DNA of 64,000 bases from Peptococcaceae bacterium CEB3 (lineage in GTDB: Bacteria; Bacillota; Desulfitobacteriia; Desulfitobacteriales; Desulfitobacteriaceae), in contig LDXJ01000064.1 of the NCBI GenBank assembly GCA_001029295.1, positions 248,001 through 312,000 of the forward strand. Direction: 5' to 3'. Position 1 is the stretch's first letter. Each line of letters opens with the position of its first letter. Positions 1 to 64,000 of this stretch are shown piece after piece. The notes below the pieces were generated by a model. That model was not told the origin of the DNA and searched no databases. It saw only the letters and a program-made list of their open reading frames with translations. Position numbers and translations under genes: made by a program.

Positions 1-127
1 GGGTTTGGACGGCGCGAGAGTCTTGCGCGCGGAAGTTTGCGGCCGGGACCCGCTCACGGTGGGCTTGGAGGCAGCCGAAAGACTACTCGAACAGGGAGCT
101 GGGGAAATCCTAGCCTCCCTAAGGTAG
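1..127 (+). CDS. hemC: Hydroxymethylbilane synthase (porphobilinogen deaminase), C-terminal end only
   Basis: The second frame is open from the window edge to a TAG at 125-127 and encodes about 41 residues. They read as the HemC C-terminus: a [11 protein letters not shown] strand, then [12 protein letters not shown] and a closing Q-G-A-G-E-I-L helix. HemC polymerises four porphobilinogens into hydroxymethylbilane in the cytosol. The catalytic part with the dipyrromethane cysteine lies outside the window. The position directly upstream of cobA-hemD fits the conserved tetrapyrrole operon. The identification rests on a short segment plus context. Confidence 0.85.
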
Positions 128-462
128 AGCTGCCGCAAGCGGACAGGTCACCGGGGGCGACTCCGTTAACATGGGGAGCCAAATAACCCGGTAACCAGGA
201 TGCCGTCTCGGATACCGGGTTCCAAGGTTTCCAAGTTCCCGGATTCCCTTTGCCGCCTTTTGCGTGTCCATTCTCCGGCTGATCCTCCTGATTTTATATG
301 CCGCCTACAGGTATCACCTTTCCTCGATTCTTGGGTTTATCTATCGGCTTCTAAATCCGTTTTGGTTCGAGTTTCTTCCTCACGGGCTTCCAGCTTCTGA
401 CTTCCGGTTTCCAGTTTCTGACTTCCCACTTCCGACTTCTGAATTAGATTGGGGTGTATAGA
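128..462. other. Spacer between hemC and cobA-hemD with degenerate pyrimidine-rich repeats
   Basis: About 335 bases without a convincing gene. The first part has a small hairpin (CTGCCGC/GCGGACAG near 128-146). From about 378 to 441 the top strand is a degenerate tandem array built from CTTCCAG, TTCTGACTTCC and close variants with a period near 20 bases. Two short overlapping reading frames in the stretch lack ribosome-binding sites and look like chance. No promoter or riboswitch was recognised, so hemC and cobA-hemD are probably still co-transcribed. Confidence 0.55.
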
Positions 463-1977
463 TTGGGCCAAGGTTATGTTTATCTAGTGGGTGCGGGTCC
501 CGGGGATCCGGGTTTAATTACGGTGAAAGGGGCGGACTGCCTGGCCCGGGCGGAGGTCCTGGTTTATGACCGTCTGGCTTCCAGACGTTTCCTGAGTTGG
601 GTTTCGCCGGAGTGCGAGCTGATTTATGTGGGGAAATCCCCTGAAAGGCATACGTTGACCCAAGGTGAGATTAACGCTCTCCTGGTTCGCAAAGGTGCGG
701 AAGGAAAAACCGTGGTCAGGCTCAAAGGCGGGGATCCTTTCGTCTTCGGGCGCGGCGGGGAAGAAGCCGAAGCCTTGATCGAGGCCGGGCTCCCTTTCGA
801 AATCGTGCCGGGTATTACGTCGGCCGTTGCGGTGCCCGCTTATGCCGGCATTCCGGTGACTCACAGGGACCTGACTTCGAGTCTGACGATCGTCACCGGC
901 CACGAAGATCCCAATAAGAACACATCATCGCTCAATTGGGAGCAGATTGCGCCCGGAACGGGGACCCTCGTGTTTCTCATGGGCATGGAGAACCTGGAAC
1001 TCATTGCCAAGAAGCTGAGAGAGTACGGCCGGCCGGCCGAGACCCCGGTCGCGGTCATCCAATGGGGGACCCGGCCTGAACAGAGAGTGGTTACCGGGCG
1101 TCTGGATGAGATTTCTGCCTTGGCCGAAGAGGGAGGTTTTACTTCCCCGGCCATTATTTTAGTGGGTGATGTCGTTTCCCTGAGAACCAGGCTGCAGTGG
1201 TTTGAGAAGAAACCCCTGTTCGGCCAGAGAATTGTGGTCACCCGGGCTCGCCGGCAAGCGAGTGCGTTGGCCCGGGCGATTGAGGAGTTTGGCGGAGAGG
1301 CTTGGGAGTTTCCGGCGATCGATTTTGCGCCTCCTACGGACCCCAGCCGTTTGGCTTTGGCCGTCGAGAAGATCAAGAGTTTCGAATGGCTGGTTTTTAC
1401 CAGTGTCAACGGAGTGGAGGCTTTTCTGGGCGAGTTGAAGCGGCAGGCCAAAGATATCCGCGACTTGGCGGGAATTGACCTGGTGGCAATCGGACCCGCG
1501 ACTCAGGCGGCTTTGGAAGACAGGGGCCTGCGCGTGTCCTTTGTGCCGCCGGAGTATCGGGCGGAGGCGATTATCAGCGGGTTGGCCGGTCGGGTCTTAA
1601 GAGGGCAGCGCGTTCTGTTGGCCCGGGCCGAGGAAGCCAGGGACATCCTGCCTGAGTCTTTGAAGGCCTTGGGGGCGGACGTCTGGGACGTCCCCGCTTA
1701 CCGCACAGTCTTGGGTCCGGCGGACCGGGATATGCTCAAGGGTCTCTTGGCTCAGAAATCGGTGCAGGCGGTGACGTTCACCAGTTCTTCGACAGTGCGA
1801 AACTTCATGCGGATGGTCGACGGGGACAAAAGCCTCTTGGCAGGGATCAAGTTATTTTCTATCGGTCCCATCACCAGTGCCACAGCCCGGGATCTCGGCC
1901 TGACGATTGACGGCGAAGCGGAGAAGTATACCATCAAGGGATTGGTTCAAGCCCTGGTGAAGGGGGTTAAGGAATGA
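463..1977 (+). CDS. cobA-hemD: Uroporphyrinogen-III C-methyltransferase / uroporphyrinogen-III synthase fusion
   Basis: Bifunctional cytosolic enzyme. The N-terminal half (about residues 1-240) is a SAM-dependent SUMT with the start motif VYLVGAGPGDPGL, the R-L-K-G-G-D-P-F-V-F-G-R-G loop and the P-G-I-T-S-A segment; it methylates uroporphyrinogen III to precorrin-2. The C-terminal half (about 255-500) is a HemD fold that cyclises hydroxymethylbilane, with VTRARRQAS near its start and the F-T-S-V-N-G-V and F-T-S-S-S-T-V strands. The TTG at 463 has GGGG eight bases upstream; a GTG at 454 is the alternative start and lacks a good site. The last codon overlaps the start of nirJ1 by 4 nt. Such fusions are common in clostridia and feed both the haem and cobalamin branches. 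Confidence 0.93.
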   Translation: MGQGYVYLVGAGPGDPGLITVKGADCLARAEVLVYDRLASRRFLSWVSPECELIYVGKSPERHTLTQGEINALLVRKGAEGKTVVRLKGGDPFVFGRGGEEAEALIEAGLPFEIVPGITSAVAVPAYAGIPVTHRDLTSSLTIVTGHEDPNKNTSSLNWEQIAPGTGTLVFLMGMENLELIAKKLREYGRPAETPVAVIQWGTRPEQRVVTGRLDEISALAEEGGFTSPAIILVGDVVSLRTRLQWFEKKPLFGQRIVVTRARRQASALARAIEEFGGEAWEFPAIDFAPPTDPSRLALAVEKIKSFEWLVFTSVNGVEAFLGELKRQAKDIRDLAGIDLVAIGPATQAALEDRGLRVSFVPPEYRAEAIISGLAGRVLRGQRVLLARAEEARDILPESLKALGADVWDVPAYRTVLGPADRDMLKGLLAQKSVQAVTFTSSSTVRNFMRMVDGDKSLLAGIKLFSIGPITSATARDLGLTIDGEAEKYTIKGLVQALVKGVKE

Positions 1978-3152
1978 TCAGCGTTACCAAGCTGCTTTTC
2001 GACACGGAATATTTCGGCGACACTCTGCGCTACAATAAGAGCTCCAGGGGAGCGATGCACGGGACCACCCTGGGGTCCGGGCCGGTCGTGGTCTGGAACT
2101 CCACCCGCACTTGCAACCTGAAATGCCGGCACTGCTATATGGACTCCAACGCCGAGAAGTACGCCGGAGAAATGAATACGGAAGAGGCCAAACGCTTTAT
2201 TGACGATCTGGCCGATTTTCGGGTGCCGGTTCTCCTTTTTTCCGGCGGAGAGCCGCTGATCCGGCCGGATTTCTTCGAGTTGGCTGAGTATACGATCAAA
2301 AAAGGAATTCGGGCGACTCTCTCGACTAACGGAACATTGATTACTCCGGAGGTGGCCCGGCGCCTGAAAGCGATCGGTGTGGGTTATGTGGGGATTTCGC
2401 TGGATGGCTTGCGGGATGTCAATGATCGCTTCCGCGGCAAAGAGGGCGCTTTTGAGGCGGCCATGCACGGCATTCAAAACTGTGTCGCGGCCGGACAAAG
2501 AGTGGGACTGAGGTTTACGATCAACCGGCACAACTACGAGGAATTGGATAAGATCTTTGATTTTATCGAAGAGGAAAAAATCGACCGGGTTTGTTTCTAC
2601 CACCTGGTTTATTCCGGGCGCGGTCAGAAAATGGTGACCGAGGACTTGAGGCCCGAGGAATCCCGGGAGGCTATGGATATCATCATTCGCAGGACGGAAG
2701 ACTATGAGAAGCGGGGACTGAAAAAGGAAATTCTCACGGTCGATAACCACTGTGACGGGGTGTATCTCTATTTGCGCGCGCTCAAGCAAGACCCGGCCCA
2801 GGCGGAAAGGATTTACAACTTGATAGCTCTCAACGGGGGAAACCGGTCCGGGATGGCTTTTGCGGAAGTGGATCCTTACGGGAATGTCCACCCGGATCAA
2901 TTTACTCAACATGTGTCCTTTGGCAATGTGCGGGAACGACCGTTTGGCGAGATCTGGACGGATCTGTCCCAGCCGCTTCTGGCGGGATTGAAAGAGCGCA
3001 AACCCCTCTTGCAAGGACGCTGTGCGCGCTGCCGTTTCCTGGATATTTGCAACGGCAATTTCCGTACTCGGGCGGAAGCGGTGACTGGGGATTTCTGGGG
3101 AGCGGATCCGGCTTGCTATTTGACGGATGAAGAAATAGGAGTGAAGAATTAG
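1974..3152 (+). CDS. nirJ1: Radical SAM haem-biosynthesis protein NirJ1 (AhbC-like)
   Basis: 392-residue radical SAM enzyme. The 4Fe-4S motif CNLKCRHC is at residues 47-54 (CX3CX2C), followed by the SAM-binding GGEP. The C-terminus has a second Cys cluster (C-A-R-C, D-I-C and a later A-C-Y) typical of SPASM/twitch auxiliary clusters. In the siroheme-dependent haem pathway, NirJ1/AhbC removes acetate side chains from 12,18-didecarboxysiroheme to give Fe-coproporphyrin III. The start overlaps the hemD stop (ATGA), indicating translational coupling. The heliobacterial-type order nirJ1-hemB-nirJ2-nirDL supports this role over true haem d1 synthesis, since no nirS, nirF or nirN is present. Confidence 0.9.
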   Translation: MISVTKLLFDTEYFGDTLRYNKSSRGAMHGTTLGSGPVVVWNSTRTCNLKCRHCYMDSNAEKYAGEMNTEEAKRFIDDLADFRVPVLLFSGGEPLIRPDFFELAEYTIKKGIRATLSTNGTLITPEVARRLKAIGVGYVGISLDGLRDVNDRFRGKEGAFEAAMHGIQNCVAAGQRVGLRFTINRHNYEELDKIFDFIEEEKIDRVCFYHLVYSGRGQKMVTEDLRPEESREAMDIIIRRTEDYEKRGLKKEILTVDNHCDGVYLYLRALKQDPAQAERIYNLIALNGGNRSGMAFAEVDPYGNVHPDQFTQHVSFGNVRERPFGEIWTDLSQPLLAGLKERKPLLQGRCARCRFLDICNGNFRTRAEAVTGDFWGADPACYLTDEEIGVKN

Positions 3153-3286
3153 GTGTAAAGAACTGGGAGTTAAGAAATGTGGATGAAGAACTAAGGTAAA
3201 AGAAACGCGGATGAAGAACCAAGGATAAGGATAATGATAATGATAATGAAATGTGGATGAAGGAATAGGGACGGGGGGAATCTAAA
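3153..3286. repeat. Purine-rich degenerate repeat spacer between nirJ1 and hemB
   Basis: The top strand is almost purely A/G/T. It repeats GTGGATGAAGAACTAAGG (about 3179-3196) and GCGGATGAAGAACCAAGG (about 3207-3224), followed by a GATAAT microsatellite (GATAATGATAATGATAATG, about 3230-3248) and a further ATGTGGATGAAGG copy. The hemB ribosome-binding site (GGGGGGA, 3273-3279) follows. No gene is present. Confidence 0.6.
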
Positions 3287-4261
3287 GTGAATCTGCTGAA
3301 ACGCCCGCGCAGGCTGCGGGCCGGCGAAGCGATCCGGAGGATGGTGCGGGAAAACCATGTGCGCGTTGACGATTTGATTTATCCGATGTTTGTCATGCCG
3401 GGCAGGGGCCAAAAAGCGGAAGTGGCTTCTATGCCCGGTGTCTGTCAGTACTCCCTGGACGAATTCGTTCGGGCCCTGGGTGAGGTGGTCGAGCTCAAGA
3501 TCCCGGCCATTCTCCTTTTTGGTATTCCGGAGAGCAAGGACGCCCTGGCCAGCGGAGCCTATCACGAACACGGGATCGTCCAGGAAGCCGTGCGCTTGGT
3601 CAAAGCGCACTATCCTTCCCTCTACGTGATTACCGACGTATGTCTTTGTGAGTACACTGACCACGGCCATTGCGGCATTGTTCGAGACGGTGTGATTCTC
3701 AATGATCCCACCCTCGATTACCTGGCCAGCACGGCGGTTTCCCACGCGGCGGCCGGGGCGGATATGGTGGCCCCGTCGGACATGATGGACGGACGGGTGG
3801 GGGCTATTCGTCAGGCCCTGGATGAGCACGGATTTGAGCAGGTGCCGATTATGTCTTATGCGGCCAAATTCGCTTCCGGTTTTTACGGGCCGTTTCGCGA
3901 AGCTGCCGGGTCTGCTCCCCAATTCGGGGACAGGCGCACTTATCAAATGGACCCTCCCAACGGGGAGGAAGCGATGCGGGAGACCGCCCTGGATGTTGAG
4001 GAAGGGGCGGACCTGATCATCGTCAAGCCGGCACTCGCTTACGGGGATATCATTTACCGGACCAAGGAGCGCTTCGGCCTGCCGGTGGCCGCGTACAATG
4101 TGAGCGGAGAATATGCCATGGTGAAGGCGGCCGCGGCCAACGGCTGGATCGAGGAGGAGCGCGTGGTCATGGAAGCCCTAGTGGGGATGAAACGGGCCGG
4201 GGCGGATCTAATAATCACTTATCATGCTTTGGACGCGGCTCGTTGGCTGAACCGGGGCTGA
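3287..4261 (+). CDS. hemB: Delta-aminolevulinic acid dehydratase (porphobilinogen synthase)
   Basis: 324 residues, the normal family length. It condenses two 5-aminolevulinate molecules to porphobilinogen. Schiff-base lysines sit in Y-A-A-K-F-A-S (K194) and I-V-K-P-A-L-A-Y (K247). The metal loop [14 protein letters not shown] carries three cysteines, the zinc-dependent type. The GTG start at 3287 has GGGGGGA at 3273-3279. It lies between nirJ1 and nirJ2, a siting characteristic of the Firmicute alternative haem operon. Confidence 0.97.
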
Positions 4262-4297
4262 GGCCGGGAGGGTTGCGGCCATGCCGGAAAGGGGGTA

Positions 4298-5314
4298 GTG
4301 TGGATGATCGTCTCTTGGAATACAACCAACGCCTGCAACATGTACTGTGAGCACTGCTACCGGGACGCGGGGTGTCCGGCCGAAGAAGAGCTGAGCACGG
4401 CCGAGGCCAAGAAGATGCTGGGGGAGATTGCCAGGGCCGGCTTTAAGATTATGATTTTCAGCGGGGGTGAACCCCTGCTGCGCCCGGATATCGTCGAGCT
4501 GGTGGCCCACGCCAGGTCGGTCGGACTCAGACCGGTATTTGGTACCAACGGTACTCTCTTGACCCCGAAATTGGCACGGGAGCTGAAAGAAGCTGGGACG
4601 ATGGGTATGGGTATTTCCCTCGATTCTCTGGACCGGGAAAAGCACGACCAATTCCGTCATTATGCCGGGGCTTGGGAGGAAGCCGTGCGGGGGATGCGTT
4701 ATTGCCGTGAGGCGGGGCTCCCTTTTCAGATTCATACCACGGTGATGGATTGGAATGCCGCTGAATTAGAAGCGATTACGGATTTTGCCGTGGCTCAAGG
4801 GGCGGTTGCTCATCATTTCTTCTTTCTGGTTCCGACAGGCCGGGCTGTGACTATCGAAGAGGAGTCCTTGCGGGCCGAACAGTATGAAGAGGTCTTAACC
4901 CGGATTATGCGCAAACAACAAACAGTGGACATAGAACTGAAACCGACCTGCGCCCCGCAGTTCATGCGCATTGCCAAACAGATGGGGATCAATCTGCGCT
5001 TTGGCCGCGGTTGTCTGGCGGGAACCTCTTATTGTATCATCGGGCCGAAAGGTATCGTCCAACCCTGCGCCTACCTTAACATCCCGTTGGGAGATGTGCG
5101 GCAGACGCCGTTTGACGAAATTTGGCGCAGCAACGAGGTCTTGCAAACTCTGCGCACCCTGGAATACAAGGGAGGGTGCGGAACCTGCGAATATAACAAG
5201 ATTTGCGGTGGCTGCCGGGCCAGAGCCGCCTATTATCACGAGGGCGACTATATGGCGGAAGAGCCCTGGTGCCTGTACCATGGGCGCAAGGGGGTTGAAG
5301 ATGGAGAAGGTTGA
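4298..5314 (+). CDS. nirJ2: Radical SAM haem-biosynthesis protein NirJ2 (AhbD-like haem synthase)
   Basis: 338 residues. CNMYCEHC at residues 13-20 is the CX3CX2C cluster motif, with GGEP following. The C-terminal SPASM-like region is Cys-rich (G-G-C-G-T-C, K-I-C-G-G-C and a late W-C). The AhbD/NirJ2 family oxidatively decarboxylates the propionates of Fe-coproporphyrin III to the vinyl groups of haem b. The GTG at 4298 or the ATG at 4304 can start it; the GGGGG at 4291-4295 sits 8 bases before the ATG. The 3' end overlaps nirDL by 14 nt. Confidence 0.88.
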   Translation: MWMIVSWNTTNACNMYCEHCYRDAGCPAEEELSTAEAKKMLGEIARAGFKIMIFSGGEPLLRPDIVELVAHARSVGLRPVFGTNGTLLTPKLARELKEAGTMGMGISLDSLDREKHDQFRHYAGAWEEAVRGMRYCREAGLPFQIHTTVMDWNAAELEAITDFAVAQGAVAHHFFFLVPTGRAVTIEEESLRAEQYEEVLTRIMRKQQTVDIELKPTCAPQFMRIAKQMGINLRFGRGCLAGTSYCIIGPKGIVQPCAYLNIPLGDVRQTPFDEIWRSNEVLQTLRTLEYKGGCGTCEYNKICGGCRARAAYYHEGDYMAEEPWCLYHGRKGVEDGEG

Positions 5315-6359
5315 ACGCAGCCTGCTCAACATCGTGCAAACTGAGTTTCCCCTGGAGAGCCGGCCCTATCGGAAGTTGGGAGAATTGCTCGAGATCGAAG
5401 AAGCGGAAGCCTTCAGACACATGAACCGTTTGTACGCTTTGGGAGTAATCCGCCGTCTCGGCGGTGTTTTTGACTCGCGCCGTCTGGGGTATTTCAGCAC
5501 CCTCTGCGCGGCCAAAATCCCACCGGACAAAGTCGCGCAAGTAGCGGGCCTTCTGGCGGACATCCCAGGGGTGACCCACAACTATCTGCGTGAACATGAG
5601 TACAACATGTGGTTTACTCTCATCGCCCCCTCAGAAGAGGAGGCGGAAAGGATCCTAACCAGGGTGCGCGAGGAAGCCGGAACACCGGACATTTACAGCC
5701 TGCCGGCCGTGCGTCTGTTTAAGATCCGGGTGGACTTGGACTTAAATGCCGACGAGGTTGCCGAGATGCCCGAAGAGCCGACCGGACCCGCGGATCATGG
5801 CGCAGGGTGGGAGGAGTCTCCACCGGAAAGGGAGTCCGAAAGGGAACGCTCCGAGCTTTCTGCCCCCGGCGCAGCCGAGGGCGCGGGCTTAACGGAAGCG
5901 GATCGGGCTTTGATCAAGGCGCTCCAGGCGGACCTGCCGCGTGCCCTCAGTCCTTTCGCTCTTGTAGCGGAGACGATGGGACGAAGCGAGAAGGAAGTGC
6001 TGACCAGGGCGGGAGAGTTTTTGCGGGAAGGGATTATGCGCCGTTTTGGGGTCATCCTCAGGCATCAAAAGGCCGGGTTTAGGGCTAATGCCATGGGCGT
6101 CTGGCGGGTGGGGGAGGACCGGGCGGCGCAGGTGGGAAGGCAAATGGCCAAATTTCGAGAAGTAAGCCATTGTTACCAGCGCCCGACTTTACCTGACTGG
6201 CCGTACAACATTTTCACCATGGTTCACGGGCGTACCGAGGAAGAATGCCGCCGGGTGATGGAGAAAATCTCCCAGGTAACCGGACTTAAAGGATACAGAA
6301 TGCTTTTTAGCACGGTGGAGCTGAAAAAGAGCAGTATGCAATATTTTAGTGAAGATTGA
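5301..6359 (+). CDS. nirDL: Siroheme decarboxylase, NirD-NirL (AhbA-AhbB) fusion
   Basis: 352 residues made of two homologous Lrp/AsnC-like modules, each an N-terminal winged helix plus an effector-type domain. Module 1 is about residues 1-150 and module 2 about 195-345. They are joined by a Glu/Ser/Pro/Ala-rich linker (about 155-195). Paralogous sites match: [11 protein letters not shown] in the first half and [16 protein letters not shown] in the second. The complex decarboxylates siroheme at C12 and C18. The ATG at 5301 follows AAGGGGG (5289-5295) and lies inside the nirJ2 end. A much longer frame is open upstream to 4971, but it overlaps nirJ2 and is not used. Confidence 0.88.
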
Positions 6360-6408
6360 GGCGGGGAGGGCGGTCGCCGCTTTCCGGCCGGTGAAAGGGG
6401 TCGTCAGG

Positions 6409-7704
6409 GTGTCATTTCAAGATGTTAAGAGCAGGGCAGCGTTTGAGCGAGCGGGAAAGGTCATTCCGGGCGGGGTGAATTCCCCGGTCCGGGCTTTTCG
6501 GGCGGTGGGCCGGCACCCGGTGTTCATTGAACGGGGACTGGGACCGCGCCTGTGGGACATAGACGGCAATGAGTACATCGATTATGTGGGTTCCTGGGGG
6601 CCGCTGATCCTGGGCCACGCCCGTCCGGAAGTGATTGAAGCGGTTAAACAGGCGGCGGAGAGGGGAACGAGTTACGGGGCTCCCACGCTGCTTGAGACTG
6701 AGTTGGCGGAGGAAGTGCTCAAGGCTTATCCTTCGATGGACATGGTGCGCATGGTAAATTCGGGAACGGAAGCGACGATGTCCGCTCTGCGCCTGGCCCG
6801 CGCCGTGACCGGTCGGTCTAAGATTGTCAAGTTTGAAGGTTGTTATCACGGGCATGCTGATCAGCTGTTGATCAAGGCGGGAAGCGGAGCCTTGACGTTA
6901 GGCGTTCCCACTTCCCCTGGGGTACCGGAGGCGACGGCGTCTACAACTCTAGCCGCGGCCTATAACGATTTGGACGGGCTCGAGGAAATGTTTCGGGTCC
7001 AAGGGGAAGAAATCGCCGCGGTCATCGTGGAACCCGTGGCCGGAAATATGGGGGTCGTGCTGCCGGAACCCGGCTTCTTGGAGGGGCTGAGGGCTATTAC
7101 CCAGTCCTACGGCGCCTTGCTGATTTTCGATGAAGTAATGACAGGGTTCAGGGTCAGTTACGGCGGAGCCCAGGCTCACTTTGGCATCGACCCGGATTTA
7201 ACCTGCTTGGGCAAAGTGATCGGCGGCGGACTGCCTGTGGGCGCTTACGGGGGTAAACGGCGCTATCTGGAACAGATTGCCCCCAGCGGTCCGGTTTACC
7301 AGGCGGGCACCCTTTCCGGCAATCCCCTGGCTATGGCGGCGGGTCTCGCAGCTCTGCGGCTGTTGCAGGAAACGGGGACTTATGAACGGTTGAATGCCCA
7401 GACCCGCCGGCTGGCCGACGGCCTGGCCGGATTGGCCCGGGAGCTCGGTATCCCGCTTCAGGTCAACGGCGTTGGGGCCATGTTTTCCATCTTCTTCACG
7501 CCAGCCCCGGTGAAGGATTATGCCACCGCCATCCGGGCGGACACGGAGCTTTTCGCCCGCTATTTCCGAGGGATGCTGGAGCGCGGGGTCTATTTGGCTC
7601 CCAGTCAGTTTGAAGCGGTCTTCGTATCCACGGCTCATACGGAGCGGGAAATTGACTTTACTCTGGAGCAAGCCCGGGCCGCGCTCAAGGCTTTGCGGGG
7701 GTAA
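6409..7704 (+). CDS. hemL: Glutamate-1-semialdehyde 2,1-aminomutase
   Basis: 431 residues, the typical length. This PLP enzyme converts glutamate-1-semialdehyde to 5-aminolevulinate, so the organism uses the C5 pathway; hemA must lie elsewhere, probably upstream of the window. The PLP lysine is K269 in C-L-G-K-V-I-G-G-G, the PLP aspartate is in [10 protein letters not shown], and F-E-G-C-Y-H-G-H is present. The GTG start at 6409 has AAAGGGG at 6394-6400 and gives the family N-terminus [19 protein letters not shown] at 6349 would add 20 unrelated residues. It is the last gene of the operon. Confidence 0.97.
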
Positions 7705-7800
7705 AAGGGCCTGGAGGCGGGATTCATGAAGACGGGAAAGGCACTTCCTCCTCTGTGCTGGAATATAGTGGGATATGATCCAGCGCGAGGGGGGTAGAAG

Positions 7801-8568
7801 GTGGATGCAGAAGAGCGCATTGCCTACCTGGAACGCCTAGGGGAGTTACGCGGTTCTAAGGTTCTGGTATATTTTTCTTATCGGCCTCTGGATGATACGA
7901 TCTTGGTTCCTCTCTATAAACAGCTCAAAGAAATCGGGCACACAAAGCGTATTGATCTTCTCCTGCACAGTTATGGGGGAGCTGTGGACACCCCTTTCAA
8001 GATTGTCATGTTAATCCGGGAATTCTGCGATGAATTTTCCGTGATCGTCCCTTTCGTGGCCAAATCGGCGGCATCCATGGTGGTACTGGGAGCTGACGAG
8101 GTCGTGATGGGTCCGGTTTCCGAACTCGGTCCGATTGATCCCCTGGTTAAGCACCCCGTTTACAAAGACCTCTGGGTGCCGGTTCAGGCTGTCCAGCATT
8201 GTTTGGATTATCTGCAGCGTTCCATTGTTGACAGTCCTGATCAGGATGTGGCCATTTCTATTTTATCACCTGTGCTGAACAAGTTGGATCCCTGGTTGAT
8301 CGGGGATTATGAAAAGGCTCTGAAAGCCTCCCGGCAGTATGCGGAAGCTCTGTTGTCCCGCTATATGCTGCGTGACAATCCGGAGCTGGTTCAAGTAGTG
8401 ACCAAAGTCTTGACCGAAGGGTATTTTTCCCACGGTTATCCCATCGGACGGCAGGAAGCAAAACAGCTGGGATTGAAGGTTTTTGAAGCGGACGGGGAAC
8501 TATGGGACGTCATTTGGGAACTTTACCTGGGGTACGAGGAGCTCTTTCTGGTTGGAGAGGAAGACTAA
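7801..8568 (+). CDS. ClpP-fold serine protease of the SDH/SppA-like family
   Basis: 255 residues without signal peptide or membrane segment. The central part (I-D-L-L-L-H-S-Y-G-G, then A-K-S-A-A-S-M-V-V-L-G-A-D-E-V-V-M-G and S-E-L-G-P-I-D-P) matches the serine dehydrogenase proteinase family with a ClpP/crotonase fold, usually cytosolic or membrane-peripheral. The nucleophile is probably the second serine of K-S-A-A-S, with the oxyanion glycines in S-Y-G-G. The GTG at 7801 follows GAGGGGGG (7787-7794). No partner gene is obvious; TatA follows 170 bases downstream. The substrate is unknown. Confidence 0.8.
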   Translation: MDAEERIAYLERLGELRGSKVLVYFSYRPLDDTILVPLYKQLKEIGHTKRIDLLLHSYGGAVDTPFKIVMLIREFCDEFSVIVPFVAKSAASMVVLGADEVVMGPVSELGPIDPLVKHPVYKDLWVPVQAVQHCLDYLQRSIVDSPDQDVAISILSPVLNKLDPWLIGDYEKALKASRQYAEALLSRYMLRDNPELVQVVTKVLTEGYFSHGYPIGRQEAKQLGLKVFEADGELWDVIWELYLGYEELFLVGEED

Positions 8569-8740
8569 GACGCGGGATGGAACTGCCTTATCTCACTGGG
8601 CGAACGTGGAAAATCCCACTTCCCGGTAGCAGAATGTCAGGAAAAACTTAGGACTGGCGTTAAAAACGATGTTATGGTATAGTTAAATCGCTGTAATTTA
8701 TTAGATAATTAAGCCAAAAAAGCGAGGAGGTGGGACGCCT

Positions 8741-8923
8741 ATGTTCAGTACATTCGGTTTTTTGTCGCCTATGGAAATCGTCATCGTGTTAGTTATTGCG
8801 CTGATAATTTTCGGACCGGGAAAGCTGCCCGAACTGGGTAAATCCTTGGGCCAAGGAATCAACGAGTTTAAGTCCGCCACGAGTGGCAAGGGAGAAGACA
8901 AAGGCGGCAATGATAAGGCTTAA
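8741..8923 (+). CDS. tatA: Sec-independent translocase subunit TatA/TatE
   Basis: 60 residues. A short N-terminal membrane helix (M-E-I-V-I-V-L-V-I-A-L-I-I) is followed by the diagnostic F-G-P-G-K-L-P-E-L-G-K-S-L-G hinge, an amphipathic helix and a Gly/Lys/Asp-rich tail. TatA oligomers form the pore that exports folded proteins. AGGAGGTGGG (8723-8732) is the ribosome-binding site. No tatC is adjacent, so the gene stands alone between its own terminator and an unrelated protease. Confidence 0.93.
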   Translation: MFSTFGFLSPMEIVIVLVIALIIFGPGKLPELGKSLGQGINEFKSATSGKGEDKGGNDKA

Positions 8924-8930
8924 GCGCAAG

Positions 8931-8966
8931 GCCGGTTTTCCCTCTTTGAGGAGAAACCGGCTTTCG
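8931..8966 (+). terminator. Rho-independent terminator after tatA
   Basis: GCCGGTTTTCCCTC pairs with GAGGAGAAACCGGC (14 bp, one mismatch and one wobble) around a three-base loop, then CTTTCG. It begins seven bases after the tatA stop. Confidence 0.85.
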
Positions 8967-9168
8967 ACTACTTATGCATCCTTGTTTTGTTTTTTGATCA
9001 TCTTTCATGTCTGCTAAGGAAATAAGTGCAGAGAACCGCTGGATGGTTCTGCCGGGGAGTAAAAGGCACCTTTCCAGCGACGGCGTGAAAGTGCTTTCTG
9101 AGAAAAAGAAGATGCGTAAACTTTACCTTTAGGTGCCGCCCTACATAGGCTATACAGGGGTGTCTGTG

Positions 9169-9390
9169 ATGGCGGAATCAAAATGCAGCGTTTGTGGCGG
9201 CTCGCATTTCGAAGTGGTGCACGCCAATGCCTTGGAAGGGACGACCCGGGCGGTCCTGTTTGTGCAGTGTGCCGATTGCGGAGCCGTCGTGGGAGCTTTG
9301 GACTTGGTTAATCTCGGTGTCCAAATCAACCACATGAAGGAAGACCTGCAACGAACCATGGAAAAGCTGAGAGCCCAGTTTAAGACGTAA
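9169..9390 (+). CDS. Small zinc-ribbon protein of unknown function
   Basis: 73 residues. Two CXXC pairs (C-S-V-C-G and C-A-D-C-G, about 25 residues apart) form a zinc ribbon. A predicted helical C-terminal half rich in Lys and Glu follows. The ATG at 9169 has AGGGGTG at 9156-9162; an in-frame GTG at 9133 has no site. No function can be assigned. It may bind metal, nucleic acid or protein. Confidence 0.75.
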   Translation: MAESKCSVCGGSHFEVVHANALEGTTRAVLFVQCADCGAVVGALDLVNLGVQINHMKEDLQRTMEKLRAQFKT

Positions 9391-9491
9391 AAGGCGCGTA
9401 GAGGTTCTCGGGCGCCGGACTCCCGTTTTCAGGGGCTGCCCGGAGACGGGAGCGGTTTCCCCGGACGGTCCCGGAATGGATCGCGTTCCTG

Positions 9492-10109
9492 TTGCGCATA
9501 CTTATGATCGGGCGGGAGAAATTTTTGCTCACGCAACGGCTCATAACTAAGCGCGGGGAAGTGAGTTTTGTGCTGGAAGAAGTAAAAGACGTGCCGCAAA
9601 AAGCTGTGCAGAATCCGGAGGGAGAAGTTAATATTCTCAAAATCTACTCAGTCCAGGGCTTTAATCTGGAACTTCTGAAAAGGATGGTAGATTTCAGTTC
9701 GGGCATTTTTGGGGAGTCGGGGACAGGGGAGTGGAGCCTCGTGCCTCAAATCCGGCATGGTAATGTCTTTGTGCTGAAAGAGGAGGGCAAGAGGACGATT
9801 AGCGGGGTGGCCCTCCTCATGCGAGATTGGGATGATGTCGACAAAGCCTACTTGTTCGAATATGCCATTGCCGAGGACCTGCAGGGGCAAGGACTGGGCT
9901 ATTATTTTCTGCACAGTATTTGCGAAAATCTGAGGGATCAAGGCTTCAAGCGCGTCAGTCTGACGGTGGATACCGAGAACGAACCCGCAATTAGGCTTTA
10001 TCGCGACAAGTTAGGCTTTCGCCTGGTTCAGTACAGGAAGGATGAGTACGGCCCAGGACATGATCGTTACGTTATGGAACTGGAACTTGCGGCGGCGGCT
10101 GTAAATTAG
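9492..10109 (+). CDS. GNAT-family N-acetyltransferase
   Basis: About 205 residues. The C-terminal 130 residues form a GNAT domain: motif A is Y-A-I-A-E-D-L-Q-G-Q-G-L-G-Y-Y-F-L, a Q/R-x-x-G-x-G/A acetyl-CoA pyrophosphate loop. Motif B includes V-D-T-E-N-E-P-A-I-R-L-Y-R-D-K-L-G-F. The first 70 residues have no recognised family and may be a small accessory domain. The start is uncertain: TTG 9492 or ATG 9504, neither with a strong site. The substrate is unknown. It is not next to kamA, so a role as beta-lysine acetyltransferase is not supported. Confidence 0.75.
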   Translation: MRILMIGREKFLLTQRLITKRGEVSFVLEEVKDVPQKAVQNPEGEVNILKIYSVQGFNLELLKRMVDFSSGIFGESGTGEWSLVPQIRHGNVFVLKEEGKRTISGVALLMRDWDDVDKAYLFEYAIAEDLQGQGLGYYFLHSICENLRDQGFKRVSLTVDTENEPAIRLYRDKLGFRLVQYRKDEYGPGHDRYVMELELAAAAVN

Positions 10110-10184
10110 CGTTCAGAAAGGCCACGATTTCTGCGAGGAATTCCGTAAGGCGTAAGAGTAAACACTTAAAGTTCTGAATGCCGA

Positions 10185-10240
10185 AGGGCTCAAGGCTCCG
10201 AGGCCCAAGACTCTGAGGCTCAAGGCTCTGACGGTTAACT
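10185..10240. repeat. Degenerate tandem repeat upstream of the MFS gene
   Basis: The units GGGCTCAAGGCTCCGAG, GCCCAAGACTCTGAG and GCTCAAGGCTCTGACG follow one another with a period of 15-17 bases. Noncoding. Confidence 0.6.
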
Positions 10241-10268
10241 GTCGTTTACGAAATTTTAGACTGCGATA

Positions 10269-10297
10269 TTTACTCCGGCCCGAAACGGCGTTACAAT
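10269..10297 (+). promoter_or_regulatory. Putative sigma-A promoter for the MFS transporter
   Basis: TTTACT (10269-10274), a 17-base spacer and TACAAT (10292-10297), about 107 bases before the GTG start. Confidence 0.5.
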
Positions 10298-10403
10298 ATG
10301 GAGGGTTACCGATGTCAGGTTGGCGGACGTCATACAGGGCGGAGGTATTTATTTTTCATGCGGCTGACTGTCGGTTGGCCGGGGGTAAAGGAAGAATACT
10401 TTA

Positions 10404-11702
10404 GTGAAGATTGAATTAAAGGGTGCGGCTAAACGCTTAGTGTTAATTCGTGGTTTACGGAGTCTCGGCCAAGGGGCTATGGTGGTGGATCTGACTCTAT
10501 ACTTGAAAGACCTGAGTTGGAGCGGCGCGGCGATCGGCGGCGTGACCTCGGCCGCCGGCCTGGTGGGAGCGGTGCTTATCCTCATGGTCGGGATCCTCAG
10601 TGACCGCAAAGGGCGTAAACCGTTTTTACTGACCTATGAATTTCTGACGATCACGGCGGCAGTGGCTGCCAGCATAACAACCCACGCGCTCGTCTTGGTC
10701 CTGGCCATCGTTGTTGCGGGTTTCGGCCGGGGTCAAAGCGGTGCGGCCGGGCCTTTTTCACCGGCGGAACAGGCTTGGCTGGCCAGGCTGATCAATCCGG
10801 CCCAGCGCGGCTTGATCTTCAGTTTGAACAACGCCGTGGGGTTCATCGGGATGGCAGTAGGCGCGGTGATCGGGGGAATTCCCGCTCTGTTCCCGGGTCA
10901 GGATCCTTTGACCGCTTATCGCCCGGTTTTTCTCATGGTGGGGGCGGTATCGTTAGTCTGCATGCTGATTCTGCTAGGCACGCGGGAGGATGCAAGTGAA
11001 CAAGAGTTCAAGGCCCAGGAGAACAGGGGCGATGGGCCGGTCGCGGTCAAAGCGATAGGAGTACCGCGGGAGGATACGGAGGAAGTGAAGGCCTGGGCAA
11101 GAGAAAAGGCCGTCAGAAAACAGGAGAATGCCTCCATGCTGAAACTAGCCCTGGTCAACGCCTTGAACGGTCTCGCCATTGGCCTAACCGGGCCCATGAT
11201 GGCCTATTGGTTCAGCATCCGCTACGGCGTAAGCCCGGCAGCCATCGGCATGACATTGTCAGTGGGTTACTTACTCACGGGTATCTCCTCCGTAATGAAC
11301 GGGTTTTTGGCCCAGCACGTGGGAGTGGTAAAGTCTGTCACCTGGATGCGTGTTCTGGGTTCTATCTTTATGCTGACCTTGCCTTGGATGCCGAATTTCA
11401 CCCTGGCGTCCGTCATCTTCGTCATTCGTAACGCCATTAACCGGGGAACGACCGGAAACCGCTTCGCTTTGAGTGCCAGCCTGACCAGAGACCGGAGGCG
11501 CGGTTTGGCAACCAGTATTAATGCTCTTTCGATGAGACTGCCTTCGTCTATCGGTCCGAGCATTACCGGTTACCTTTTTGACATGGGTTTTCTCTCTTTG
11601 CCCCTCTACTTGACAGCTACTCTGCAGCTTATTAATGCCGCGATTTTCCAAGTCGTTTTTGGCCGCTATGATAATAAGGAGGTTGCCCATCAGGTATCGT
11701 GA
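10404..11702 (+). CDS. Major facilitator superfamily transporter
   Basis: 432 residues with about 11-12 hydrophobic helices and a hydrophilic, charged central loop (about residues 200-240). G-I-L-S-D-R-K-G-R-K-P in the loop between helices 2 and 3 is the MFS signature (G-x-x-x-D-R-x-G-R-R). The GTG at 10404 follows AAAGGAAGA. The substrate cannot be told from sequence; drug/H+ antiporters and sugar permeases are both possible. It has its own promoter and a hairpin downstream, so it is probably monocistronic. Confidence 0.85.
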   Translation: MKIELKGAAKRLVLIRGLRSLGQGAMVVDLTLYLKDLSWSGAAIGGVTSAAGLVGAVLILMVGILSDRKGRKPFLLTYEFLTITAAVAASITTHALVLVLAIVVAGFGRGQSGAAGPFSPAEQAWLARLINPAQRGLIFSLNNAVGFIGMAVGAVIGGIPALFPGQDPLTAYRPVFLMVGAVSLVCMLILLGTREDASEQEFKAQENRGDGPVAVKAIGVPREDTEEVKAWAREKAVRKQENASMLKLALVNALNGLAIGLTGPMMAYWFSIRYGVSPAAIGMTLSVGYLLTGISSVMNGFLAQHVGVVKSVTWMRVLGSIFMLTLPWMPNFTLASVIFVIRNAINRGTTGNRFALSASLTRDRRRGLATSINALSMRLPSSIGPSITGYLFDMGFLSLPLYLTATLQLINAAIFQVVFGRYDNKEVAHQVS

Positions 11703-11758
11703 ACTACCCTCGGGACGCAAACGCCCTTCAACGCAAACGCGCTTTCGCTTTGCAAGGT

Positions 11759-11792
11759 AAAGCCCTCCTCCCTGTCTGGGAGGAGGGCTTAT
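11759..11792. terminator. Strong inverted repeat between convergent genes
   Basis: AAGCCCTCCTCCC pairs perfectly with GGGAGGAGGGCTT (13 bp, about 5-base loop). The T-tracts on either side are weak, so it may act as a bidirectional terminator for the MFS gene and the converging DsrE-like gene. Confidence 0.6.
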
Positions 11793-11881
11793 GGGCTTGC
11801 GGATATTCGGCCGGATCCGGGTTGATGACACTGGTGTCTTAATTGGCTGCGGTTTCGTTGTCGTCGCAGTCACTTTTCGCT

Positions 11882-12244
11882 TTAGAACGTGAACACTTTG
11901 GATTCGGCGGCCAGGTCAATCAGATGGGCTGCCGTGGATAGCTGTGCTCCTTCGATGAACTGGGCTTCGTTCAGTTGCCGGGTTCGGGCGCAGGGGGTAC
12001 AGACAAAGAATGGAACCTTCTGCGCGGTCAAATAGTCTAGGTATTGACGGGCAGTGTCCCCGGTCGGCGCCATGACGCCGCCAGCCAGCCCGGCAATGGC
12101 ATAAGCAACCGCATCATCCAATAGGAAAATGTTGACTTCGTGGCCTTGCTCATTGGCCACCTTGGCGAGTTGAAACGTCCGAGTCGCACGGGTGGGATCC
12201 TCAAGACCCCTGCTCAGTACAAATAGAAATTTTGCCAAGATCAT
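11882..12244 (-). CDS. DsrE/DsrF-like sulfur-relay family protein
   Basis: 120 residues. The start F-L-F-V-L-S-R-G, the T-R-T-F-Q-L-A-K-V-A segment, V-N-I-F-L-L-D-D-A-V and a conserved-looking C-T-P-C-A-R-T-R loop match the DsrE/peroxiredoxin-like fold. In related proteins a cysteine there carries sulfane sulfur. The ATG at 12244 is five bases after GAGG; an ATG at 12262 would add six residues and lacks a site. It follows the small unknown gene at 12345-12653 in the same direction and is probably co-transcribed with it. Confidence 0.75.
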   Translation of the reverse strand: MILAKFLFVLSRGLEDPTRATRTFQLAKVANEQGHEVNIFLLDDAVAYAIAGLAGGVMAPTGDTARQYLDYLTAQKVPFFVCTPCARTRQLNEAQFIEGAQLSTAAHLIDLAAESKVFTF

Positions 12245-12344
12245 ATCCCCCTCTTCAATCATCTTACAGGGTTTAGAGTTCGGTGTCTTCTTACCAGGGC
12301 TTTTAGTCTTTCTTACCGGGGCCTGTAGTTCTTTTTACCGGGGC

Positions 12345-12653
12345 TTAGATTTCGATGTCTTCGAATGACTGGGGCTTATAAAGGTCTAAATCGACGGTCA
12401 GTGGCTCCCAGGCCATTTCTTGAACGGGGATGGTTTCCAAAAAGCTGACAAGGTCCGGCCGGCCGAAATAACCGGGTTCCCCTTTGGCGTTGAGGGTCAT
12501 GAGAACCACCGGAATTCCGCCGAAAGAAGGGAGTAAAGACTTGATGATGTTGGTCGCGTCGGTCGCGCTTTGGAATACGAAGGAATGAACGGAAACGACG
12601 GCTAAGGGTTGGCCATCGCGGTTAACGATAGCCCGCTCTATTTGTGTCTTCAT
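12345..12653 (-). CDS. Conserved-looking small protein of unknown function
   Basis: 102 residues, soluble, no membrane segment. It alternates strands and helices (A-V-V-S-V-H-S-F-V-F, G-I-P-V-V-L-M-T-L, G-Y-F-G-R-P-D-L-V-S-F-L) and may be a small alpha/beta fold. The ATG at 12653 has a perfect GGAGGAG six bases upstream. The gene precedes the DsrE-like gene by about 100 bases on the same strand, suggesting a functional pair. I do not recognise the family. Confidence 0.7.
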   Translation of the reverse strand: MKTQIERAIVNRDGQPLAVVSVHSFVFQSATDATNIIKSLLPSFGGIPVVLMTLNAKGEPGYFGRPDLVSFLETIPVQEMAWEPLTVDLDLYKPQSFEDIEI

Positions 12654-12736
12654 GATATTCTCCTCCAAGCTTTTGCCGAAATTTTCGAAGTTACATGCTA
12701 ATCATATCCAACTTTTATTATGTTCGACGGACGTAC

Positions 12737-12758
12737 AAAAAAACCTCCCTTACTGAGG
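12737..12758 (-). terminator. Terminator of the thiamine-transport operon
   Basis: On the minus strand CCTC-AGTAAGG-GAGG is followed by seven T residues. The stem is short but the T-run is good, and it lies 120 bases past the last operon gene. Confidence 0.55.
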
Positions 12759-12877
12759 ACGAAAAAAGTGTTCGCAACCATAGGCAAAGACGATGAATCG
12801 CGTTTCCGGGGGGAGGAAAAGCAGCAATATCGCGTGAGGAAATATAAATCCGGGGGCACGCGGCTAAGCTCTTGTCG

Positions 12878-13636
12878 TCAGGGACGGCCGCGCAGCAAGC
12901 CCAAGAGTTGTTTTTTTACGGCTAGGGCCTCAGGCGAAAGGAGAAGGTCCGGATTCCGCGGTCGGGAGAAAGGCAAGGCAATCCTTGCCAAAATGCGGGC
13001 GGGCCTTTGGCTGAAGACGACAATTTCATCTGACAAGAGGATCGCTTCCTCGATATCGTGGGTGATGAAGACAACGGTGGGATCGCTTTGACTCCATACG
13101 TCCAGAAGCCACTCTTGCATATCGCGCCGGGTCAAGGCATCAAGGGCGCCGAAAGGCTCATCCAGAATCAGTGTGGTCCGGCCGAAGAGAAAGGTGCGCA
13201 AGAGCGCTCCTCTCTGGCGCATTCCGCCCGAAAGTTGCTGGGGATAGTGCCCGGCAAAAGAGCCCAGGCCGAAGCGGTCGAGCCAAAGGCGTGCCTTTTC
13301 CCTCGATTCGCGCTTGTTTTCCCGTCGGATGTCACAGCCCAGGGACACATTGTCCAGCAGAGTCCGCCAAGGGAGAAGGAGGTCTTTTTGGGGCATATAG
13401 CCAACTTGGCCGGCTAGGCCGAGGATAGAGCGGCCGTCGAGCAGAATCTCTCCCCGGTCCGGCTCCTCCACACCGGCGATCAGGTTGCACAGTGAGCTTT
13501 TGCCGCAGCCTGAAGGGCCGATGATGGAGACAAAGGAGCTCGTTGGGACTTCCAGGTTGATATTTTCCAGGACGTTTACTCCTGCCGACCCGTAGTCCCG
13601 GTAAGTGAGGGATAAATCGCGCAACAGTAAAGTCAT
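12878..13636 (-). CDS. ABC transporter ATP-binding protein, probable thiamine-precursor uptake
   Basis: 252 residues with Walker [11 protein letters not shown]-loop M-P-Q-K-D-L-L-L-P-W, signature Q-L-S-G-G-M-R-Q-R, Walker B T-L-I-L-D-E-P-F-G-A-L-D and switch F-I-T-H-D. It belongs to the nitrate/taurine/HMP (ThiZ-like) subfamily. Its stop lies far downstream of the TPP riboswitch that heads the operon, which points to pyrimidine or thiamine substrates. It is four bases after the binding-protein gene. Confidence 0.88.
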   Translation of the reverse strand: MTLLLRDLSLTYRDYGSAGVNVLENINLEVPTSSFVSIIGPSGCGKSSLCNLIAGVEEPDRGEILLDGRSILGLAGQVGYMPQKDLLLPWRTLLDNVSLGCDIRRENKRESREKARLWLDRFGLGSFAGHYPQQLSGGMRQRGALLRTFLFGRTTLILDEPFGALDALTRRDMQEWLLDVWSQSDPTVVFITHDIEEAILLSDEIVVFSQRPARILARIALPFSRPRNPDLLLSPEALAVKKQLLGLLRGRP

Positions 13637-13639
13637 AGC

Positions 13640-14776
13640 TTAGCCCTTAGGTAGAAAAGCGTTCGTAAATGCCTTGTTCGTATTGATCATTTTGCCCAGG
13701 AGTTTGTTATCATACATCCACTGAGCGTAGTTTTGCCAAACGGATGCCTTTTGCAGGCCCCACTGGGAAGCGTCCGCCTGATAGCGGGGGCTCAACCAGG
13801 CTTGGCTCTTTTTGATTAGCTGCGGGTTTGTTTCCGGGGCGTACTTAATCAGGATGTCGGCTGCCTGAGCCGGGTTTTTGATGGCATAATCATACCCTTC
13901 ACTGACCGCTTTCATAAAACGGCGGACCACATCGGGCTTTTGCTGAATCATGTTTTGGTTCGTGACGATGACAGGAGTGTAGTCGTCCAGAGCCGGGTTA
14001 ATGTCTTTCACCCAGATCATGTTCAGTGGTATTCCGGCCAGCTGGGCCTGAATGCCTTCCCATCCGTAAAAGATCCAGGTGAAGTCAATATCCCCTTTGG
14101 TCATGCTGGCGATGGGATCGGCGTCGCCGATATTGATCATTTTGACCTTGCTGAAGTCCGCGTGCCCCTTGGCCATTAAGGCTTTTATCGTCGCGGTCTC
14201 GGAGGGAAGACCCCAGCCGCCGTAGGTTTTGCCCTCAAAGTCCTTGGCCGTACGCAGGTTCTTGCTCGCGAGGGAAGCGAAACCCGAGGTGTTGTGCTGG
14301 ATGATGGTGGCGATGGAGACCAAAGGTAAGCCTTGTTCACGGGCGTAGGTTACCTGCTCTTGGGCGCTGATGCCAAAGTCAGCCTTGCCTGTCGCTACCA
14401 ATTGCTCCACCGTGCCTTGGCTGGCGGGGGGGACGATGTGCACATCCAGCCCTTCCTGGGTGAAATATCCTTTATCTTCTGCCACATAGAGTCCGGTGTG
14501 GTTCGTGTTGGGCGTCCAGTCCAGCATGATCGTGACTTTGTCCCTCGGCGCGGCGGCTTTGGTCTGAGTACCGGAGGTCTGCCCTTGGCTCTGTGTGCCA
14601 CAGCCGCTCAGCAAGAACAAAATGCTCAGGCTGAGCGCTAGGGTGGAACTCAGAACAGCCCTGCCGCGGGATCGTTTGTGTCCCTCCCCGGGGTGAGATA
14701 CCCCGCGTTTTTGCGCTTGATTCGGAATGTGGTGTGCTTGTTCCGGAATGCCGTGTTGTTCTACGGAATTCGCCAT
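13640..14776 (-). CDS. NMT1/THI5-like substrate-binding lipoprotein (ThiY-like)
   Basis: 378 residues. A lipobox L-L-S-G-C ends at Cys59 and is preceded by a hydrophobic helix (about 41-57). The mature domain begins with V-T-I-M-L-D-W-T-P-N-T-N-H-T-G-L-Y-V-A, the hallmark of THI5/NMT1 HMP-binding proteins, and contains E-T-A-T-I-K-A-L-M. The N-region is unusually long (about 40 residues) and carries an imperfect duplication (G-I-P-E-Q-A-H / H-I-P-N-Q-A-Q). Its ATG has GGGAGG eight bases upstream, so the extension appears genuine. It probably delivers formylaminopyrimidine or HMP to the permease. Confidence 0.88.
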   Translation of the reverse strand: MANSVEQHGIPEQAHHIPNQAQKRGVSHPGEGHKRSRGRAVLSSTLALSLSILFLLSGCGTQSQGQTSGTQTKAAAPRDKVTIMLDWTPNTNHTGLYVAEDKGYFTQEGLDVHIVPPASQGTVEQLVATGKADFGISAQEQVTYAREQGLPLVSIATIIQHNTSGFASLASKNLRTAKDFEGKTYGGWGLPSETATIKALMAKGHADFSKVKMINIGDADPIASMTKGDIDFTWIFYGWEGIQAQLAGIPLNMIWVKDINPALDDYTPVIVTNQNMIQQKPDVVRRFMKAVSEGYDYAIKNPAQAADILIKYAPETNPQLIKKSQAWLSPRYQADASQWGLQKASVWQNYAQWMYDNKLLGKMINTNKAFTNAFLPKG

Positions 14777-14808
14777 GTCGTGTGCCTCCCTACTAGTTTT
14801 TACTGGAA

Positions 14809-15705
14809 TCAGTTATCTTTTGTGTTCAGCCAGGGCAAGGCAAGATGCCTGATACCGGCAATCAGGACGAAATAAACGAGGCTGAGAACCGTGATCGCGA
14901 AGATGGCGGCAAATACCTGAGCCGTCAGGAAGGAGTGCGAGGAAAGAGTTAAATAGACGCCCAGGCCTGAGCTGGCTCCCAGCCATTCCCCTATGACCGC
15001 TCCCATCACGCTGTACGTCGCGGCTATCTTGAGCCCGGCAAAGAGAGAGGGCAGGGCGTTGGGCCAGCGGACGGTATAAAGGATCTGCCAGCGCGTGGCC
15101 CCCATGCTTTTGAGAAGATTGAGCAGGTCAGGGTCACTCACTTCCAGCCCCTCAATCAGGCTGATGGTGACCGGGAAAAAGCAGACCAGGATAACGGTCA
15201 CGATTTTGGGCAGCAGACCATACCCCAGCCAAAGGATCAGGAGGGGAGCCACGGCTATTAACGGGACTGTCTGGGAAATGATGAGCAGGGGGTAAAACAA
15301 CCGCTTGAGCAACGGTGAAAGGACCATGGCCAGTCCTGCCACCAGAGCCAGGGCTACGGAAAGGATGAATCCGGTCGTGGTTTCCCAGACAGTGGTCAGA
15401 GTATTTGTCCAGAGCAAGGCGCGGGTGCGCCAAAGTGCTTTGGCCACAGCAACGGGCGAAGGCAGGAGCCAAAGGGGCACTTTTAAGTAGTTCACACTCA
15501 CCTGCCAGACGGTCAAGCAGACGAGAACGAACAGAAGTGGAGGAATGCCGTTTTGCCATTTCCTGCGGGAACGGTTGCCGGGTGGGAGGGCCTGTACGGG
15601 AACTCGGCTTTCGGGTTTGGTTCCTCCTGTTGCGCCGCTCGGGTCAGGAAAGTTTCCGCGGCCTTTTCCTTGGCCGGAGCGTCTTTTCTCAGAGTGCGCC
15701 GGCAT
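14809..15705 (-). CDS. ABC transporter permease, probable thiamine-precursor uptake
   Basis: 298 residues. A basic, proline-rich cytoplasmic N-terminus of about 50 residues is followed by six or seven membrane helices of the BPD_transp_1 family. The EAA loop is seen at M-G-A-T-R-W-Q-I-L-Y-T-V-R-W-P-N-A-L-P. This is the ThiX/SsuC subgroup. It lies directly after the thiamine-binding protein gene and before the lipoprotein gene in the riboswitch-controlled operon. The site before the ATG is weak, and a shorter start is possible. Confidence 0.87.
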   Translation of the reverse strand: MPAHSEKRRSGQGKGRGNFPDPSGATGGTKPESRVPVQALPPGNRSRRKWQNGIPPLLFVLVCLTVWQVSVNYLKVPLWLLPSPVAVAKALWRTRALLWTNTLTTVWETTTGFILSVALALVAGLAMVLSPLLKRLFYPLLIISQTVPLIAVAPLLILWLGYGLLPKIVTVILVCFFPVTISLIEGLEVSDPDLLNLLKSMGATRWQILYTVRWPNALPSLFAGLKIAATYSVMGAVIGEWLGASSGLGVYLTLSSHSFLTAQVFAAIFAITVLSLVYFVLIAGIRHLALPWLNTKDN

Positions 15706-15708
15706 AAA

Positions 15709-16005
15709 CTATTTCGCCCGGTACTTATGGATTTTTTCGTCAATCGTCGTCAGGCCGGGGTTATAATCCATCTTGATATAAGTCAGAACCCGGGAAGCTC
15801 CGGCTTTGACGCAGGCGTCTTGGGCTTGACGAATAATAGCCCATAGTTGGTCCGGTTCTCCTTCCATCGTCGTTTCCATCGGACCGACTTCATACTTCAC
15901 TCCGCTGGCCGCCACGACGGCGATCGCCTCGTCCACCACTTCGAACAGCCGTTCCTCCTCCACTTTGGGCAACACTTGAAAAGCCATCATGATCTTGTTA
16001 CTCAT
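15709..16005 (-). CDS. Thiamine-binding protein, MTH1187/YkoF-like
   Basis: 98 residues with ferredoxin-like sequence: M-A-F-Q-V-L-P-K at the start, Y-E-V-G-P-M-E-T-T-M-E-G and V-L-T-Y-I-K-M-D. This pattern defines the MTH1187 family (DUF77), whose YkoF relatives bind thiamine. It is the first gene behind the TPP riboswitch, in agreement. The ATG is preceded by GGAGAGTGACC. It probably buffers or presents cytosolic thiamine or HMP. Confidence 0.88.
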   Translation of the reverse strand: MSNKIMMAFQVLPKVEEERLFEVVDEAIAVVAASGVKYEVGPMETTMEGEPDQLWAIIRQAQDACVKAGASRVLTYIKMDYNPGLTTIDEKIHKYRAK

Positions 16006-16076
16006 TACTGGTCACTCTCCTTGACATATTGATTCGACCGCTTGATTACAACCTGTACAGAAAAGTAACTTGTACA

Positions 16077-16110
16077 GAAAAGACACCGCTCACAGAATAT
16101 GAACGGTGTC
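16077..16110 (-). terminator. Riboswitch expression-platform terminator
   Basis: On the minus strand GACACCG, a 15-base loop, CGGTGTC and TTTTCT. It lies just 3' of the TPP aptamer and before the first gene, so TPP probably controls transcription by termination. Confidence 0.7.
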
Positions 16111-16113
16111 GCT

Positions 16114-16212
16114 TTTTAGCCCAGTCTTCCCTCCGCTGGCATTACCCAGATCAGGTTCGGTCGGCGGTAACGTTAACCACCCTCTCAGCCCAATTCCTTG
16201 GGCTCCCGTTCA
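16114..16212 (-). ncRNA. TPP riboswitch (THI element)
   Basis: The minus strand carries the conserved blocks GGGCTGAGAGGG, GAACCTGATCTGGGTAAT and GCCAGCGGAGGGAA in the correct order. It heads the MTH1187-permease-ThiY-ATPase operon and is followed by an intrinsic terminator. Confidence 0.95.
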
Positions 16213-16317
16213 ATATTCCATTATCCCTCCTTTAAGGTAGCACAGATGCCGAATTTATTCAAGTATTCCCGTGCTTTCTTCCGCCGGCGTCGATCCGCCT
16301 TTCGCCTTTTCATCCAA

Positions 16318-16480
16318 TCGTGAGACTCCCACTTCTACAAGCATAGCTTCTACAAGTGGGAGTGGTTCCCCCGTACCTTGCTTCGGTGGGGGTAGACTCA
16401 GCCTTTGGCCGACAATGTCGCCTTCGCCGCGACCGTAATCATCACTGGCTGCGCCTTCGGCGATTGCGATGAGCAGTTCC
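16318..16480 (-). mobile_element. Probable remnant of the 3' end of an IS200/IS605-type (TnpB) element
   Basis: ACTCCCACTT and AAGTGGGAGT (about 16325-16369) form a 10-bp stem with an inner AAGC/GCTT hairpin. Next to it CCCCCGTACC/GGTGGGGG forms a second stem (about 16368-16393). Paired hairpins of this type, with a GGGAGTGGTT block, are typical of right ends and omega-RNA scaffolds of TnpB elements in Firmicutes. On the minus strand a frame runs through both without a stop, but no recognisable transposase remains. The assignment is tentative. Confidence 0.4.
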
Positions 16481-16493
16481 CCAGGACAGCCTG

Positions 16494-16949
16494 TCAGTCG
16501 TTTCCTTTATCATTCCTGTGCATTGATATTTTGCGGGACACAATTATGATTAAGAGGAAGACCAAGAGAAATAGCAGTACCTGCAAGAATCCACCCGTAA
16601 TACTAAAGGGTTTTTTGAAGAAGTTTGTTTGTTTAGCAATTCCCAGTAAGGTGGTTACAACCATAACTACACCGACCAGTACATACAGACGTATTGGACT
16701 ATTGTCGCGCGCGGGGGTATATGCTCCCGCCCAGGCGACCCTTATCAGGTAGTAAGCAAGGGATAAGAGCATGGCAGCCAAGATGCTTTCTTGGCTGCCA
16801 GCCCATCGAACTCCATATCCCGGGAGAAGTAAATTGAGCATCAGTAAAAAGTAGAGCAAGAAATAGGAATGATGTCCTATTCTGTTGCGGACCTGGACCT
16901 GCCTTTCATCAAAAAGATCCGTGCCTTGAGTTCCTTTACTGGGCATCAT
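16494..16949 (-). CDS. Small membrane protein partnered with an Xre regulator
   Basis: 151 residues. A hydrophilic start of about 25 residues is followed by four hydrophobic segments (Y-F-L-L-Y-F-L-L-M-L, I-L-A-A-M-L-L-S-L-A-Y, L-Y-V-L-V-G-V-V-M-V-V, L-Q-V-L-L-F-L-L-V-F-L-L) and a basic tail. The start is set by GGGAGG six bases before ATG 16949, inside the last codons of the regulator, so the two are translationally coupled. Xre regulator plus small membrane protein pairs are frequent in Firmicutes, but their role is unclear. It is less GC-rich than its neighbours. Confidence 0.7.
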   Translation of the reverse strand: MMPSKGTQGTDLFDERQVQVRNRIGHHSYFLLYFLLMLNLLLPGYGVRWAGSQESILAAMLLSLAYYLIRVAWAGAYTPARDNSPIRLYVLVGVVMVVTTLLGIAKQTNFFKKPFSITGGFLQVLLFLLVFLLIIIVSRKISMHRNDKGND

Positions 16950-17148
16950 GCTCATCCTCCCAAAAAATTTGATCGAGGGTTTTGTCCAGGGCTTTACAAA
17001 TCGACGTGCATAGACGGATTGAGGGATTGAAATCCCCATTTTCTATGGCGTTTATTGTTTGCCTTGTAACCTTGACTGCTTCCGCCAACTGCTTTTGAGA
17101 CATGTCTTTGGCGGCTCTCGCGGCTTTAAGCCGTAGGTTTTTTCCCAT
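16936..17148 (-). CDS. Xre-family helix-turn-helix regulator
   Basis: 70 residues, almost entirely an HTH_3 domain: M-S-Q-K-Q-L-A-E-A-V-K-V-T-R-Q-T-I-N-A-I-E-N-G-D-F-N-P-S is the recognition region. The ATG at 17148 starts a typical family N-terminus (G-K-N-L-R-L-K-A-A-R), and a longer frame to 17190 would pass through the promoter. It is the first gene of a two-gene operon and probably self-regulating. Confidence 0.85.
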   Translation of the reverse strand: MGKNLRLKAARAAKDMSQKQLAEAVKVTRQTINAIENGDFNPSIRLCTSICKALDKTLDQIFWEDEHDAQ

Positions 17149-17168
17149 GTCTGTTATCACCCATATGC

Positions 17169-17197
17169 ATTGTAATATAAATACGACCAAATGTCAA
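17169..17197 (-). promoter_or_regulatory. Sigma-A promoter of the Xre/membrane-protein operon
   Basis: On the minus strand TTGACA (17192-17197), 17-base spacer, TACAAT (17169-17174), with transcription expected to start about 14 bases before the regulator ATG. Confidence 0.8.
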
Positions 17198-17442
17198 GTA
17201 TATAAGACACTGATACCGTGAACTGGACGGGTTCGTTTCCTGAACGCTTTCTCTTTGTAGTTTCCGGGTCAGCCTTATAGTATAATATTGACAGGAAGGC
17301 AGGTGATGATCCTTTCCAATATTGCGCAAGACATTTTCCAATATGGTCGAAGATTTCCAAAAGTCGAAAGAGACAAGGTATTCGGAAACGGCGGAGTTTG
17401 CCGCCTGGTTGGCTGAAACTCAGCTAGAGAAAGGAGTTCCCC

Positions 17443-18375
17443 ATGAAGGGTCGCCTAACAAGTTTACTGTTGGGTTGTTTGTTCATCATAATTACCGGCT
17501 GTGCAGTAAGAGCGCCGGCGAGCCAGCAAACTCAAACGCCCGCCCCACAAGAATTAGGAAAAGTATACAGTCAAGCGAATGACCTGGTCAAGAAATATGG
17601 ATGGGTGTTAAATAGTAAGAGCCCTTCTATTCAATATGTTGATCTAAATAATCAGTTATGGACAGATCAGTTTGGTCTAGGCCCCATATGGCAATTTAAT
17701 GAAATCTTAAGCTCAAGTGTCGGCTTGCCTTTCAAGAGCTTGGTGGGGAAAAAAGTGCAGGTGTGGGCTTATCCCACCCACAGGGTACGGTCCCAAGGAT
17801 CAAGGCTGGCTGACCAGTATCTGTCAGTCATCGTATATGGGGCAAAAATTCGTGGAGCGTGGTTATCTGACAGAGGACCTTTTGACATGCCTGGGTTTTC
17901 CTTGAATGGGAAGATTCCACAGCAGTTCAAGGATTTTGGCAAGTGGTTGCACAAATCAGGCTGGATCGCCACAGAGAAGCCTCCTCTCAAAGAGCTTGTA
18001 GGCAAGAAGCCCGAAGACGTCATTCGATTTTTCTTCGAGAAGGGGGTAAGCGGCCATATCGATTCAGCCGTGCTTACGATAACGCCTATGCAAAGATCAG
18101 TCAGCCGGGATGTGGATCCGAAGTCATATTGGGGTGCCTATTTCAAGGAACTGTCGGGCGTCAAGGTTAGTGCTGTCACACCCATTGCTTCCCTGCCCAC
18201 ATGGGGAGAAAAAAACGCGTTGGCCTCCGGAGAAGATATAGCTTATGTTCATCCTAGGTATGCAGAGAGGACGTACAATGTCAAACTTAGCAATGGTAAG
18301 ATAATATTTGTCACGGTTGTTAAGGAATCTCTTGGGGATCCCTGGATGATTGGGTCCATTACTAAGACTCCATAG
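17443..18375 (+). CDS. Lipoprotein of unknown function
   Basis: 310 residues. A signal peptide with lipobox I-I-T-G-C (Cys20) is followed by a Gln/Thr/Pro/Ala-rich linker and a soluble domain starting near residue 38 (L-V-K-K-Y-G-W-V-L). That K-Y-G-W segment recalls DUF4830-type proteins, though I cannot confirm it. The ATG has AAAGGAG eight bases upstream. Codon use is AT-richer than the flanking genes, in line with transferred origin. It is probably extracellular and membrane-anchored. Confidence 0.7.
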   Translation: MKGRLTSLLLGCLFIIITGCAVRAPASQQTQTPAPQELGKVYSQANDLVKKYGWVLNSKSPSIQYVDLNNQLWTDQFGLGPIWQFNEILSSSVGLPFKSLVGKKVQVWAYPTHRVRSQGSRLADQYLSVIVYGAKIRGAWLSDRGPFDMPGFSLNGKIPQQFKDFGKWLHKSGWIATEKPPLKELVGKKPEDVIRFFFEKGVSGHIDSAVLTITPMQRSVSRDVDPKSYWGAYFKELSGVKVSAVTPIASLPTWGEKNALASGEDIAYVHPRYAERTYNVKLSNGKIIFVTVVKESLGDPWMIGSITKTP

Positions 18376-18580
18376 GGAAGCTATTAAAGACAACAAAAGA
18401 ACATGGAAGCATTTACACAACACTGAGAACGTGGCCAGAGATCATTTCAAGCATCATTATAGCGTTTTCTTCAGTATGTGGTATAACGGGCCTGTCAACG
18501 GCATAATAAGCACCGGGACGCGGTAAACATCCCGGTAGCACAACTCACAGCCGTCAATGGGCGGCCTATAGGGGTTACGA

Positions 18581-18623
18581 AGCAAAAGTAGCTATCGCTT
18601 GCTGGGCGGGCTACTTTTGCTTA
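18581..18623. terminator. Bidirectional terminator-like hairpin
   Basis: AGCAAAAGTAGC (18581-18592) pairs perfectly with GCTACTTTTGCT (18610-18621). It is positioned to end transcripts of the lipoprotein gene. Confidence 0.65.
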
Positions 18624-18647
18624 TGTCTGAGTATCACAAGACAAAAC

Positions 18648-18669
18648 AAAAAAGGCCCGAAGGCCCTTA
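18648..18669 (-). terminator. Terminator of tRNA-Leu
   Basis: On the minus strand AAGGGCC-TTCG-GGCCTTTTTTG: a tetraloop stem with a run of six Ts, nine bases after the encoded CCA. Confidence 0.85.
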
Positions 18670-18677
18670 ATTGCAAG

Positions 18678-18764
18678 TGGTGCGGTCGAGAGGACTTGAA
18701 CCTCCATGGAGTTGCCCCCACTAGAACCTGAATCTAGCGCGTCTGCCAGTTCCGCCACGACCGC
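18678..18764 (-). tRNA. tRNA-Leu (anticodon CAG)
   Basis: 87 nt with encoded CCA. The acceptor stem GCGGTCG pairs with CGACCGC. The anticodon stem-loop CTAGA-TTCAGGT-TCTAG gives anticodon CAG. A long variable arm and GGTTCAAGTCC T-loop fit a class II leucine tRNA. Confidence 0.96.
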
Positions 18765-19088
18765 GTGACAGCCATTATTATATTAAGTTCGTGTCAGGTT
18801 GTCAATATGTCTAGGCAAAAAAATCAAGAAAACCCGCCCTGCACCGTGCACGCTCGCACGCTTGCACTGAATTGGTCGGGTGGAGTGATCGGGCGCGGGC
18901 AGAATCCGAAGGTGCGCGAGTGCAGCTCGTGCGTTCATCGCTACTTAGGCTTGGTGCGGCGGTGAGGGAAAAAGAAGCCGCCATCCCGGCCGAAAAAGAT
19001 GATATAATGGGCTGGAGAAGGAAGAGGGCTAAGCCGCGGCGCGGCTTAATAGATGACTGCTTTCAGTAAAGGAAGGAATCAAGACTTA

Positions 19089-20063
19089 ATGGCCAAAGGG
19101 AAATCGTTAGAGTTATTGCTTTTCTTGGTGGTGGTTTTTTGGGGAGCCAATTATACAGTGGGAAAGTGGGGCATGTTGGGTTTCAGTCCATTGAACTTTA
19201 CTTTGCTGCGCTTTGCCGTGGCGGCTCCGCTGCTCCTGTTGATGCTCTACCTTCTGGAAAGAGATCTTCGGGTGAGCCTGCGCGATTTGCCCCAAATGGC
19301 GCTGATCGGGCTGGTTGGTACGGCCATCTACCAAACGGTGTTTATGGCGGCGGTTAAATACGCCAGTGCGGCCAATGCTTCGCTGCTCTTGGCGGCTTCG
19401 CCGGTTTTTACGGCAATTTTCGCCGGCGTGGCCAGGCAGGAGACCCTGCCCGCGCGAGGACGCTGGGGGAGTGTGCTGGCTCTGGGCGGGGTGGTTTTAG
19501 TGCTCGTGTTCGGAACCACCAAATTGAAAGCGGGCTCCGGTGCCTGGCTCGGCGACATGTATGGCCTCTTGGCCTCCGGGGTGTGGGGATTATATCCGGT
19601 CCTGACCCATAAGATGTTGCGCCGGTATTCCGCCCTGAAGACAGTCGCGGTTTCCTCCCTGTTTGGCGCCTTGTTTCTTCTCGCCGCGGGCCTGCCCGGA
19701 CTCCTGCGGGTTTCTTGGCCGGGTGTACCCTGGCAGTCCTGGGCTTCTTTGCTTTATTCCATTGGCCCGGTCACGGTTTTCGGACTGGTAGCCTGGTATT
19801 ACGGCATCAGCAAGGTCGGGGCGAACAGGGTGATGGCCTACATGTATTTGGTCCCGGTAGTGGCTGTGGCTACTGCCGCCGTCATGCTGGGGGAAGGAAT
19901 CCACCCCCTCCAAATTCTCGGAGCGGCGGTCATTTTTGTGGGTATCCAGGTTATCCGCAGCGGTAAAAAGATGCCGGCCGGGACAGCCGGAACTGCCGCG
20001 ACGGCCGGAACAACGGGGACAGATGAAGTCAGTTTGCGTGCCGGTGGCGACGGCCAAGGTTAG
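19089..20063 (+). CDS. EamA/DMT-family transporter (RhaT/YdcZ type)
   Basis: 324 residues with ten predicted helices in two EamA repeats (F-W-G-A-N-Y-T-V-G-K-W near the N-terminus; second half from A-W-L-G-D-M-Y-G-L-L-A-S). It is probably a metabolite or amino-acid exporter with unknown substrate. The tail is low-complexity (A-G-T-A-G-T-A-A-T-A-G-T-T-G-T). The ATG at 19089 is used because it starts the family N-terminus and follows AAGGAAGG, though spacing is long; an ATG at 19053 is possible. The 3' end overlaps kamA by 35 bases on the opposite strand. Confidence 0.85.
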   Translation: MAKGKSLELLLFLVVVFWGANYTVGKWGMLGFSPLNFTLLRFAVAAPLLLLMLYLLERDLRVSLRDLPQMALIGLVGTAIYQTVFMAAVKYASAANASLLLAASPVFTAIFAGVARQETLPARGRWGSVLALGGVVLVLVFGTTKLKAGSGAWLGDMYGLLASGVWGLYPVLTHKMLRRYSALKTVAVSSLFGALFLLAAGLPGLLRVSWPGVPWQSWASLLYSIGPVTVFGLVAWYYGISKVGANRVMAYMYLVPVVAVATAAVMLGEGIHPLQILGAAVIFVGIQVIRSGKKMPAGTAGTAATAGTTGTDEVSLRAGGDGQG

Positions 20064-21273
20064 CGGGCTCCAACACCAGGTTTTTGTGGTTTAGCAGTTC
20101 CAGTACGCCCACGCTTTCTTCTTTTTTACGGCAATATTCGCAGACGCATTTTTCTTGCAGGTAATTCGGTTCGTCATACACGGTGATGACTCCTTCGTAG
20201 TTGCGGAGAACTACTTTATTGGGTCCCATGGAGATGAGGTACTGGGGACTGAGGGGAATTTTCCCCCCTCCTCCGGGCGCATCTATGACAAAGGTGGGTA
20301 CGGCATAGCCGCTGGTGTGCCCGCGCAGGCTTTCGATGATCTCGATGCCTTTGGAGACAGAGGTGCGGAAGTGTTCGATACCGCGCGAGAGGTCGCACTG
20401 GTAAAGGTAGTAAGGCCGGACCCTGTTTTTCACGAGTTCCTGAACCAGCTTTTTCATAACATTGGGACAATCGTTAACCCCGCGCAAGAGGACGGATTGA
20501 TTTCCCAGAGGAATGCCGGCGTCAGCCAAGCGAGCCAAAGCAGCCGTTGATTCGGGCGTGAGTTCTTTGGGATGGTTGAAGTGGGTGTTGATCCAGAGAG
20601 GATGATATTTGCGCAGCATCCGGACCAGGGCTTCGGTAATGCGCATCGGCAGGACCACGGGAACGCGCGTGCCGATGCGGATAATCTCTACGTGCGGTAT
20701 GGCGCGCAGATTGGAAATAATATACTCCAAACGCTCGTCGGACAAGGTTAAAGGATCGCCCCCTGAGATCAAGACATCCCGGATTTGTGGAGTGGACCGA
20801 ATGTACTCCAGGGCCTTTTTGAACTGTTCTAAAGGGAGCGCCTCATCGGTTTGGCCGGCTAAACGCCGCCGCGTGCAATGCCGGCAGTAAGTTGAGCACT
20901 GATCGGTAACTAAGAGCAGGACCCTGTCGGGGTAGCGATGGGTGAGACCCGCCACAGGGGAGTCAGTGTCTTCATGCAAGGGGTCCCGCAGATCGTATTC
21001 TCCGACATGGAGTTCCAGAGAAGTAGGGACAGCCTGCTTGCGGATGGGGCAGTTTTGGTCTTGGGGATCGATCAGGGTGCTATAATAAGGGGTAATGGCC
21101 ATCCGCAAACTTTCCAGGCAGCGGGTGATACCTGTGCTTTCAGCTTCCGTTAAGGGAATGACTTTGTTCAGTTCTTCCGCGTTAGTGATGCGGTGGGACA
21201 TCTGCCAATGCCAATCTTGCCATAATTCGTCGGGAACGTCGGCCCATAGGGGAATCTTACTGCGTGAATTCAT
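20029..21273 (-). CDS. kamA: Lysine 2,3-aminomutase
   Basis: 414 residues, the usual length. Radical SAM cluster motif CSTYCRHC at residues 126-133, PLP lysine K338 in D-A-P-G-G-G-G-K. Asp294 (Q-C-D-L-S-R-G) and Asp331 (V-I-D-A-P-G) match the two substrate-binding aspartates known from the clostridial lysine enzyme (Asp293, Asp330). Glutamate 2,3-aminomutases replace these, so lysine is the likely substrate. The product L-beta-lysine feeds lysine fermentation or N-epsilon-acetyl-beta-lysine, an osmolyte; neither set of partner genes is adjacent. The ATG at 21273 has GAGGAGGA upstream. A long open frame above it is polypyrimidine spacer. Confidence 0.95.
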   Translation of the reverse strand: MNSRSKIPLWADVPDELWQDWHWQMSHRITNAEELNKVIPLTEAESTGITRCLESLRMAITPYYSTLIDPQDQNCPIRKQAVPTSLELHVGEYDLRDPLHEDTDSPVAGLTHRYPDRVLLLVTDQCSTYCRHCTRRRLAGQTDEALPLEQFKKALEYIRSTPQIRDVLISGGDPLTLSDERLEYIISNLRAIPHVEIIRIGTRVPVVLPMRITEALVRMLRKYHPLWINTHFNHPKELTPESTAALARLADAGIPLGNQSVLLRGVNDCPNVMKKLVQELVKNRVRPYYLYQCDLSRGIEHFRTSVSKGIEIIESLRGHTSGYAVPTFVIDAPGGGGKIPLSPQYLISMGPNKVVLRNYEGVITVYDEPNYLQEKCVCEYCRKKEESVGVLELLNHKNLVLEPANLGRRHRHAN

Positions 21274-21332
21274 GAACTCTTCCTCCTCAGCACTTACGAA
21301 GTAGCGTGGTAATCGTATGGTAAAATTGCTAC

Positions 21333-21348
21333 TGCAAGAGTCGTGCCA
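21333..21348 (-). promoter_or_regulatory. Sigma-54 (-24/-12) promoter of kamA
   Basis: On the minus strand TGGCACG-ACTC-TTGCA, a full match to the TGGCACG-N4-TTGCA consensus. It lies 60 bases before the kamA ATG. The adjacent enhancer-binding activator gene (21890-23305) is the obvious regulator. Confidence 0.9.
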
Positions 21349-21715
21349 GGAGGACGGGGTTAGCGGAGGGCGCACGGGAAGGCCGGAAGCGGAAGGTCGG
21401 AGAAGCACAGAAGGGAAGAGAAAGCCGAACGGAAAAGAAAGATAACGGCAAAGAAGGAGGAGAGAAGGAGCGTTGCGCGCAAGCTCAGCGATAGAGAGGA
21501 CCGCGCGAAAAGGGGGCCGAAGAGAGGACTGAGCGGAGACGTAAGCTAAGCGAAAGAGAGAGCCGAGCGGCAAAGAAGGCCAAGAAAAAAGAAGGCCGGG
21601 CGAAAAGAGGGTCGGGTCGAAAAGAGGGAGGAGCGGCGAAGAAGGCGGGACGGAAGGGAGCCGAGCGGCTAAGAAGACTAAGAAAAAAAGAGAGCCAAGC
21701 GGCGAGGTGCCGTGG
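21349..21715. repeat. Long purine-rich low-complexity tract between activator gene and kamA
   Basis: About 365 bases in which the top strand is overwhelmingly A and G. It is built from degenerate copies of AGCGGCAAAGAAGGCCAAGA, GAGCGGC(G/T)AAGAAG and AAAAAAGA. The opposite strand is the corresponding pyrimidine tract and reads into the kamA promoter. It occupies the place where upstream activator sites of a sigma-54 promoter are expected. Open frames on either strand are lysine/arginine- or serine/leucine-rich with no start signal and are not called. Confidence 0.75.
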
Positions 21716-21889
21716 CGGGGCTACTCATCACCTGGAGAAATTGAAACCGCTGTGAAAGTGAAGAGACGACCGGCGACATCCGCCGCAGAGACGGTCGACG
21801 ACCCCCGCCGCTGAGATGGACTGCCGGTTCTTGGGCAGGTGCAGCCGGAAATCGGGCGGAGGGAAGAGCCGACACCTTGGGAGAGTTCT

Positions 21890-23305
21890 TCAGTCCTCAG
21901 GCGAGTCTCGCTCAATCCGGAGGGATTGGATTTTGTACTGAAGGGTTTGCCGGGGCAAGCCCAGAATGCGTGCGGTTCGGGAGATATTCCAGGCCGATTT
22001 GCCGAGGGCGGAGCGAATTAGGGTTTCTTCTACTTTGCTTAGGGCCTCTTGCAGGGGCAAATTCTCCACATCCTTCAGGTTGACGGGAGGGTTTTGGACG
22101 AGTTTCTGCAGGAGATAGGGTGGCAGGTGGCTGATTTCGAGTTGTCCGGCATCGGCCAGGTTCATGGCTCCTTCCAAAGTGCAATAAAGTTCCCGGATGT
22201 TACCCGGCCAAGGGTAACGCAGGCAGATTTCATGCACGTCAGGCGAGATGCCGGATATTTGGCAGCCCAGCTTTTGATTGAGATCGGAAATCAGACGGGA
22301 GATCAAAAGGGGGATGTCGTTGCGGCGGTCGCGCAGGGCGGGCAGGGACAGGTTAACGACGTTTAAACGGTAGTATAGATCCGCCCGCAAGCGATTGTCC
22401 CGCACCGCCTGAAGCGGGTCTATATTTGTGGAAGCCATGATCCGGACATTGACGTTCCTCAACCGTGTTTCTCCCAGCCGACGGATGCTTCCTTCCTGGA
22501 TAAAACGCAAGAGCTTGGCTTGGAGGTCCGGATCCAAGCAGGTGATTTCATCTAAAAACAGGGTGCCGCCATCGGCCAACTCCACCAGGCCGGGGCGGTT
22601 CTCGGCGCCTGTGAAGCTGCCTTTGGCGGTGCCGAAAAGAATACTTTCCATCAAGGTGGCCGGCAGGGCGGCGCAGTTTTGGCTGATGAAGGGGGCTTGG
22701 CGGCGTGGGCCGGCGTTGTGGATGGACTGGACGAGCAATTCTTTGCCGGTTCCGGTTTCTCCGCAGACGAGGATGGGGGAATCGGTGCGAGCGGCTTTGC
22801 GCGCTCTCGATAAAACGTCCAGCAAAGCGGGATGTTCTCCGTAGATATTGTCAAAGGTATAAATGGCCTGTTCCGCGCGGGTGTGTTTGTGTTTTGCTTT
22901 CAAATCAGCTTGTAGGCCTACCACTTTTTCGGCCAGCGTTTTTACTTGGGTGAGGTTTTGCGAGATGTCCATGGCAGCCAGGATTTTACCGTTCACTTTT
23001 ATGGGGACTGTCGTGGTTACCAGGTAGACTGGGACACCATAGAGGTTGCGGATTTCCTGTTCCCGGTGCAGGATCTTTTCTCCCGTGCGCAAAACCTGTA
23101 AAATGGTACTGGTTTGCTCAGTCAAGGAAGGAAACATCTCCAAGATATGTTTGCCTAAGGCGGTTGTTTGCTCAATACCGTCAATGGCGGCGGCCGAGTC
23201 ATTATAAAAACGCGTGATCCCATTACGATCCGCGATATGGACTCCTTCGTTCACATGATTGAGTAACTGGGTGAACCCCTCGCGCCAAAAGTCTGGTTCA
23301 AACAA
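21890..23305 (-). CDS. Sigma-54-dependent transcriptional activator with PAS domain
   Basis: 471 residues. The PAS sensor spans about 10-120 (G-V-H-I-A-D-R-N-G-I-T-R-F-Y-N). The AAA+ domain spans about 150-390, with Walker A G-E-T-G-T-G-K-E (182-189), the sigma-54 contact loop G-S-F-T-G-A (229-234; Ser replaces the usual Ala) and Walker B G-G-T-L-F-L-D-E. A Fis-type helix-turn-helix lies at the C-terminus (W-N-I-S-R-T-A-R-I-L-G-L-P-R-Q-T-L-Q-Y-K). The TTG start has GGAGG eight bases upstream. Lying directly upstream of a sigma-54-promoted kamA, it most likely activates lysine catabolism. The signal read by PAS is unknown. Confidence 0.93.
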   Translation of the reverse strand: MFEPDFWREGFTQLLNHVNEGVHIADRNGITRFYNDSAAAIDGIEQTTALGKHILEMFPSLTEQTSTILQVLRTGEKILHREQEIRNLYGVPVYLVTTTVPIKVNGKILAAMDISQNLTQVKTLAEKVVGLQADLKAKHKHTRAEQAIYTFDNIYGEHPALLDVLSRARKAARTDSPILVCGETGTGKELLVQSIHNAGPRRQAPFISQNCAALPATLMESILFGTAKGSFTGAENRPGLVELADGGTLFLDEITCLDPDLQAKLLRFIQEGSIRRLGETRLRNVNVRIMASTNIDPLQAVRDNRLRADLYYRLNVVNLSLPALRDRRNDIPLLISRLISDLNQKLGCQISGISPDVHEICLRYPWPGNIRELYCTLEGAMNLADAGQLEISHLPPYLLQKLVQNPPVNLKDVENLPLQEALSKVEETLIRSALGKSAWNISRTARILGLPRQTLQYKIQSLRIERDSPED

Positions 23306-23514
23306 GTTCTACGCCTCCTTCGCCACTTAATATATAATTCGAAACAGGAACAAAAAGTCCTTCTTCGGGAAAAAGTATCATGGGGATCAGGCGGTAATCA
23401 GGCTAAAAACTTGAGGAACACTTCCCAAAAGATGGTTCTTACTCTATAATTAGAACAGGAGTTCCTAGCAGCCGGAAACCGTCGGCATCCGGATGGGAAA
23501 AGGAGTCGGTTGAT

Positions 23515-24087
23515 GTGACAAAACGCCTAGTCGTTGGCATTACGGGAGCCAGCGGTTCGTTCTATGCCTACTCTTTGCTCAGGACTTTAGTCTCCTTGGA
23601 TTGGCTTGTGGAGGGAATCGTCACTCCTATGGGGAAGCGGGTTTTTGCATATGAATGCGGTGTACCCCCGGAGCGGGCTGTGGCCGGGGTGCATTGGCAG
23701 GCGAACGATGATTTGTTCTCCTCCTTGGCCAGCGGTTCCTTCCGGACGGAGGGGATGATCGTCATTCCCTGTTCAATGAACACCCTTGGCTTCATGGCTC
23801 AGGGGAGTGGGGACAGTTTACTCCTGCGGGCCGCTCAGGTGACGCTGAAGGAACGCCGGCCCCTGATCGTGGTTCCCCGGGAAATGCCCTATAATATTAT
23901 CCAGCTGGAGAACATGCTGCGCTTGGCTCGTGCCGGAGCCATCATCTTGCCGGCTTCACCCGGCTTTTATCATCATCCGGAAAAAATCGAGGACTTAGTG
24001 GATCATGTGGTAGGGAGAGTCCTTGACCAATTGGGAATTGAGCATACTCTTTACCGGCGCTGGAACGGGGGTATGCGCGGCGATTGA
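23515..24087 (+). CDS. ubiX: Flavin prenyltransferase UbiX/Pad1
   Basis: 190 residues, family length. G-I-T-G-A-S-G-S at the start binds flavin phosphate. C-S-M-N-T-L-G and V-V-P-R-E-M-P-Y are hallmark segments. It makes prenylated FMN for UbiD-type decarboxylases. No ubiD is adjacent. The GTG start at 23515 follows AAAAGGAG. It diverges from the sigma-54 activator gene, with a shared 209-base promoter region. Confidence 0.93.
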   Translation: MTKRLVVGITGASGSFYAYSLLRTLVSLDWLVEGIVTPMGKRVFAYECGVPPERAVAGVHWQANDDLFSSLASGSFRTEGMIVIPCSMNTLGFMAQGSGDSLLLRAAQVTLKERRPLIVVPREMPYNIIQLENMLRLARAGAIILPASPGFYHHPEKIEDLVDHVVGRVLDQLGIEHTLYRRWNGGMRGD

Positions 24088-24367
24088 GCCCAGCCCGTAG
24101 GCCATGGGACCAAAGGGAAAATTTGCGGGGCCGGTTGAGCGGGGGCAGGGTTTCGGCGAAGTATGACGAAAGAAGTATGACGAAAAAGGACATAAGGCAA
24201 AACGACAGCGGTTAATTGGCGGAAAAGAGCGATTAATTGTCAGCAAACGGTTTTTCTCTATGAGTCTGGAAGGCAGAAATAGCGCTTTTTTGAAGATCGA
24301 AAGCTAAAATGAAGCTCAAAAGCTAAAATAAGGCAGGGTCAGCAGCTTTGTCTGAAGGAGTATTCGT
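24088..24367. repeat. Spacer with three local doublet repeats before the HD-GYP gene
   Basis: Three separate imperfect duplications follow each other: GAAGTATGACGAAA twice (about 24158-24187), GCGGTTAATTG / GCGATTAATTG (about 24208-24240), and GAAAGCTAAAATGAAG / AAAAGCTAAAATAAGG (about 24299-24333). No gene is seen. The HD-GYP ribosome-binding site (AAGGAG) ends the spacer. Confidence 0.6.
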
Positions 24368-25435
24368 ATGCGATTGGTCAACACGCGGTATGTTCAAGAG
24401 GGGGCAGTGTTAGCCAGGCCGGTGGTGAGCGCCGCGGGGCAGGTTCTTCTGCGGGCGGAAGTCATGCTGACGTCCGTTTACATTGAGCGGTTAAAGAAAC
24501 TGGGTTTCGATGTGGTTTTCGTCAAGGACGATAGGCTGGAAGATATAGAAGTCCATATCGCTTTGAGCAATCGGACGCGGAAGATGGCCTACCAAACGGT
24601 TCATTCGATCTTGAAGAACGTTGAAAGCGGTCGAGAGAGCGAATTGGGTCTGGACGCGGTGCAGAAAACAGTCGAGGAGATGATTGGCGACCTGCTCTAC
24701 AGCCGGGATGTCATCACCAATTTGTCCGAAATTCGGGGCTATGACGATTACACCTTCCATCATTCGGTCAATACGACGGTGATGGGCCTCATTCTGGGTA
24801 TCGCCGCGGGCTATTCGAAAAATAAACTATTGGAACTCGGCATGGGTATCCTAATGCATGATGTTGGCAAGACAAAAGTGCCGCCGGGGATTTTAAATAA
24901 ACAAACTCCCCTGACTGAAGAGGAGTTCGACGAAATCAAGCGTCACACCGTCTACGGATACGAAATTCTGCGGCGCAACAGGGACTTTAATGTGGTTTCC
25001 GCTCATGTGGCCCTGGAGCATCAGGAAAAGTGGGACGGGTCTGGCTATCCCCGGGGCCTAAAGGGCAAGGAAATTCAGGAATTCGGTCGTTTGGCCGCCG
25101 TAGCCGACGTTTACGAAGCCTTGACCAGCCGGCGAATATACCGGTCTGCGCTTGAGCCCTATCAGGCCTACGAGTACATTATCGCCCATTCGGGGACTCA
25201 CTTTGAGCCCGCCATGCTCAGCATTTTTGCCAAACATATCTCAGTCTATCCCAGCGGTACCGGAGTTAAGCTGAACAACGGGCAAAGGGGAAATGTCATT
25301 AAACAAAACCCATGTTTCCCCGGCCGCCCCTATGTGCGTATTTTCTATCAGGGAGAAGAGCCCTTGAGCGTCCCGATCGACTATAACTTGATGGAGCATC
25401 CGTCTTTATTCATCATCGGGGTGGACAACCGTTAG
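24368..25435 (+). CDS. HD-GYP domain protein, probable cyclic-di-nucleotide phosphodiesterase
   Basis: 355 residues. The HD-GYP domain spans about 130-310: H-H-S-V-N, M-H-D-V-G-K metal pair, L-E-H-Q-E-K-W-D-G-S-G-Y-P-R-G-L and A-V-A-D-V-Y-E-A-L-T. The canonical H-H-E before DGSGYP is H-Q-E here. The N-terminal 120 residues have no recognised domain, and a C-terminal extension (about 310-355) reads as a small beta domain. Family role: hydrolysis of c-di-GMP to pGpG/GMP. The ATG follows AAGGAG. The stop overlaps the converging yyaL gene by four bases. Confidence 0.9.
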   Translation: MRLVNTRYVQEGAVLARPVVSAAGQVLLRAEVMLTSVYIERLKKLGFDVVFVKDDRLEDIEVHIALSNRTRKMAYQTVHSILKNVESGRESELGLDAVQKTVEEMIGDLLYSRDVITNLSEIRGYDDYTFHHSVNTTVMGLILGIAAGYSKNKLLELGMGILMHDVGKTKVPPGILNKQTPLTEEEFDEIKRHTVYGYEILRRNRDFNVVSAHVALEHQEKWDGSGYPRGLKGKEIQEFGRLAAVADVYEALTSRRIYRSALEPYQAYEYIIAHSGTHFEPAMLSIFAKHISVYPSGTGVKLNNGQRGNVIKQNPCFPGRPYVRIFYQGEEPLSVPIDYNLMEHPSLFIIGVDNR

Positions 25436-27580
25436 ACCGAATCATTGAGCAGGGCAAGAAGTTCCTGCGTGCGGACAACGGGGGCGAGACAGGCGTGTTC
25501 CCGGCAGAGATAAGCCACGGTGGCTTCATCCGGCACGGGATAGTCCTTGAGCCAGGGGACGACTCGGTCAACTCTCCCCTCCCGGTAAAGGAGGGTGGCG
25601 AAGGGATGAAAACCGCGGAAGAACACCCGGCGCATGTCTTCCAGGGTGGGAGCTTCCAGGGAACCGGCGAGGACCAGTTCTTGGCCGCCGTGGCGGGCAA
25701 ATTGCAGGGCTTGCAGGTAGGCGGTGTAACCTTCCGGATGAGAACTCACGCTTTCCCGCCAGGCGAGCAGCAGCTCTCGGGCTTGGTCTTCCCAGTGCGG
25801 TTCGCCGGTTAAGCGGGCGAGGCGCAACAGGTTTAGGGCTGAGACGGAATTGCCGGAAGGGAGGGCACCGTCGTACAGCTCTTGGGAGCGAAAGAGGAGT
25901 TCCTCACCGTCGAGACCGGTGAAAAAGTAGCCTCCTCCCCGCGTGTCGCGAAAAAGCCGGTCTTGCTCCGTCTGGAACTCAATGGCCGCTTCAAGGCGGG
26001 ACGGTTCACCGGAGGCCGTGTAGGTTTCCAGCAGTCCCCAGATGAGATAAGCGTAATCGTCCAGGTAGGCCGGATAAGCGGCCTCACCCTCCCGATAGCG
26101 GGCCAGGAGCCGCCCGTCCGGCCGGCGCAGGCGAGTCATGATGAAGTCCAGGGCCCTCTCGGCTGCGTCAAGGTAGCTTTGTAGGTCCAAGACGCCGGCC
26201 GCTTTGCTTAGGGCGGCGATCATGAGCCCGTTCCAACCGGCTAGAATTTTGTCGTCTTTATGAGGGTGAATCCTCTTTTCGCGCGCTCCGAAAAGTTTTT
26301 GCCTGGACTCGGTCAAGCGGCGTTCGAGTTCGGTTGAGTCGAGGTTTCTCTCTCGGGTCAGTCGCTGAAAATCCGTCCCAATCAGATTGGGAATGCTTTT
26401 GCCTTCGAAATTCCCCGCTTCCGATATGCCGTATGCGGCACAAAACAGTTCCGCCGCCTCAGTTCCCAACACTTCTGCGATTTCCCGGGGGGACCAGGTG
26501 TAGAATTTTCCTTCACTCCCTTCGGAATCGGCATCTTCGGCGGAGTAAAAGCCTCCTTCAGGAGAAGTCATCGTTCTGAGGACGTAGGTCAGAATCTCCT
26601 CGACTTTGCGTCCATCCTGATCTCTGTGGCTTGCCTGGAACGTTTCGGCGTAAGCGATCGCCAGCAGGGCGTTGTCATAGAGCATTTTTTCAAAGTGCGG
26701 GATGAGCCAGCGCTCGTCCGTGCTGTAACGGGAAAAGCCCAAGCCGATATGGTCATAGATTCCTCCCTGGCCCATCCCGTCCAAGGTTTTCTCAACCATT
26801 GCCAAGGCCCCACTTGTGGGGTGGGCCAGGGCGTAGCGGAGGAGGAAAGTGAGAGTATGGGGAGTGGGGAATTTGGGGGGACGCCCGAAACCGCCCCACT
26901 CCGGGTCAAAAGACCGACTTAAAGCTTCGAAGGCCCGGTCGAAAAGGGCATCCTGATCCTCGGATTCCCATGGGCTTTCACTCTGGACCAAGGAGCCCCG
27001 ACCTTTTTGCTCAACTGGGAGGGTATCAGTGTCAGCAGGTCCTTTCTGCCGACCTTGCAGGGCGGACACAATTTCCTTGGCCGACGCCCTCAGGTCCGCT
27101 TCCCGGCTTGACCACAGGTCCCTTATTTGTCCCAAGATTTCGATCAGTCCCGGCCGGCCCCAGCGTTGGGCCTTGGGAAAGTAAGTCCCCGCGAAAAAGG
27201 GCTCCCTCTCCGGGGTCATGAGAATGGTCAGGGGCCAGCCCGCGGACCCGGTCAGGGCCTGGCAGAATTCTATGTAGAGGTGATCGACATCCGGGCGTTC
27301 TTCGCGGTCTACCTTGATCGAAACGAAATGGGCGTTTAACAATCCGGCTACAGAGTCGTCTTCAAAAGATTCATGCGCCATGACGTGGCACCAATGGCAA
27401 CAAGCATTATTTTCACAACTAAGAATACCCAATAGATAAGAAAATGGGTTTGTTCTCAGCTTTCGCCTTATCAAACGCTTCTTTTCCCCAAGGGAACCAG
27501 TCAACAGGATTATTGGCATGTTGAAGTAAATAGGGTGATTTTTCCTTGGATAATCTATTGGGTTTACTTATAATAGTCAT
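25432..27580 (-). pseudogene. yyaL: YyaL/DUF255 thioredoxin-domain protein, frameshifted near the N-terminus
   Basis: The family start is at ATG 27580 with AGGAGG upstream. It encodes 53 residues typical of YyaL ([25 protein letters not shown]), then a TAG at 27419-27421. The family continues S-T-C-H-W-C-H-V-M; here 22 bases (27400-27421) stand where one threonine codon is expected, so 19 extra bases shift the frame. C-H-W-C-H-V-M and the following ~660 residues (thioredoxin fold, then six-hairpin glycosidase-like domain) are intact to 25432. An ATG at 27519 restarts in the shifted frame but makes a nonsense N-terminus of about 40 residues. The 5' part is visibly AT-richer than the rest. Confidence 0.8.
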
Positions 27581-27614
27581 ATGGGCACCACCTCCTTTTT
27601 GCCTTTATCGACGC

Positions 27615-27628
27615 TCAGCTTAAGCTGA
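27615..27628. promoter_or_regulatory. Perfect 14-base palindrome upstream of yyaL
   Basis: TCAGCTTAAGCTGA, 35 bases before the yyaL start codon. It may be an operator, but no regulator is adjacent. Confidence 0.35.
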
Positions 27629-27695
27629 ACGAGTTCACTCGCGATTAGTATATCCAAGCCAATGCTCCACTACGCATTTGCAGATGAGGAGAATG

Positions 27696-28310
27696 TCAGA
27701 GGTTCGTACGGGCGAATAAGTCGGCCATGACCCGGTGTCCGAGGACATTGGGGTGAAAATGGTCGGGCCCGAGAAGAATCTCTTCTTGGCCGCGGAAAGC
27801 GCGGTCTACCGGTACCAGGATGCCGTGGTATTTTGTGCACCAGGCGGCGAGAATTCGGTTGGCTCCCAGCAAGAGATCCTCAGCCAGCCTGCTCCATGGG
27901 GCATAAGGGCCGCCCGGCAGCGGGTTGTAGAGTGACGCGATCTTAATGGCGGCCAAGCCGTTCAGCCGGCGCAGGCTTTCGCCGAGTCCGTCCAGGTTGT
28001 GCTTAAGCAGCAAGAGGGGAGAGGAGTTCTGCGCCGTCAGATTTTCGGGCCGGGTCTCTGTGAGAAGATCATTGGAACCGATAGTCAAGGTGATGAGCGT
28101 GGATCGACTCACTTGGTTCCGGATGGTCCGGTCGGTCAACATGGTGATGAGACCCGTTGCCGTCAGCCCGTTTGTCCCTAGGTTGGCATACGCCAGAGCA
28201 GGATTATGGTTCCGCAGCATTCTGTAATAGACGGAGGCGAAGGCCCGCTTGGGTCCCACGCCATAACCGGCGGTCAGGGAGTCCCCCAAGGCGAGGTAGA
28301 GCGAAGTCAT
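27696..28310 (-). CDS. SGNH/GDSL-family hydrolase
   Basis: 204 residues. Block I L-A-L-G-D-S-L-T-A-G-Y-G holds the catalytic serine. Block II G-T-N-G, block III I-G-S-N-D-L and block V D-H-F-H-P-N-V-L-G-H with the catalytic Asp/His pair are all present. No signal peptide, so it is likely cytosolic. The substrate (acyl ester or lysophospholipid) is unknown. The ATG at 28310 follows GGTGGTGAT. Confidence 0.88.
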   Translation of the reverse strand: MTSLYLALGDSLTAGYGVGPKRAFASVYYRMLRNHNPALAYANLGTNGLTATGLITMLTDRTIRNQVSRSTLITLTIGSNDLLTETRPENLTAQNSSPLLLLKHNLDGLGESLRRLNGLAAIKIASLYNPLPGGPYAPWSRLAEDLLLGANRILAAWCTKYHGILVPVDRAFRGQEEILLGPDHFHPNVLGHRVMADLFARTNL

Positions 28311-28403
28311 TGACAGATCACCACCAAAATTTGCCATGCGTTTTGAACTAATATAGCTAATACAGGGTATGATTGAGATGGATATGTCGTGTCAGCGGGA
28401 CTT

Positions 28404-28754
28404 TCACTGATCGCCTTCTTCCGGCACGATGCAGAGGAAACGGAAGTCTTCCGCACCGCCGTTAAGAAATTGGTGCATTTCTCCCGCCGGAACATAGGCA
28501 TAGGAACCCGGCTCAAGGGTGAAGTCTTTTCCGCTCAAATGCAACACTCCGCTTCCCGAGATCACGTAGTTGATGTGGGGCCAGGGATGGCTGTGCCGCG
28601 GGGAGCAGCCGTTTTCCCCTAGGGCAAAGAGGCGCATAACCCAGCCTTCCCAACCCTCGCGGGGTGAAACCAAGACCTTTTTTACGACATTCCTCATTTG
28701 TCCGTTGTCCAGGCGGGTGCCCAATTGATCTTTTTCATTTCCGACGATCATCAT
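28404..28754 (-). CDS. Cupin-domain protein
   Basis: 116 residues. The single-domain cupin motif 1 is P-R-H-S-H-P-W-P-H-I-N-Y-V-I-S-G-S-G, with P-A-G-E-M-H-Q-F near the second motif, giving three candidate metal histidines. The ATG has GAGGAGGA upstream. It precedes the SGNH hydrolase on the same strand with a spacer of about 90 bases. The function is unknown. Confidence 0.82.
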   Translation of the reverse strand: MMIVGNEKDQLGTRLDNGQMRNVVKKVLVSPREGWEGWVMRLFALGENGCSPRHSHPWPHINYVISGSGVLHLSGKDFTLEPGSYAYVPAGEMHQFLNGGAEDFRFLCIVPEEGDQ

Positions 28755-28920
28755 GGATTCCTCCTCATCTTCGATGTTGGCTATAGTTTACGCCAAACGG
28801 GGGCCGTATACAATCGGGGGGGCAATGCGACCGAGACACTCCCGTCCCGGGCCTCTGGCCTGAACACGACATGGGCAACCGCTAGGTTCAACTATTTTTT
28901 TGTTTTCCGGCGACAACCCC

Positions 28921-28949
28921 TTGACAATTGTCCGGGTTGGAACTAATAT
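28921..28949 (+). promoter_or_regulatory. Strong sigma-A promoter ahead of the Mn riboswitch
   Basis: TTGACA (28921-28926), 17-base spacer, TAATAT (28944-28949). Transcription should start near 28956, giving a leader of almost 490 bases to pspA. Confidence 0.85.
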
Positions 28950-28981
28950 CTCTTTGTAACATGCATATTGCTCTTAACGCG

Positions 28982-29110
28982 TGTTAAGGGGAGTAGCGAG
29001 CGGCAGGAGTGCCGTGGATAGGTCGTCAGAACGGTTGAAATTTCAACCCGGCCTATCCCCAAGAATCTTGGTTGCAAGACCTTACCTGAGGGTGAGGTCT
29101 TTTCTAGTTT
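28982..29110 (+). ncRNA. yybP-ykoY riboswitch (Mn2+-sensing)
   Basis: Family blocks are in order: TTAAGGGGAGTAGCG, a variable stem, GGTCGTCA, an AT-loop stem, and TTGCAAGACCTTACC pairing with GGTGAGGTCTTTT. The last hairpin with its T-run could also serve as a terminator. The nearest downstream gene is pspA, 330 bases away. Confidence 0.88.
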
Positions 29111-29269
29111 CCGGTAGAGGCCGATCCTTCAGGCGCGAGGAGCAAAGGGCCGGGGAAGGGGGAATAGGCAAAAGAGCACTTCGCAGTGACAACAAATCTG
29201 CTCTCAATCTGTAACAAAAGGTCCTGTCAAAACGTAGTTAAAGCGAAGAAGAATGGTTTCCGCAGTGCG

Positions 29270-29395
29270 TTGCGGAAGGCGTATTCACCAAGGAGTTGGG
29301 GATAAGCGCATTCCGAGAAGCGGAGGTATTTCGAGAAGCGTATTCCAAGGAGAGGTATTCCGAGAAACGTATTCCAAGGAAAGGTATTCCGTTGT
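29270..29395 (+). repeat. Tandem repeats in the pspA leader
   Basis: CGTATTCCAAGGAGAGGTATTCCGAGAAA and CGTATTCCAAGGAAAGGTATTCCG occur with a 29-base period, preceded by weaker copies (GCGTATTCACCAAGGAG, GCGCATTCCGAGAAGCGGAGG). The stretch is noncoding and lies within the transcribed leader. Confidence 0.7.
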
Positions 29396-29441
29396 ATCAT
29401 GTATTTATGAAAGGTTTAGCAAAGAAAGGGGACGTTTAACC

Positions 29442-30119
29442 GTGGGTGTATTTAGCAAAGTCAGGGACCTCTTGCAAGCGAACATTATGGATATCGTGAA
29501 CAAGGCGGAAGATCCGGAAAAGATGCTTAACCTTTATGTCGACAGGGCCACCGAAGAAGTGCGCAATTTCCAGATTCAGGTTAACCGCGCAGTGGCAGAC
29601 AAGATCCAGCTTGAGGAAAAAATTCAGGCTCTGAACAAAGAAATTTCTCAACGGAGCGAGCAAGCCGCCTTGGCGGTGCAACAGAACCGGGACGATCTGG
29701 CGCGGACCGCTCTAACTTTGAAGAAAGAAGCGGAGAACAGCCTGGCCGACTATCAGGCACAGCTGAGTGACCAAGAGAAAGCGGTCAGCGATTTGCAGGA
29801 GAATCTGCGCCTGCTGACGGAGAAATTGGGTAAGGCCAAAATAGAGCGGGACAATCTGGTCATGCGGGAACGCCGGGCGCAGACCATGAAAAAGGCCAAC
29901 GAAGCGGTCTCCGGTTTGTCGAGCCGCGACCCGCTGGGAGATATTGACCGGATGAAGGACCGCGTGGACCGTATGGAGGCGGAGGCTAAAGCTTCCCGGA
30001 CTATGGTAGAGTCCAATAGTGTCGAGGATCAATTTGCGGACTTGGAGAAAGGAAAGACATCCGCGGCCGTGGAAGACGAGTTGGCGCAGCTTAAGGCCAG
30101 TCTAAAAAAAGACGAGTAA
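29442..30119 (+). CDS. pspA: Phage shock protein A / IM30 (LiaH-like) membrane-stress protein
   Basis: 225 residues, almost entirely coiled-coil helix. The amphipathic N-terminus M-G-V-F-S-K-V-R-D-L-L-Q-A-N is the family membrane-binding helix, followed by E-D-P-E-K-M-L-N-L-Y-V. PspA oligomerises on the inner membrane under envelope stress. The GTG at 29442 has AAAGGGGA at 29425-29432. A frame extends upstream to 29253 but only through repeats. Its leader holds a Mn riboswitch, an unusual arrangement. Confidence 0.93.
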   Translation: MGVFSKVRDLLQANIMDIVNKAEDPEKMLNLYVDRATEEVRNFQIQVNRAVADKIQLEEKIQALNKEISQRSEQAALAVQQNRDDLARTALTLKKEAENSLADYQAQLSDQEKAVSDLQENLRLLTEKLGKAKIERDNLVMRERRAQTMKKANEAVSGLSSRDPLGDIDRMKDRVDRMEAEAKASRTMVESNSVEDQFADLEKGKTSAAVEDELAQLKASLKKDE

Positions 30120-30606
30120 AGAAGGAAATCGCCAGGAGCAAGTTCTGGGATAGGGAACAATAAGAGGGACGAAACCAAAGGGAAAAGAACCGGCCGCTCC
30201 CTATAGAAGCAAGTACACAGACGGGGACCCGGCCGGTTCCGGCCAGAGGATGCGGACAGAGGGCATGCGGTTGTCTGTCCGCAAGAAGAAAGTTCACAGG
30301 GAGCATACGGAAAGAGCCGAAGCTCTACCGCATATCGAGAAAAGTTTCCGAAGAAGCTTCACAGGAAGTATACGGAAGGAAGACAGGAAGTATACGGAAG
30401 GAAGAAAGAGGAGTAAATCGGCCTCATCCGGTATACTATTAAGAAGAGGACTGGAAGCCAACGCCTAAGTTTTCGCCTAGAAGTTCCGGCTTCTTGGCGG
30501 CGCGTAAGCGGGGCAGCTCATACTCCGGTGCCGAGAGAAGGTTAAGAGCGGGATTCTTGAAGAGTAAGGGCTTGACAGCCTATCTGTGAAATTGCAAGGT
30601 GATAAG
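30120..30606. other. Noncoding spacer between pspA and the Tim44-like gene
   Basis: Purine-rich. GAACCGGCC (about 30189) can pair with GGCCGGTTC (about 30231) across a 40-base loop. AGGAAGTATACGGAAGGAAG is tandemly duplicated (about 30363-30405). No gene and no strong promoter was found. The Tim44-like ribosome-binding site (AAGGTGAT) ends it. Confidence 0.5.
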
Positions 30607-31587
30607 ATGAGGACAGGGACGAAAAGAGTTCTTCTATTCTGCTCAACTCTGGCTCTGCTGGCGGTCCAAGCCAACTTAGCCTTGGCCCGCGGAGGGGGAG
30701 GATTGGGCGGAAGTCTGGGCGGGGGCAGTTTCGGCGGCGGAGGATTTTCCGGAGGGGGTTTCTCCGGGGGAGGATTCTCCGGTGGGTTTTCCGGCGGCAT
30801 GGGCGGCTTCAACTTCATGCCCTTTTTCTTGGGGGGCGGTGGCTTTGGCGGAGGCGGTTCCGGCGGGCTTTTCAGCCTGATTTTTCTTTTGGTTGTTCTC
30901 TATCTCGTTTTCAAAGCGATGCGCTCGGGCGGGGGAGGCTGGCAAAACCGGCAAAACCGGCCTTACAATCGGGGCAATGGCAATCCTTACAATCGAGGCC
31001 CCAGACCGTTGAGGCGGGAGGAATCGGTTGAACCGGTCGATTTGACAGGCCGCCCGATCAGCAACCATGAGGAATTGCAACGTTTTGCCAAAGCGATTTC
31101 GTTTACCAGGGAAAACATGGCGTATTTTGCTCAGACGTTTCCCCGCTGGGATCGTCCCCTGTTAGTGGCCAGGGTGAGGCAGGTCTTCTTCTGGCTGCAG
31201 GATGCCTGGAGCCGGGGGGATCTTTCGGGGGGTGAGGATTACTTGACCCCGAAGCTGGCGGCGGACTACCGGGAAAAACTGGCGGCGATGCGGGGACGCG
31301 GCGAGCGCAACATGATTAAAGAGCCCATCCTTGAACCCGACGAAGTGGAATTTGTTCACAGCCATTTGGACGAAAACAGTCAGCATTTCATGGCCATGAT
31401 TTTTGCCAGTCTGATTGACTATACCACTGACGCCCAGGGACGCCGGGTTTCGGGCGATGATACCCACCGCTTGTATTTTACGGAGTTCTGGGAATTTTTC
31501 TGGCAAGATGACAAGTGGGTTCTCGCCAATATCTACCAGGAAGATGCCCTGGAAGTGGCCAGATTGGCCCGGGGCGACGAACAATAG
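30607..31587 (+). CDS. Tim44-like domain protein, secreted or membrane-anchored
   Basis: 326 residues. A signal peptide (hydrophobic to about residue 27, A-L-A-R) is followed by a glycine-rich repeat of G-G-G-F-S units (about 28-70). One membrane helix (S-L-I-F-L-L-V-V-L-Y-L-V-F, about 95-110), a Gly/Arg/Asn-rich spacer and a Tim44-like lipid-binding domain (about 160-325) come next. The ATG at 30607 follows AAGGTGATAAG. The Gly repeat resembles those of related bacterial Tim44-like proteins. Its role is unknown, perhaps at the membrane together with PspA. Confidence 0.8.
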   Translation: MRTGTKRVLLFCSTLALLAVQANLALARGGGGLGGSLGGGSFGGGGFSGGGFSGGGFSGGFSGGMGGFNFMPFFLGGGGFGGGGSGGLFSLIFLLVVLYLVFKAMRSGGGGWQNRQNRPYNRGNGNPYNRGPRPLRREESVEPVDLTGRPISNHEELQRFAKAISFTRENMAYFAQTFPRWDRPLLVARVRQVFFWLQDAWSRGDLSGGEDYLTPKLAADYREKLAAMRGRGERNMIKEPILEPDEVEFVHSHLDENSQHFMAMIFASLIDYTTDAQGRRVSGDDTHRLYFTEFWEFFWQDDKWVLANIYQEDALEVARLARGDEQ

Positions 31588-31907
31588 ACCCGGCAGACAG
31601 CGGAGAGACAAAGCCTGAAGACAAAACGGAGATCAGAAGCGGAAACAAAGTACAGAGCAGAGAAACAAAACAAGATAGCAAGTAGAGATGACTCAAGCAG
31701 AGATGACTCAGGGAATTTGGCCCTGAGTCATCTCTTTTCTCCGGAGGTGTCCTAAGTGCGGCTTACGGCGCCGGCGCAGTGGAGGATTGTGGCACACGGG
31801 GCGAAACCGGGATTGCAGCGAGCGGGGGGCGAGCGGGGAGAGGGAGAGAGCCGCGCAAGGCGCCGGAGAATCTCCGGACGGCCGCGGTCCCGGTCTGCGG
31901 CCCCGGT
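31588..31907. other. Noncoding spacer between Tim44-like gene and cobS
   Basis: Purine-rich start (31588-31690), a strong terminator (listed), then a GC-rich part with the small inverted repeat CCGGAGAATCTCCGG (about 31868-31882). No gene was identified. Confidence 0.5.
31699..31740 (+). terminator. Rho-independent terminator after the Tim44-like gene
   Basis: AGAGATGACTCAGGG pairs perfectly with CCCTGAGTCATCTCT (15 bp), followed by TTTTCT. A partial copy of the left arm (AGAGATGACTCAAG) lies just upstream. Confidence 0.9.
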
Positions 31908-32642
31908 CTAGTGCAGGAAGGGAAAAGCGGCCAGTAAGGCAAAAACTTCGGCGAGCTCAATGGTGGCTCCGTAGATGTCACCGGTGAGGCCTCCCAGGTG
32001 CCTGGAGACCCGCCAGGAAAATAACCCGGCCAAAGCGGAGGCAGCCACCATAGCCGCCAGCCCCGCAGGGCCGAGAAACCAAACGGCGAAGGCCAGGATG
32101 ATCAGGCCCTCCGAGGCGAACACCAGCCAGCGGGAGGCTTCATGAAACCCTTGCCCCACGCCTTCCTTGCGGGCGTAGGGAAAGCCGATGACGCCAATGA
32201 GGAAAGCCCAGCGGGAAATCATGGGCATGAGGAGGAGGATTCCCATGTCCGCCGGTTTGAGGCTGGCCAGCAGGGAGAACTTGAGGAGGAGGAGAGCCGC
32301 CAGGCTCATGGAGGCGTGAGCCCCGACGCGGCTGTCTTTCATAATTTCCAACTTGCGTTCCGGGGTGCGGGCGGACAGAAGCCCGTCCATACTGTCCATG
32401 AAACCGTCAAGGTGGATTCCCCCGGTCAGGGCTAATTCCAGGGCCAGAAGAATTGCCCCCACAACCAGGGGAGGATAGTAGGGGCCGGTGAGGCGTCCGG
32501 CCAGCCAGAGGAAGCCCCCGAGGATCAAGCCGACCAAAGGATAATAGTGTTGACTGTGTTTAAGCTCCGCAGCGTCGATGTTCTCGGGGGCCGGGAGGGG
32601 CAGGCGGGTTAAGAAAGTCAGGGCGATCATCAGTCCGCGCAC
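31908..32642 (-). CDS. cobS: Adenosylcobinamide-GDP ribazoletransferase (cobalamin synthase)
   Basis: 244 residues, integral membrane. The family start F-L-T-R-L-P-L-P and the catalytic G-G-I-H-L-D-G-F-M-D-S-M-D-G-L segment are present, as is D-S-R-V-G-A-H-A-S. It joins adenosylcobinamide-GDP and alpha-ribazole (phosphate) to cobalamin. The GTG at 32642 has GGGAG six bases upstream, three bases after the cobU stop. Last gene of the cobT-cobU-cobS operon. Confidence 0.95.
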   Translation of the reverse strand: MRGLMIALTFLTRLPLPAPENIDAAELKHSQHYYPLVGLILGGFLWLAGRLTGPYYPPLVVGAILLALELALTGGIHLDGFMDSMDGLLSARTPERKLEIMKDSRVGAHASMSLAALLLLKFSLLASLKPADMGILLLMPMISRWAFLIGVIGFPYARKEGVGQGFHEASRWLVFASEGLIILAFAVWFLGPAGLAAMVAASALAGLFSWRVSRHLGGLTGDIYGATIELAEVFALLAAFPFLH

Positions 32643-32645
32643 GGT

Positions 32646-33263
32646 TTACTCCCGGGCCTTGGGGCGGGATAGCAAAGTTGTCCCGCTCCTTTTGATTTCC
32701 AGGGGATAACCGGCCACAACCAGATAGACCCCGTCTGCCGCCTGAGCCAGAATCTGATTGCTCTGACCGGCCAAATCCCGGTAGAGTCTGGATAAGGGCT
32801 GATCGGGCACAATCCCTTGCCCTACCTCATTGGTTACACAGATGAAGCCGGCGGGAAGTTCCCGGGCGATCCCCGCCAGTTCCTCGACTTTCGGCAGGAT
32901 CTCCGCCTCCGCCCGTGCCTGGAAATTCGGGGGTAGGGTGTCCCGGCCGATCACTTCCTCTCCGGGCCAAAGCCGCAGGAGAAGATTGGACAACCAAAGG
33001 GTGACACAGTCCATGAGGACCACGGATTCCCGGGCCTCCGCCAGCGAGCGTAAAGCCCGGGCAGGTTCATAAGGCTCTTCGATGAGGGACCAGTGGGTGG
33101 GTCTCGCCGAGCGGTGTTTGGCGACCCGGCGGGCCATTTCTTCGTCCCTAATTTGAGCCGTGGCCAGGTAAGTGACGGGTAAGCCCGCTTGAACGGCCAA
33201 ATCTTCCGCCAAGCGGCTTTTGCCGCTGCGGGCTCCCCCGGTTACCAGAATTAAACGCGACAT
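32646..33263 (-). CDS. cobU: Adenosylcobinamide kinase / guanylyltransferase
   Basis: 205 residues. P-loop G-G-A-R-S-G-K-S (9-16), K-H-R-S-A-R-P-T-H-W with the guanylylated histidine, and C-V-T-N-E-V-G-Q-G-I-V-P. It phosphorylates adenosylcobinamide and attaches GMP. It sits between cobT and cobS. Confidence 0.96.
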   Translation of the reverse strand: MSRLILVTGGARSGKSRLAEDLAVQAGLPVTYLATAQIRDEEMARRVAKHRSARPTHWSLIEEPYEPARALRSLAEARESVVLMDCVTLWLSNLLLRLWPGEEVIGRDTLPPNFQARAEAEILPKVEELAGIARELPAGFICVTNEVGQGIVPDQPLSRLYRDLAGQSNQILAQAADGVYLVVAGYPLEIKRSGTTLLSRPKARE

Positions 33264-33272
33264 CTCAATACA

Positions 33273-34361
33273 TCAACCTTCTTTCTCGCTCACCCCGGCA
33301 TCCGCAAAAGTGGCCATCTCGTTCAGGATATGGAGGGAGGCTTCGATGAGATAAAAGCTCAAGGCGGCACCGGTACCTTCTCCCAGTCTCATGTTGAGGT
33401 TGAGCATAGGTTCGAAGCCCAAAAAGGCCAGGGCTTTGCGGTGGCCCGGTTCCACCGAACCGTGGGAGGGGAACATGTAGGAAACAGAGAGGGGAGACAA
33501 ACGGGCGGCGATCATGGCTGCGGCAGTGGATATGAAGCCATCGATGACGATCGCTGTCCGGGCGGCCGCGGCTTGCAGGATGGCCCCCGCTATGGCCGCG
33601 ATCTCGAGGCCCCCGACTTTAGTCAGGACATCGAGGGCATCCTCGGGATCAGGCTTATTTACTGCCAGGGCCCGACCCAGCACTTCCCGTTTTTTGGCCA
33701 AAGCGCTGTCATTGATGCCGGTACCGCGGCCCACGACTTCGGCCAGGGGTGCCCCCGTTAACACCGCGACAATGGCCGAACTGGGAGTCGTATTGCCGAT
33801 GCCCATGTCCCCGGTGGCCAAGAGGTTATTTCCGGCTTGAATGGCATCCCCAGCCACCTCCGCTCCGACCAAAAGCGCTTGCAAGGCCTCTTGCCGGGTC
33901 AGCGCCGGCCCCACGGCCATATTCTTTGTCCCATTGGCGACCCTGTGGCGCATCAAATCGGCCGGTTCCAGAGGAAAGGCGACTCCGACATCCGTGCAGA
34001 TCACTTGCGCCCCGGCTTGGCGGGCAAGGGAGTTAATGGCTGCGCCCCCTTGGAGAAAATTATACACCATTTGCGGTGTCACTTCCTGGGGAAAGGCACT
34101 GACGCCCTCGGCGACGACGCCATGATCGCCTGCCATGAGCAAAACCGCTTTCTGTGTGATTTGGGGTTGAGCGGTTCCTTGAATTCCCCCCAGGCGTAGG
34201 GCCAGTTCTTCCAATTGCCCCAGACTGCCTTGCGGTTTAGTCAGTGAATCGAGACGTTCCTGGATCTTCGCCATGGCCTTGGTGTCCAAGGGTTCGATTC
34301 GGCGCAGGAGGGAATCAAACTTTTCTTCCAGCTCTTTCAAGGGTGGCAGGGATCGGTTCAT
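33273..34361 (-). CDS. cobT: Nicotinate-nucleotide--dimethylbenzimidazole phosphoribosyltransferase
   Basis: 362 residues, family length. L-T-K-P-Q-G-S-L-G near the N-terminus, A-G-D-H-G-V, G-D-M-G-I-G-N-T-T and G-S-V-E-P-G-H are characteristic; the last carries the region of the catalytic glutamate. It makes alpha-ribazole phosphate for the lower ligand. The ATG at 34361 follows AAGGAG, while a longer frame to 34418 enters the riboswitch terminator. First gene behind the cobalamin riboswitch. Confidence 0.96.
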   Translation of the reverse strand: MNRSLPPLKELEEKFDSLLRRIEPLDTKAMAKIQERLDSLTKPQGSLGQLEELALRLGGIQGTAQPQITQKAVLLMAGDHGVVAEGVSAFPQEVTPQMVYNFLQGGAAINSLARQAGAQVICTDVGVAFPLEPADLMRHRVANGTKNMAVGPALTRQEALQALLVGAEVAGDAIQAGNNLLATGDMGIGNTTPSSAIVAVLTGAPLAEVVGRGTGINDSALAKKREVLGRALAVNKPDPEDALDVLTKVGGLEIAAIAGAILQAAAARTAIVIDGFISTAAAMIAARLSPLSVSYMFPSHGSVEPGHRKALAFLGFEPMLNLNMRLGEGTGAALSFYLIEASLHILNEMATFADAGVSEKEG

Positions 34362-34399
34362 GTGGCATTTCTCCTTTTCATTTTGTTTTCGGATGGGAT

Positions 34400-34440
34400 A
34401 AAAAAGATCCCCGCCCACATTGTTTTGTGGACGGGGATTT
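34400..34440 (-). terminator. Terminator of the cobalamin riboswitch
   Basis: On the minus strand AATCCCCGTCCACA and TGTGGGCGGGGATC form a 14-bp stem followed by TTTTTT. It lies between the aptamer and cobT. Confidence 0.88.
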
Positions 34441-34484
34441 TTCCGTCATCTCCGCTGCTCCCCACTCCCCGGGGAGTCTCTTGC

Positions 34485-34650
34485 GTTTCAGGCAGGTCTC
34501 CTGGCTCTCGAATCTTCACCTTTGCGCGCCTTCCCGGCCCGAAAGACCGGTGGCTTTGCGCAGGTTCATCGCACACAGTGGTGGGTCCGCGCCGGCTTGA
34601 ACCGGCTTCCCTATTCTCCCCGAAGGGCACCTGAAACAGAATCCAGAATA
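34485..34650 (-). ncRNA. Cobalamin riboswitch
   Basis: The minus strand carries TCAGGTGCC, GGGAA, GCGGACCCACCACTGT and the B12 box AGCCAGGAGACCTGCC (34491-34506) in order. It controls cobT-cobU-cobS by termination. Confidence 0.96.
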
Positions 34651-34796
34651 TTTACTTGCCCTAAGCATAACACAGATCTACCTTTGGGACAACGGGGTTC
34701 CGGAGACTTTTTCAGCGCGATTCATCCCCTCCCTGCAGAGGACGGTAGAGGGAAACGACTTCTCTCACGTCTTGTGAGCCGACTTCACAACCGGCT

Positions 34797-35456
34797 TTAC
34801 TGATTCAGGTCGATGCGGCGGCCGCTGACGAGGTAGACGACTTCCTCCGCGATATTTGTGCAGTAATCTCCCATGCGTTCAAAGAAGCGGGCGACCAGGG
34901 TCAAATACGTCGCTTGCGTGATCGTCTTGGGGTCTTCCATCATAATGAGGAGGAGTTCGCGGAAAATCTGGCGATAAAGATGGTCGACCCCGTCGTCCAT
35001 CTGGGACATCTCCCGGGCCATCTTTTCGTCTTCCTGACCATAGGCCTCCAAGCCGATTTCGATCATGTTCTGCACCGTATTGCTCATGCGCGGGATATCA
35101 ATTAGGGGTTTAATCAAGGGTGTTTGGCCGATGCGGTTGGTCGTCTTGGCGACGTCCACGGCCAGGTCGCCCATGCGTTCCAAGCTGATGGAAATTTTAA
35201 AGCCGGAGACGATTTTGCGCAGGTCCCGGGCGAAGGGCTGCTGAGTCGCGATCAGAAACATGCATTTACCTTCGATCTCTGCCTGAAGATCGTTGATCCG
35301 GCTGTCTCCCGTGACGACCGTCTGAGCCAGAGTCAAATCCTGCTCTTTCAGCGATTGGACGGCCAGACCGATTTGACGGTTTACGGACTGCCCAAGTTCT
35401 ACGATTCTTTGCCGGAGTTCCTCCAAAGCAGTGTCAAATTGCTGGCGGGTGGTCAA
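34797..35456 (-). CDS. phoU: Phosphate-specific transport accessory regulator PhoU
   Basis: 219 residues, all-helical, two repeats. Each holds the metal-binding E-R-M-G-D motif (S-L-E-R-M-G-D-L-A and F-F-E-R-M-G-D-Y-C). PhoU links the Pst transporter to the PhoR kinase and represses Pho when phosphate is sufficient. Last gene of the pst operon, 20 bases after pstB. Confidence 0.96.
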   Translation of the reverse strand: MTTRQQFDTALEELRQRIVELGQSVNRQIGLAVQSLKEQDLTLAQTVVTGDSRINDLQAEIEGKCMFLIATQQPFARDLRKIVSGFKISISLERMGDLAVDVAKTTNRIGQTPLIKPLIDIPRMSNTVQNMIEIGLEAYGQEDEKMAREMSQMDDGVDHLYRQIFRELLLIMMEDPKTITQATYLTLVARFFERMGDYCTNIAEEVVYLVSGRRIDLNQ

Positions 35457-35477
35457 CTTTAATTCCTCCTTGCAAGA

Positions 35478-36233
35478 TCAACCGAAGCGCCCGGAGATGT
35501 AATCCTCGGTTCTCTTATCTGCCGGGCGTGTGAACAAAACCCCGGTATCATCCGCTTCGATAAGTTCTCCGTTGAGGAAAAACGCCGTGTGGTCCGAGAC
35601 CCTGGATGCTTGATACATGTTGTGGGTGACGATACCGATGGTGTACTTCTGTTTGAGGACCGTTACCAATTCTTCGATCTTCATCGTGGAGATCGGGTCG
35701 AGTGCGGATGTGGGCTCATCCATCAAGAGAACCTCCGGTTCCACGGCCAACAGCCTGGCGATGCAGAGGCGCTGCTGCTGTCCGCCCGAAAGCCCCAGAG
35801 CGGACTTGTGGAGACGGTCTTTGACTTCATCCCAGAGGGCGGCGCCGCGCAGGCTCTTCTCGACCGTTTCGTTCAGACGGTGCTTGCGGACCTCGCCGTG
35901 GATACGCGGGCCATAGGCGACGTTTTCAAAAACGGACTTGGGAAAAGGATTAGGCCGCTGGAATACCATCCCGACCCTCTTCCGTAATTGTACCACATCC
36001 ATGTCAGGACTATAAATTTCCTGACCGTCAATTAAAACGCGGCCGAGAATTTTAACATTCGGCAGGAGATCGTGCATGCGGTTTAAGGTTCGCAAGAAAG
36101 TCGATTTGCCGCAGCCTGACGGTCCGATGAAAGCCGTGATGCTCTTCTCCGGCATGACGATGGAGACATCTTTTAAAGCCTGGTTGTCACCGTAGTATAA
36201 GTCGAGATTTTTTACGACAATTTTATCTTCCAT
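35478..36233 (-). CDS. pstB: Phosphate ABC transporter ATP-binding protein
   Basis: 251 residues. Walker [10 protein letters not shown], the PstB-specific Q-R-P-N-P-F-P-K-S, signature L-S-G-G-Q-Q-Q-R and Walker [14 protein letters not shown]. The ATG at 36233 starts the family N-terminus, with AAAGGAG 13 bases upstream; the longer frame to 36302 crosses the spacer. It energises phosphate import by PstCA. Confidence 0.96.
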
Positions 36234-36320
36234 AAAATTAATGCCGTCTCCTTTATCAACACTCCGCATATCTACACAACGTACACTAAGGGCGCCCCGC
36301 AAAAACGGGGCGAGAAAAAC

Positions 36321-37163
36321 CTAGCCGCGTTTTCCGCTTAAACGGTGCTGCAGCCAGCGGCTGGGTAAAGCCAGAAGTAGGTTAAAGGCCAGAGCCACCA
36401 GTACGAGCAGGGCGGCGGTGCCGTTGGCGACGCGGCCGGCGTGGGTTCCCGGCAACGGGTTGGCTTGGACGGCGTAGAGATGGACAGCGAGAGTCTCGCC
36501 GGGCGCCGTCAGGCGCAGATCAAAGAGATGGCGCGAGACGCTCATCCCCGCCGTAAAAATGAGAATGGCTGTTTCCCCCAGGGCTCGTCCCGCCACAAGG
36601 GTTGTGCCGGTGACCAGGCCGGGCAGGGCGGTGGGCAGGATGACTTTACGCAGGGTTTGCCACATGGTGGCGCCCAAAGCCAGGCTGGCTTCCCTGTAGC
36701 TCGCCGGAACAGTCCGGAGAGATTCCTCGGTCACCCTGACCAGGACCGGAAGGTTCAAGAGTGCCAGGGTGGCTGCTCCGCCCAAGATGGTAAAACCGAG
36801 TTTGAACACATTGACAAAGATGATCATACCAAAAAGTCCGAGTACGATGGAGGGGACGGTGGCCAAACTTTCCGTGCTTAAACGCATGACGTCCGTGAGT
36901 TTGTTCTTCGGGGCGTATTCCGCCAGGTAAATTCCGGCGCCGACTCCCACCGGCAAGGAAAAGACCAAAGAGAGAAAAAGGATGTAGAAAGAATTAAAAA
37001 ACTGCCCCCCGACTCCGTTCGGGCCTGTAAGGAACTGAGGATTTAGGACCGGCAGACCCCGGCCCAAGATAAAAAACAGGAACCAAGCCAGAATTCCGAC
37101 GATCACGAGAGCCGCCAACCAAAGGAGGAGAGTCGCAAGGGCATCTGTTTGTTTCGCTTTCAC
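36321..37163 (-). CDS. pstA: Phosphate ABC transporter permease PstA
   Basis: 280 residues with six membrane helices and the EAA loop R-E-A-S-L-A-L-G-A-T-M-W-Q-T-L-R-K-V-I-L-P. The GTG at 37163 overlaps the pstC stop (GTGA) and has AAAGGAG seven bases upstream, so the much longer frame to 37463 is excluded. Forms the phosphate channel with PstC. Confidence 0.95.
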   Translation of the reverse strand: MKAKQTDALATLLLWLAALVIVGILAWFLFFILGRGLPVLNPQFLTGPNGVGGQFFNSFYILFLSLVFSLPVGVGAGIYLAEYAPKNKLTDVMRLSTESLATVPSIVLGLFGMIIFVNVFKLGFTILGGAATLALLNLPVLVRVTEESLRTVPASYREASLALGATMWQTLRKVILPTALPGLVTGTTLVAGRALGETAILIFTAGMSVSRHLFDLRLTAPGETLAVHLYAVQANPLPGTHAGRVANGTAALLVLVALAFNLLLALPSRWLQHRLSGKRG

Positions 37164-38041
37164 TTGGCTTCTCCTTTCTGTATGCCCAGGCGGACAAGGA
37201 TGATCAGAGCCAAAGAAATCAAAAGAAGAACCACCGACATCATGAAAAGGGCATCGTTCCAAGTCGAACCATAGGGAGTATTCCCCATTTCCATGACAAT
37301 ATCGCTGGTTAAGGTGGATGTAGGTGTGACTAAGGAGTGAGGAAAGAGAGGGGAGTTGCCGATGACCATCTGCACCGCCATGGTTTCGCCAATCGCCCTG
37401 GCCATCGCCAGGATGACGGCGGTGAGAATGCCGGGTTTGGCCGCCGGCAGGAGCACCCGCCAAATGGTCTGCCAGCGCGTGGCCCCTAAAGCCACAGAGG
37501 CTTCCTCATAACTGTCCGGCAGGGCACGCAGGGTATCTTCAGAGATACTGATGATCGTCGGCAAAATCATGACAGCCAGGACCAAGCCGGCCGCCAGGAG
37601 CCCGAATCCTGTAGCCGAGCCTGTCGTCTTGCGGATTATTTTGACGAAGACGACAATCCCCACGTAACCGTAAACCACCGACGGAATGCCGGCAAACAGT
37701 TCCGTGACCGGACGCAGCACCGAGCGGAGGGAAGGGGGAGCAATTTTGCCCATAAATACGGCACCGGCTAAGCCCAAGGGCGCACCAAGAATGATAGCGA
37801 TAAAGGTTGTCCCAAGCGACCCCGCGATAAAAGTGAGAATGCCGTACTGCCCTCGGTCCGGATTCCACCGACTCGAGGTGAAGAATTCCAGGGGAGTGAC
37901 ATGGCGGAAGGTGGCTAATCCCTGTTGGCCGACAAACCAGAGGATTGAAAGAATAACCAGGGAGACAAGTACGGCACAGCCGATAAATAAGTAGCGGGTA
38001 AGTTGATCATTTACGGAAGTCCACGACGTTTTTCGAGGCAA
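37160..38041 (-). CDS. pstC: Phosphate ABC transporter permease PstC
   Basis: 293 residues with six membrane helices. E-L-F-A-G-I-P-S-V-V-Y-G-Y and the EAA loop E-E-A-S-V-A-L-G-A-T-R-W-Q-T are PstC features. The TTG start has GGAGGTG five bases upstream. It is the first gene after the Pho box. The binding-protein gene pstS, which normally precedes pstC, is absent. Confidence 0.95.
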   Translation of the reverse strand: MPRKTSWTSVNDQLTRYLFIGCAVLVSLVILSILWFVGQQGLATFRHVTPLEFFTSSRWNPDRGQYGILTFIAGSLGTTFIAIILGAPLGLAGAVFMGKIAPPSLRSVLRPVTELFAGIPSVVYGYVGIVVFVKIIRKTTGSATGFGLLAAGLVLAVMILPTIISISEDTLRALPDSYEEASVALGATRWQTIWRVLLPAAKPGILTAVILAMARAIGETMAVQMVIGNSPLFPHSLVTPTSTLTSDIVMEMGNTPYGSTWNDALFMMSVVLLLISLALIILVRLGIQKGEAK

Positions 38042-38063
38042 AAAAACACCTCCGATTTCGCAA

Positions 38064-38131
38064 ATTCTATCAACTTTACCGTAACCTGCCCCCGTTAAAA
38101 TAATGTTAATCCAATGTTAAGTTTCTGTTAA
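38064..38131 (-). promoter_or_regulatory. PhoP-binding Pho box and promoter of pstCAB-phoU
   Basis: On the minus strand TTAACA-N5-TTAACA-N5-TTAACA-N5-TTAACG, four units at exactly 11-base spacing (38093-38131). TAGAAT (38064-38069) is the probable -10. This is the PhoP site of Bacillus-type Pho regulons. Confidence 0.9.
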
Positions 38132-38143
38132 ATATTCGCGCTT

Positions 38144-40018
38144 TCACACAATCTCGACCTTATTTGTCCTCAGCCAAGAGTCCACTTGAATGAGAAAAGC
38201 AAACATCTGTGGGGTGTCCATGAGCTGTCCGAACCAGGGACGCCCGGAAGGAAGAGTGGACGAGATCTCGATTAAGGCCCGCAGGGCGGGCACATTGACC
38301 AGGGGTAAGAGCGGTGAACTGCGGTCGGCCAGAATTCGGCTCAACCAAGTGCTGACCGCTTTAAGGTAAGCGGGATGATGGGTTTTGGGGTAGGGGCTTT
38401 TCTTACGCCAAAGAATGTCCTCCGGAAGCAACCCGGCCAAGGCCTGGCGCAGGAGCCCTTTCTCCCGCCCCGCCAGCATCTTGATTGACCAGGGGATATC
38501 CCAGACATACTCGACCAAGCGATGATCACAGAAAGGAACCCGGATTTCCAGCCCTGTGGCCATGCTCATCCGATCCTTGCGATCGAGCAGAGTCGGCATG
38601 AAGCGGGTGAGAGTGAGATAAGAAATTTCGCGCAGGCGCTGTTCCCGGGCTTTTTCCTCCGGGGTGAGTTTTTTTGTGCCGTCTTCTTCCTGAGGAGGGA
38701 TCTCGGCCAGGGCCTGGGAATAGCGGTATTCCAAATATTCCTCAGGGCGGAGGAGTTGTATGAGCTCGGGAGACAGCACCTCCAAACGGTTGTCGGTGTG
38801 GAGGGACCAAGGAAAAGTTGTGGCCTGAAGCGCTTCCGCCCGGTGAAACCAGGGGTAGCCGCCGAAAACCTCGTCGGCGCATTCACCTGATAAGCCGACT
38901 GTGATCTGACTTTTGATGTCACGGCAGAAGAGAAGGAGGGATGAGTCGATATCCGCCATCCCCGGAAGATCCCGGGCCTGGACCGCTGAAATCAAGGCGT
39001 CGGCGAGTTCGGGGGTGTCGAAGCAGGAGGGGTGATGTTCGGTCCGCAGAAGCCGGACGACGCGCTCAATCCATGGGGCGTCTGGGTTTGGTTGAAAATC
39101 ATTGGCTTGGAAATACTTATCATTGTCGACATAGTCCACAGAGAATGTTTTCAAGGCGCCTTTTCCTTCTTCAGCCTGTACTTGAGCGGCGACCGCCGTG
39201 ATGGCGGTGGAATCGAGGCCGCCGGAAAGAAGGGTGCCGATGGGAACGTCAGAGATTAGCTGGCGCCGGACTGTGTCCAGGAAGAGTTCCCGCACTTTGC
39301 GGACGGTTGTTTCCGGGTCATCCCGGTGAGCGTGATTGGGGAGGACCCAGTAGGGTTGAGTCGTGAGTCCTTGGCGGGAAAAAAAGAGGAGATGGCCGGG
39401 TTTTAGTTCGTGCATTCCCCGGTAGATCCCTTCGCCGGGAGTTCGCGCCGGACCAATGAGGAAGATTTCCGCTAACCCTTGGCTGTCCACGCGCGGCCGA
39501 ATCTGGGAGTTAGCGAGTAAGGCTTTGATTTCGGACGCAAAAAGAAAGCGCTTTCCGTCCTCATAGTAGAAAAGCGGCTTGACGCCCAGCCGGTCACGGG
39601 CGAGGAACAACCTTTCCCGCGCTTCGTCCCAAATCGCGAAGGCAAAAATCCCGTTAAAGCGTTCGACAGAGGCGGGGCCCCAAGCTAAGTACGCTGTGAG
39701 CAGGACCTCGGTGTCTGAGTGTCCCCGGAAACTGTAACCCAAGGCTGACAACTCCCGGCGCAGGTCCTCCGTGTTGTAGAGTTCGCCGTTATAGGCGAGG
39801 ACGCAGGCGTTTTCCCCTTGACGCCGGAGCATGGGCTGGCGCCCCCCTTCCGGGTCTATGACGACCAGGCGCCGGTGCCCGAAGGCCACATGCGGGGAAA
39901 CCCAGTGCCCCTCATCGTCCGGCCCCCTTGGAGTGAGCTTTTGAGTCATCTTCACCAACGTTTCTTTTTCCGAGCGGAGATCCCGCTCCCAATCGACCCA
40001 ACCCACGATGCCACACAT
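38144..40018 (-). CDS. asnB: Asparagine synthase (glutamine-hydrolysing)
   Basis: 624 residues. Cys2 begins the class-II glutaminase domain (M-C-G-I-V-G-W), with R-L-V-V-I-D, Y-N-G-E-L-Y-N and G-H-S-D-T-E. The synthetase PP-loop is L-L-S-G-G-L-D-S-T. S-G-E-C-A-D-E-V-F-G-G-Y completes the site. It is a large clostridial AsnB close in length to the Bacillus enzymes, and some relatives amidate cell-wall diaminopimelate, which cannot be excluded. The gene ends 13 bases before the Pho box. Confidence 0.92.
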   Translation of the reverse strand: MCGIVGWVDWERDLRSEKETLVKMTQKLTPRGPDDEGHWVSPHVAFGHRRLVVIDPEGGRQPMLRRQGENACVLAYNGELYNTEDLRRELSALGYSFRGHSDTEVLLTAYLAWGPASVERFNGIFAFAIWDEARERLFLARDRLGVKPLFYYEDGKRFLFASEIKALLANSQIRPRVDSQGLAEIFLIGPARTPGEGIYRGMHELKPGHLLFFSRQGLTTQPYWVLPNHAHRDDPETTVRKVRELFLDTVRRQLISDVPIGTLLSGGLDSTAITAVAAQVQAEEGKGALKTFSVDYVDNDKYFQANDFQPNPDAPWIERVVRLLRTEHHPSCFDTPELADALISAVQARDLPGMADIDSSLLLFCRDIKSQITVGLSGECADEVFGGYPWFHRAEALQATTFPWSLHTDNRLEVLSPELIQLLRPEEYLEYRYSQALAEIPPQEEDGTKKLTPEEKAREQRLREISYLTLTRFMPTLLDRKDRMSMATGLEIRVPFCDHRLVEYVWDIPWSIKMLAGREKGLLRQALAGLLPEDILWRKKSPYPKTHHPAYLKAVSTWLSRILADRSSPLLPLVNVPALRALIEISSTLPSGRPWFGQLMDTPQMFAFLIQVDSWLRTNKVEIV

Positions 40019-40269
40019 ATGTTTCCCATCCTTTCACAAAAAGAGCTGGCAGGTATTCAGCGAATTTCGCTATAGGATATGAGGTGTTTCGCTGGGAGGT
40101 GACAGGAAGACGGAAAGGACGGCGAGTGAGGCATAGGGGGACAGTCTGGTCAAATGTTCCGTCGCTGTAGGGGTTCTCGCGAAGCACGCATGGGGGTCTG
40201 GGCGAGACCTTAAAATTATACTCGACAGGTCGGGAGATCGAGGACGTGCAGAGAGAGCGGGGAGGAGGA

Positions 40270-41691
40270 ATGGAGATGCTTTGGGTCGGCGGTGGGGTGG
40301 CGGTGCTTTTGGCGATCATGGAAGTGGGTATTGTTCTATTCCGGGAAAACCGGGATCCCGCCAGGACTATGGCCTGGATACTCATCTTGGCCCTGTTGCC
40401 GGGAGTGGGTTTTTTTATCTACGTGCTGTTCTCCGCTCAAAGAGCCCGTTTCCGGGACAAGCATTTCAATTTGGCCACCCTGGAGGAGATCGCCGGAGCG
40501 GCGGGGGCGAGGCCGGAGCGAGAGGAACAGTTGAGCGAGGAAGAAGGGAAGAAACTTGCCCGTCTCCTCCTCAACAGCGCTTTGGCACCCTTAACGGAGG
40601 CGAACAGTGTTAAGGTCTATCAGACCGGGCAAGAGAAGTTCAAACATCTGCTAGAAGCCCTGGCGGGCGCCAAACACCATATCCATCTGGAGTACTATAT
40701 TTTTCGCGACGACGTCATAGGAGGGCAAATTAAGAACCTGCTCCTGCAAAAATGTTCACAAGGGGTGGAAGTCCGCTTTTTGGTGGACGGGATGGGAAGT
40801 CACGCTCTCTCCCGCGCTTTTTTTGCCGAACTCAAAGCAGGCGGGGTGAAAACCGGAGTTTTCGCGCCTCTGCGGCTTCCGGGCCTCCTGCGCAATCTCA
40901 ACTTCCGCAACCATCGCAAGATCGTGGTGATTGACGGACGAGTGGGCTTCATCGGGGGGTTCAATGTTGGGGATGAATATCTTTCCGCTCGTCCGGAAGT
41001 GGGGTTTTGGCGTGACACACACCTTGAGCTCCGGGGCCGGAGCGTTCATTTTCTCCAGGCGGCATTTCTCAATGACTGGCATTTTGCCACCCGGGAGCGC
41101 TTAACAGCGGAGCCGTATTTTCCTCGCGTTGATCAGGCGAAGCAGGCGAGGGTTCAAATCATCGCCAGCGGGCCCGACCAGGATTGGAGGCCCTCCCTGC
41201 AGCTTTTCTTCACCCTCTTGACCGGAGCCAGAGAGAAAATCTATATCGAGACACCCTATTTCATTCCGGACGCCGGAACGATGATGGCTTTGGAAGCGGC
41301 GGCCTTAAGCGGGATCGATGTGCGTTTGATGACCCAGGGGGTTCCGGATCACAAAATAACCTTTTGGGCCTCCCGTTCCTACTTCGCCGATCTCCTGCGG
41401 GCCGGAGTCAAGATCTACGCTTATAAAAAAGGGATCCTGCACAGCAAAGCCGTCTTGGTAGACGGCAAATACGGGATGGTCGGGTCAACCAACTTCGACA
41501 TAAGAAGTTTTGAATTAGATTTCGAGATCAATGCTCTCATTTACGAGCGCAAGGTTGTGGCGAGACTGGAAGACGGTTTTGCCCGGGATGTCCAAGACGC
41601 GGAAGCGATAAACCCGGAGGTTTTTGAACAGCGACGACTGGGTGAGCGCCTGCGTGAAGCAGCGGCCAAACTTTTGGCCCCCGTCCTTTAG
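40270..41691 (+). CDS. cls: Cardiolipin synthase
   Basis: 473 residues. Two N-terminal membrane helices are followed by two phospholipase-D catalytic HKD motifs: H-R-K-I-V-V-I-D-G-R-V-G-F-I-G-G and H-S-K-A-V-L-V-D-G-K-Y-G-M-V-G-S-T-N-F-D. It joins two phosphatidylglycerols into cardiolipin at the membrane. GGGAGGAGGA lies directly before ATG 40270; ATG 40276 has better spacing and would remove two residues. Confidence 0.94.
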   Translation: MEMLWVGGGVAVLLAIMEVGIVLFRENRDPARTMAWILILALLPGVGFFIYVLFSAQRARFRDKHFNLATLEEIAGAAGARPEREEQLSEEEGKKLARLLLNSALAPLTEANSVKVYQTGQEKFKHLLEALAGAKHHIHLEYYIFRDDVIGGQIKNLLLQKCSQGVEVRFLVDGMGSHALSRAFFAELKAGGVKTGVFAPLRLPGLLRNLNFRNHRKIVVIDGRVGFIGGFNVGDEYLSARPEVGFWRDTHLELRGRSVHFLQAAFLNDWHFATRERLTAEPYFPRVDQAKQARVQIIASGPDQDWRPSLQLFFTLLTGAREKIYIETPYFIPDAGTMMALEAAALSGIDVRLMTQGVPDHKITFWASRSYFADLLRAGVKIYAYKKGILHSKAVLVDGKYGMVGSTNFDIRSFELDFEINALIYERKVVARLEDGFARDVQDAEAINPEVFEQRRLGERLREAAAKLLAPVL

Positions 41692-41826
41692 CGCGGCCGG
41701 CCAGGACATTACAGAAACGCGGACAGGGCCGAAAGCCCATGGTTGTGGGATGAAGGCGGCCTGTTCAACTTTTTTCTCGGGATGAAACGACAGGCCCTGG
41801 TTACACTAGGACTGAGGTGATTAGAT

Positions 41827-42024
41827 ATGCCCAGAAACGATGGCAATAAAATGCGCAAAGAAGAAGTGGCAAAGATTGAACAGACCCTGCACAATATCCG
41901 GAAGAACGAAAAGTTTCTGGAGGAAAACGCGGGGGAGTTGACCCCCCATCAACTGAAAGACGTAAAAGAACACTTGGCCGCCAAAAAGAAGTTCTTGGCG
42001 GAGGAAGAAGGAACACTCCCCTGA
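41827..42024 (+). CDS. Small charged protein of unknown function
   Basis: 65 residues, helical and rich in Lys and Glu (about 45% charged). No cysteine, membrane segment or known motif. GAGGTGAT seven bases before the ATG and a bidirectional terminator after the stop support a real gene. Its position beside a spore-protein gene may hint at sporulation expression, which is only a guess. Confidence 0.65.
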   Translation: MPRNDGNKMRKEEVAKIEQTLHNIRKNEKFLEENAGELTPHQLKDVKEHLAAKKKFLAEEEGTLP

Positions 42025-42042
42025 TCTCACGCCCGGACGAAT

Positions 42043-42071
42043 AAAGGGATGTCCTTGCGGACATCCCTTTC
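42043..42071. terminator. Bidirectional terminator
   Basis: AAAGGGATGTCC pairs perfectly with GGACATCCCTTT around TTGC. It separates the small charged protein gene from the converging spore-protein gene. Confidence 0.85.
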
Positions 42072-42090
42072 CGAGTTTCCGGCTCTTTCT

Positions 42091-42297
42091 TTACAGCCGG
42101 TTGCCGTTCTGCAGATTCTGCTCGGCGAACTGGATCATCCTCTTGGTCATCTGGCCACCAACGGATCCGTTTTCACGGCTGGGCCGGTCACCACCGAGCT
42201 GAACGCCTAACTGATTGGCAATCTCGTACTTGAACTGATCCAAGGCTTGAGAAGCCCCCTGCAATGCGGGTTGGTTTGTGTTTCTTTCTCCTGCCAT
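42091..42297 (-). CDS. Small acid-soluble spore protein, alpha/beta type
   Basis: 68 residues. The two SASP signature regions are present: F-K-Y-E-I-A-N-Q-L-G-V (with the usual GPR protease site region) and G-S-V-G-G-Q-M-T-K-R-M-I. These proteins coat spore DNA and protect it from UV and heat. The ATG at 42297 has AAGGAGGG upstream. A longer frame to 42648 is an artefact. It is the clearest proof that the organism sporulates. Confidence 0.96.
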   Translation of the reverse strand: MAGERNTNQPALQGASQALDQFKYEIANQLGVQLGGDRPSRENGSVGGQMTKRMIQFAEQNLQNGNRL

Positions 42298-42548
42298 TAG
42301 TGGTTCCCTCCTTAAGTGAATAGTGGATGTATTGGAGACGTTCTTATTATCTGTCGTTGGGTCAAGATTACTCAGGTAATTGTTGTCCGTAACCTCATAT
42401 TTATCCAATTGAGGAATAAAAGGGGCCCGTGTTAAGTATAAAAATCTTAGCCAGAGGTCTGTGACTTTGGCGTCATTCATGCTATAATAATAATTTGCGA
42501 GACTTGCAAAGGACTGTTCGGAAGAACTGTTTGAAGGAGACAAGGAGT

Positions 42549-44201
42549 TTGAAGGCAAGCGATCTAAATGCGGAAATGAGCGGGCGGCTGCCGGAGGACA
42601 GGGAGACCGCCAAGCGCAAGACTGAATTAAAACGGGAAATCGACTCAAGGCGGACTTTCGCCATTATTTCCCACCCGGATGCGGGCAAGACGACTCTGAC
42701 GGAGAAACTCTTGCTTTTTGGCGGGGCAATCCGCCTGGCGGGTTCTGTCAAGTCACGCAAGGCGGAAAGGTATGCCACCTCGGACTGGATGGAGTTGGAA
42801 CGACAGCGCGGTATCTCCATCACGTCCAGTGTGATGCAGTTTGAATACCTTGGGCATATCATCAATATCCTGGATACCCCCGGTCACCAGGATTTCAGTG
42901 AGGACACCTACCGTACCCTGACGGCAGCCGACAGTGCCGTGATGATCATTGACGGAGCCAAAGGGGTGGAAGCCCAGACCATTAAATTGTTCCAGGTTTG
43001 CCGCAGGCGGGGGATTCCGATCTTTACTTTCATTAACAAGATGGATCGCGCGGCCAAAGACCCGCTGGACCTGATGGATGAGGTGGAGAAAGTCTTAGGG
43101 ATTGAAGCCTGCGCCATGAACTGGCCGATTGGCATGGGCAGCTACTTCAAGGGAATTTATGACCGGGAGAAGGGAACAGTGGAGCGTTTCCGCCCCGGAG
43201 GCAGTCATAAGACCGCGGAGACGGCTCTCTCCGGCTCTTTAACGGATAAAGAGGTGCGGGAAGGGATTGGGGCCGATTTGCTCGCGGCCTTGGCGGAAGA
43301 GATCGAGCTTTTGGATCTGGCCGGGAACACTTTTGACCGCGGTAGGGTCAGCCGGGGAGAGGTAACCCCGGTATTTTTCGGCAGTGCCTTGAATAATTTC
43401 GGAGTGCCCCAGTTTCTCGCGAGTTTTTTGGACTTGGCGCCGGGGCCTCAGCCGCGCGAGAGTAATTTGGGCCGGCTCGAGCCCGACTCCGCCGAGTTCG
43501 CGGGCTTTGTCTTCAAGATCCAGGCGAATATGGATGCTTCACATCGAGACCGGATCGCCTTTATCCGCATCTGCGCGGGCCGCTACGAAAGGGGAATGAC
43601 CGTGGTTCACACCCGTTCGCACCGGCGCTTGCGCTTGGCGCAGCCGCAGCAGATTTTTGCTCAAGAGCGCACGATCCTGGACGAGGCCTACGCCGGGGAC
43701 ATCATCGGCGTTCATGATAATGGGACCTTGCGGATTGGCGACGTCCTGGCGGAAAGAGACGGCTTGGAATTTGAAGCCATGCCCTTTTTCAGCCCCGAAA
43801 ACTTTGCCAGGGTCAGCATTGCCAATGCCCTTAAACGTAAGCAATTCATTAAAGGCATCCAGGAACTGCAGGAGGAAGGGGCAATTCATGTCTTCCGGGA
43901 TCCGCACCTCGGAGTGGAAGCTCCGATCATCGGAGTCGTCGGCCAATTGCAATTCGACGTCTTGGCTTACCGCCTGCGTGAGGAGTACGGTGTTCCCGTC
44001 GGCATTAACCATTTAGCCTATGGCTTGGTGCGCTGGGTGGCCGCGGAGGAGCCCAATCTCAAACTTCTCAAAGATTCCAACATGAGCCTGGTGGTATTAG
44101 ACAAAGACGACAATCCGGCAATCCTGCTTCTCGACCAATGGAAGGCGGATTGGATGAGCGAAAGATACGGCATCAAGTTCTATCCCCGGCCTCTAGGGTA
44201 G
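42549..44201 (+). CDS. prfC: Peptide chain release factor 3
   Basis: 550 residues from the preferred TTG. This translational GTPase has G1 S-H-P-D-A-G-K-T-T, G2 R-G-I-S-I-T-S-S, G3 D-T-P-G-H-Q-D-F-S and G4 N-K-M-D. RF3 ejects RF1/RF2 after termination. Start uncertain: TTG 42549 has AAGGAG nine bases upstream; TTG 42495 and ATG 42576 are alternatives. Monocistronic. Confidence 0.93.
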   Translation: MKASDLNAEMSGRLPEDRETAKRKTELKREIDSRRTFAIISHPDAGKTTLTEKLLLFGGAIRLAGSVKSRKAERYATSDWMELERQRGISITSSVMQFEYLGHIINILDTPGHQDFSEDTYRTLTAADSAVMIIDGAKGVEAQTIKLFQVCRRRGIPIFTFINKMDRAAKDPLDLMDEVEKVLGIEACAMNWPIGMGSYFKGIYDREKGTVERFRPGGSHKTAETALSGSLTDKEVREGIGADLLAALAEEIELLDLAGNTFDRGRVSRGEVTPVFFGSALNNFGVPQFLASFLDLAPGPQPRESNLGRLEPDSAEFAGFVFKIQANMDASHRDRIAFIRICAGRYERGMTVVHTRSHRRLRLAQPQQIFAQERTILDEAYAGDIIGVHDNGTLRIGDVLAERDGLEFEAMPFFSPENFARVSIANALKRKQFIKGIQELQEEGAIHVFRDPHLGVEAPIIGVVGQLQFDVLAYRLREEYGVPVGINHLAYGLVRWVAAEEPNLKLLKDSNMSLVVLDKDDNPAILLLDQWKADWMSERYGIKFYPRPLG

Positions 44202-44220
44202 ACGCGGTTCGCCGCCTGAC

Positions 44221-44261
44221 AAAAAAAACCTTGCTCTGGCGGTGTCACTCGCTGAGCAAGG
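44221..44261. terminator. Terminator at the end of the 35-residue ORF and prfC
   Basis: CCTTGCTC (44229-44236) pairs with GAGCAAGG (44254-44261). On the minus strand it is followed by TTTTTTTT, so it is strong for the minus-strand ORF at 44304-44411; for prfC it has only a weak T-tract. Confidence 0.75.
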
Positions 44262-44303
44262 CCTCTTTGCGTTGTTTGGCTGAGATTCCCCCTGTTCCGG
44301 ACC

Positions 44304-44411
44304 TCAGAAACTGATGCACTGGGTGCAATTATCGCGGTCGGAACACTCAGAACAGGATGGGGGCGGTATGAGGGCATCGTGGCTATTGTCTTTCGGCGCC
44401 AAATCAGACAC
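44304..44411 (-). CDS. Unrecognised 35-residue Cys-rich protein
   Basis: A GTG at 44411 with GAGGAGG seven bases upstream opens 35 codons and ends at TGA 44304-44306, some 40 bases before a strong terminator. The N-terminal half is polar with a P-P-P. The C-terminal part is C-S-E-C-S-D-R-D-N-C-T-Q-C-I-S-F, i.e. CX2C-X5-CX2C at residues 20-32, compatible with one zinc or iron-sulfur site. A promoter-like TTGATT-N18-TATAAT lies 60-85 bases upstream. An overlapping ATG frame (to 44180) uses the same ribosome-binding site but runs through the terminator and into prfC. No family is known to me. Confidence 0.5.
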   Translation of the reverse strand: MSDLAPKDNSHDALIPPPSCSECSDRDNCTQCISF

Positions 44412-44466
44412 ATCAATCCCTCCTCTTCATCATCTTTTATCGACCAGGACACATCTCTTTTCAACT

Positions 44467-44496
44467 ATTATAATACAGAGGCCTTGGAGGAATCAA
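44467..44496 (-). promoter_or_regulatory. Putative promoter of the Cys-rich ORF
   Basis: On the minus strand TTGATT (44491-44496), 18-base spacer, TATAAT (44467-44472). Confidence 0.55.
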
Positions 44497-44646
44497 CCAG
44501 TTCTTACATAAAAGTTGTTGATTGCCAGTATAGTTATATAACAGATCTACTTTCCGCAAAGTCTCGCAGCCGGAGGCGGGCTCCGTGAAACTATTCAGAA
44601 ACGGATCCCCGGCCCGCAAATGGGCCGCCTCCGGGGCAGGAAAGAG

Positions 44647-44674
44647 TTGATTTGGGAAACCTAACGGATATAAT
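44647..44674 (+). promoter_or_regulatory. Putative promoter of the flavin reductase gene
   Basis: TTGATT (44647-44652), 16-base spacer, TATAAT (44669-44674), 41 bases before the ATG. Confidence 0.6.
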
Positions 44675-44714
44675 AAGGAGTAGTTGTCAGGAACTCAATG
44701 GGAAGGAGACGGCA

Positions 44715-45281
44715 ATGATGAACAAGATTCAAATGAAAGCTTCCACGGCGCTTTTCCCGGTTCCCACGGTTCTCGTCAGTTCCCGCCTGGGAAGTGAGAG
44801 CAACATCGTCACTATTGCTTGGACGGGAATCATGAATTCGGTACCCCCCATGGTGTATGTCGGGATCAATCCGATCCGGCATTCTCATCGGCTGATTAAA
44901 GAGTCAGGGGAATATGTCATTAATATCCCGTCGGTGGAGCAAGCGGAAGTCACGGACTATTGCGGGACTGTGTCCGGTAAGAACGTTGATAAGTTTGCCG
45001 AGACCGGTTTAACGGCGCTGCCGGCCACAGAGGTTCAAGCTCCGCTCATCGCCGAATGTCCAGTCAATATCGAATGCAGGGTTAAGCAGGTTGTTTCCCT
45101 GGGAAGCCATGATGTTTTCATTGCGGAGGTCTTGTCGGTTCATTACAATGAAGATGTCCTTGACGCGAATGGGCGGCCTGACTTTCACAAAATCAAGCCT
45201 TACGGGTTTTGCGGGAACGAGTATTGGGCCTTACAGGAAAAGGTCGGTATTCACGGCTACAGTAAAGGACAAGTGAAGTAA
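44715..45281 (+). CDS. Flavin reductase-like FMN-binding protein
   Basis: 188 residues. F-P-V-P-T-V-L-V-S-S, I-V-T-I-A-W-T-G-I, H-S-H-R-L-I-K-E-S and Y-V-I-N-I-P-S mark the split-barrel flavoreductase family. Members reduce or bind FMN; the partner is unknown. The ATG at 44715 has AAGGAG six bases upstream. Followed at about 100 bases by a cupin gene in the same direction. Confidence 0.88.
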   Translation: MMNKIQMKASTALFPVPTVLVSSRLGSESNIVTIAWTGIMNSVPPMVYVGINPIRHSHRLIKESGEYVINIPSVEQAEVTDYCGTVSGKNVDKFAETGLTALPATEVQAPLIAECPVNIECRVKQVVSLGSHDVFIAEVLSVHYNEDVLDANGRPDFHKIKPYGFCGNEYWALQEKVGIHGYSKGQVK

Positions 45282-45377
45282 AGAGGCAGGGTGTCCGGGT
45301 ATGGGGGACTCACTCCCACCAGGGAATGCCCGGGAATGTATTGAATAAAGCGGGATATAGGGAGAGTGAATGTCGAG

Positions 45378-45743
45378 ATGATCAGAAAAGCCAGTGAGAT
45401 GCGCCGGGCCACCGTCCAGGGCCTGCGCGGAGGTCGAGGGAATGTCGAAATAACCCACATCTTGGAAGAAGAGAAGGGCGAGTTTGCCGGTAAAGGCCGG
45501 CTCTATGCCAAGAATGTCCTCAAACCGGGGGCTTCCATTGGGTTGCACCAACACGTGGGTGACTTCGAAGTCTATTTCATCTTGAGCGGGACGGGAACGA
45601 TCAATGACGACGGAGCAGAATCTTTGGTAGGGCCCGGGGACATGGTGCTGACCCGCAACGGGGAAAACCACGCTTTGGAAAACACCGGGGATTCTGATTT
45701 AGTCCTAACTTCCTTAATCCTTTTTGACGGTCCTAAAGTCTGA
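45378..45743 (+). CDS. Cupin-domain protein
   Basis: 121 residues. Cupin motif 1 is I-G-L-H-Q-H-V-G-D-F-E-V-Y-F-I-L-S-G-T-G and motif 2 is P-G-D-M-V-L-T-R-N-G-E-N-H-A-L-E-N, giving the H-x-H, E and H metal ligands. The ATG at 45378 is preferred over GTG 45366. It may be a small sugar- or ligand-binding protein, with function unknown. Confidence 0.82.
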   Translation: MIRKASEMRRATVQGLRGGRGNVEITHILEEEKGEFAGKGRLYAKNVLKPGASIGLHQHVGDFEVYFILSGTGTINDDGAESLVGPGDMVLTRNGENHALENTGDSDLVLTSLILFDGPKV

Positions 45744-45797
45744 TTTAGAGCAAAGCCTTATGAATATTGACTTGTGAACATAGACCTATGAACATAA

Positions 45798-45834
45798 GCA
45801 AGCCCCCCGCGGCTGTCGCCGGCAGGGGGCTTGC
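45798..45834. terminator. Terminator-like hairpin between convergent genes
   Basis: GCAAGCCCCC pairs with GGGGGCTTGC (10 bp). It lies between the cupin gene and the minus-strand P-loop gene. Confidence 0.6.
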
Positions 45835-45865
45835 AGGTTCACCGGTTCTTCGAATGCGGGGCCGT

Positions 45866-46594
45866 TCAGGCCGGGCCGCCTTTGCTGTAATAAACCGTTT
45901 GCGAGGCACACGGGAGGTAGAAGAAACCGCCGCCCGCGTCTTTGCCGGAAGCAGCCGGCAACGAAAGATTCCCGGCCAGATTCCGACCGAGGAAATCGTC
46001 CACCTCTTGTAAGACGTTGGGAGCCAGGGGATTGATCAGAATCACATGAGCGTGCGGCAACATGCCCTGGGCCGTCAAAGGCAGCTCAGAGAGGCTCGTG
46101 AGGACTGTCCAAATGCTGAGCGGCCGGCTGTTTTCAGTAGTGATGGATTCACTGACATAATGCAAGCGGGAGAACTGCTCGACAAAGGCAGCGTCTTTCC
46201 AGTAGTGTTCCGAGAAGTCAAGAAAGGTTCGCACCGGATGGGCAATGTTTCCTTCTCTCTGACGGGCAAAATTGGCCAGGCATTCGACAAATGTCGTGGT
46301 CCGGGGAACGTAGTTGCAGGAGGAAAAGTGGATTCCCGGGGTGGAGGGTTCAGCGATCCAACGCATGTCGGTGCCGTAAGGATCGACGTGGGTTAGGGGC
46401 ACCGGAGAGCGAGCCTGGCTCAGGCGCTCTTGAGAATCGGTCAAAACAAGCTGGATCGTGTTCTCATCGCAAAAATGCTCGTCTTCCAAGAGGGACAGGA
46501 GCAACCGGGTTTTGCCGATGCCGGGAGTCCCGATGACCAAATGGTTGCCTTGCACGAAGTTTTGAAAGGGTTCGACTTCAAATTCCACAGGCAT
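45866..46594 (-). CDS. P-loop ATPase of unknown function
   Basis: 242 residues. Walker A is G-T-P-G-I-G-K-T at 22-29. I-Q-L-V-L-T-D and H-V-I-L-I-N-P-L could serve as later strands of a RecA-like core, but no clear Walker B is seen. It is soluble. The ATG is preceded by AAAGAAGG with short spacing. No partner gene is adjacent; the next gene upstream on the strand is groES, which has its own terminator. The family was not recognised. Confidence 0.65.
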   Translation of the reverse strand: MPVEFEVEPFQNFVQGNHLVIGTPGIGKTRLLLSLLEDEHFCDENTIQLVLTDSQERLSQARSPVPLTHVDPYGTDMRWIAEPSTPGIHFSSCNYVPRTTTFVECLANFARQREGNIAHPVRTFLDFSEHYWKDAAFVEQFSRLHYVSESITTENSRPLSIWTVLTSLSELPLTAQGMLPHAHVILINPLAPNVLQEVDDFLGRNLAGNLSLPAASGKDAGGGFFYLPCASQTVYYSKGGPA

Positions 46595-46729
46595 ACCTTC
46601 TTTCCGCGAATTTTGTCCGCTTTTGTCCGGAGTCGATCGTTATGCCTTAGTATTCTGCATCAGGTCGAAGTTTCCTCTTCACGCGGAAAAAAAGCGTGCG
46701 CCCAGGGGAAGGGTCTCCGGTGCCAAGCG

Positions 46730-46769
46730 AAAAAGAAGAGGAACCCCGGAAAAGACAAAGGGGTCCCTC
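46730..46769 (-). terminator. Terminator of the glutaredoxin-groES operon
   Basis: On the minus strand GAGGGACCCC and GGGGTTCCTC form a 10-bp stem (one mismatch) around a 12-base loop, followed by TTCTTTTT. Confidence 0.75.
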
Positions 46770-46792
46770 TTGCCGATTCTGTTTTCTCAAGC

Positions 46793-47065
46793 TTAACCTT
46801 CAATCACAGCCAGGATATCGCTGCGGCTTAAAATCATGTGGTCCGTGTTCTCGATTTTGATTTCGGTACCGCCGTATTTGGTAAAAAGGACCTTGTCACC
46901 CTCTTTGATTTTGCTTTGGAGATCTTCGTCCGTACCGACGGCGATGACCAGACCTTCTTGAGACTTTTCTTTGGCCGTGTCGGGCAGGTAAATCCCGCTC
47001 TGGGTTTTCTCCACCGGATCCACGGGTTTGACCAGGACCCTGTCGTCTAACGGTTTGATTTTCAA
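46793..47065 (-). CDS. groES: Co-chaperonin GroES
   Basis: 90 residues, slightly short. [11 protein letters not shown], the mobile loop ([13 protein letters not shown]), [14 protein letters not shown] and the L-A-V-I-E end are typical. It caps GroEL. No groEL follows; transcription ends at a terminator and the next gene is an unrelated ATPase. It is the second gene behind a CIRCE operator. Confidence 0.95.
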
Positions 47066-47100
47066 GATAATCGCCTCCCATAAGTTTGATAATTAAGGGT

Positions 47101-47337
47101 CTAACCGCGTAGGCCGAGAGCCAAGTTGATCTTCGGTTTGTCAAAACCGACGATGATTTTACCGTTGATATCGATCACCGGTACACCCTGTTGTCCGGTT
47201 TTACGCACCATATCCGCGGCAGCTTTGGCATCCCTGGAAATGTCCACGTCGCGAAAAGGAATGCTCCTCTCCTTGAGATAGCGTTTGGCTGCGGTGCAGA
47301 ATGAGCAGGTTGGGGTAGAATAAACGGTGACCGCCAT
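47101..47337 (-). CDS. Glutaredoxin-like protein (NrdH/YruB type)
   Basis: 78 residues. The active site is T-C-S-F-C (C11, C14), with the cis-proline in G-V-P-V-I and G-F-D at the end; these are features of YruB/NrdH redoxins. GGAGGG precedes the ATG. Transcribed from the CIRCE promoter together with groES, linking thiol stress with protein folding. Confidence 0.9.
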   Translation of the reverse strand: MAVTVYSTPTCSFCTAAKRYLKERSIPFRDVDISRDAKAAADMVRKTGQQGVPVIDINGKIIVGFDKPKINLALGLRG

Positions 47338-47384
47338 AATCTTTTCCCTCCTTTTCTTGAAATCAGGCTACCCCTCTTAATTTA

Positions 47385-47411
47385 TCAGCACTCTCTTAGA
47401 ACGAGTGCTAA
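47385..47411 (-). promoter_or_regulatory. CIRCE operator (HrcA)
   Basis: TCAGCACTC-N9-GAGTGCTAA: consensus TTAGCACTC-N9-GAGTGCTAA with one mismatch. It lies 48 bases upstream of the glutaredoxin ATG. Confidence 0.93.
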
Positions 47412-47421
47412 CTCTACTACT

Positions 47422-47450
47422 AATATTAATGAGTAGTTTATTTTTGTCAA
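47422..47450 (-). promoter_or_regulatory. Sigma-A promoter of the glutaredoxin-groES operon
   Basis: TTGACA (47445-47450), 17-base spacer, AATATT (47422-47427), directly upstream of CIRCE. The 260 bases from here to the ECF sigma gene hold nothing else I could identify. Confidence 0.65.
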
Positions 47451-47710
47451 GCGGCATCTTTAGCGGCAAATTGGCAGGCAGATTTTATCAACTATTATTA
47501 TTGTCGGAAACGGGCAGAAATATAGCCCCTCTTGGGATTTTTTCCGCTTCAGTGAGAGCGGGGCGTCAGATGGGAGCGGCAAAAAGCGTCTTTACAGACG
47601 GACGGCGAACCCCCGCTGTGTCAGTGGGGTCCGGGCCGGCAAGAGAGGGTGCGGGCTTGCGGAGAGGTTTTCCGGGAGACGTGAACGGGTGAGGGGAGGT
47701 TCCGCCGGAA

Positions 47711-48211
47711 TTGGAGAGTCATTTATCCTTTGATGATATTTATGAGCAGTTGTTTCCCTCGGTTTACAGGTTTGTCAGGGTGAGAATACCGGGGCGGGAT
47801 ATTGAAGATGTCGTGGCCGAGATTATGGCTAAGATTTGGCGGGCTCTGCCGTCTTTCAGAGGTCCCAATCTAAAATCTTGGGCTTTGCGCATCGCCTATA
47901 ACCACGTTGCCGACTATTACCGCCGGAGTCGGAGAATCCCCGCCCTGATCCCCTTGGAGGATAATTTGCCGGGGAGTGATCCCTGCGAAGAGACGGCGGC
48001 CGTCTTACGTATCGGTGAGGTCTTGGCAGGGCTTCCCCCTAAGCAGACCGCTGTCATTCAACTGCGTTTAGTTGAAGGTTTAAGTGCCGACGATGTTGCC
48101 GGAATCCTGGGCATTACCCATGAAGCGGTGGACAGCATGCTTTACCGGGCAAAAAAAGGATTCCGTAAGATCTATCGTGATCTTGAGACAGCAGGGGGTG
48201 AACAGAAATGA
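47711..48211 (+). CDS. ECF-type RNA polymerase sigma factor
   Basis: 166 residues. Region 2 (F-R-V-R-I-P-G-R-D-I-E-D-V-V-A-E-I-M-A-K-I-W-R, S-W-A-L-R-I-A-Y-N-H-V-A-D-Y-Y-R-R) and region 4 (L-P-P-K-Q-T-A-V-I-Q-L-R-L-V-E-G-L-S-A-D-D-V-A-G-I-L-G-I) are both clear. The TTG at 47711 follows GGGGAGG. The stop overlaps the next gene (ATGA), a DUF4349 membrane protein. Confidence 0.92.
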   Translation: MESHLSFDDIYEQLFPSVYRFVRVRIPGRDIEDVVAEIMAKIWRALPSFRGPNLKSWALRIAYNHVADYYRRSRRIPALIPLEDNLPGSDPCEETAAVLRIGEVLAGLPPKQTAVIQLRLVEGLSADDVAGILGITHEAVDSMLYRAKKGFRKIYRDLETAGGEQK

Positions 48212-49554
48212 GACGCAAAGATCCCCTGAAAATATGGAGCGAAGACAGGGGGCTGGCTCAAATCAGAAAGTTTTTCGCGAGGGTTGACCCTACTCCCGAA
48301 GAGACAGAACGCATCAAGGAAAAGGCCTGGGCCAAAATATCCGCCCAGCCGTCTGCCGATGGGGTCGTGCGGTTAGCGCCCGCGGAGAAACCCAGGGTTG
48401 AGAATACGGCTGAGTCAGGCACCGTGTCGGACGCCGAGTCGGGCGATTCCTATTTTCCTCCGGGCAAATCGCCGTCCGAGGGAAAACCCGGTGCGGCCAA
48501 CTTCCCCGCTTCGGTCCCCTACGCAGCCCGGAACCTGCGTGAACGAGCCGCCCTTCTTCTGCGTCGTTGGGGCTGGCAAGCGGCTGTGCCGCTGGCTGTC
48601 GTGCTCTTGCTGTGGGGCGGCTGGCAGATGCTTAGTCCCTCCCGATCAAACAGCTCCGCCAATGGCTCCCAAGCGCAAACGCCGATGGGCGCCGCGCACC
48701 CCCCCGCTGCCGGAGGTGCTCCTGACCAAAAGCAAAATTCCTCCTTTGCGCCTAAAACGGCGTCCAATCCACCCGGCTCTGTTGCGGGGAATCTTGCGGC
48801 ATCTGCGCCAGTGCCCGATACAGCCGGCAAAGGTGAGACGGGAACCAGTCAAAACGCGTTCCCCCGCAAAATCACGCAGAACCTCTCGCTTGTCATCCAA
48901 GTGGCCCAGGTTCAGACGGCGCTGAGTCAGGTCGGCGCGGAAGCCCAAGAACTGGGCGGGTATGTCGTGGAAATGGAGCAGACGAATGCGGCTGCCGGCG
49001 CCTCAGGTCACATGACAGTCAAAGTACCGGCCGGGCGGATGCAGGAGATGAAGGGACGGGTTTCGGGCCTGGGCAAGGTTCTGAATGAACACCTGAACAG
49101 CAACGATATCACGGACCAGTATTATGATACGCAAACTCTTTTGGCGAACTGGCAGGCGGAAGAAAAACAGTATTTGAAGATACTGGGGCAGGCGAAGACG
49201 GTGGACGAGGTCCTCAAAGTCGAAGGCGCCCTGAGTAACGTGCGCGGCCAGATTCAAGTCCTGGAGGGCAGACTGAAGCTGATGAATAACCAGGTGGATT
49301 ATGCGACAATCGACTTGCAGCTGGTTCCCCAGCCGAACCCCAATGTCAAGGTGGGCACACCCGGGCGGCCGGTGGCCTGGGGCCTGACCTGGCAGGCGGC
49401 GGTGGCCGCTTTCAGTAAAACCTTGACCGGGAGTTGGAACCTGCTCAACTATTTGATCATTGGCTTGGGGTATGCCGCACCCTACCTGCTTCTGGGCGTC
49501 TTGGGCTGGCTGGGTTACCGCCTTCTGAAGAAGTATCATCAGGGGAAAAAGTGA
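48208..49554 (+). CDS. DUF4349 membrane protein, likely partner or anti-sigma of the ECF factor
   Basis: 448 residues. The N-terminal cytoplasmic part (about 1-115) is followed by a membrane helix (A-V-P-L-A-V-V-L-L-L-W-G-G-W), a Ser/Ala/Pro-rich linker, and a DUF4349 domain (about 220-380: S-L-V-I-Q-V-A-Q-V, A-G-R-M-Q-E-M, Y-Y-D-T-Q-T-L with coiled coil, V-D-Y-A-T-I-D-L-Q-L). A C-terminal helix (L-I-I-G-L-G-Y-A-A-P-Y-L-L-L-G-V-L) and basic tail end it. The 4-nt overlap with the sigma gene suggests a regulatory pair; the signal is unknown. Confidence 0.85.
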   Translation: MRRKDPLKIWSEDRGLAQIRKFFARVDPTPEETERIKEKAWAKISAQPSADGVVRLAPAEKPRVENTAESGTVSDAESGDSYFPPGKSPSEGKPGAANFPASVPYAARNLRERAALLLRRWGWQAAVPLAVVLLLWGGWQMLSPSRSNSSANGSQAQTPMGAAHPPAAGGAPDQKQNSSFAPKTASNPPGSVAGNLAASAPVPDTAGKGETGTSQNAFPRKITQNLSLVIQVAQVQTALSQVGAEAQELGGYVVEMEQTNAAAGASGHMTVKVPAGRMQEMKGRVSGLGKVLNEHLNSNDITDQYYDTQTLLANWQAEEKQYLKILGQAKTVDEVLKVEGALSNVRGQIQVLEGRLKLMNNQVDYATIDLQLVPQPNPNVKVGTPGRPVAWGLTWQAAVAAFSKTLTGSWNLLNYLIIGLGYAAPYLLLGVLGWLGYRLLKKYHQGKK

Positions 49555-49747
49555 TTGTCGAGGCATGGAGTGTCACGAACCTTTTACCCCTGAAGTGAGG
49601 TCTGCGCCCCCGACCCGATCTCGTTGAAATAAGGTCTGCCAGGGCTTATAATGAAGTCCGGCAGTTTCTTCGACCGTATTCGGTACGCTGCCGGGTCAAC
49701 GGGTCGGTGCCAGGTCAACGAGTTCAGGTACGGAAGGTGGAGAGGTT

Positions 49748-50599
49748 TTGAATAAGCAGTGGCGTTCCGTGCGGTTTTGGGCGGAGCTGGCAGGGATTGC
49801 TCTGGGGGCGGGGATCTTCGCCTTCAGTGTGCAGGCGTTTATTGTCCAGGCAGGATTAGGCGGGGGCGGAGTGGGCGGCATTGCTTTGCTGCTCTTCTAC
49901 ACCCTGGGATTGCCGATAGGCTTGGTCACCCTGGTGTTAAATGTCCCACTTTTCGTCTTAGGCTGGAAAGAAGTCCATAAGACGTTTGTCTTCAAGACCC
50001 TTTACGGTGTCGTGGTTTATTCGGTCCTGCTGGATCTTTTCAAAGGCATTCACCCCCTGGCCCTTGACGACCTGTTTCTGGGGGCGGTGTACGGCGGGGT
50101 TGTCGGCGGCATAGGCTCAGGCATCATTTTCCGTCTGGGAGGGAGTCTGGGCGGAACGGACATCGTAGCCAAAGTGCTGCAGCGAAAGTTCGGCTGGGCC
50201 ATGGGTACGACTTCGCTCATGCTCAATATTGTCGTTTTGCTGCTCTCGTGGGCCATTCTGGGACCCAAGATCGCGCTCTATACCCTGGTTTCCATGTTTG
50301 CCTACAGCCGCACGGTGGATGTGATTCAAAGCGGGATTCCCGCCAAAGCGGTGACCATTATCTCGGAAAAATCAGCTGAGATGGTTCAGCCTATCCTGAG
50401 CGATATCGGCCGGGGGGCCACTTTCCTGTCCGGCCGAGGGGCTTACTCCGACCGAACCCAGAATATCATCATCTGTGTCATCAGTCTGTCGGAATTGGGC
50501 AATTTGAAGCGCATCGTGCGGGAGGTTGATCCTCACGCTTTCTTGATCGTGCAAACCGCCTCAGAAGTCGTCGGCAAGGGGTTTATGTCCATCGAGTAA
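49748..50599 (+). CDS. YitT-family membrane protein (DUF161/DUF2179)
   Basis: 283 residues. Five N-terminal membrane helices (G-G-G-G-V-G-G-I-A-L-L-L, G-G-S-L-G-G-T-D-I-V-A-K) are followed by a cytosolic DUF2179 domain from about residue 200 (V-T-I-I-S-E-K-S-A-E-M, G-A-T-F-L-S-G-R-G-A-Y-S). The function of the family is unsettled. The TTG start follows AAGGTGGAGAGG. Monocistronic. Confidence 0.92.
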   Translation: MNKQWRSVRFWAELAGIALGAGIFAFSVQAFIVQAGLGGGGVGGIALLLFYTLGLPIGLVTLVLNVPLFVLGWKEVHKTFVFKTLYGVVVYSVLLDLFKGIHPLALDDLFLGAVYGGVVGGIGSGIIFRLGGSLGGTDIVAKVLQRKFGWAMGTTSLMLNIVVLLLSWAILGPKIALYTLVSMFAYSRTVDVIQSGIPAKAVTIISEKSAEMVQPILSDIGRGATFLSGRGAYSDRTQNIIICVISLSELGNLKRIVREVDPHAFLIVQTASEVVGKGFMSIE

Positions 50600-50656
50600 A
50601 CGTTGTTGAAACGTAACCGCGTTAAGCCGTGAACAAGGGACGTTCAGGCCAGTGGA

Positions 50657-51721
50657 TTAATGCATTCCCATCGTCTCCCGCCGGGCTTGTCCTGTGCGCT
50701 TGATAGAGATGATTTCGGCCAAAATACTGAGGGCTATTTCGGCCGGGGTTTGCGCGCCGATGTCCAAACCGACGGGTGCTCGCAGACGGGCAAGGTTGGC
50801 GGCCGTGCATCCTTGGTCCTTTAGGTTTGTGACGATTTGCTGAACCTTTTTTGTGCTTCCCAGCATGCCGACGTATTTGGCGGGGTAATTTAAAACCTCT
50901 GCCAGGCATTCCTCGTCTTTGCGATGACTCCAGGTCGCAATCACGACATAGGTGTCGCTTTGGGGCAGGTAATTTTTAATCCCGTCGACAAATTCCGCGC
51001 CCAGCACGGACTGAGCCCCGGGGAAAAACTCAGGCCGGACGTAGGTCACCCGGTCGTCGATGACGGTGACCTCAAAGTCGAGTGGTTTGGCGTAGTAGGC
51101 TACTTCCCGCCCCACATGTCCCGCGCCTAAAATAAGGAGCCGTTCCTTTCTGAGAACCGGTTCGATCAACCAGCTCAAAGCCTTGGTTTCCCAGACCAAG
51201 GCTTTTCTGTGCGCGCAGATCTGCGGCAGGTTAAGGGTCGTAACCGTTAAGCCGGCTTGCGGCTCGCCCCAAAGGATGTTGCCCTGTGAGTCCCAGATGC
51301 TTTTGGCATAAGGCGGCAAGAGAGCGGTGATCAGTACAGTTTCCCGGCCCCGTGCCGCAAGCTCTCCGGCCAGCTGCCAAAAGTCGCTGTCCTGCATTTC
51401 CTCCAACAAAACATCCTGGCTGCCCCCGCAAACCGGCACCAGTTCGAGGCCTGACTTGCGGTCGACCCCCAAATGGCGGATTTCGGGCGCAAAGGTCCCG
51501 CCTGTGTTTAAGAGCACTTTTGCTCTGGCCAGCACCGACTGTTCGGTGCTTCCCCCTCCGACTGTCCCGACTGTTTGGCCGTCGGCCAAAATCAGCATGC
51601 GCGTGCCGGGTTCACGCGGGGTTGAGCCTTCTGTGCGGACGATGGTGGCCAGGACCGCATGGACTCGGTTTTTAAAGGTGTCCACGACGGAGCGAATGAG
51701 CGTGTCTTCCAAGAAAACCAT
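50657..51721 (-). CDS. XdhC/CoxI-family molybdoenzyme maturation factor
   Basis: 354 residues. The XdhC_CoxI part (A-T-I-V-R-T-E-G-S-T-P-R-E-P-G-T-R-M) and the XdhC Rossmann part (L-L-I-L-G-A-G-H-V-G-R-E-V) are both present. It binds and sulfurates molybdenum cofactor before insertion into xanthine-dehydrogenase-type hydroxylases. No hydroxylase gene is in the window. It converges on yitT. Confidence 0.92.
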   Translation of the reverse strand: MVFLEDTLIRSVVDTFKNRVHAVLATIVRTEGSTPREPGTRMLILADGQTVGTVGGGSTEQSVLARAKVLLNTGGTFAPEIRHLGVDRKSGLELVPVCGGSQDVLLEEMQDSDFWQLAGELAARGRETVLITALLPPYAKSIWDSQGNILWGEPQAGLTVTTLNLPQICAHRKALVWETKALSWLIEPVLRKERLLILGAGHVGREVAYYAKPLDFEVTVIDDRVTYVRPEFFPGAQSVLGAEFVDGIKNYLPQSDTYVVIATWSHRKDEECLAEVLNYPAKYVGMLGSTKKVQQIVTNLKDQGCTAANLARLRAPVGLDIGAQTPAEIALSILAEIISIKRTGQARRETMGMH

Positions 51722-51924
51722 TCCTTTCAGCGGTTATTCCGGTCTCTGTTCCGATTGACGGGGCTGGGCTTGCAGCAGGCTTCTTGTTTGGGCACCCCTT
51801 CGCATTGATTATATTGCCTTTCCCTTCCAGGTTCAACAATGTGGCGCATGCGGCCGGCAGAGCACGGCCTTGTCCGCCCGCGTGTGTTATAATCAGAACA
51901 AGAAGGAGAAGGGGGAACGGGCCT

Positions 51925-54900
51925 TTGGCTTTGCGTTTTGTTTTAGGAAGGGCGGGCAGCGGCAAGAGCCATTTTTGTCTGGAAGAAATCCGTGCTCGAC
52001 TGCGGGAAGACCCCGGGGGTCCCGGTCTCTTCCTGCTCGTTCCGGAACAGGCCTCTTATCAAATGGAACTGCGCTTAGCGGGGACTCCCGATCTGGGAGG
52101 GATGCTGCGGGCTCAGGTTTTAAGCTTTCGCCGTTTGGGCTGGCGGGTGCTTTCCGAATGCGGGGGCGGTCTGGGGGCGGCACTGGGCGAAATGGGCAAG
52201 CGCATGGTTCTGCGCCGGATCCTCTTGCAGAAGCAAGGGGAGTTGAGTGTTCTGGCCCCATCCGCCAAGCGGCAGGGAATGGCAGACCTTTTGGCGCGCA
52301 CCATTGCCGGATGCAAAGCATACCGGCTCAAGCCGGAGGACTTGGAGCGGACGGCAGAGGCGGCCAGCGGGAAACTGGCGGAGAAACTCAAAGACCTAGC
52401 CTTGATCTTCGGGGAATACGAGCAGACTCTAAGCCGGGGACTGCGGGACCCGGATGACGCTCTGGTGCTCGTGAGCGCAAAACTGGCTCAAATGCCCGGC
52501 CTGCGCCAAGCCGAAGTTTGGCTGGACGGTTTTAAGGGTTTTACGCCCCAGGAACTTATGGTTATTGAACAGCTTTTGCGGGTGTGTTCCCGGATGACTG
52601 TCAGTTTACCGTTGGAACCGGGATTGCTCGGAGGCGAAGGTCCGGCCCCGGCGCAGGAACTGTTTTCGACACCTTGGCAAACCTATTTGGCTTTGCAACG
52701 CATCGCTTTGGCCCAGGGTACGGAAATCCTGGCCGCTGTTCATCTTTTCGGAGGCCGCAGGTTCAAGGGCCCGATTTTGAAGCATGTGGAACAATATTAT
52801 ACTTCTTACCCCGCTCACGTTTATGTCCAACCCGACGGGGGCCCGGGCCAAAGGGAAATCCGGATCGCGACCGCCCCTAATCGCCGGGCGGAGGTGGAGG
52901 GCGCCGCCGGTGAAATCCTTCGCTTGGCCCGGGACGAGGGTTTGCACTGGGACGAGATGGCCCTGCTCACCCGGGACATGTCCGGGTATGCCCGCATGAT
53001 TGAAGATGTCTTTCGGGAATATAATATTCCGCTCTTTCTCGATCAAAAAAGGAACGTGGCTCACCATCCGCTGCCGGAGTTTATCCAGAGTGCCCTGGAG
53101 ATTGTGCGCAGCGATTGGAACTTTGAAGCGGTCTTTCGCTGTCTCAAGACCGGATTCTTCCCCTTGAGCCGGGATGCGGTGGATTGTCTGGAAAACTATT
53201 GTTTAGAACGGGGTATTTCCGGCCGGCGCTGGTTCGAGGACAGAGAATGGCCATCCCCGCCGAGCGGGACGGACCCGGAGGGCACGGTACAAGTCGAAAG
53301 GGCTGACGACGAAGTTTCCGCTCATATAGCACAAGTTGAGAGGGCTGAAAACGAAGTCTCTGCTCATATGGCAGAAATCGAAAGAGCTGACAACGTAGCT
53401 TCCGCCCGCATAGCCGGAGCGCGGCAGACGGTCCTGGGCTCTTTGGCCCGATTCTATGAACACCTGAGTGGGGAGGAACCATTGACGGTTCGCCGCCTGG
53501 CGGAAGAGGTCTATGCTTTGCTGGAAGAAATGGAGATTCCGGACCAGCTGGCCCAGCGGGCCGCCCTTTCTCAAACGTGCGGCCGGATTGAGGAGGGGCA
53601 GCTGCAGTTGCAGATGTGGGAAGGAGTGCTCAACGTCCTCGACGAAATGGTTGCCGGCTTGGGCGAAGAATGTTTGAGTCTGGAAGACTTTGCGCAGATC
53701 CTGGCTTCCGGCACGGAGAACCTGCAACTGGGCTTGATTCCCCCCACGCTTGACCAGGTTCTGGCGGGAGCCTTGGAACGCTCGCGCAATCCCGAAGTGA
53801 GGGTGCTCTTCCTTTTGGGTGCCAACGAGGGAGTGCTCCCGGCTCGTCCCCAAGAACATGGGATCTTCGTGGAGTCCGAACGGGAGGAACTGGCACGGTA
53901 CGGATTGGAGCTGGCTCCGTCAGGGCAGGTGCGCTGGGCGGATGAACAGTTTTTTCTCTATTCCGCCTTGACCCGGGCCGGGGAACAAGTTGTGCTCAGC
54001 TACTCTTTGAGCGATGAAGACGGCAAAGGGATGTTAGCCGCACCTATCGTCAAACGCTTGCAGAGCATGTTTCCGTTTCTTCGCGAAGAACTGTGGGAGC
54101 AACAGCAGGAAGGCCCGGAGGACATAGGCCGGGCGCAGCCGCTTTTTCGGACTTACGCGCTCAAGCTGGGGGAAGCCGGCGGGGAGCTGCCGCCTTTCTG
54201 GCAAGCGGCCAAGCGCTGGTTCCTCTCGCAGCCCGAATGGGCACCTTTGGCGGGGATGCTGGAAGCGGGGAAGCCGGAGAGGCGGAAGGAGGAAAACCTT
54301 CCTCGGGACCTGGCCCGCTCCCTCTATGGCCGCAAGCTCAGGCTCAGTGTTTCCCGCCTGGAGATGTTTAACGGCTGTCCCTTTGCCCATTTCGCCGGTT
54401 ACGGGCTGCGTCTGCGGGAACGGTCGGTTCATCGTTTAGCCGGCCCGGACTTGGGGCAGTTTTTCCATCGCCTGTTACACGACTTTGCCCGGACGGTCCG
54501 TCGGGAGGGACTGGACTGGGGCCGGCTCAGTCAAGAGGAATCCCGGCAAATACTCGGCCGGTTGACGGATTTGGCGGCTCCGGACCTCCAGCATGAAATT
54601 CTGCTCAGCAGTGCCCGCTATCGCTTCTTGACCCGGAGACTTCAAAAGACCGTGCACCGGGCGGTCTTAGTCTTGGCGGAACATGCCCGCCGGGGTCGTT
54701 TCGTGCCAGTGAGCTTGGAGTTGCCCTTCGGTGAGGCGGGATTGCCGACCACCGAAATTCCTTTGTCCGGAAATAATTCACTGCGCTTAGTGGGACAGAT
54801 CGACCGGGTCGATGCAGCCTGTCTGGAGGGAAAAGTTTACCTGCGCGTCCTCGACTATAAGTCGCATGAGCAGGTGTTGAGCTTGGAGAGAGTCTATCAC

Positions 54901-55596
54901 GGGTTGAATATCCAGTTGGTCACTTATTTGGATGCCGCTCTCCAAGGCGCGGAAGTGCTTTTGCGCCGGGCGGGGGAGATTCTGGGGCCGGAAGCGGCTC
55001 AAGCGGCGGAAGTTTTGCCGGCGGGTTTTCTCTATTTCCCGGTGATCGATCCCATGCTTGACAATGAACTGCCGCTGCCCGACGGCGAGTTGGAGGAACG
55101 CAGGCTGAAGGCTATTAAAGTTGACGGCTACCTTTTGGCGGATCAGGCGGTATTGCAAGCCATGGATCGACGCCTGGCCGAAGGAGAATCAGAGCTTTTG
55201 CGTCTCAAAATGAATAAGGACGGCAGTCTGAGGCAGGGAAGCAAAGTCTTGAGCAGCGAAGAGTTTGCCCTCTTGTGCACACATCTTGGGCGGGTTGTCA
55301 GAGAAGGGGGAGAGCGGATTCTGGCGGGTGAGATCGGGATCCGTCCGTTCAAGCTGGGACAGGCAACCGCTTGCCGCTATTGTTCGTACCGGCCGGTGTG
55401 CCATTTTGAAGAGGGCTACCGCAATCTGCCCAAGCTCGGAAACGCGGAGATTTGGCAAAGGCTGCGGGACCAGACTGCCGTCGAAGAACCCGGCCCGGGA
55501 CAGCCGGCTTCATCAGCAGCCGAAGAACCCAGCCCGGGGCAGCCGGCCTCAGCGGATGCCGAAGAACTGTTTTGGTTAGGGGAGACAAGAGAATGA
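51925..55596 (+). CDS. addB: ATP-dependent helicase/deoxyribonuclease subunit B
   Basis: 1223 residues. Walker A G-R-A-G-S-G-K-S (residues 8-15). The C-terminal nuclease has L-D-Y-K-S and the iron-sulfur staple: an N-terminal cysteine (F-N-G-C-P-F) and C-R-Y-C-S-Y-R-P-V-C near the end. With AddA it resects double-strand breaks and loads RecA. A three-unit 14-residue repeat interrupts it at about 456-497, and the C-terminus has a second duplication (E-E-P-G-P-G-Q-P-A-S / E-E-P-S-P-G-Q-P-A-S). The TTG at 51925 has GGGGG nine bases upstream. The stop overlaps addA (ATGA). Confidence 0.95.
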   Translation: MALRFVLGRAGSGKSHFCLEEIRARLREDPGGPGLFLLVPEQASYQMELRLAGTPDLGGMLRAQVLSFRRLGWRVLSECGGGLGAALGEMGKRMVLRRILLQKQGELSVLAPSAKRQGMADLLARTIAGCKAYRLKPEDLERTAEAASGKLAEKLKDLALIFGEYEQTLSRGLRDPDDALVLVSAKLAQMPGLRQAEVWLDGFKGFTPQELMVIEQLLRVCSRMTVSLPLEPGLLGGEGPAPAQELFSTPWQTYLALQRIALAQGTEILAAVHLFGGRRFKGPILKHVEQYYTSYPAHVYVQPDGGPGQREIRIATAPNRRAEVEGAAGEILRLARDEGLHWDEMALLTRDMSGYARMIEDVFREYNIPLFLDQKRNVAHHPLPEFIQSALEIVRSDWNFEAVFRCLKTGFFPLSRDAVDCLENYCLERGISGRRWFEDREWPSPPSGTDPEGTVQVERADDEVSAHIAQVERAENEVSAHMAEIERADNVASARIAGARQTVLGSLARFYEHLSGEEPLTVRRLAEEVYALLEEMEIPDQLAQRAALSQTCGRIEEGQLQLQMWEGVLNVLDEMVAGLGEECLSLEDFAQILASGTENLQLGLIPPTLDQVLAGALERSRNPEVRVLFLLGANEGVLPARPQEHGIFVESEREELARYGLELAPSGQVRWADEQFFLYSALTRAGEQVVLSYSLSDEDGKGMLAAPIVKRLQSMFPFLREELWEQQQEGPEDIGRAQPLFRTYALKLGEAGGELPPFWQAAKRWFLSQPEWAPLAGMLEAGKPERRKEENLPRDLARSLYGRKLRLSVSRLEMFNGCPFAHFAGYGLRLRERSVHRLAGPDLGQFFHRLLHDFARTVRREGLDWGRLSQEESRQILGRLTDLAAPDLQHEILLSSARYRFLTRRLQKTVHRAVLVLAEHARRGRFVPVSLELPFGEAGLPTTEIPLSGNNSLRLVGQIDRVDAACLEGKVYLRVLDYKSHEQVLSLERVYHGLNIQLVTYLDAALQGAEVLLRRAGEILGPEAAQAAEVLPAGFLYFPVIDPMLDNELPLPDGELEERRLKAIKVDGYLLADQAVLQAMDRRLAEGESELLRLKMNKDGSLRQGSKVLSSEEFALLCTHLGRVVREGGERILAGEIGIRPFKLGQATACRYCSYRPVCHFEEGYRNLPKLGNAEIWQRLRDQTAVEEPGPGQPASSAAEEPSPGQPASADAEELFWLGETRE
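53290..53415 (+). repeat. 42-base tandem repeat inside addB (three units)
   Basis: Three units at 53290-53331, 53332-53373 and 53374-53415 encode Q-V-E-R-A-D-D-E-V-S-A-H-I-A, Q-V-E-R-A-E-N-E-V-S-A-H-M-A and E-I-E-R-A-D-N-V-A-S-A-R-I-A. The frame is kept and divergence falls mostly on third positions and conservative changes. Confidence 0.9.
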
Positions 55597-58500
55597 GCGA
55601 GAAAAAGTGGACACCGGAGCAGGAAGCGGCCATCGGGGAGCGGGGCGAAATCCTGGTGGCGGCGGCTGCCGGTTCAGGTAAGACCGCAGTCCTGGTGGAA
55701 CGGTTGTTGAGGCGTATTTTGGACCGGGCGGAGGCAGTAGACGTGGACCGGTTTTTGGTGGTAACTTTTACCAAGGCGGCTGCTCAGGAAATGCGCGCCA
55801 GAATACGCCTCACTCTGGAAGATCGCCTTTTTGCCGAGAGTAGTCCGGAGGATTCGCAACGCCTGCAGCGTCAATTAAATCTCTTGCCCAGAGCGGACAT
55901 TACGAATTTGCATGCTTTCTGCCTTGATCTGATCCGTCGCTATTTTTACTGCTTAGAGTTGGATCCCGATGTGAGGGTGGCCGGCGAGGAGGAAATCGGG
56001 ATCTTAAAGCAGGATGTGTTGGCCGCGGTTTTCGAGGCCGGCTATGAGGCGGAGGACCCCGTCTTTCTTGAGTTGGTCGAAGGGTTTGGGTCAGACCGGG
56101 GGGACGAGCCCCTGATGGCGGAGGTGCTGCGCCTTTACGAGTTCGCCCGCAGTCAGCCTGAGCCGGAAGGCTGGTTGGGCGGCCTGCGCCGGGCCTACTC
56201 TTGGGCGGATGAGTTTGCCTTGCTCGAGAGCCCTTGGGGCCAAAGCGTGAAAGAGGGCATCCGGGACAAGTTAGCGGAGATCGTTTCCTTGTTAAGCCAG
56301 GCGGAAAATTTGGCCCTAAGCCCCGATGGCCCGTCCAATTACCGGGAGACGCTGGCCGAAGACCTAGAGCAAATGCGGGAACTCACGCGGATCGTCGCGG
56401 AGGAGAGATGGGGGTCTCTCGCCCAGGCGATTGAAGGTGTGCGCTTCGGGCGCCTGCCCGGGCGGCGCGGGAACAAAAATGCCGGTCTGACTGAAGAGGT
56501 CAAACACTGGCGCGACGCCGCTAAGAAAAGCTTCGAGGCTTGGAAAAAAGGGAGGGTTTGGGAACTGTCCAGCCAGGTGCGGGGCCTAAATGAAATGGCC
56601 CGTCCGGCAGAGGGGCTGGTGCGCTTGACCGGCTCTTTTGCCGCGGCTTTTGCCCAGGCTAAACGTCAACGCAACATCCTGGATTTCAATGACCTGGAAC
56701 ACTTCGCCTTGCGTCTCCTGACAGACCGCAATGGGGTTGCGGAGACTTTGCGGAAGCAATACGCGGAAATCTTGGTCGATGAATATCAGGACATCAACGC
56801 GGTCCAGGAAAGGATCATCCGGTGTATCGCCGGCACAGGGAAGGACCTTTTCCTGGTGGGCGACGTGAAGCAGAGTATTTACCGCTTTCGCATGGCCGAT
56901 CCGGGCCTTTTTTTGGCCAAATACCGTACTTTTCCCCATTGGCGGGGTCCGGGCCTGCCGAGGGAGTCTCAATCTCTGGTCGTCGACCTGGCTAAGAATT
57001 TCCGCAGCCGCCGGGAAATTTTAGCCGGCGTCAACTTCGTTTTTCGGCAGATTATGACGGAGGAAGCGGGAGAGATTGCCTATGATGAGCGGGCGGCCTT
57101 GCGGTACGGAGCGGCTTATGCCGGGAGCGCGCCCGGCTTAACCACGGCGGAGGGTCCGATCGAGGTTCACTTGTTGTCTCCGGTACAACAGGTGCAGCAG
57201 GAAAGCGGAGGGGGTACTGATGAGGCCGGCACTGCGGAAAATGGGACCCAAGACAAAACCGGCGCAGTGGGAACCTGTGCCGCAGATAAAACCGGCGCGG
57301 CCGAAACCCTTGCCGGAGGGGATGGGGAACCTCCCGAAGAGGAAGAAAGGGACGCCAACCGTCAGGAGGCCTTCCTGGTGGCGCGAAGAATCCGGGCCAT
57401 GGTCGAACAGGGCGGCGAGTTCCAAGTCTATGACGCCGAGTTGAAAAGCTACCGGGGGGTGCGCTACAGCGACATCGTCGTCTTGCAGCGTTCCCAGGCC
57501 TCAGTCGGGCCTCTGTATGTGGAAGAGTTCAACCGGGCCGGCGTTCCTGTATTCGCCGAAACCGGAAGCGGCTATTTCGCGGCCGGGGAAGTGGAAACGG
57601 TCGTCTCCCTCTTGCGGGTCATTGATAACCCCAGGCAGGATATTCCGCTGGCAGCGGTGCTCCGGTCGGCTTTCGCCGGCTTCAACGGCAGCGACCTCGG
57701 CAAATTGCGGGCCCTTTTGCCCGAGGGGGACTTTTACGAACCTTTGACATTGGCGGCTTGGGCCGGAGAGCCGGAGGAGATCACCGGGCCGGGAAATCCG
57801 GAACCGGGGCAATCCCGGGCGCAGGTTGACCCGGATAGCGGCTCCGGGAGGGAAAGAAGCCCGGGGATGGGTAATTATGCCGGGTATAGCGGAGAGATAG
57901 AAGATATTCTCCAGGCTCACCAGTCCACTTGGCCCGTGCTGTTGGAACGGTCGCACCGCTTGCCCCGGGAGGTTAAAGAGAAGGCGGTCAAATTTTGGCG
58001 TCGCCTCCAAAGTTGGCGTGACTACTCTGTCCACAATTCGTTAGCGGATCTTATCTCTCTCATTTACCGGGAAACGGGTTATCCCGCTTATTGCGGTACT
58101 CTCCCGGGCGGAGCCCAGCGCTTGGCCAACCTTGAGGCTCTCTATGACCGGGCTTGCCAATTTGAGCAAACGCATTACCGCGGACTGTTCCGCTTTCTGC
58201 GTTTCCTTGAGCGCTTCCGGGAAGAGGGGCAGGATATGGGGCAGGCCAGAAACCTGGGCGAGAAGGAAAACGTCGTTCGGCTTATGACAATTCACGCCAG
58301 CAAAGGTTTGGAGTTTCCCGTGGTTTTTGTGGTGGGTTTGGGCCGGGCTTTTAATACGGCCAACCTGGCGGGGACGGTACTCATTCATCCCGATCTCGGC
58401 TTGGGCCTGCCGATTCTGGATTTTGAACGCCGTGTGCGCTATCCTTCTTTCATCCAGCAGGCGATTCGTCAACGTTTGAGCAGGGATTTCCTGGCTGAAG

Positions 58501-60023
58501 AACTGAGGCTTCTTTATGTCGCTCTCACGCGGGCCAAGGAGAAACTCCTTCTTTACGGCAGCATTGCCAACCCGGACCGGACTCTGGCGCAATGGTGTTC
58601 TGAGGCTGGAGACGGGGAAGGCCCTCTGCCGGCCGGCCGTTTGCGTGGGGCTCGCCGATTTTTGGATTGGATCGGGCCGGCCCTGGCCCGGCATCCTCAA
58701 CAGCCTTTCGGGTCAGCGCCGGCGGAAAGTGCCGAAGGCGCGTTGACGGAGGAGGACTCCCTCTGGCAGGTCTTCATTCACCGGGGCTGCGAGGAAGAGC
58801 AACGGGCTTTGAGCGAAGTGACGGCGAAAGCCAATGTCTTGAGCGAGGGCGTCAACGCCGCCGCGCCGGACGCCCAAGCGGGAAAGACGGTCGCGGCGGG
58901 TGAACGGGAAGGGAGCGAGGCTCTCGACGGGGTCATTTGCGGGTCCGAGAAAAGAGCGAACGAAGGGACGGCCGGGGACGAACCAGAGGAGGAGTACGCG
59001 CAGCAGACCGGCGAGGAAGACGCCGAGAAAGCTAGCGAGGAGGACGCAGAGGAAGCCGACGAGGAGTATGCGGAGACAGTCGACGAGGAATACGCTGAGA
59101 CAGTCGACGAGGAATGCGCGGAGAAGGTCGTCAAGGATTATGAGGCGGAGATTGCGAGGCGGCTGGCCTGGGTCTATCCGTGGCAAGAAGAAGCGGCCGG
59201 ACCGGCTAAGACCAGTGTCAGTGAGTTGAAACGCCGTCAATTTGAGGAGTCTGCGGACGCGGTTGAGTCGTCTCCTCATCAGAGAGCGGCGCAGCCAGCT
59301 CTAAGACCTAAATTTCTGCAGGGGGAAAAAGAGCCGACAGCCGCCGAACGGGGAATTACCCTGCACAGCGCTATGCAGCATATTCCACTCGCGCTCTGGG
59401 CGGAGCGTTTGGTGGACAGGCGGGCGGAGGAAAGAACATCCGTCCTAGCTCAACTTGTGGCTGACTACGGGCGTTTTTTGGCGGAGGAAGAAATCCTTCA
59501 CCCCCAACAGGTGGTCTCACTGCCCTGGGGAAGTATCGTCCGTTTCTTTTGCGGTCCTTTGGGGGAACGTATGCTCACCGCTGCGGAGGTGAGACGGGAA
59601 GTTCCTTTCACCTTGGCGCTGCCGGCGGCAGAAGGCTGTTTGCCCCAGTTGGTGCAAGGGGTTATGGATGCCCTTCTCTTTCCGGCGAACCCTGAGCCCG
59701 GTTCGGGGAGGCGGAAGGTCGAACTGGTCGACTATAAGACCGATCACTTGCCGGCTGCCGGACAGAGTAAGACGGACGCGAAGGACAGTGGCGATCTGAG
59801 CTCTGCCCCGGAAGCAAACGATGAGACAAACGATGAAGTGAGAAAGATCTTGACTAAACGGTATAGTTTGCAAATGGCCTATTACCTGGCTGCCGCGGAG
59901 AAACTTCTGCGAGTGGAAGTGAATCGGGTCACACTCTACGCCTTTGGGCCGGAGCGGGAAGTGGTGCTTCCCGCAGCGCCCCTGCGTGCCATGCTGCGAA
60001 AAGAAAAGAGGGAGCGAGGTTAG
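55593..60023 (+). CDS. addA: ATP-dependent helicase/nuclease subunit A
   Basis: 1476 residues, some 230 more than usual. UvrD-type helicase: Q motif and Walker A A-A-A-G-S-G-K-T (about 27-34), Walker B V-D-E-Y-Q-D-I-N (about 395), M-T-I-H-A-S-K-G-L-E-F-P (about 898), Y-V-A-L-T-R-A-K-E. The RecB nuclease has V-D-Y-K-T-D-H (about 1378). The extra length lies in four hydrophilic insertions at about 530-588, 728-767, 1069-1189 and 1390-1416. The third is strongly acidic and repetitive. All motifs are intact, so the enzyme is probably functional. Starts inside addB. Confidence 0.95.
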   Translation: MSEKKWTPEQEAAIGERGEILVAAAAGSGKTAVLVERLLRRILDRAEAVDVDRFLVVTFTKAAAQEMRARIRLTLEDRLFAESSPEDSQRLQRQLNLLPRADITNLHAFCLDLIRRYFYCLELDPDVRVAGEEEIGILKQDVLAAVFEAGYEAEDPVFLELVEGFGSDRGDEPLMAEVLRLYEFARSQPEPEGWLGGLRRAYSWADEFALLESPWGQSVKEGIRDKLAEIVSLLSQAENLALSPDGPSNYRETLAEDLEQMRELTRIVAEERWGSLAQAIEGVRFGRLPGRRGNKNAGLTEEVKHWRDAAKKSFEAWKKGRVWELSSQVRGLNEMARPAEGLVRLTGSFAAAFAQAKRQRNILDFNDLEHFALRLLTDRNGVAETLRKQYAEILVDEYQDINAVQERIIRCIAGTGKDLFLVGDVKQSIYRFRMADPGLFLAKYRTFPHWRGPGLPRESQSLVVDLAKNFRSRREILAGVNFVFRQIMTEEAGEIAYDERAALRYGAAYAGSAPGLTTAEGPIEVHLLSPVQQVQQESGGGTDEAGTAENGTQDKTGAVGTCAADKTGAAETLAGGDGEPPEEEERDANRQEAFLVARRIRAMVEQGGEFQVYDAELKSYRGVRYSDIVVLQRSQASVGPLYVEEFNRAGVPVFAETGSGYFAAGEVETVVSLLRVIDNPRQDIPLAAVLRSAFAGFNGSDLGKLRALLPEGDFYEPLTLAAWAGEPEEITGPGNPEPGQSRAQVDPDSGSGRERSPGMGNYAGYSGEIEDILQAHQSTWPVLLERSHRLPREVKEKAVKFWRRLQSWRDYSVHNSLADLISLIYRETGYPAYCGTLPGGAQRLANLEALYDRACQFEQTHYRGLFRFLRFLERFREEGQDMGQARNLGEKENVVRLMTIHASKGLEFPVVFVVGLGRAFNTANLAGTVLIHPDLGLGLPILDFERRVRYPSFIQQAIRQRLSRDFLAEELRLLYVALTRAKEKLLLYGSIANPDRTLAQWCSEAGDGEGPLPAGRLRGARRFLDWIGPALARHPQQPFGSAPAESAEGALTEEDSLWQVFIHRGCEEEQRALSEVTAKANVLSEGVNAAAPDAQAGKTVAAGEREGSEALDGVICGSEKRANEGTAGDEPEEEYAQQTGEEDAEKASEEDAEEADEEYAETVDEEYAETVDEECAEKVVKDYEAEIARRLAWVYPWQEEAAGPAKTSVSELKRRQFEESADAVESSPHQRAAQPALRPKFLQGEKEPTAAERGITLHSAMQHIPLALWAERLVDRRAEERTSVLAQLVADYGRFLAEEEILHPQQVVSLPWGSIVRFFCGPLGERMLTAAEVRREVPFTLALPAAEGCLPQLVQGVMDALLFPANPEPGSGRRKVELVDYKTDHLPAAGQSKTDAKDSGDLSSAPEANDETNDEVRKILTKRYSLQMAYYLAAAEKLLRVEVNRVTLYAFGPEREVVLPAAPLRAMLRKEKRERG
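59058..59129 (+). repeat. 24-base tandem repeat inside addA (three units)
   Basis: Units 59058-59081, 59082-59105 and 59106-59129 encode D-E-E-Y-A-E-T-V, D-E-E-Y-A-E-T-V and D-E-E-C-A-E-K-V. Related acidic E-E-D-A-E units precede them. Confidence 0.9.
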
Positions 60024-60444
60024 ACTCGCCGCGCTGGGCCGGGGCCGGAGCGTGGCCACAACGGCGCCAAAGCGGCGCGGGCTCACAGGCGCAAGGGATA
60101 ACCGAAGCACGGCTGGGCGGGTCTGTGTTGCTCGTGCCGCCGCTCCGAGCGAGCCCCGCGTTGCCGATGGGTGGATGGTGCCTGAGGCAGCCGAGCAGGA
60201 TCACGTTGTGGGTGGTGGCAGCCTGTGCCCGGGCGGGCTACCCTTGCAAGGGCGGCGGGAATGTTCTGACGAACCTATGGTCGACGGTGTTGTCGGGAAT
60301 GTTCGAATGTTTCTCACATAAACCCCTTAACGTTGACGCAAAATTTTGGTATGATAGAAAAAACAATCTATTTGTTTGCGCGAAAAAACAAAGGCCGTTT
60401 GCGACTCGGCAAAAAGGGCCTGCGACAGCGGGAGGGGGAGGAAG
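60024..60444 (+). other. Noncoding spacer upstream of the methylmalonyl-CoA mutase genes
   Basis: GC-rich first part with no gene, then an AT-rich promoter end. I looked for a cobalamin riboswitch because the downstream enzyme uses B12, but the B12 box is absent. A promoter is listed separately. Confidence 0.5.
60327..60355 (+). promoter_or_regulatory. Putative sigma-A promoter of the methylmalonyl-CoA pathway genes
   Basis: TTAACG (60327-60332), 17-base spacer, TATGAT (60350-60355), 90 bases before the ATG. Confidence 0.55.
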
Positions 60445-62118
60445 ATGGAAGAAAGCGGCGAGGGCATAGCCAAAGACAAGGAGACTTGGGAAAAACGCCA
60501 TTTCCGGGGAGGAAAGAACACTGAACGACAGGAGACATTCCGGACGGATTCGGACTTATCCATTGCCAGGGTCTATACCCCGTCAGACCTGGAGGGGATG
60601 GAGTATGCGAGGGATTTGGGTTTTCCGGGGGAGTATCCCTACACGCGGGGAGTTCGCCCGAACATGTACCGGGGCCGCTTCTGGACAATGCGTCAGTACG
60701 CCGGCTTTGGTACGGCGGAGGAAACCAACAGTCGGTTCAAATACCTTCTGGAGCAGGGTCAGACCGGTCTCAGCGTAGCTTTCGACTTGGTGACTCAAAT
60801 AGGCTACGATTCGGATCACCCTTTGGCAGAGGGAGAAGTGGGCAAAGTGGGGGTAGCGATTGACTCGTTGGCCGATATGGAGGTTCTCTTTGCCGGGATT
60901 CCTCTGGATAAAGTCAGTACGTCGATGACCATCAATGCCCCGGCCGCCGTCCTGCTGGCAATGTACGTCGCTTTGGCGGAAAAGCGGGGGATAGGGCAGG
61001 AGAAACTGGCCGGGACGATCCAGAATGACATTTTGAAAGAGTATATGGCGAGGGGAACTTATATTTTCCCTCCGGCCCCTTCTATGCGGTTGATCACCGA
61101 CGCCTTTCAGTACTGCGCTGAAAACTTGCCCAACTGGAACACGATCAGTATCAGCGGCTATCACATCCGGGAGGCGGGAGCCACCGCCGTGCAGGAAGTC
61201 GCTTTTACCCTGGCGGACGGAATCGCCTATGTTCAAGCGGCCGTCGACTCCGGACTGAAGGTGGATGATTTTGCCCCGCGCCTTTCCTTTTTCTTCGGCG
61301 CCCACGCTAATTTCTTCGAAGAGATTGCCAAGTTCCGGGCTGCCCGGCGCATTTGGGCCAAAATCATGCGAGAACGTTTTGGGGCCGTCGATGCGAAATC
61401 CCTGATGCTGCGTTTTCACACCCAAACCGCCGGTTCGACTTTGACTGCTCAGCAGCCGGAAGTGAATACGGTCCGGGTTGCCTTTCAGGCTCTGAGTGCG
61501 GTTCTCGGCGGGACACAGTCCCTGCATACCAATGCTTGGGATGAGGCGTTGGCTTTGCCGACGGAAAGTTCGGCCCTCCTGGCTTTGCGCACCCAGCAGG
61601 TGATTGCCCACGAATTGGGAGTGGCGGATTCCGTGGACCCCCTGGCCGGATCTTACCTGCTGGAAAAGTTGACGAACGACCTGGAGGAAGAGGTCTGGCG
61701 TTATCTGGCCAAGATCGACGAACTCGGGGGGGCGGTGAGGGCCATCGAGTTGGGTTTCCAACAAAAGGAGATACAGGCCAGCGCTTACCGCTATCAAATG
61801 GATATTGAGCAGGGAAACAAGGTGGTCGTCGGAGTCAATAAATTTGCCGGTGAGGAAGTTCCTCCTCAGGGGCTTTGGCAAACCGATCCCCGGGTAGAAA
61901 ATGATCAGAAGGAAAAACTGGCTCTTCTGAAAAAAGGACGGAATCCGGCTGTAGTCCAGGCCCATTTGGAGCAGCTGAGGAGGGCGGCGGCAGGGGAAGA
62001 AAACCTAGTGCCCCCCATGATCGCCGCGGTGCGCGATTATGTCACATTGGGAGAAATCTGCGGCATCTTGCGGGAAGTGTTCGGTTCCTATGAGAAGGAT
62101 AGTTTTGTCAGGGCTTAG
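60445..62118 (+). CDS. mcmA1: Methylmalonyl-CoA mutase, large (substrate-binding) subunit
   Basis: 557 residues. TIM-barrel mutase: [44 protein letters not shown] and [10 protein letters not shown]. The Y-T-R-G and R-Q-Y-A-G substrate segments are typical of methylmalonyl- rather than isobutyryl-CoA mutases. The cobalamin domain is on a separate gene (archaeal/clostridial arrangement). The ATG at 60445 follows GGGGGAGGAAG. Confidence 0.95.
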
Positions 62119-62129
62119 GGGGGCATAAG

Positions 62130-62534
62130 ATGGAGAACCAGCGAAGAATTCGGGTTTTGGTCGGCAAAGTGGGATTGGACGGGCATGACCGGGGGGCCAA
62201 AGTCATCGCTCAAGCTTTGCGGGATGCGGGAATGGAAGTGATTTACACAGGCTTGCGCCAGACGCCGGCCCAAATCGTGGAAGCGGCCCTGCAAGAGGAC
62301 GTGCAGGTGATCGGGATCAGTATTCTGTCCGGAGCGCACAACCACCTTCTGCCGAAGATAACGGAGTTGTTGGCGGCGGAAGGAGCGGAAGACATCCCGG
62401 TCATAGCGGGAGGGGTCATTCCTTATGAAGACCGCACTTTCCTGGAGAAGTCTGGGGTCAGGAGAATATTCAGCCCCGGAACCGCGACTACTGAAATCGT
62501 CCGTTTTGTCCGGGAACTGGCCCGGCAGGGGTGA
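62130..62534 (+). CDS. mcmA2: Methylmalonyl-CoA mutase, cobalamin-binding subunit
   Basis: 134 residues. D-G-H-D-R-G (17-22) supplies the axial histidine His19; G-I-S-I-L-S-G-A-H and V-I-A-G-G-V-I-P complete the B12-binding fold. Eleven bases after the large subunit. Together they interconvert succinyl-CoA and R-methylmalonyl-CoA. The usual GTPase chaperone meaB is not next to it. Confidence 0.96.
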
Positions 62535-62752
62535 ATTGGCCTTTATCACTGATTTCAGAACATTGCTGCAAGAGAAAACTGAGATAGGCACTGGGGGATA
62601 CTCCACACGTTCCCCGCTTTGCGGTGAGTGTCCAAACATCTTCATCTCGACCGTAGGGGTCGGAGCTTTATGCGCAGAGTATTGGTAAAATACGTGCCAA
62701 ATCTAAATTTTTTCGAAAAATGACATCGTTTTCTGACGGGAGAGGAGTACTC

Positions 62753-63172
62753 GTGCAAGAGAAAGGTCAGTTCAAACCGGATCATCTGGATCATATCGGA
62801 ATCGCCGTAGCGGATTTAGAGGAAGCCCTCAGTCTTTATGAAAGACTGGGCTTAACTTGCGAAGGCCGCGAGGAAGTACCCGGACAGGGAGTCAGTACCG
62901 CTGCCCTGCCGCTGGGCGAGACCCGTTTGGAACTTTTGCAGCCTACGCGGGCGGACAGCCCAATAGGGAAGTTTTTAGCCCAGCGGGGACCGGGGGTGCA
63001 CCACTTAGCCTTGGCTGTGGAAGACATTGAGGGGAAGCTGAAGGAGTTGAAAGAGCGGGGGTTCCGGGTCATTGATGAAGAGCCGCGACCGGGAGCGGGC
63101 GGAAGCAAAGTCGCCTTTCTGCATCCCAAAGGAACCTTGGGGACCCTGATTGAGCTGGTACAACGTTCTTAA
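62753..63172 (+). CDS. mce: Methylmalonyl-CoA epimerase
   Basis: 139 residues. Glyoxalase/VOC fold: H-L-D-H-I-G-I-A-V near the N-terminus, [12 protein letters not shown], and G-T-L-I-E-L as the last metal ligand region. It interconverts S and R methylmalonyl-CoA. The GTG at 62753 has GAGAGGAG five bases upstream; an ATG at 62720 has none. The 218-base spacer before it has no gene. Confidence 0.93.
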
Positions 63173-63210
63173 ACCTGTGCAGCGGGCCGGAGATAATGGG
63201 GGGAATACTT

Positions 63211-64000
63211 TTGAGCATTGAAAAGCAGTTGGAGGAACTGAATCACTTGCGGGAAGCGGTGAAGCTGGGCGGGGGACAGGCGCGCATCAAAAGACAGCAC
63301 GACAATGGCAAGCTCACGGCCAGGGAGAGGATAGAGCTGCTTCTGGACGAAAACAGCTTTGTGGAAACCGATGCCTTTATGAAGGGGGAAACAGGCGATT
63401 TTACTAAGCCGGACGTGGAGAATCTGGGAGAAGGGGTTGTGACCGGCTACGGCACGATTCAGGGGCGTTTGGTTTTTCTCTTTTCTCAGGATTTTACGGT
63501 GTTCGGAGGGGCGCTGGGCGAACTGCACGCGCGAAAGATCTGTAAAGTTATGGACCTGGCGGTAAAGGACGGGGCGCCCTTCATCGGCCTGAACGATTCA
63601 GGGGGGGCGCGGATTCAGGAAGGGGTAAACGCCCTCTCGGCTTACGGGGATATTTTTTACCGCAACACACTGGCCTCGGGGGTGATTCCCCAGATTTCCG
63701 TTATCATGGGGCCTTGTGCCGGTGGGGCAGTATATTCCCCGGCCATCACGGATTTTGTTTTCATGGTGGAACAAACCAGCCAGATGTTTATTACCGGACC
63801 CCAGGTGATCAAATCGGTCACGGGGGAAGATGTCAGTACGGAAGAACTGGGAGGTGCTCTGGCCCACAACAGGGTGAGCGGGGTCGCCAGTTTTATGGGG
63901 CGAAACGAAGAGGATACCCTGGAAATGGTCAGGCAACTGCTCAGTTATATTCCTCAAAACAATATGGAGGAGACTCCCTGGGTGGAGCCGGTGGCTTCGG
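63211..64000 (+). CDS. Acyl-CoA carboxyltransferase, N-terminal part (propionyl-CoA carboxylase beta / methylmalonyl-CoA decarboxylase alpha)
   Basis: The frame is open from TTG 63211 (GGGGGG seven bases upstream; ATG 63196 is an alternative) to the window end, about 263 codons. It shows [45 protein letters not shown] and [13 protein letters not shown]. These are the biotin-dependent carboxyltransferase family. Following mcmA1-mcmA2-mce it is probably MmdA of a sodium-pumping decarboxylase or a PccB. The two cannot be told apart here; a following mmdD/biotin-carrier gene would decide. Confidence 0.9.

Follow-up and report, generated by a model that had tools for sequence, protein, structure and literature searches.

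To our knowledge, manganese riboswitches are known almost solely from exporter and TerC genes. The closest described systems are two members of the yybP-ykoY class, the Mn2+ riboswitches of L. lactis yoaB (PDB 4Y1I; PMC6754395, PMC11087558) and X. oryzae yebN (mntP) (PDB 6N2V; PMC6754395). Switching by mutual exclusion of helix P1.1 and the terminator has been demonstrated for the class (PMC6754395, PMC11087558). The discriminator adenosine of loop L3, A41 in L. lactis and A48 in X. oryzae, contacts Mn2+ in the solved structures and is stated to be invariable (PMC6754395).

In this study, an element of this type was analyzed in front of pspA in a 64,000-nucleotide stretch of DNA (the window). 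The element shared with the L. lactis yoaB riboswitch the L1 sequence GGGGAGUAGC, a GUCGUCA L3 with the discriminator adenosine, and a four-way junction that includes P2 and P4. The 3′ strand GCAAGACCUU and the overlap of the terminator with P1.1 were also shared. In contrast to L. lactis yoaB, the gene in the window was pspA and no transporter, an extra 5′ hairpin was present, and 339 nt of leader, holding another conserved ribosome-binding site, lay between the terminator and pspA. The ACAUAC-type L3 of the X. oryzae yebN riboswitch was shared by the pspA leaders of G003 and G011, although the yebN riboswitch, unlike these leaders, governs an Mn2+ efflux pump. The TerC, TerC-HtpX, NCX, GDT1, MntP, and P-type ATPase leaders of the same order had the same core, were recognized by the same model, and carried intrinsic terminators; they differed in mostly lacking P2 (three-way junction) and in governing transport or exoenzyme metalation genes. 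The features of the locus are listed in Table 1. The best-supported reading was that pspA itself is the target. It is likely, from the comparative evidence below, that the element is a functional transcription-ON Mn2+ riboswitch targeting pspA and probably also the following Tim44-domain gene.

Table 1. Coordinates of the features at the pspA locus in the window.
Feature	Position	Strand	Description
Sigma-A promoter TTGACA-17-TAATAT	28921-28949	+	10/12 consensus matches
5′ hairpin CUCUUAAC-GCGU-GUUAAGGG	28971-28990	+	MFE fold; masks P1.1 5′ strand
yybP-ykoY-type aptamer	28984-29087	+	R1 105.8 bits; R2 51.6 bits, E 6.8e-11
P1.1	28985-28989/29080-29084	+	Aptamer switch helix
Loop L1 (GGAGUA), metal-site half	28990-28995	+	Invariant in 12/12 sequences
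P1.2	28996-28997/29074-29075	+	Aptamer helix
P2	29000-29015	+	Aptamer helix
P3	29016-29058	+	Aptamer helix, contains loop L3
Loop L3 (GUCAGAAC) with discriminator adenosine A29028	29025-29032	+	Residue role from PMC6754395
P4	29059-29071	+	Aptamer helix
Intrinsic terminator AAGACCUUACC-UGAG-GGUGAGGUCUU and U-tract	29076-29101	+	11 bp, −15.7 kcal/mol
Shine-Dalgarno-like AAGGGGG, mid-leader	29156-29162	+	Relatives have AAAGGAGG here, often followed by AUG-UAA
Short direct repeats	29310-29375	+	Sole true repeats in the leader
pspA (PspA/IM30)	29442-30119	+	GTG start, AAAGGGG ribosome-binding site
Tim44-domain membrane protein gene	30610-31587	+	Next gene after pspA

The Rfam model RF00080 gave no match in the window even at E 10, and none in the genome to which the window belongs. 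Therefore, two covariance models, R1 and R2, were built. R1 was made from 11 pspA-type leaders and one GDT1 leader, and detected about 45 further aptamers within the order. R2 was made with an automatic structure from 27 of these further leaders, mostly those of exporters (TerC, NCX, ATPase, MntP, GDT1), and contained no pspA leader. The aptamer in front of pspA was the single R2 match in the window, and all remaining pspA leaders were matched by R2 at E < 1e-5. Since RF00080 also stayed below its cut-off on clear GDT1, TerC, NCX, and MntP leaders of relatives and missed the ATPase leader tested, its silence would be a matter of weak sensitivity rather than a refutation, although the missing RF00080 match is a point against the riboswitch reading. 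Most aptamers of the order were missed or under-scored by RF00080, which appears to overlook a whole aptamer subgroup, and the Mn riboswitch regulon is then under-counted. Another Rfam family, SSRC10 (Streptococcus sRNA 10, RF02617), aligned over its full length to window positions 28983-29106 with 20.9 bits, under its cut-off. Its consensus shares GGGAGUAG, CGUCA, and GCGAGACC with the window; Rfam classes it as an sRNA, unlike the window element, and to judge by its sequence it resembles a terminated streptococcal Mn riboswitch.

The first-pass annotation had named a strong promoter and a full yybP-ykoY aptamer at this locus, and both were confirmed. The motif GGGGAGTAGC..GTCGTCA occurred once in the window and in none of 100 shuffles, and the fold of 28955-29110 had a z of −6.4 against shuffles. 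Loop L1 was joined to P1.1 and P1.2 at 28985-28997, and the aptamer 3′ strand read GCAAGACCUUACC. A28992 is, by hand alignment, the counterpart of L. lactis A10 (residue role, PMC6754395). The discriminator adenosine is A29028, equivalent to A41 of L. lactis and A48 of X. oryzae. The discriminator adenosine was present in 9 of 11 pspA-type aptamers, including that of the window, and, within the order, in all 44 of the remaining aptamers (two of them read by eye). The structure drawn by hand had a covariation score of 0.225, compared with 0.157 for shuffles, and outscored 500 of 500 shuffles; slid versions of the structure reached at most 0.098. Compensatory changes were found in P1 and P3 and also in P2 and P4, with P4 weakly supported.

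The expression platform agreed with that of the class. The aptamer and the overlapping terminator together span 28985-29101, and the terminator 5′ arm includes CCUUA (29080-29084), which is the P1.1 3′ strand. Because both structures use these bases, the terminator and P1.1 are mutually exclusive, an overlap that the first-pass annotation did not mention. The terminator was conserved in all 10 pspA leaders, and 94% of its cells were paired in 12 aligned sequences. The U-tract of the window terminator is short (UUUUCUAG), which is a point against a functional riboswitch. The promoter would place the transcription start at about 28956. The computed fold without ligand was the OFF state, in which the 5′ hairpin covered the P1.1 5′ strand and the terminator was formed; this hairpin may be a competing ligand-free fold. 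A comparable hairpin was found only in G001, G057, G058, and G045 among the leaders compared, and a universal 5′ competing hairpin was rejected.

The PspA protein of the window matched PF04012 over nearly its full length (residues 2-220 of 225, E 2.9e-34). The promoter, aptamer, and terminator preceded pspA in 10 genomes of six genera and two families, among them Acididesulfobacillus acetoxydans, Paradesulfitobacterium ferrireducens, Candidatus Dichloromethanomonas elyunquensis, and Desulfosporosinus sp. BG. The gene following pspA usually encoded a Tim44-domain protein. The spacing between pspA and the Tim44 gene was 22-80 nt in most relatives, compared with about 490 nt in the window. In all 10 pspA leaders the promoter matched 10-12 of 12 consensus positions and lay 60-85 nt upstream of the aptamer. 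Aptamers were present in 100 of 299 Bacillota genomes; outside the bacterial class of the window, the linkage with pspA was found in none of the 80 aptamer-bearing Bacillota genomes checked, 22 of which had pspA.

The aptamer stood at 8 of 29 named PspA loci. On the PspA tree, the aptamer label needed two changes, one gain and one loss, compared with 8.5 for shuffled labels. The gain was placed at the base of a clade with 19 rows (support 99/95) and the loss in nine Desulfosporosinus-type rows (support 100/97). A single origin, in the ancestor of Desulfitobacteriaceae and close relatives, and a single loss, in the main lineage of Desulfosporosinus, would account for the arrangement. A terminator-like hairpin (GACCUUACUCGA..GGGGUARGGU) resembling that of the riboswitch stood alone in the leaders of two or three of these nine rows. 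Such a hairpin (GACCUUAC..GUARGGU) was seen in L070, L071, and L095, where it is perhaps a relic of a lost riboswitch, though this is suggestive only.

The aptamers of the order were followed first by genes for TerC, TerC-HtpX, HtpX alone, a sodium/calcium-type exchanger, P-type ATPases, MntP, GDT1/UPF0016, or DUF5685; these genes were mostly named by eye from the sequence, with Pfam checks on representatives. The usual context, an Mn2+ export or metal-handling gene downstream, lies outside the definition of the RNA class. It was absent from the window, where pspA and the Tim44 gene stood instead, and DUF5685 and HtpX were further exceptions. In three relatives (L030, L031, L039) the HtpX membrane protease gene lay directly behind an Mn-type aptamer without TerC. 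In four others (L040, L041, L043, and L046 of G038, G040, G055, and G042) an Mn-type aptamer preceded DUF5685 and then a DnaJ-like gene, an unusual target. In G045 (L018:3025-3149 and downstream) a pspA-type aptamer preceded not pspA but a gene for a putative single-helix protein of 55 aa, together with ybjQ, a member of a heavy-metal-binding family. In the host genome, a further aptamer (G000:C28) was found on a sodium/calcium-type exchanger, and none was detected at the host TerC, the host MntP, or the TerC of the sister species. On its minus strand the window also held a TPP riboswitch (16111-16219) and, upstream of the genes for cobalamin biosynthesis, a cobalamin riboswitch (34474-34649).

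The first-pass annotation had offered two options: either pspA is itself induced by Mn through the riboswitch, or an exporter gene between the riboswitch and pspA was lost, leaving the RNA an orphan. In the second case pspA would be a bystander. The comparative evidence favored the former, with induction by Mn2+ putative, and the latter was not borne out. Some observations did point to a deletion. In G003 a GDT1/UPF0016 gene with its own aptamer lies beside pspA, a CDF gene is found two genes upstream in several Desulfosporosinus, and the mid-leader Shine-Dalgarno with AUG-UAA might be what remains of a deleted gene. However, neither an exporter nor any other gene lay between aptamer and pspA in any of the 10 linked genomes. 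The pspA-Tim44 pair was also present in aptamer-less relatives with nothing inserted, and AUG-UAA occurred in aptamer-less leaders too. The host TerC and MntP genes lie elsewhere in the genome, and the exchanger retains its own aptamer. An orphan should decay, whereas the aptamer core and terminator were conserved across two families. Since neither the predicted intervening exporter nor decay of the RNA was seen, this explanation is unsupported, and we regard it as highly improbable.

It is unlikely that the RNA is only a short terminated transcript beside a pspA driven by its own promoter in the leader, with a linkage that regulates nothing. The length of the leader would allow this, and G035 and G007 have 11-nt-spaced TTCAT repeats with a TATACT-like box after the terminator. 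However, 9 of 10 leaders showed no sigma-A-type promoter between the terminator and pspA in a promoter scan, although a sigma-A scan of the 339-nt leader could miss extracytoplasmic-sigma or Pho-type promoters. Order and orientation were also kept in six genera, including Desulfosporosinus sp. BG, in which the aptamer and pspA sit together at a different locus and a second pspA has no aptamer. A third explanation keeps the fold and changes the signal, to another ion (e.g., Mg2+, Fe2+, or Cd2+) or to general envelope stress or transcription speed. The pspA-type aptamers do stand apart as a subgroup that has a P2 hairpin, in which L1 and L3 are 26-30 nt apart compared with 13-16 nt in 39 of 42 others, and two of these pspA-type aptamers have an altered L3. 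L1 and the discriminator adenosine are nevertheless intact in 9 of 11, window included, and their L3 sequences GUCAGAAC and GACAUAC are of the Mn2+-binding L. lactis and X. oryzae types (PMC6754395), which leaves a different signal very unlikely. The two altered loops, in G057 and G058 (L021:3040-3055, L022:2957-2973), read GACUAAG, with the discriminator adenosine not at its usual place; this would be either an A41-to-U change or a U inserted before the A. Since the X. oryzae RNA loses its stably docked Mn2+ state on an A48U change (PMC6754395), these two aptamers may differ in ligand or affinity.

The leader downstream of the terminator was also compared. The 330 bases of repeats described in the first-pass annotation were an overstatement: about 65 bases are repeated, as two 29-nt copies with 86% identity plus short copies, and the sister species lacks much of this region. 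Many pspA leaders had a strong Shine-Dalgarno sequence followed immediately by AUG-UAA, about 85-150 nt upstream of pspA; the window and the sister species kept the mid-leader Shine-Dalgarno without AUG-UAA. The AUG-UAA element was found alike in aptamer-bearing genera and in aptamer-less Desulfosporosinus (L016, L019, L021, and L022 with the aptamer; L070, L071, L076, L077, and L095 without it), with a GUG-UAA variant in L084, which suggested that the start-stop frame is conserved independently of the riboswitch. The strict form occurred in 7 of 31 leaders, compared with 0.19 expected and a maximum of 2 in 300 shuffles, an excess that is not readable as a probability because the leaders are related to each other. 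In L017 and L020, 11-nt-spaced TTCAT/TTCAC repeats resembling Pho boxes lay between the terminator and pspA, before a TATACT-like box; this is a possible second, phosphate-linked pspA promoter.

The STAB-SD of B. subtilis is a strong Shine-Dalgarno sequence in a leader with no gene behind it. The pspA leaders share this strong Shine-Dalgarno but often add AUG-UAA, and an effect on mRNA stability is putative; a literature search on bacterial start-stop frames found nothing matching. The Shine-Dalgarno with AUG-UAA may park a ribosome and protect the mRNA. We tentatively propose a two-stage leader, in which the Mn2+ riboswitch would set transcription and the downstream element would hold a ribosome, protecting or gating the mRNA. 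If this were true, membrane repair would answer jointly to Mn2+ and to the translation state.

On the reading that pspA is the target, the solved class members suggest how the locus would work. At low Mn2+, P1.1 would fail to hold, the terminator would form, and the pspA mRNA would end near 29103. At high Mn2+, L1 would be docked to L3 via A29028, and P1.1 would be stabilized; the terminator would then be blocked, allowing read-through into pspA. Excess Mn2+, or a burst of exporter insertion triggered by it, would stress the membrane, and PspA would be made as protection. In E. coli, overproduction of MntP is toxic, and membrane perturbation has been proposed (PMC11647493); HtpX co-purifies with Mn-handling TerC proteins in B. 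subtilis (PMC10246235). By extension, PspA may cushion the load from exporter insertion. The position of HtpX, a membrane quality-control protein, first behind the aptamer in three relatives was counted in favor of pspA as the target.

Among the papers found, none connected an Mn riboswitch with pspA or described induction of PspA by Mn; the supplement of the founding papers of the class might list pspA contexts. We know of no earlier Mn riboswitch aimed at membrane repair rather than transport. Since the pspA-linked sensor was retained across two families, these sulfate-reducing and related bacteria probably reinforce their membranes under excess manganese. An aptamer that remained at pspA while two families diverged would mean that manganese overload is a membrane problem in these bacteria, and not a cytosolic one alone.
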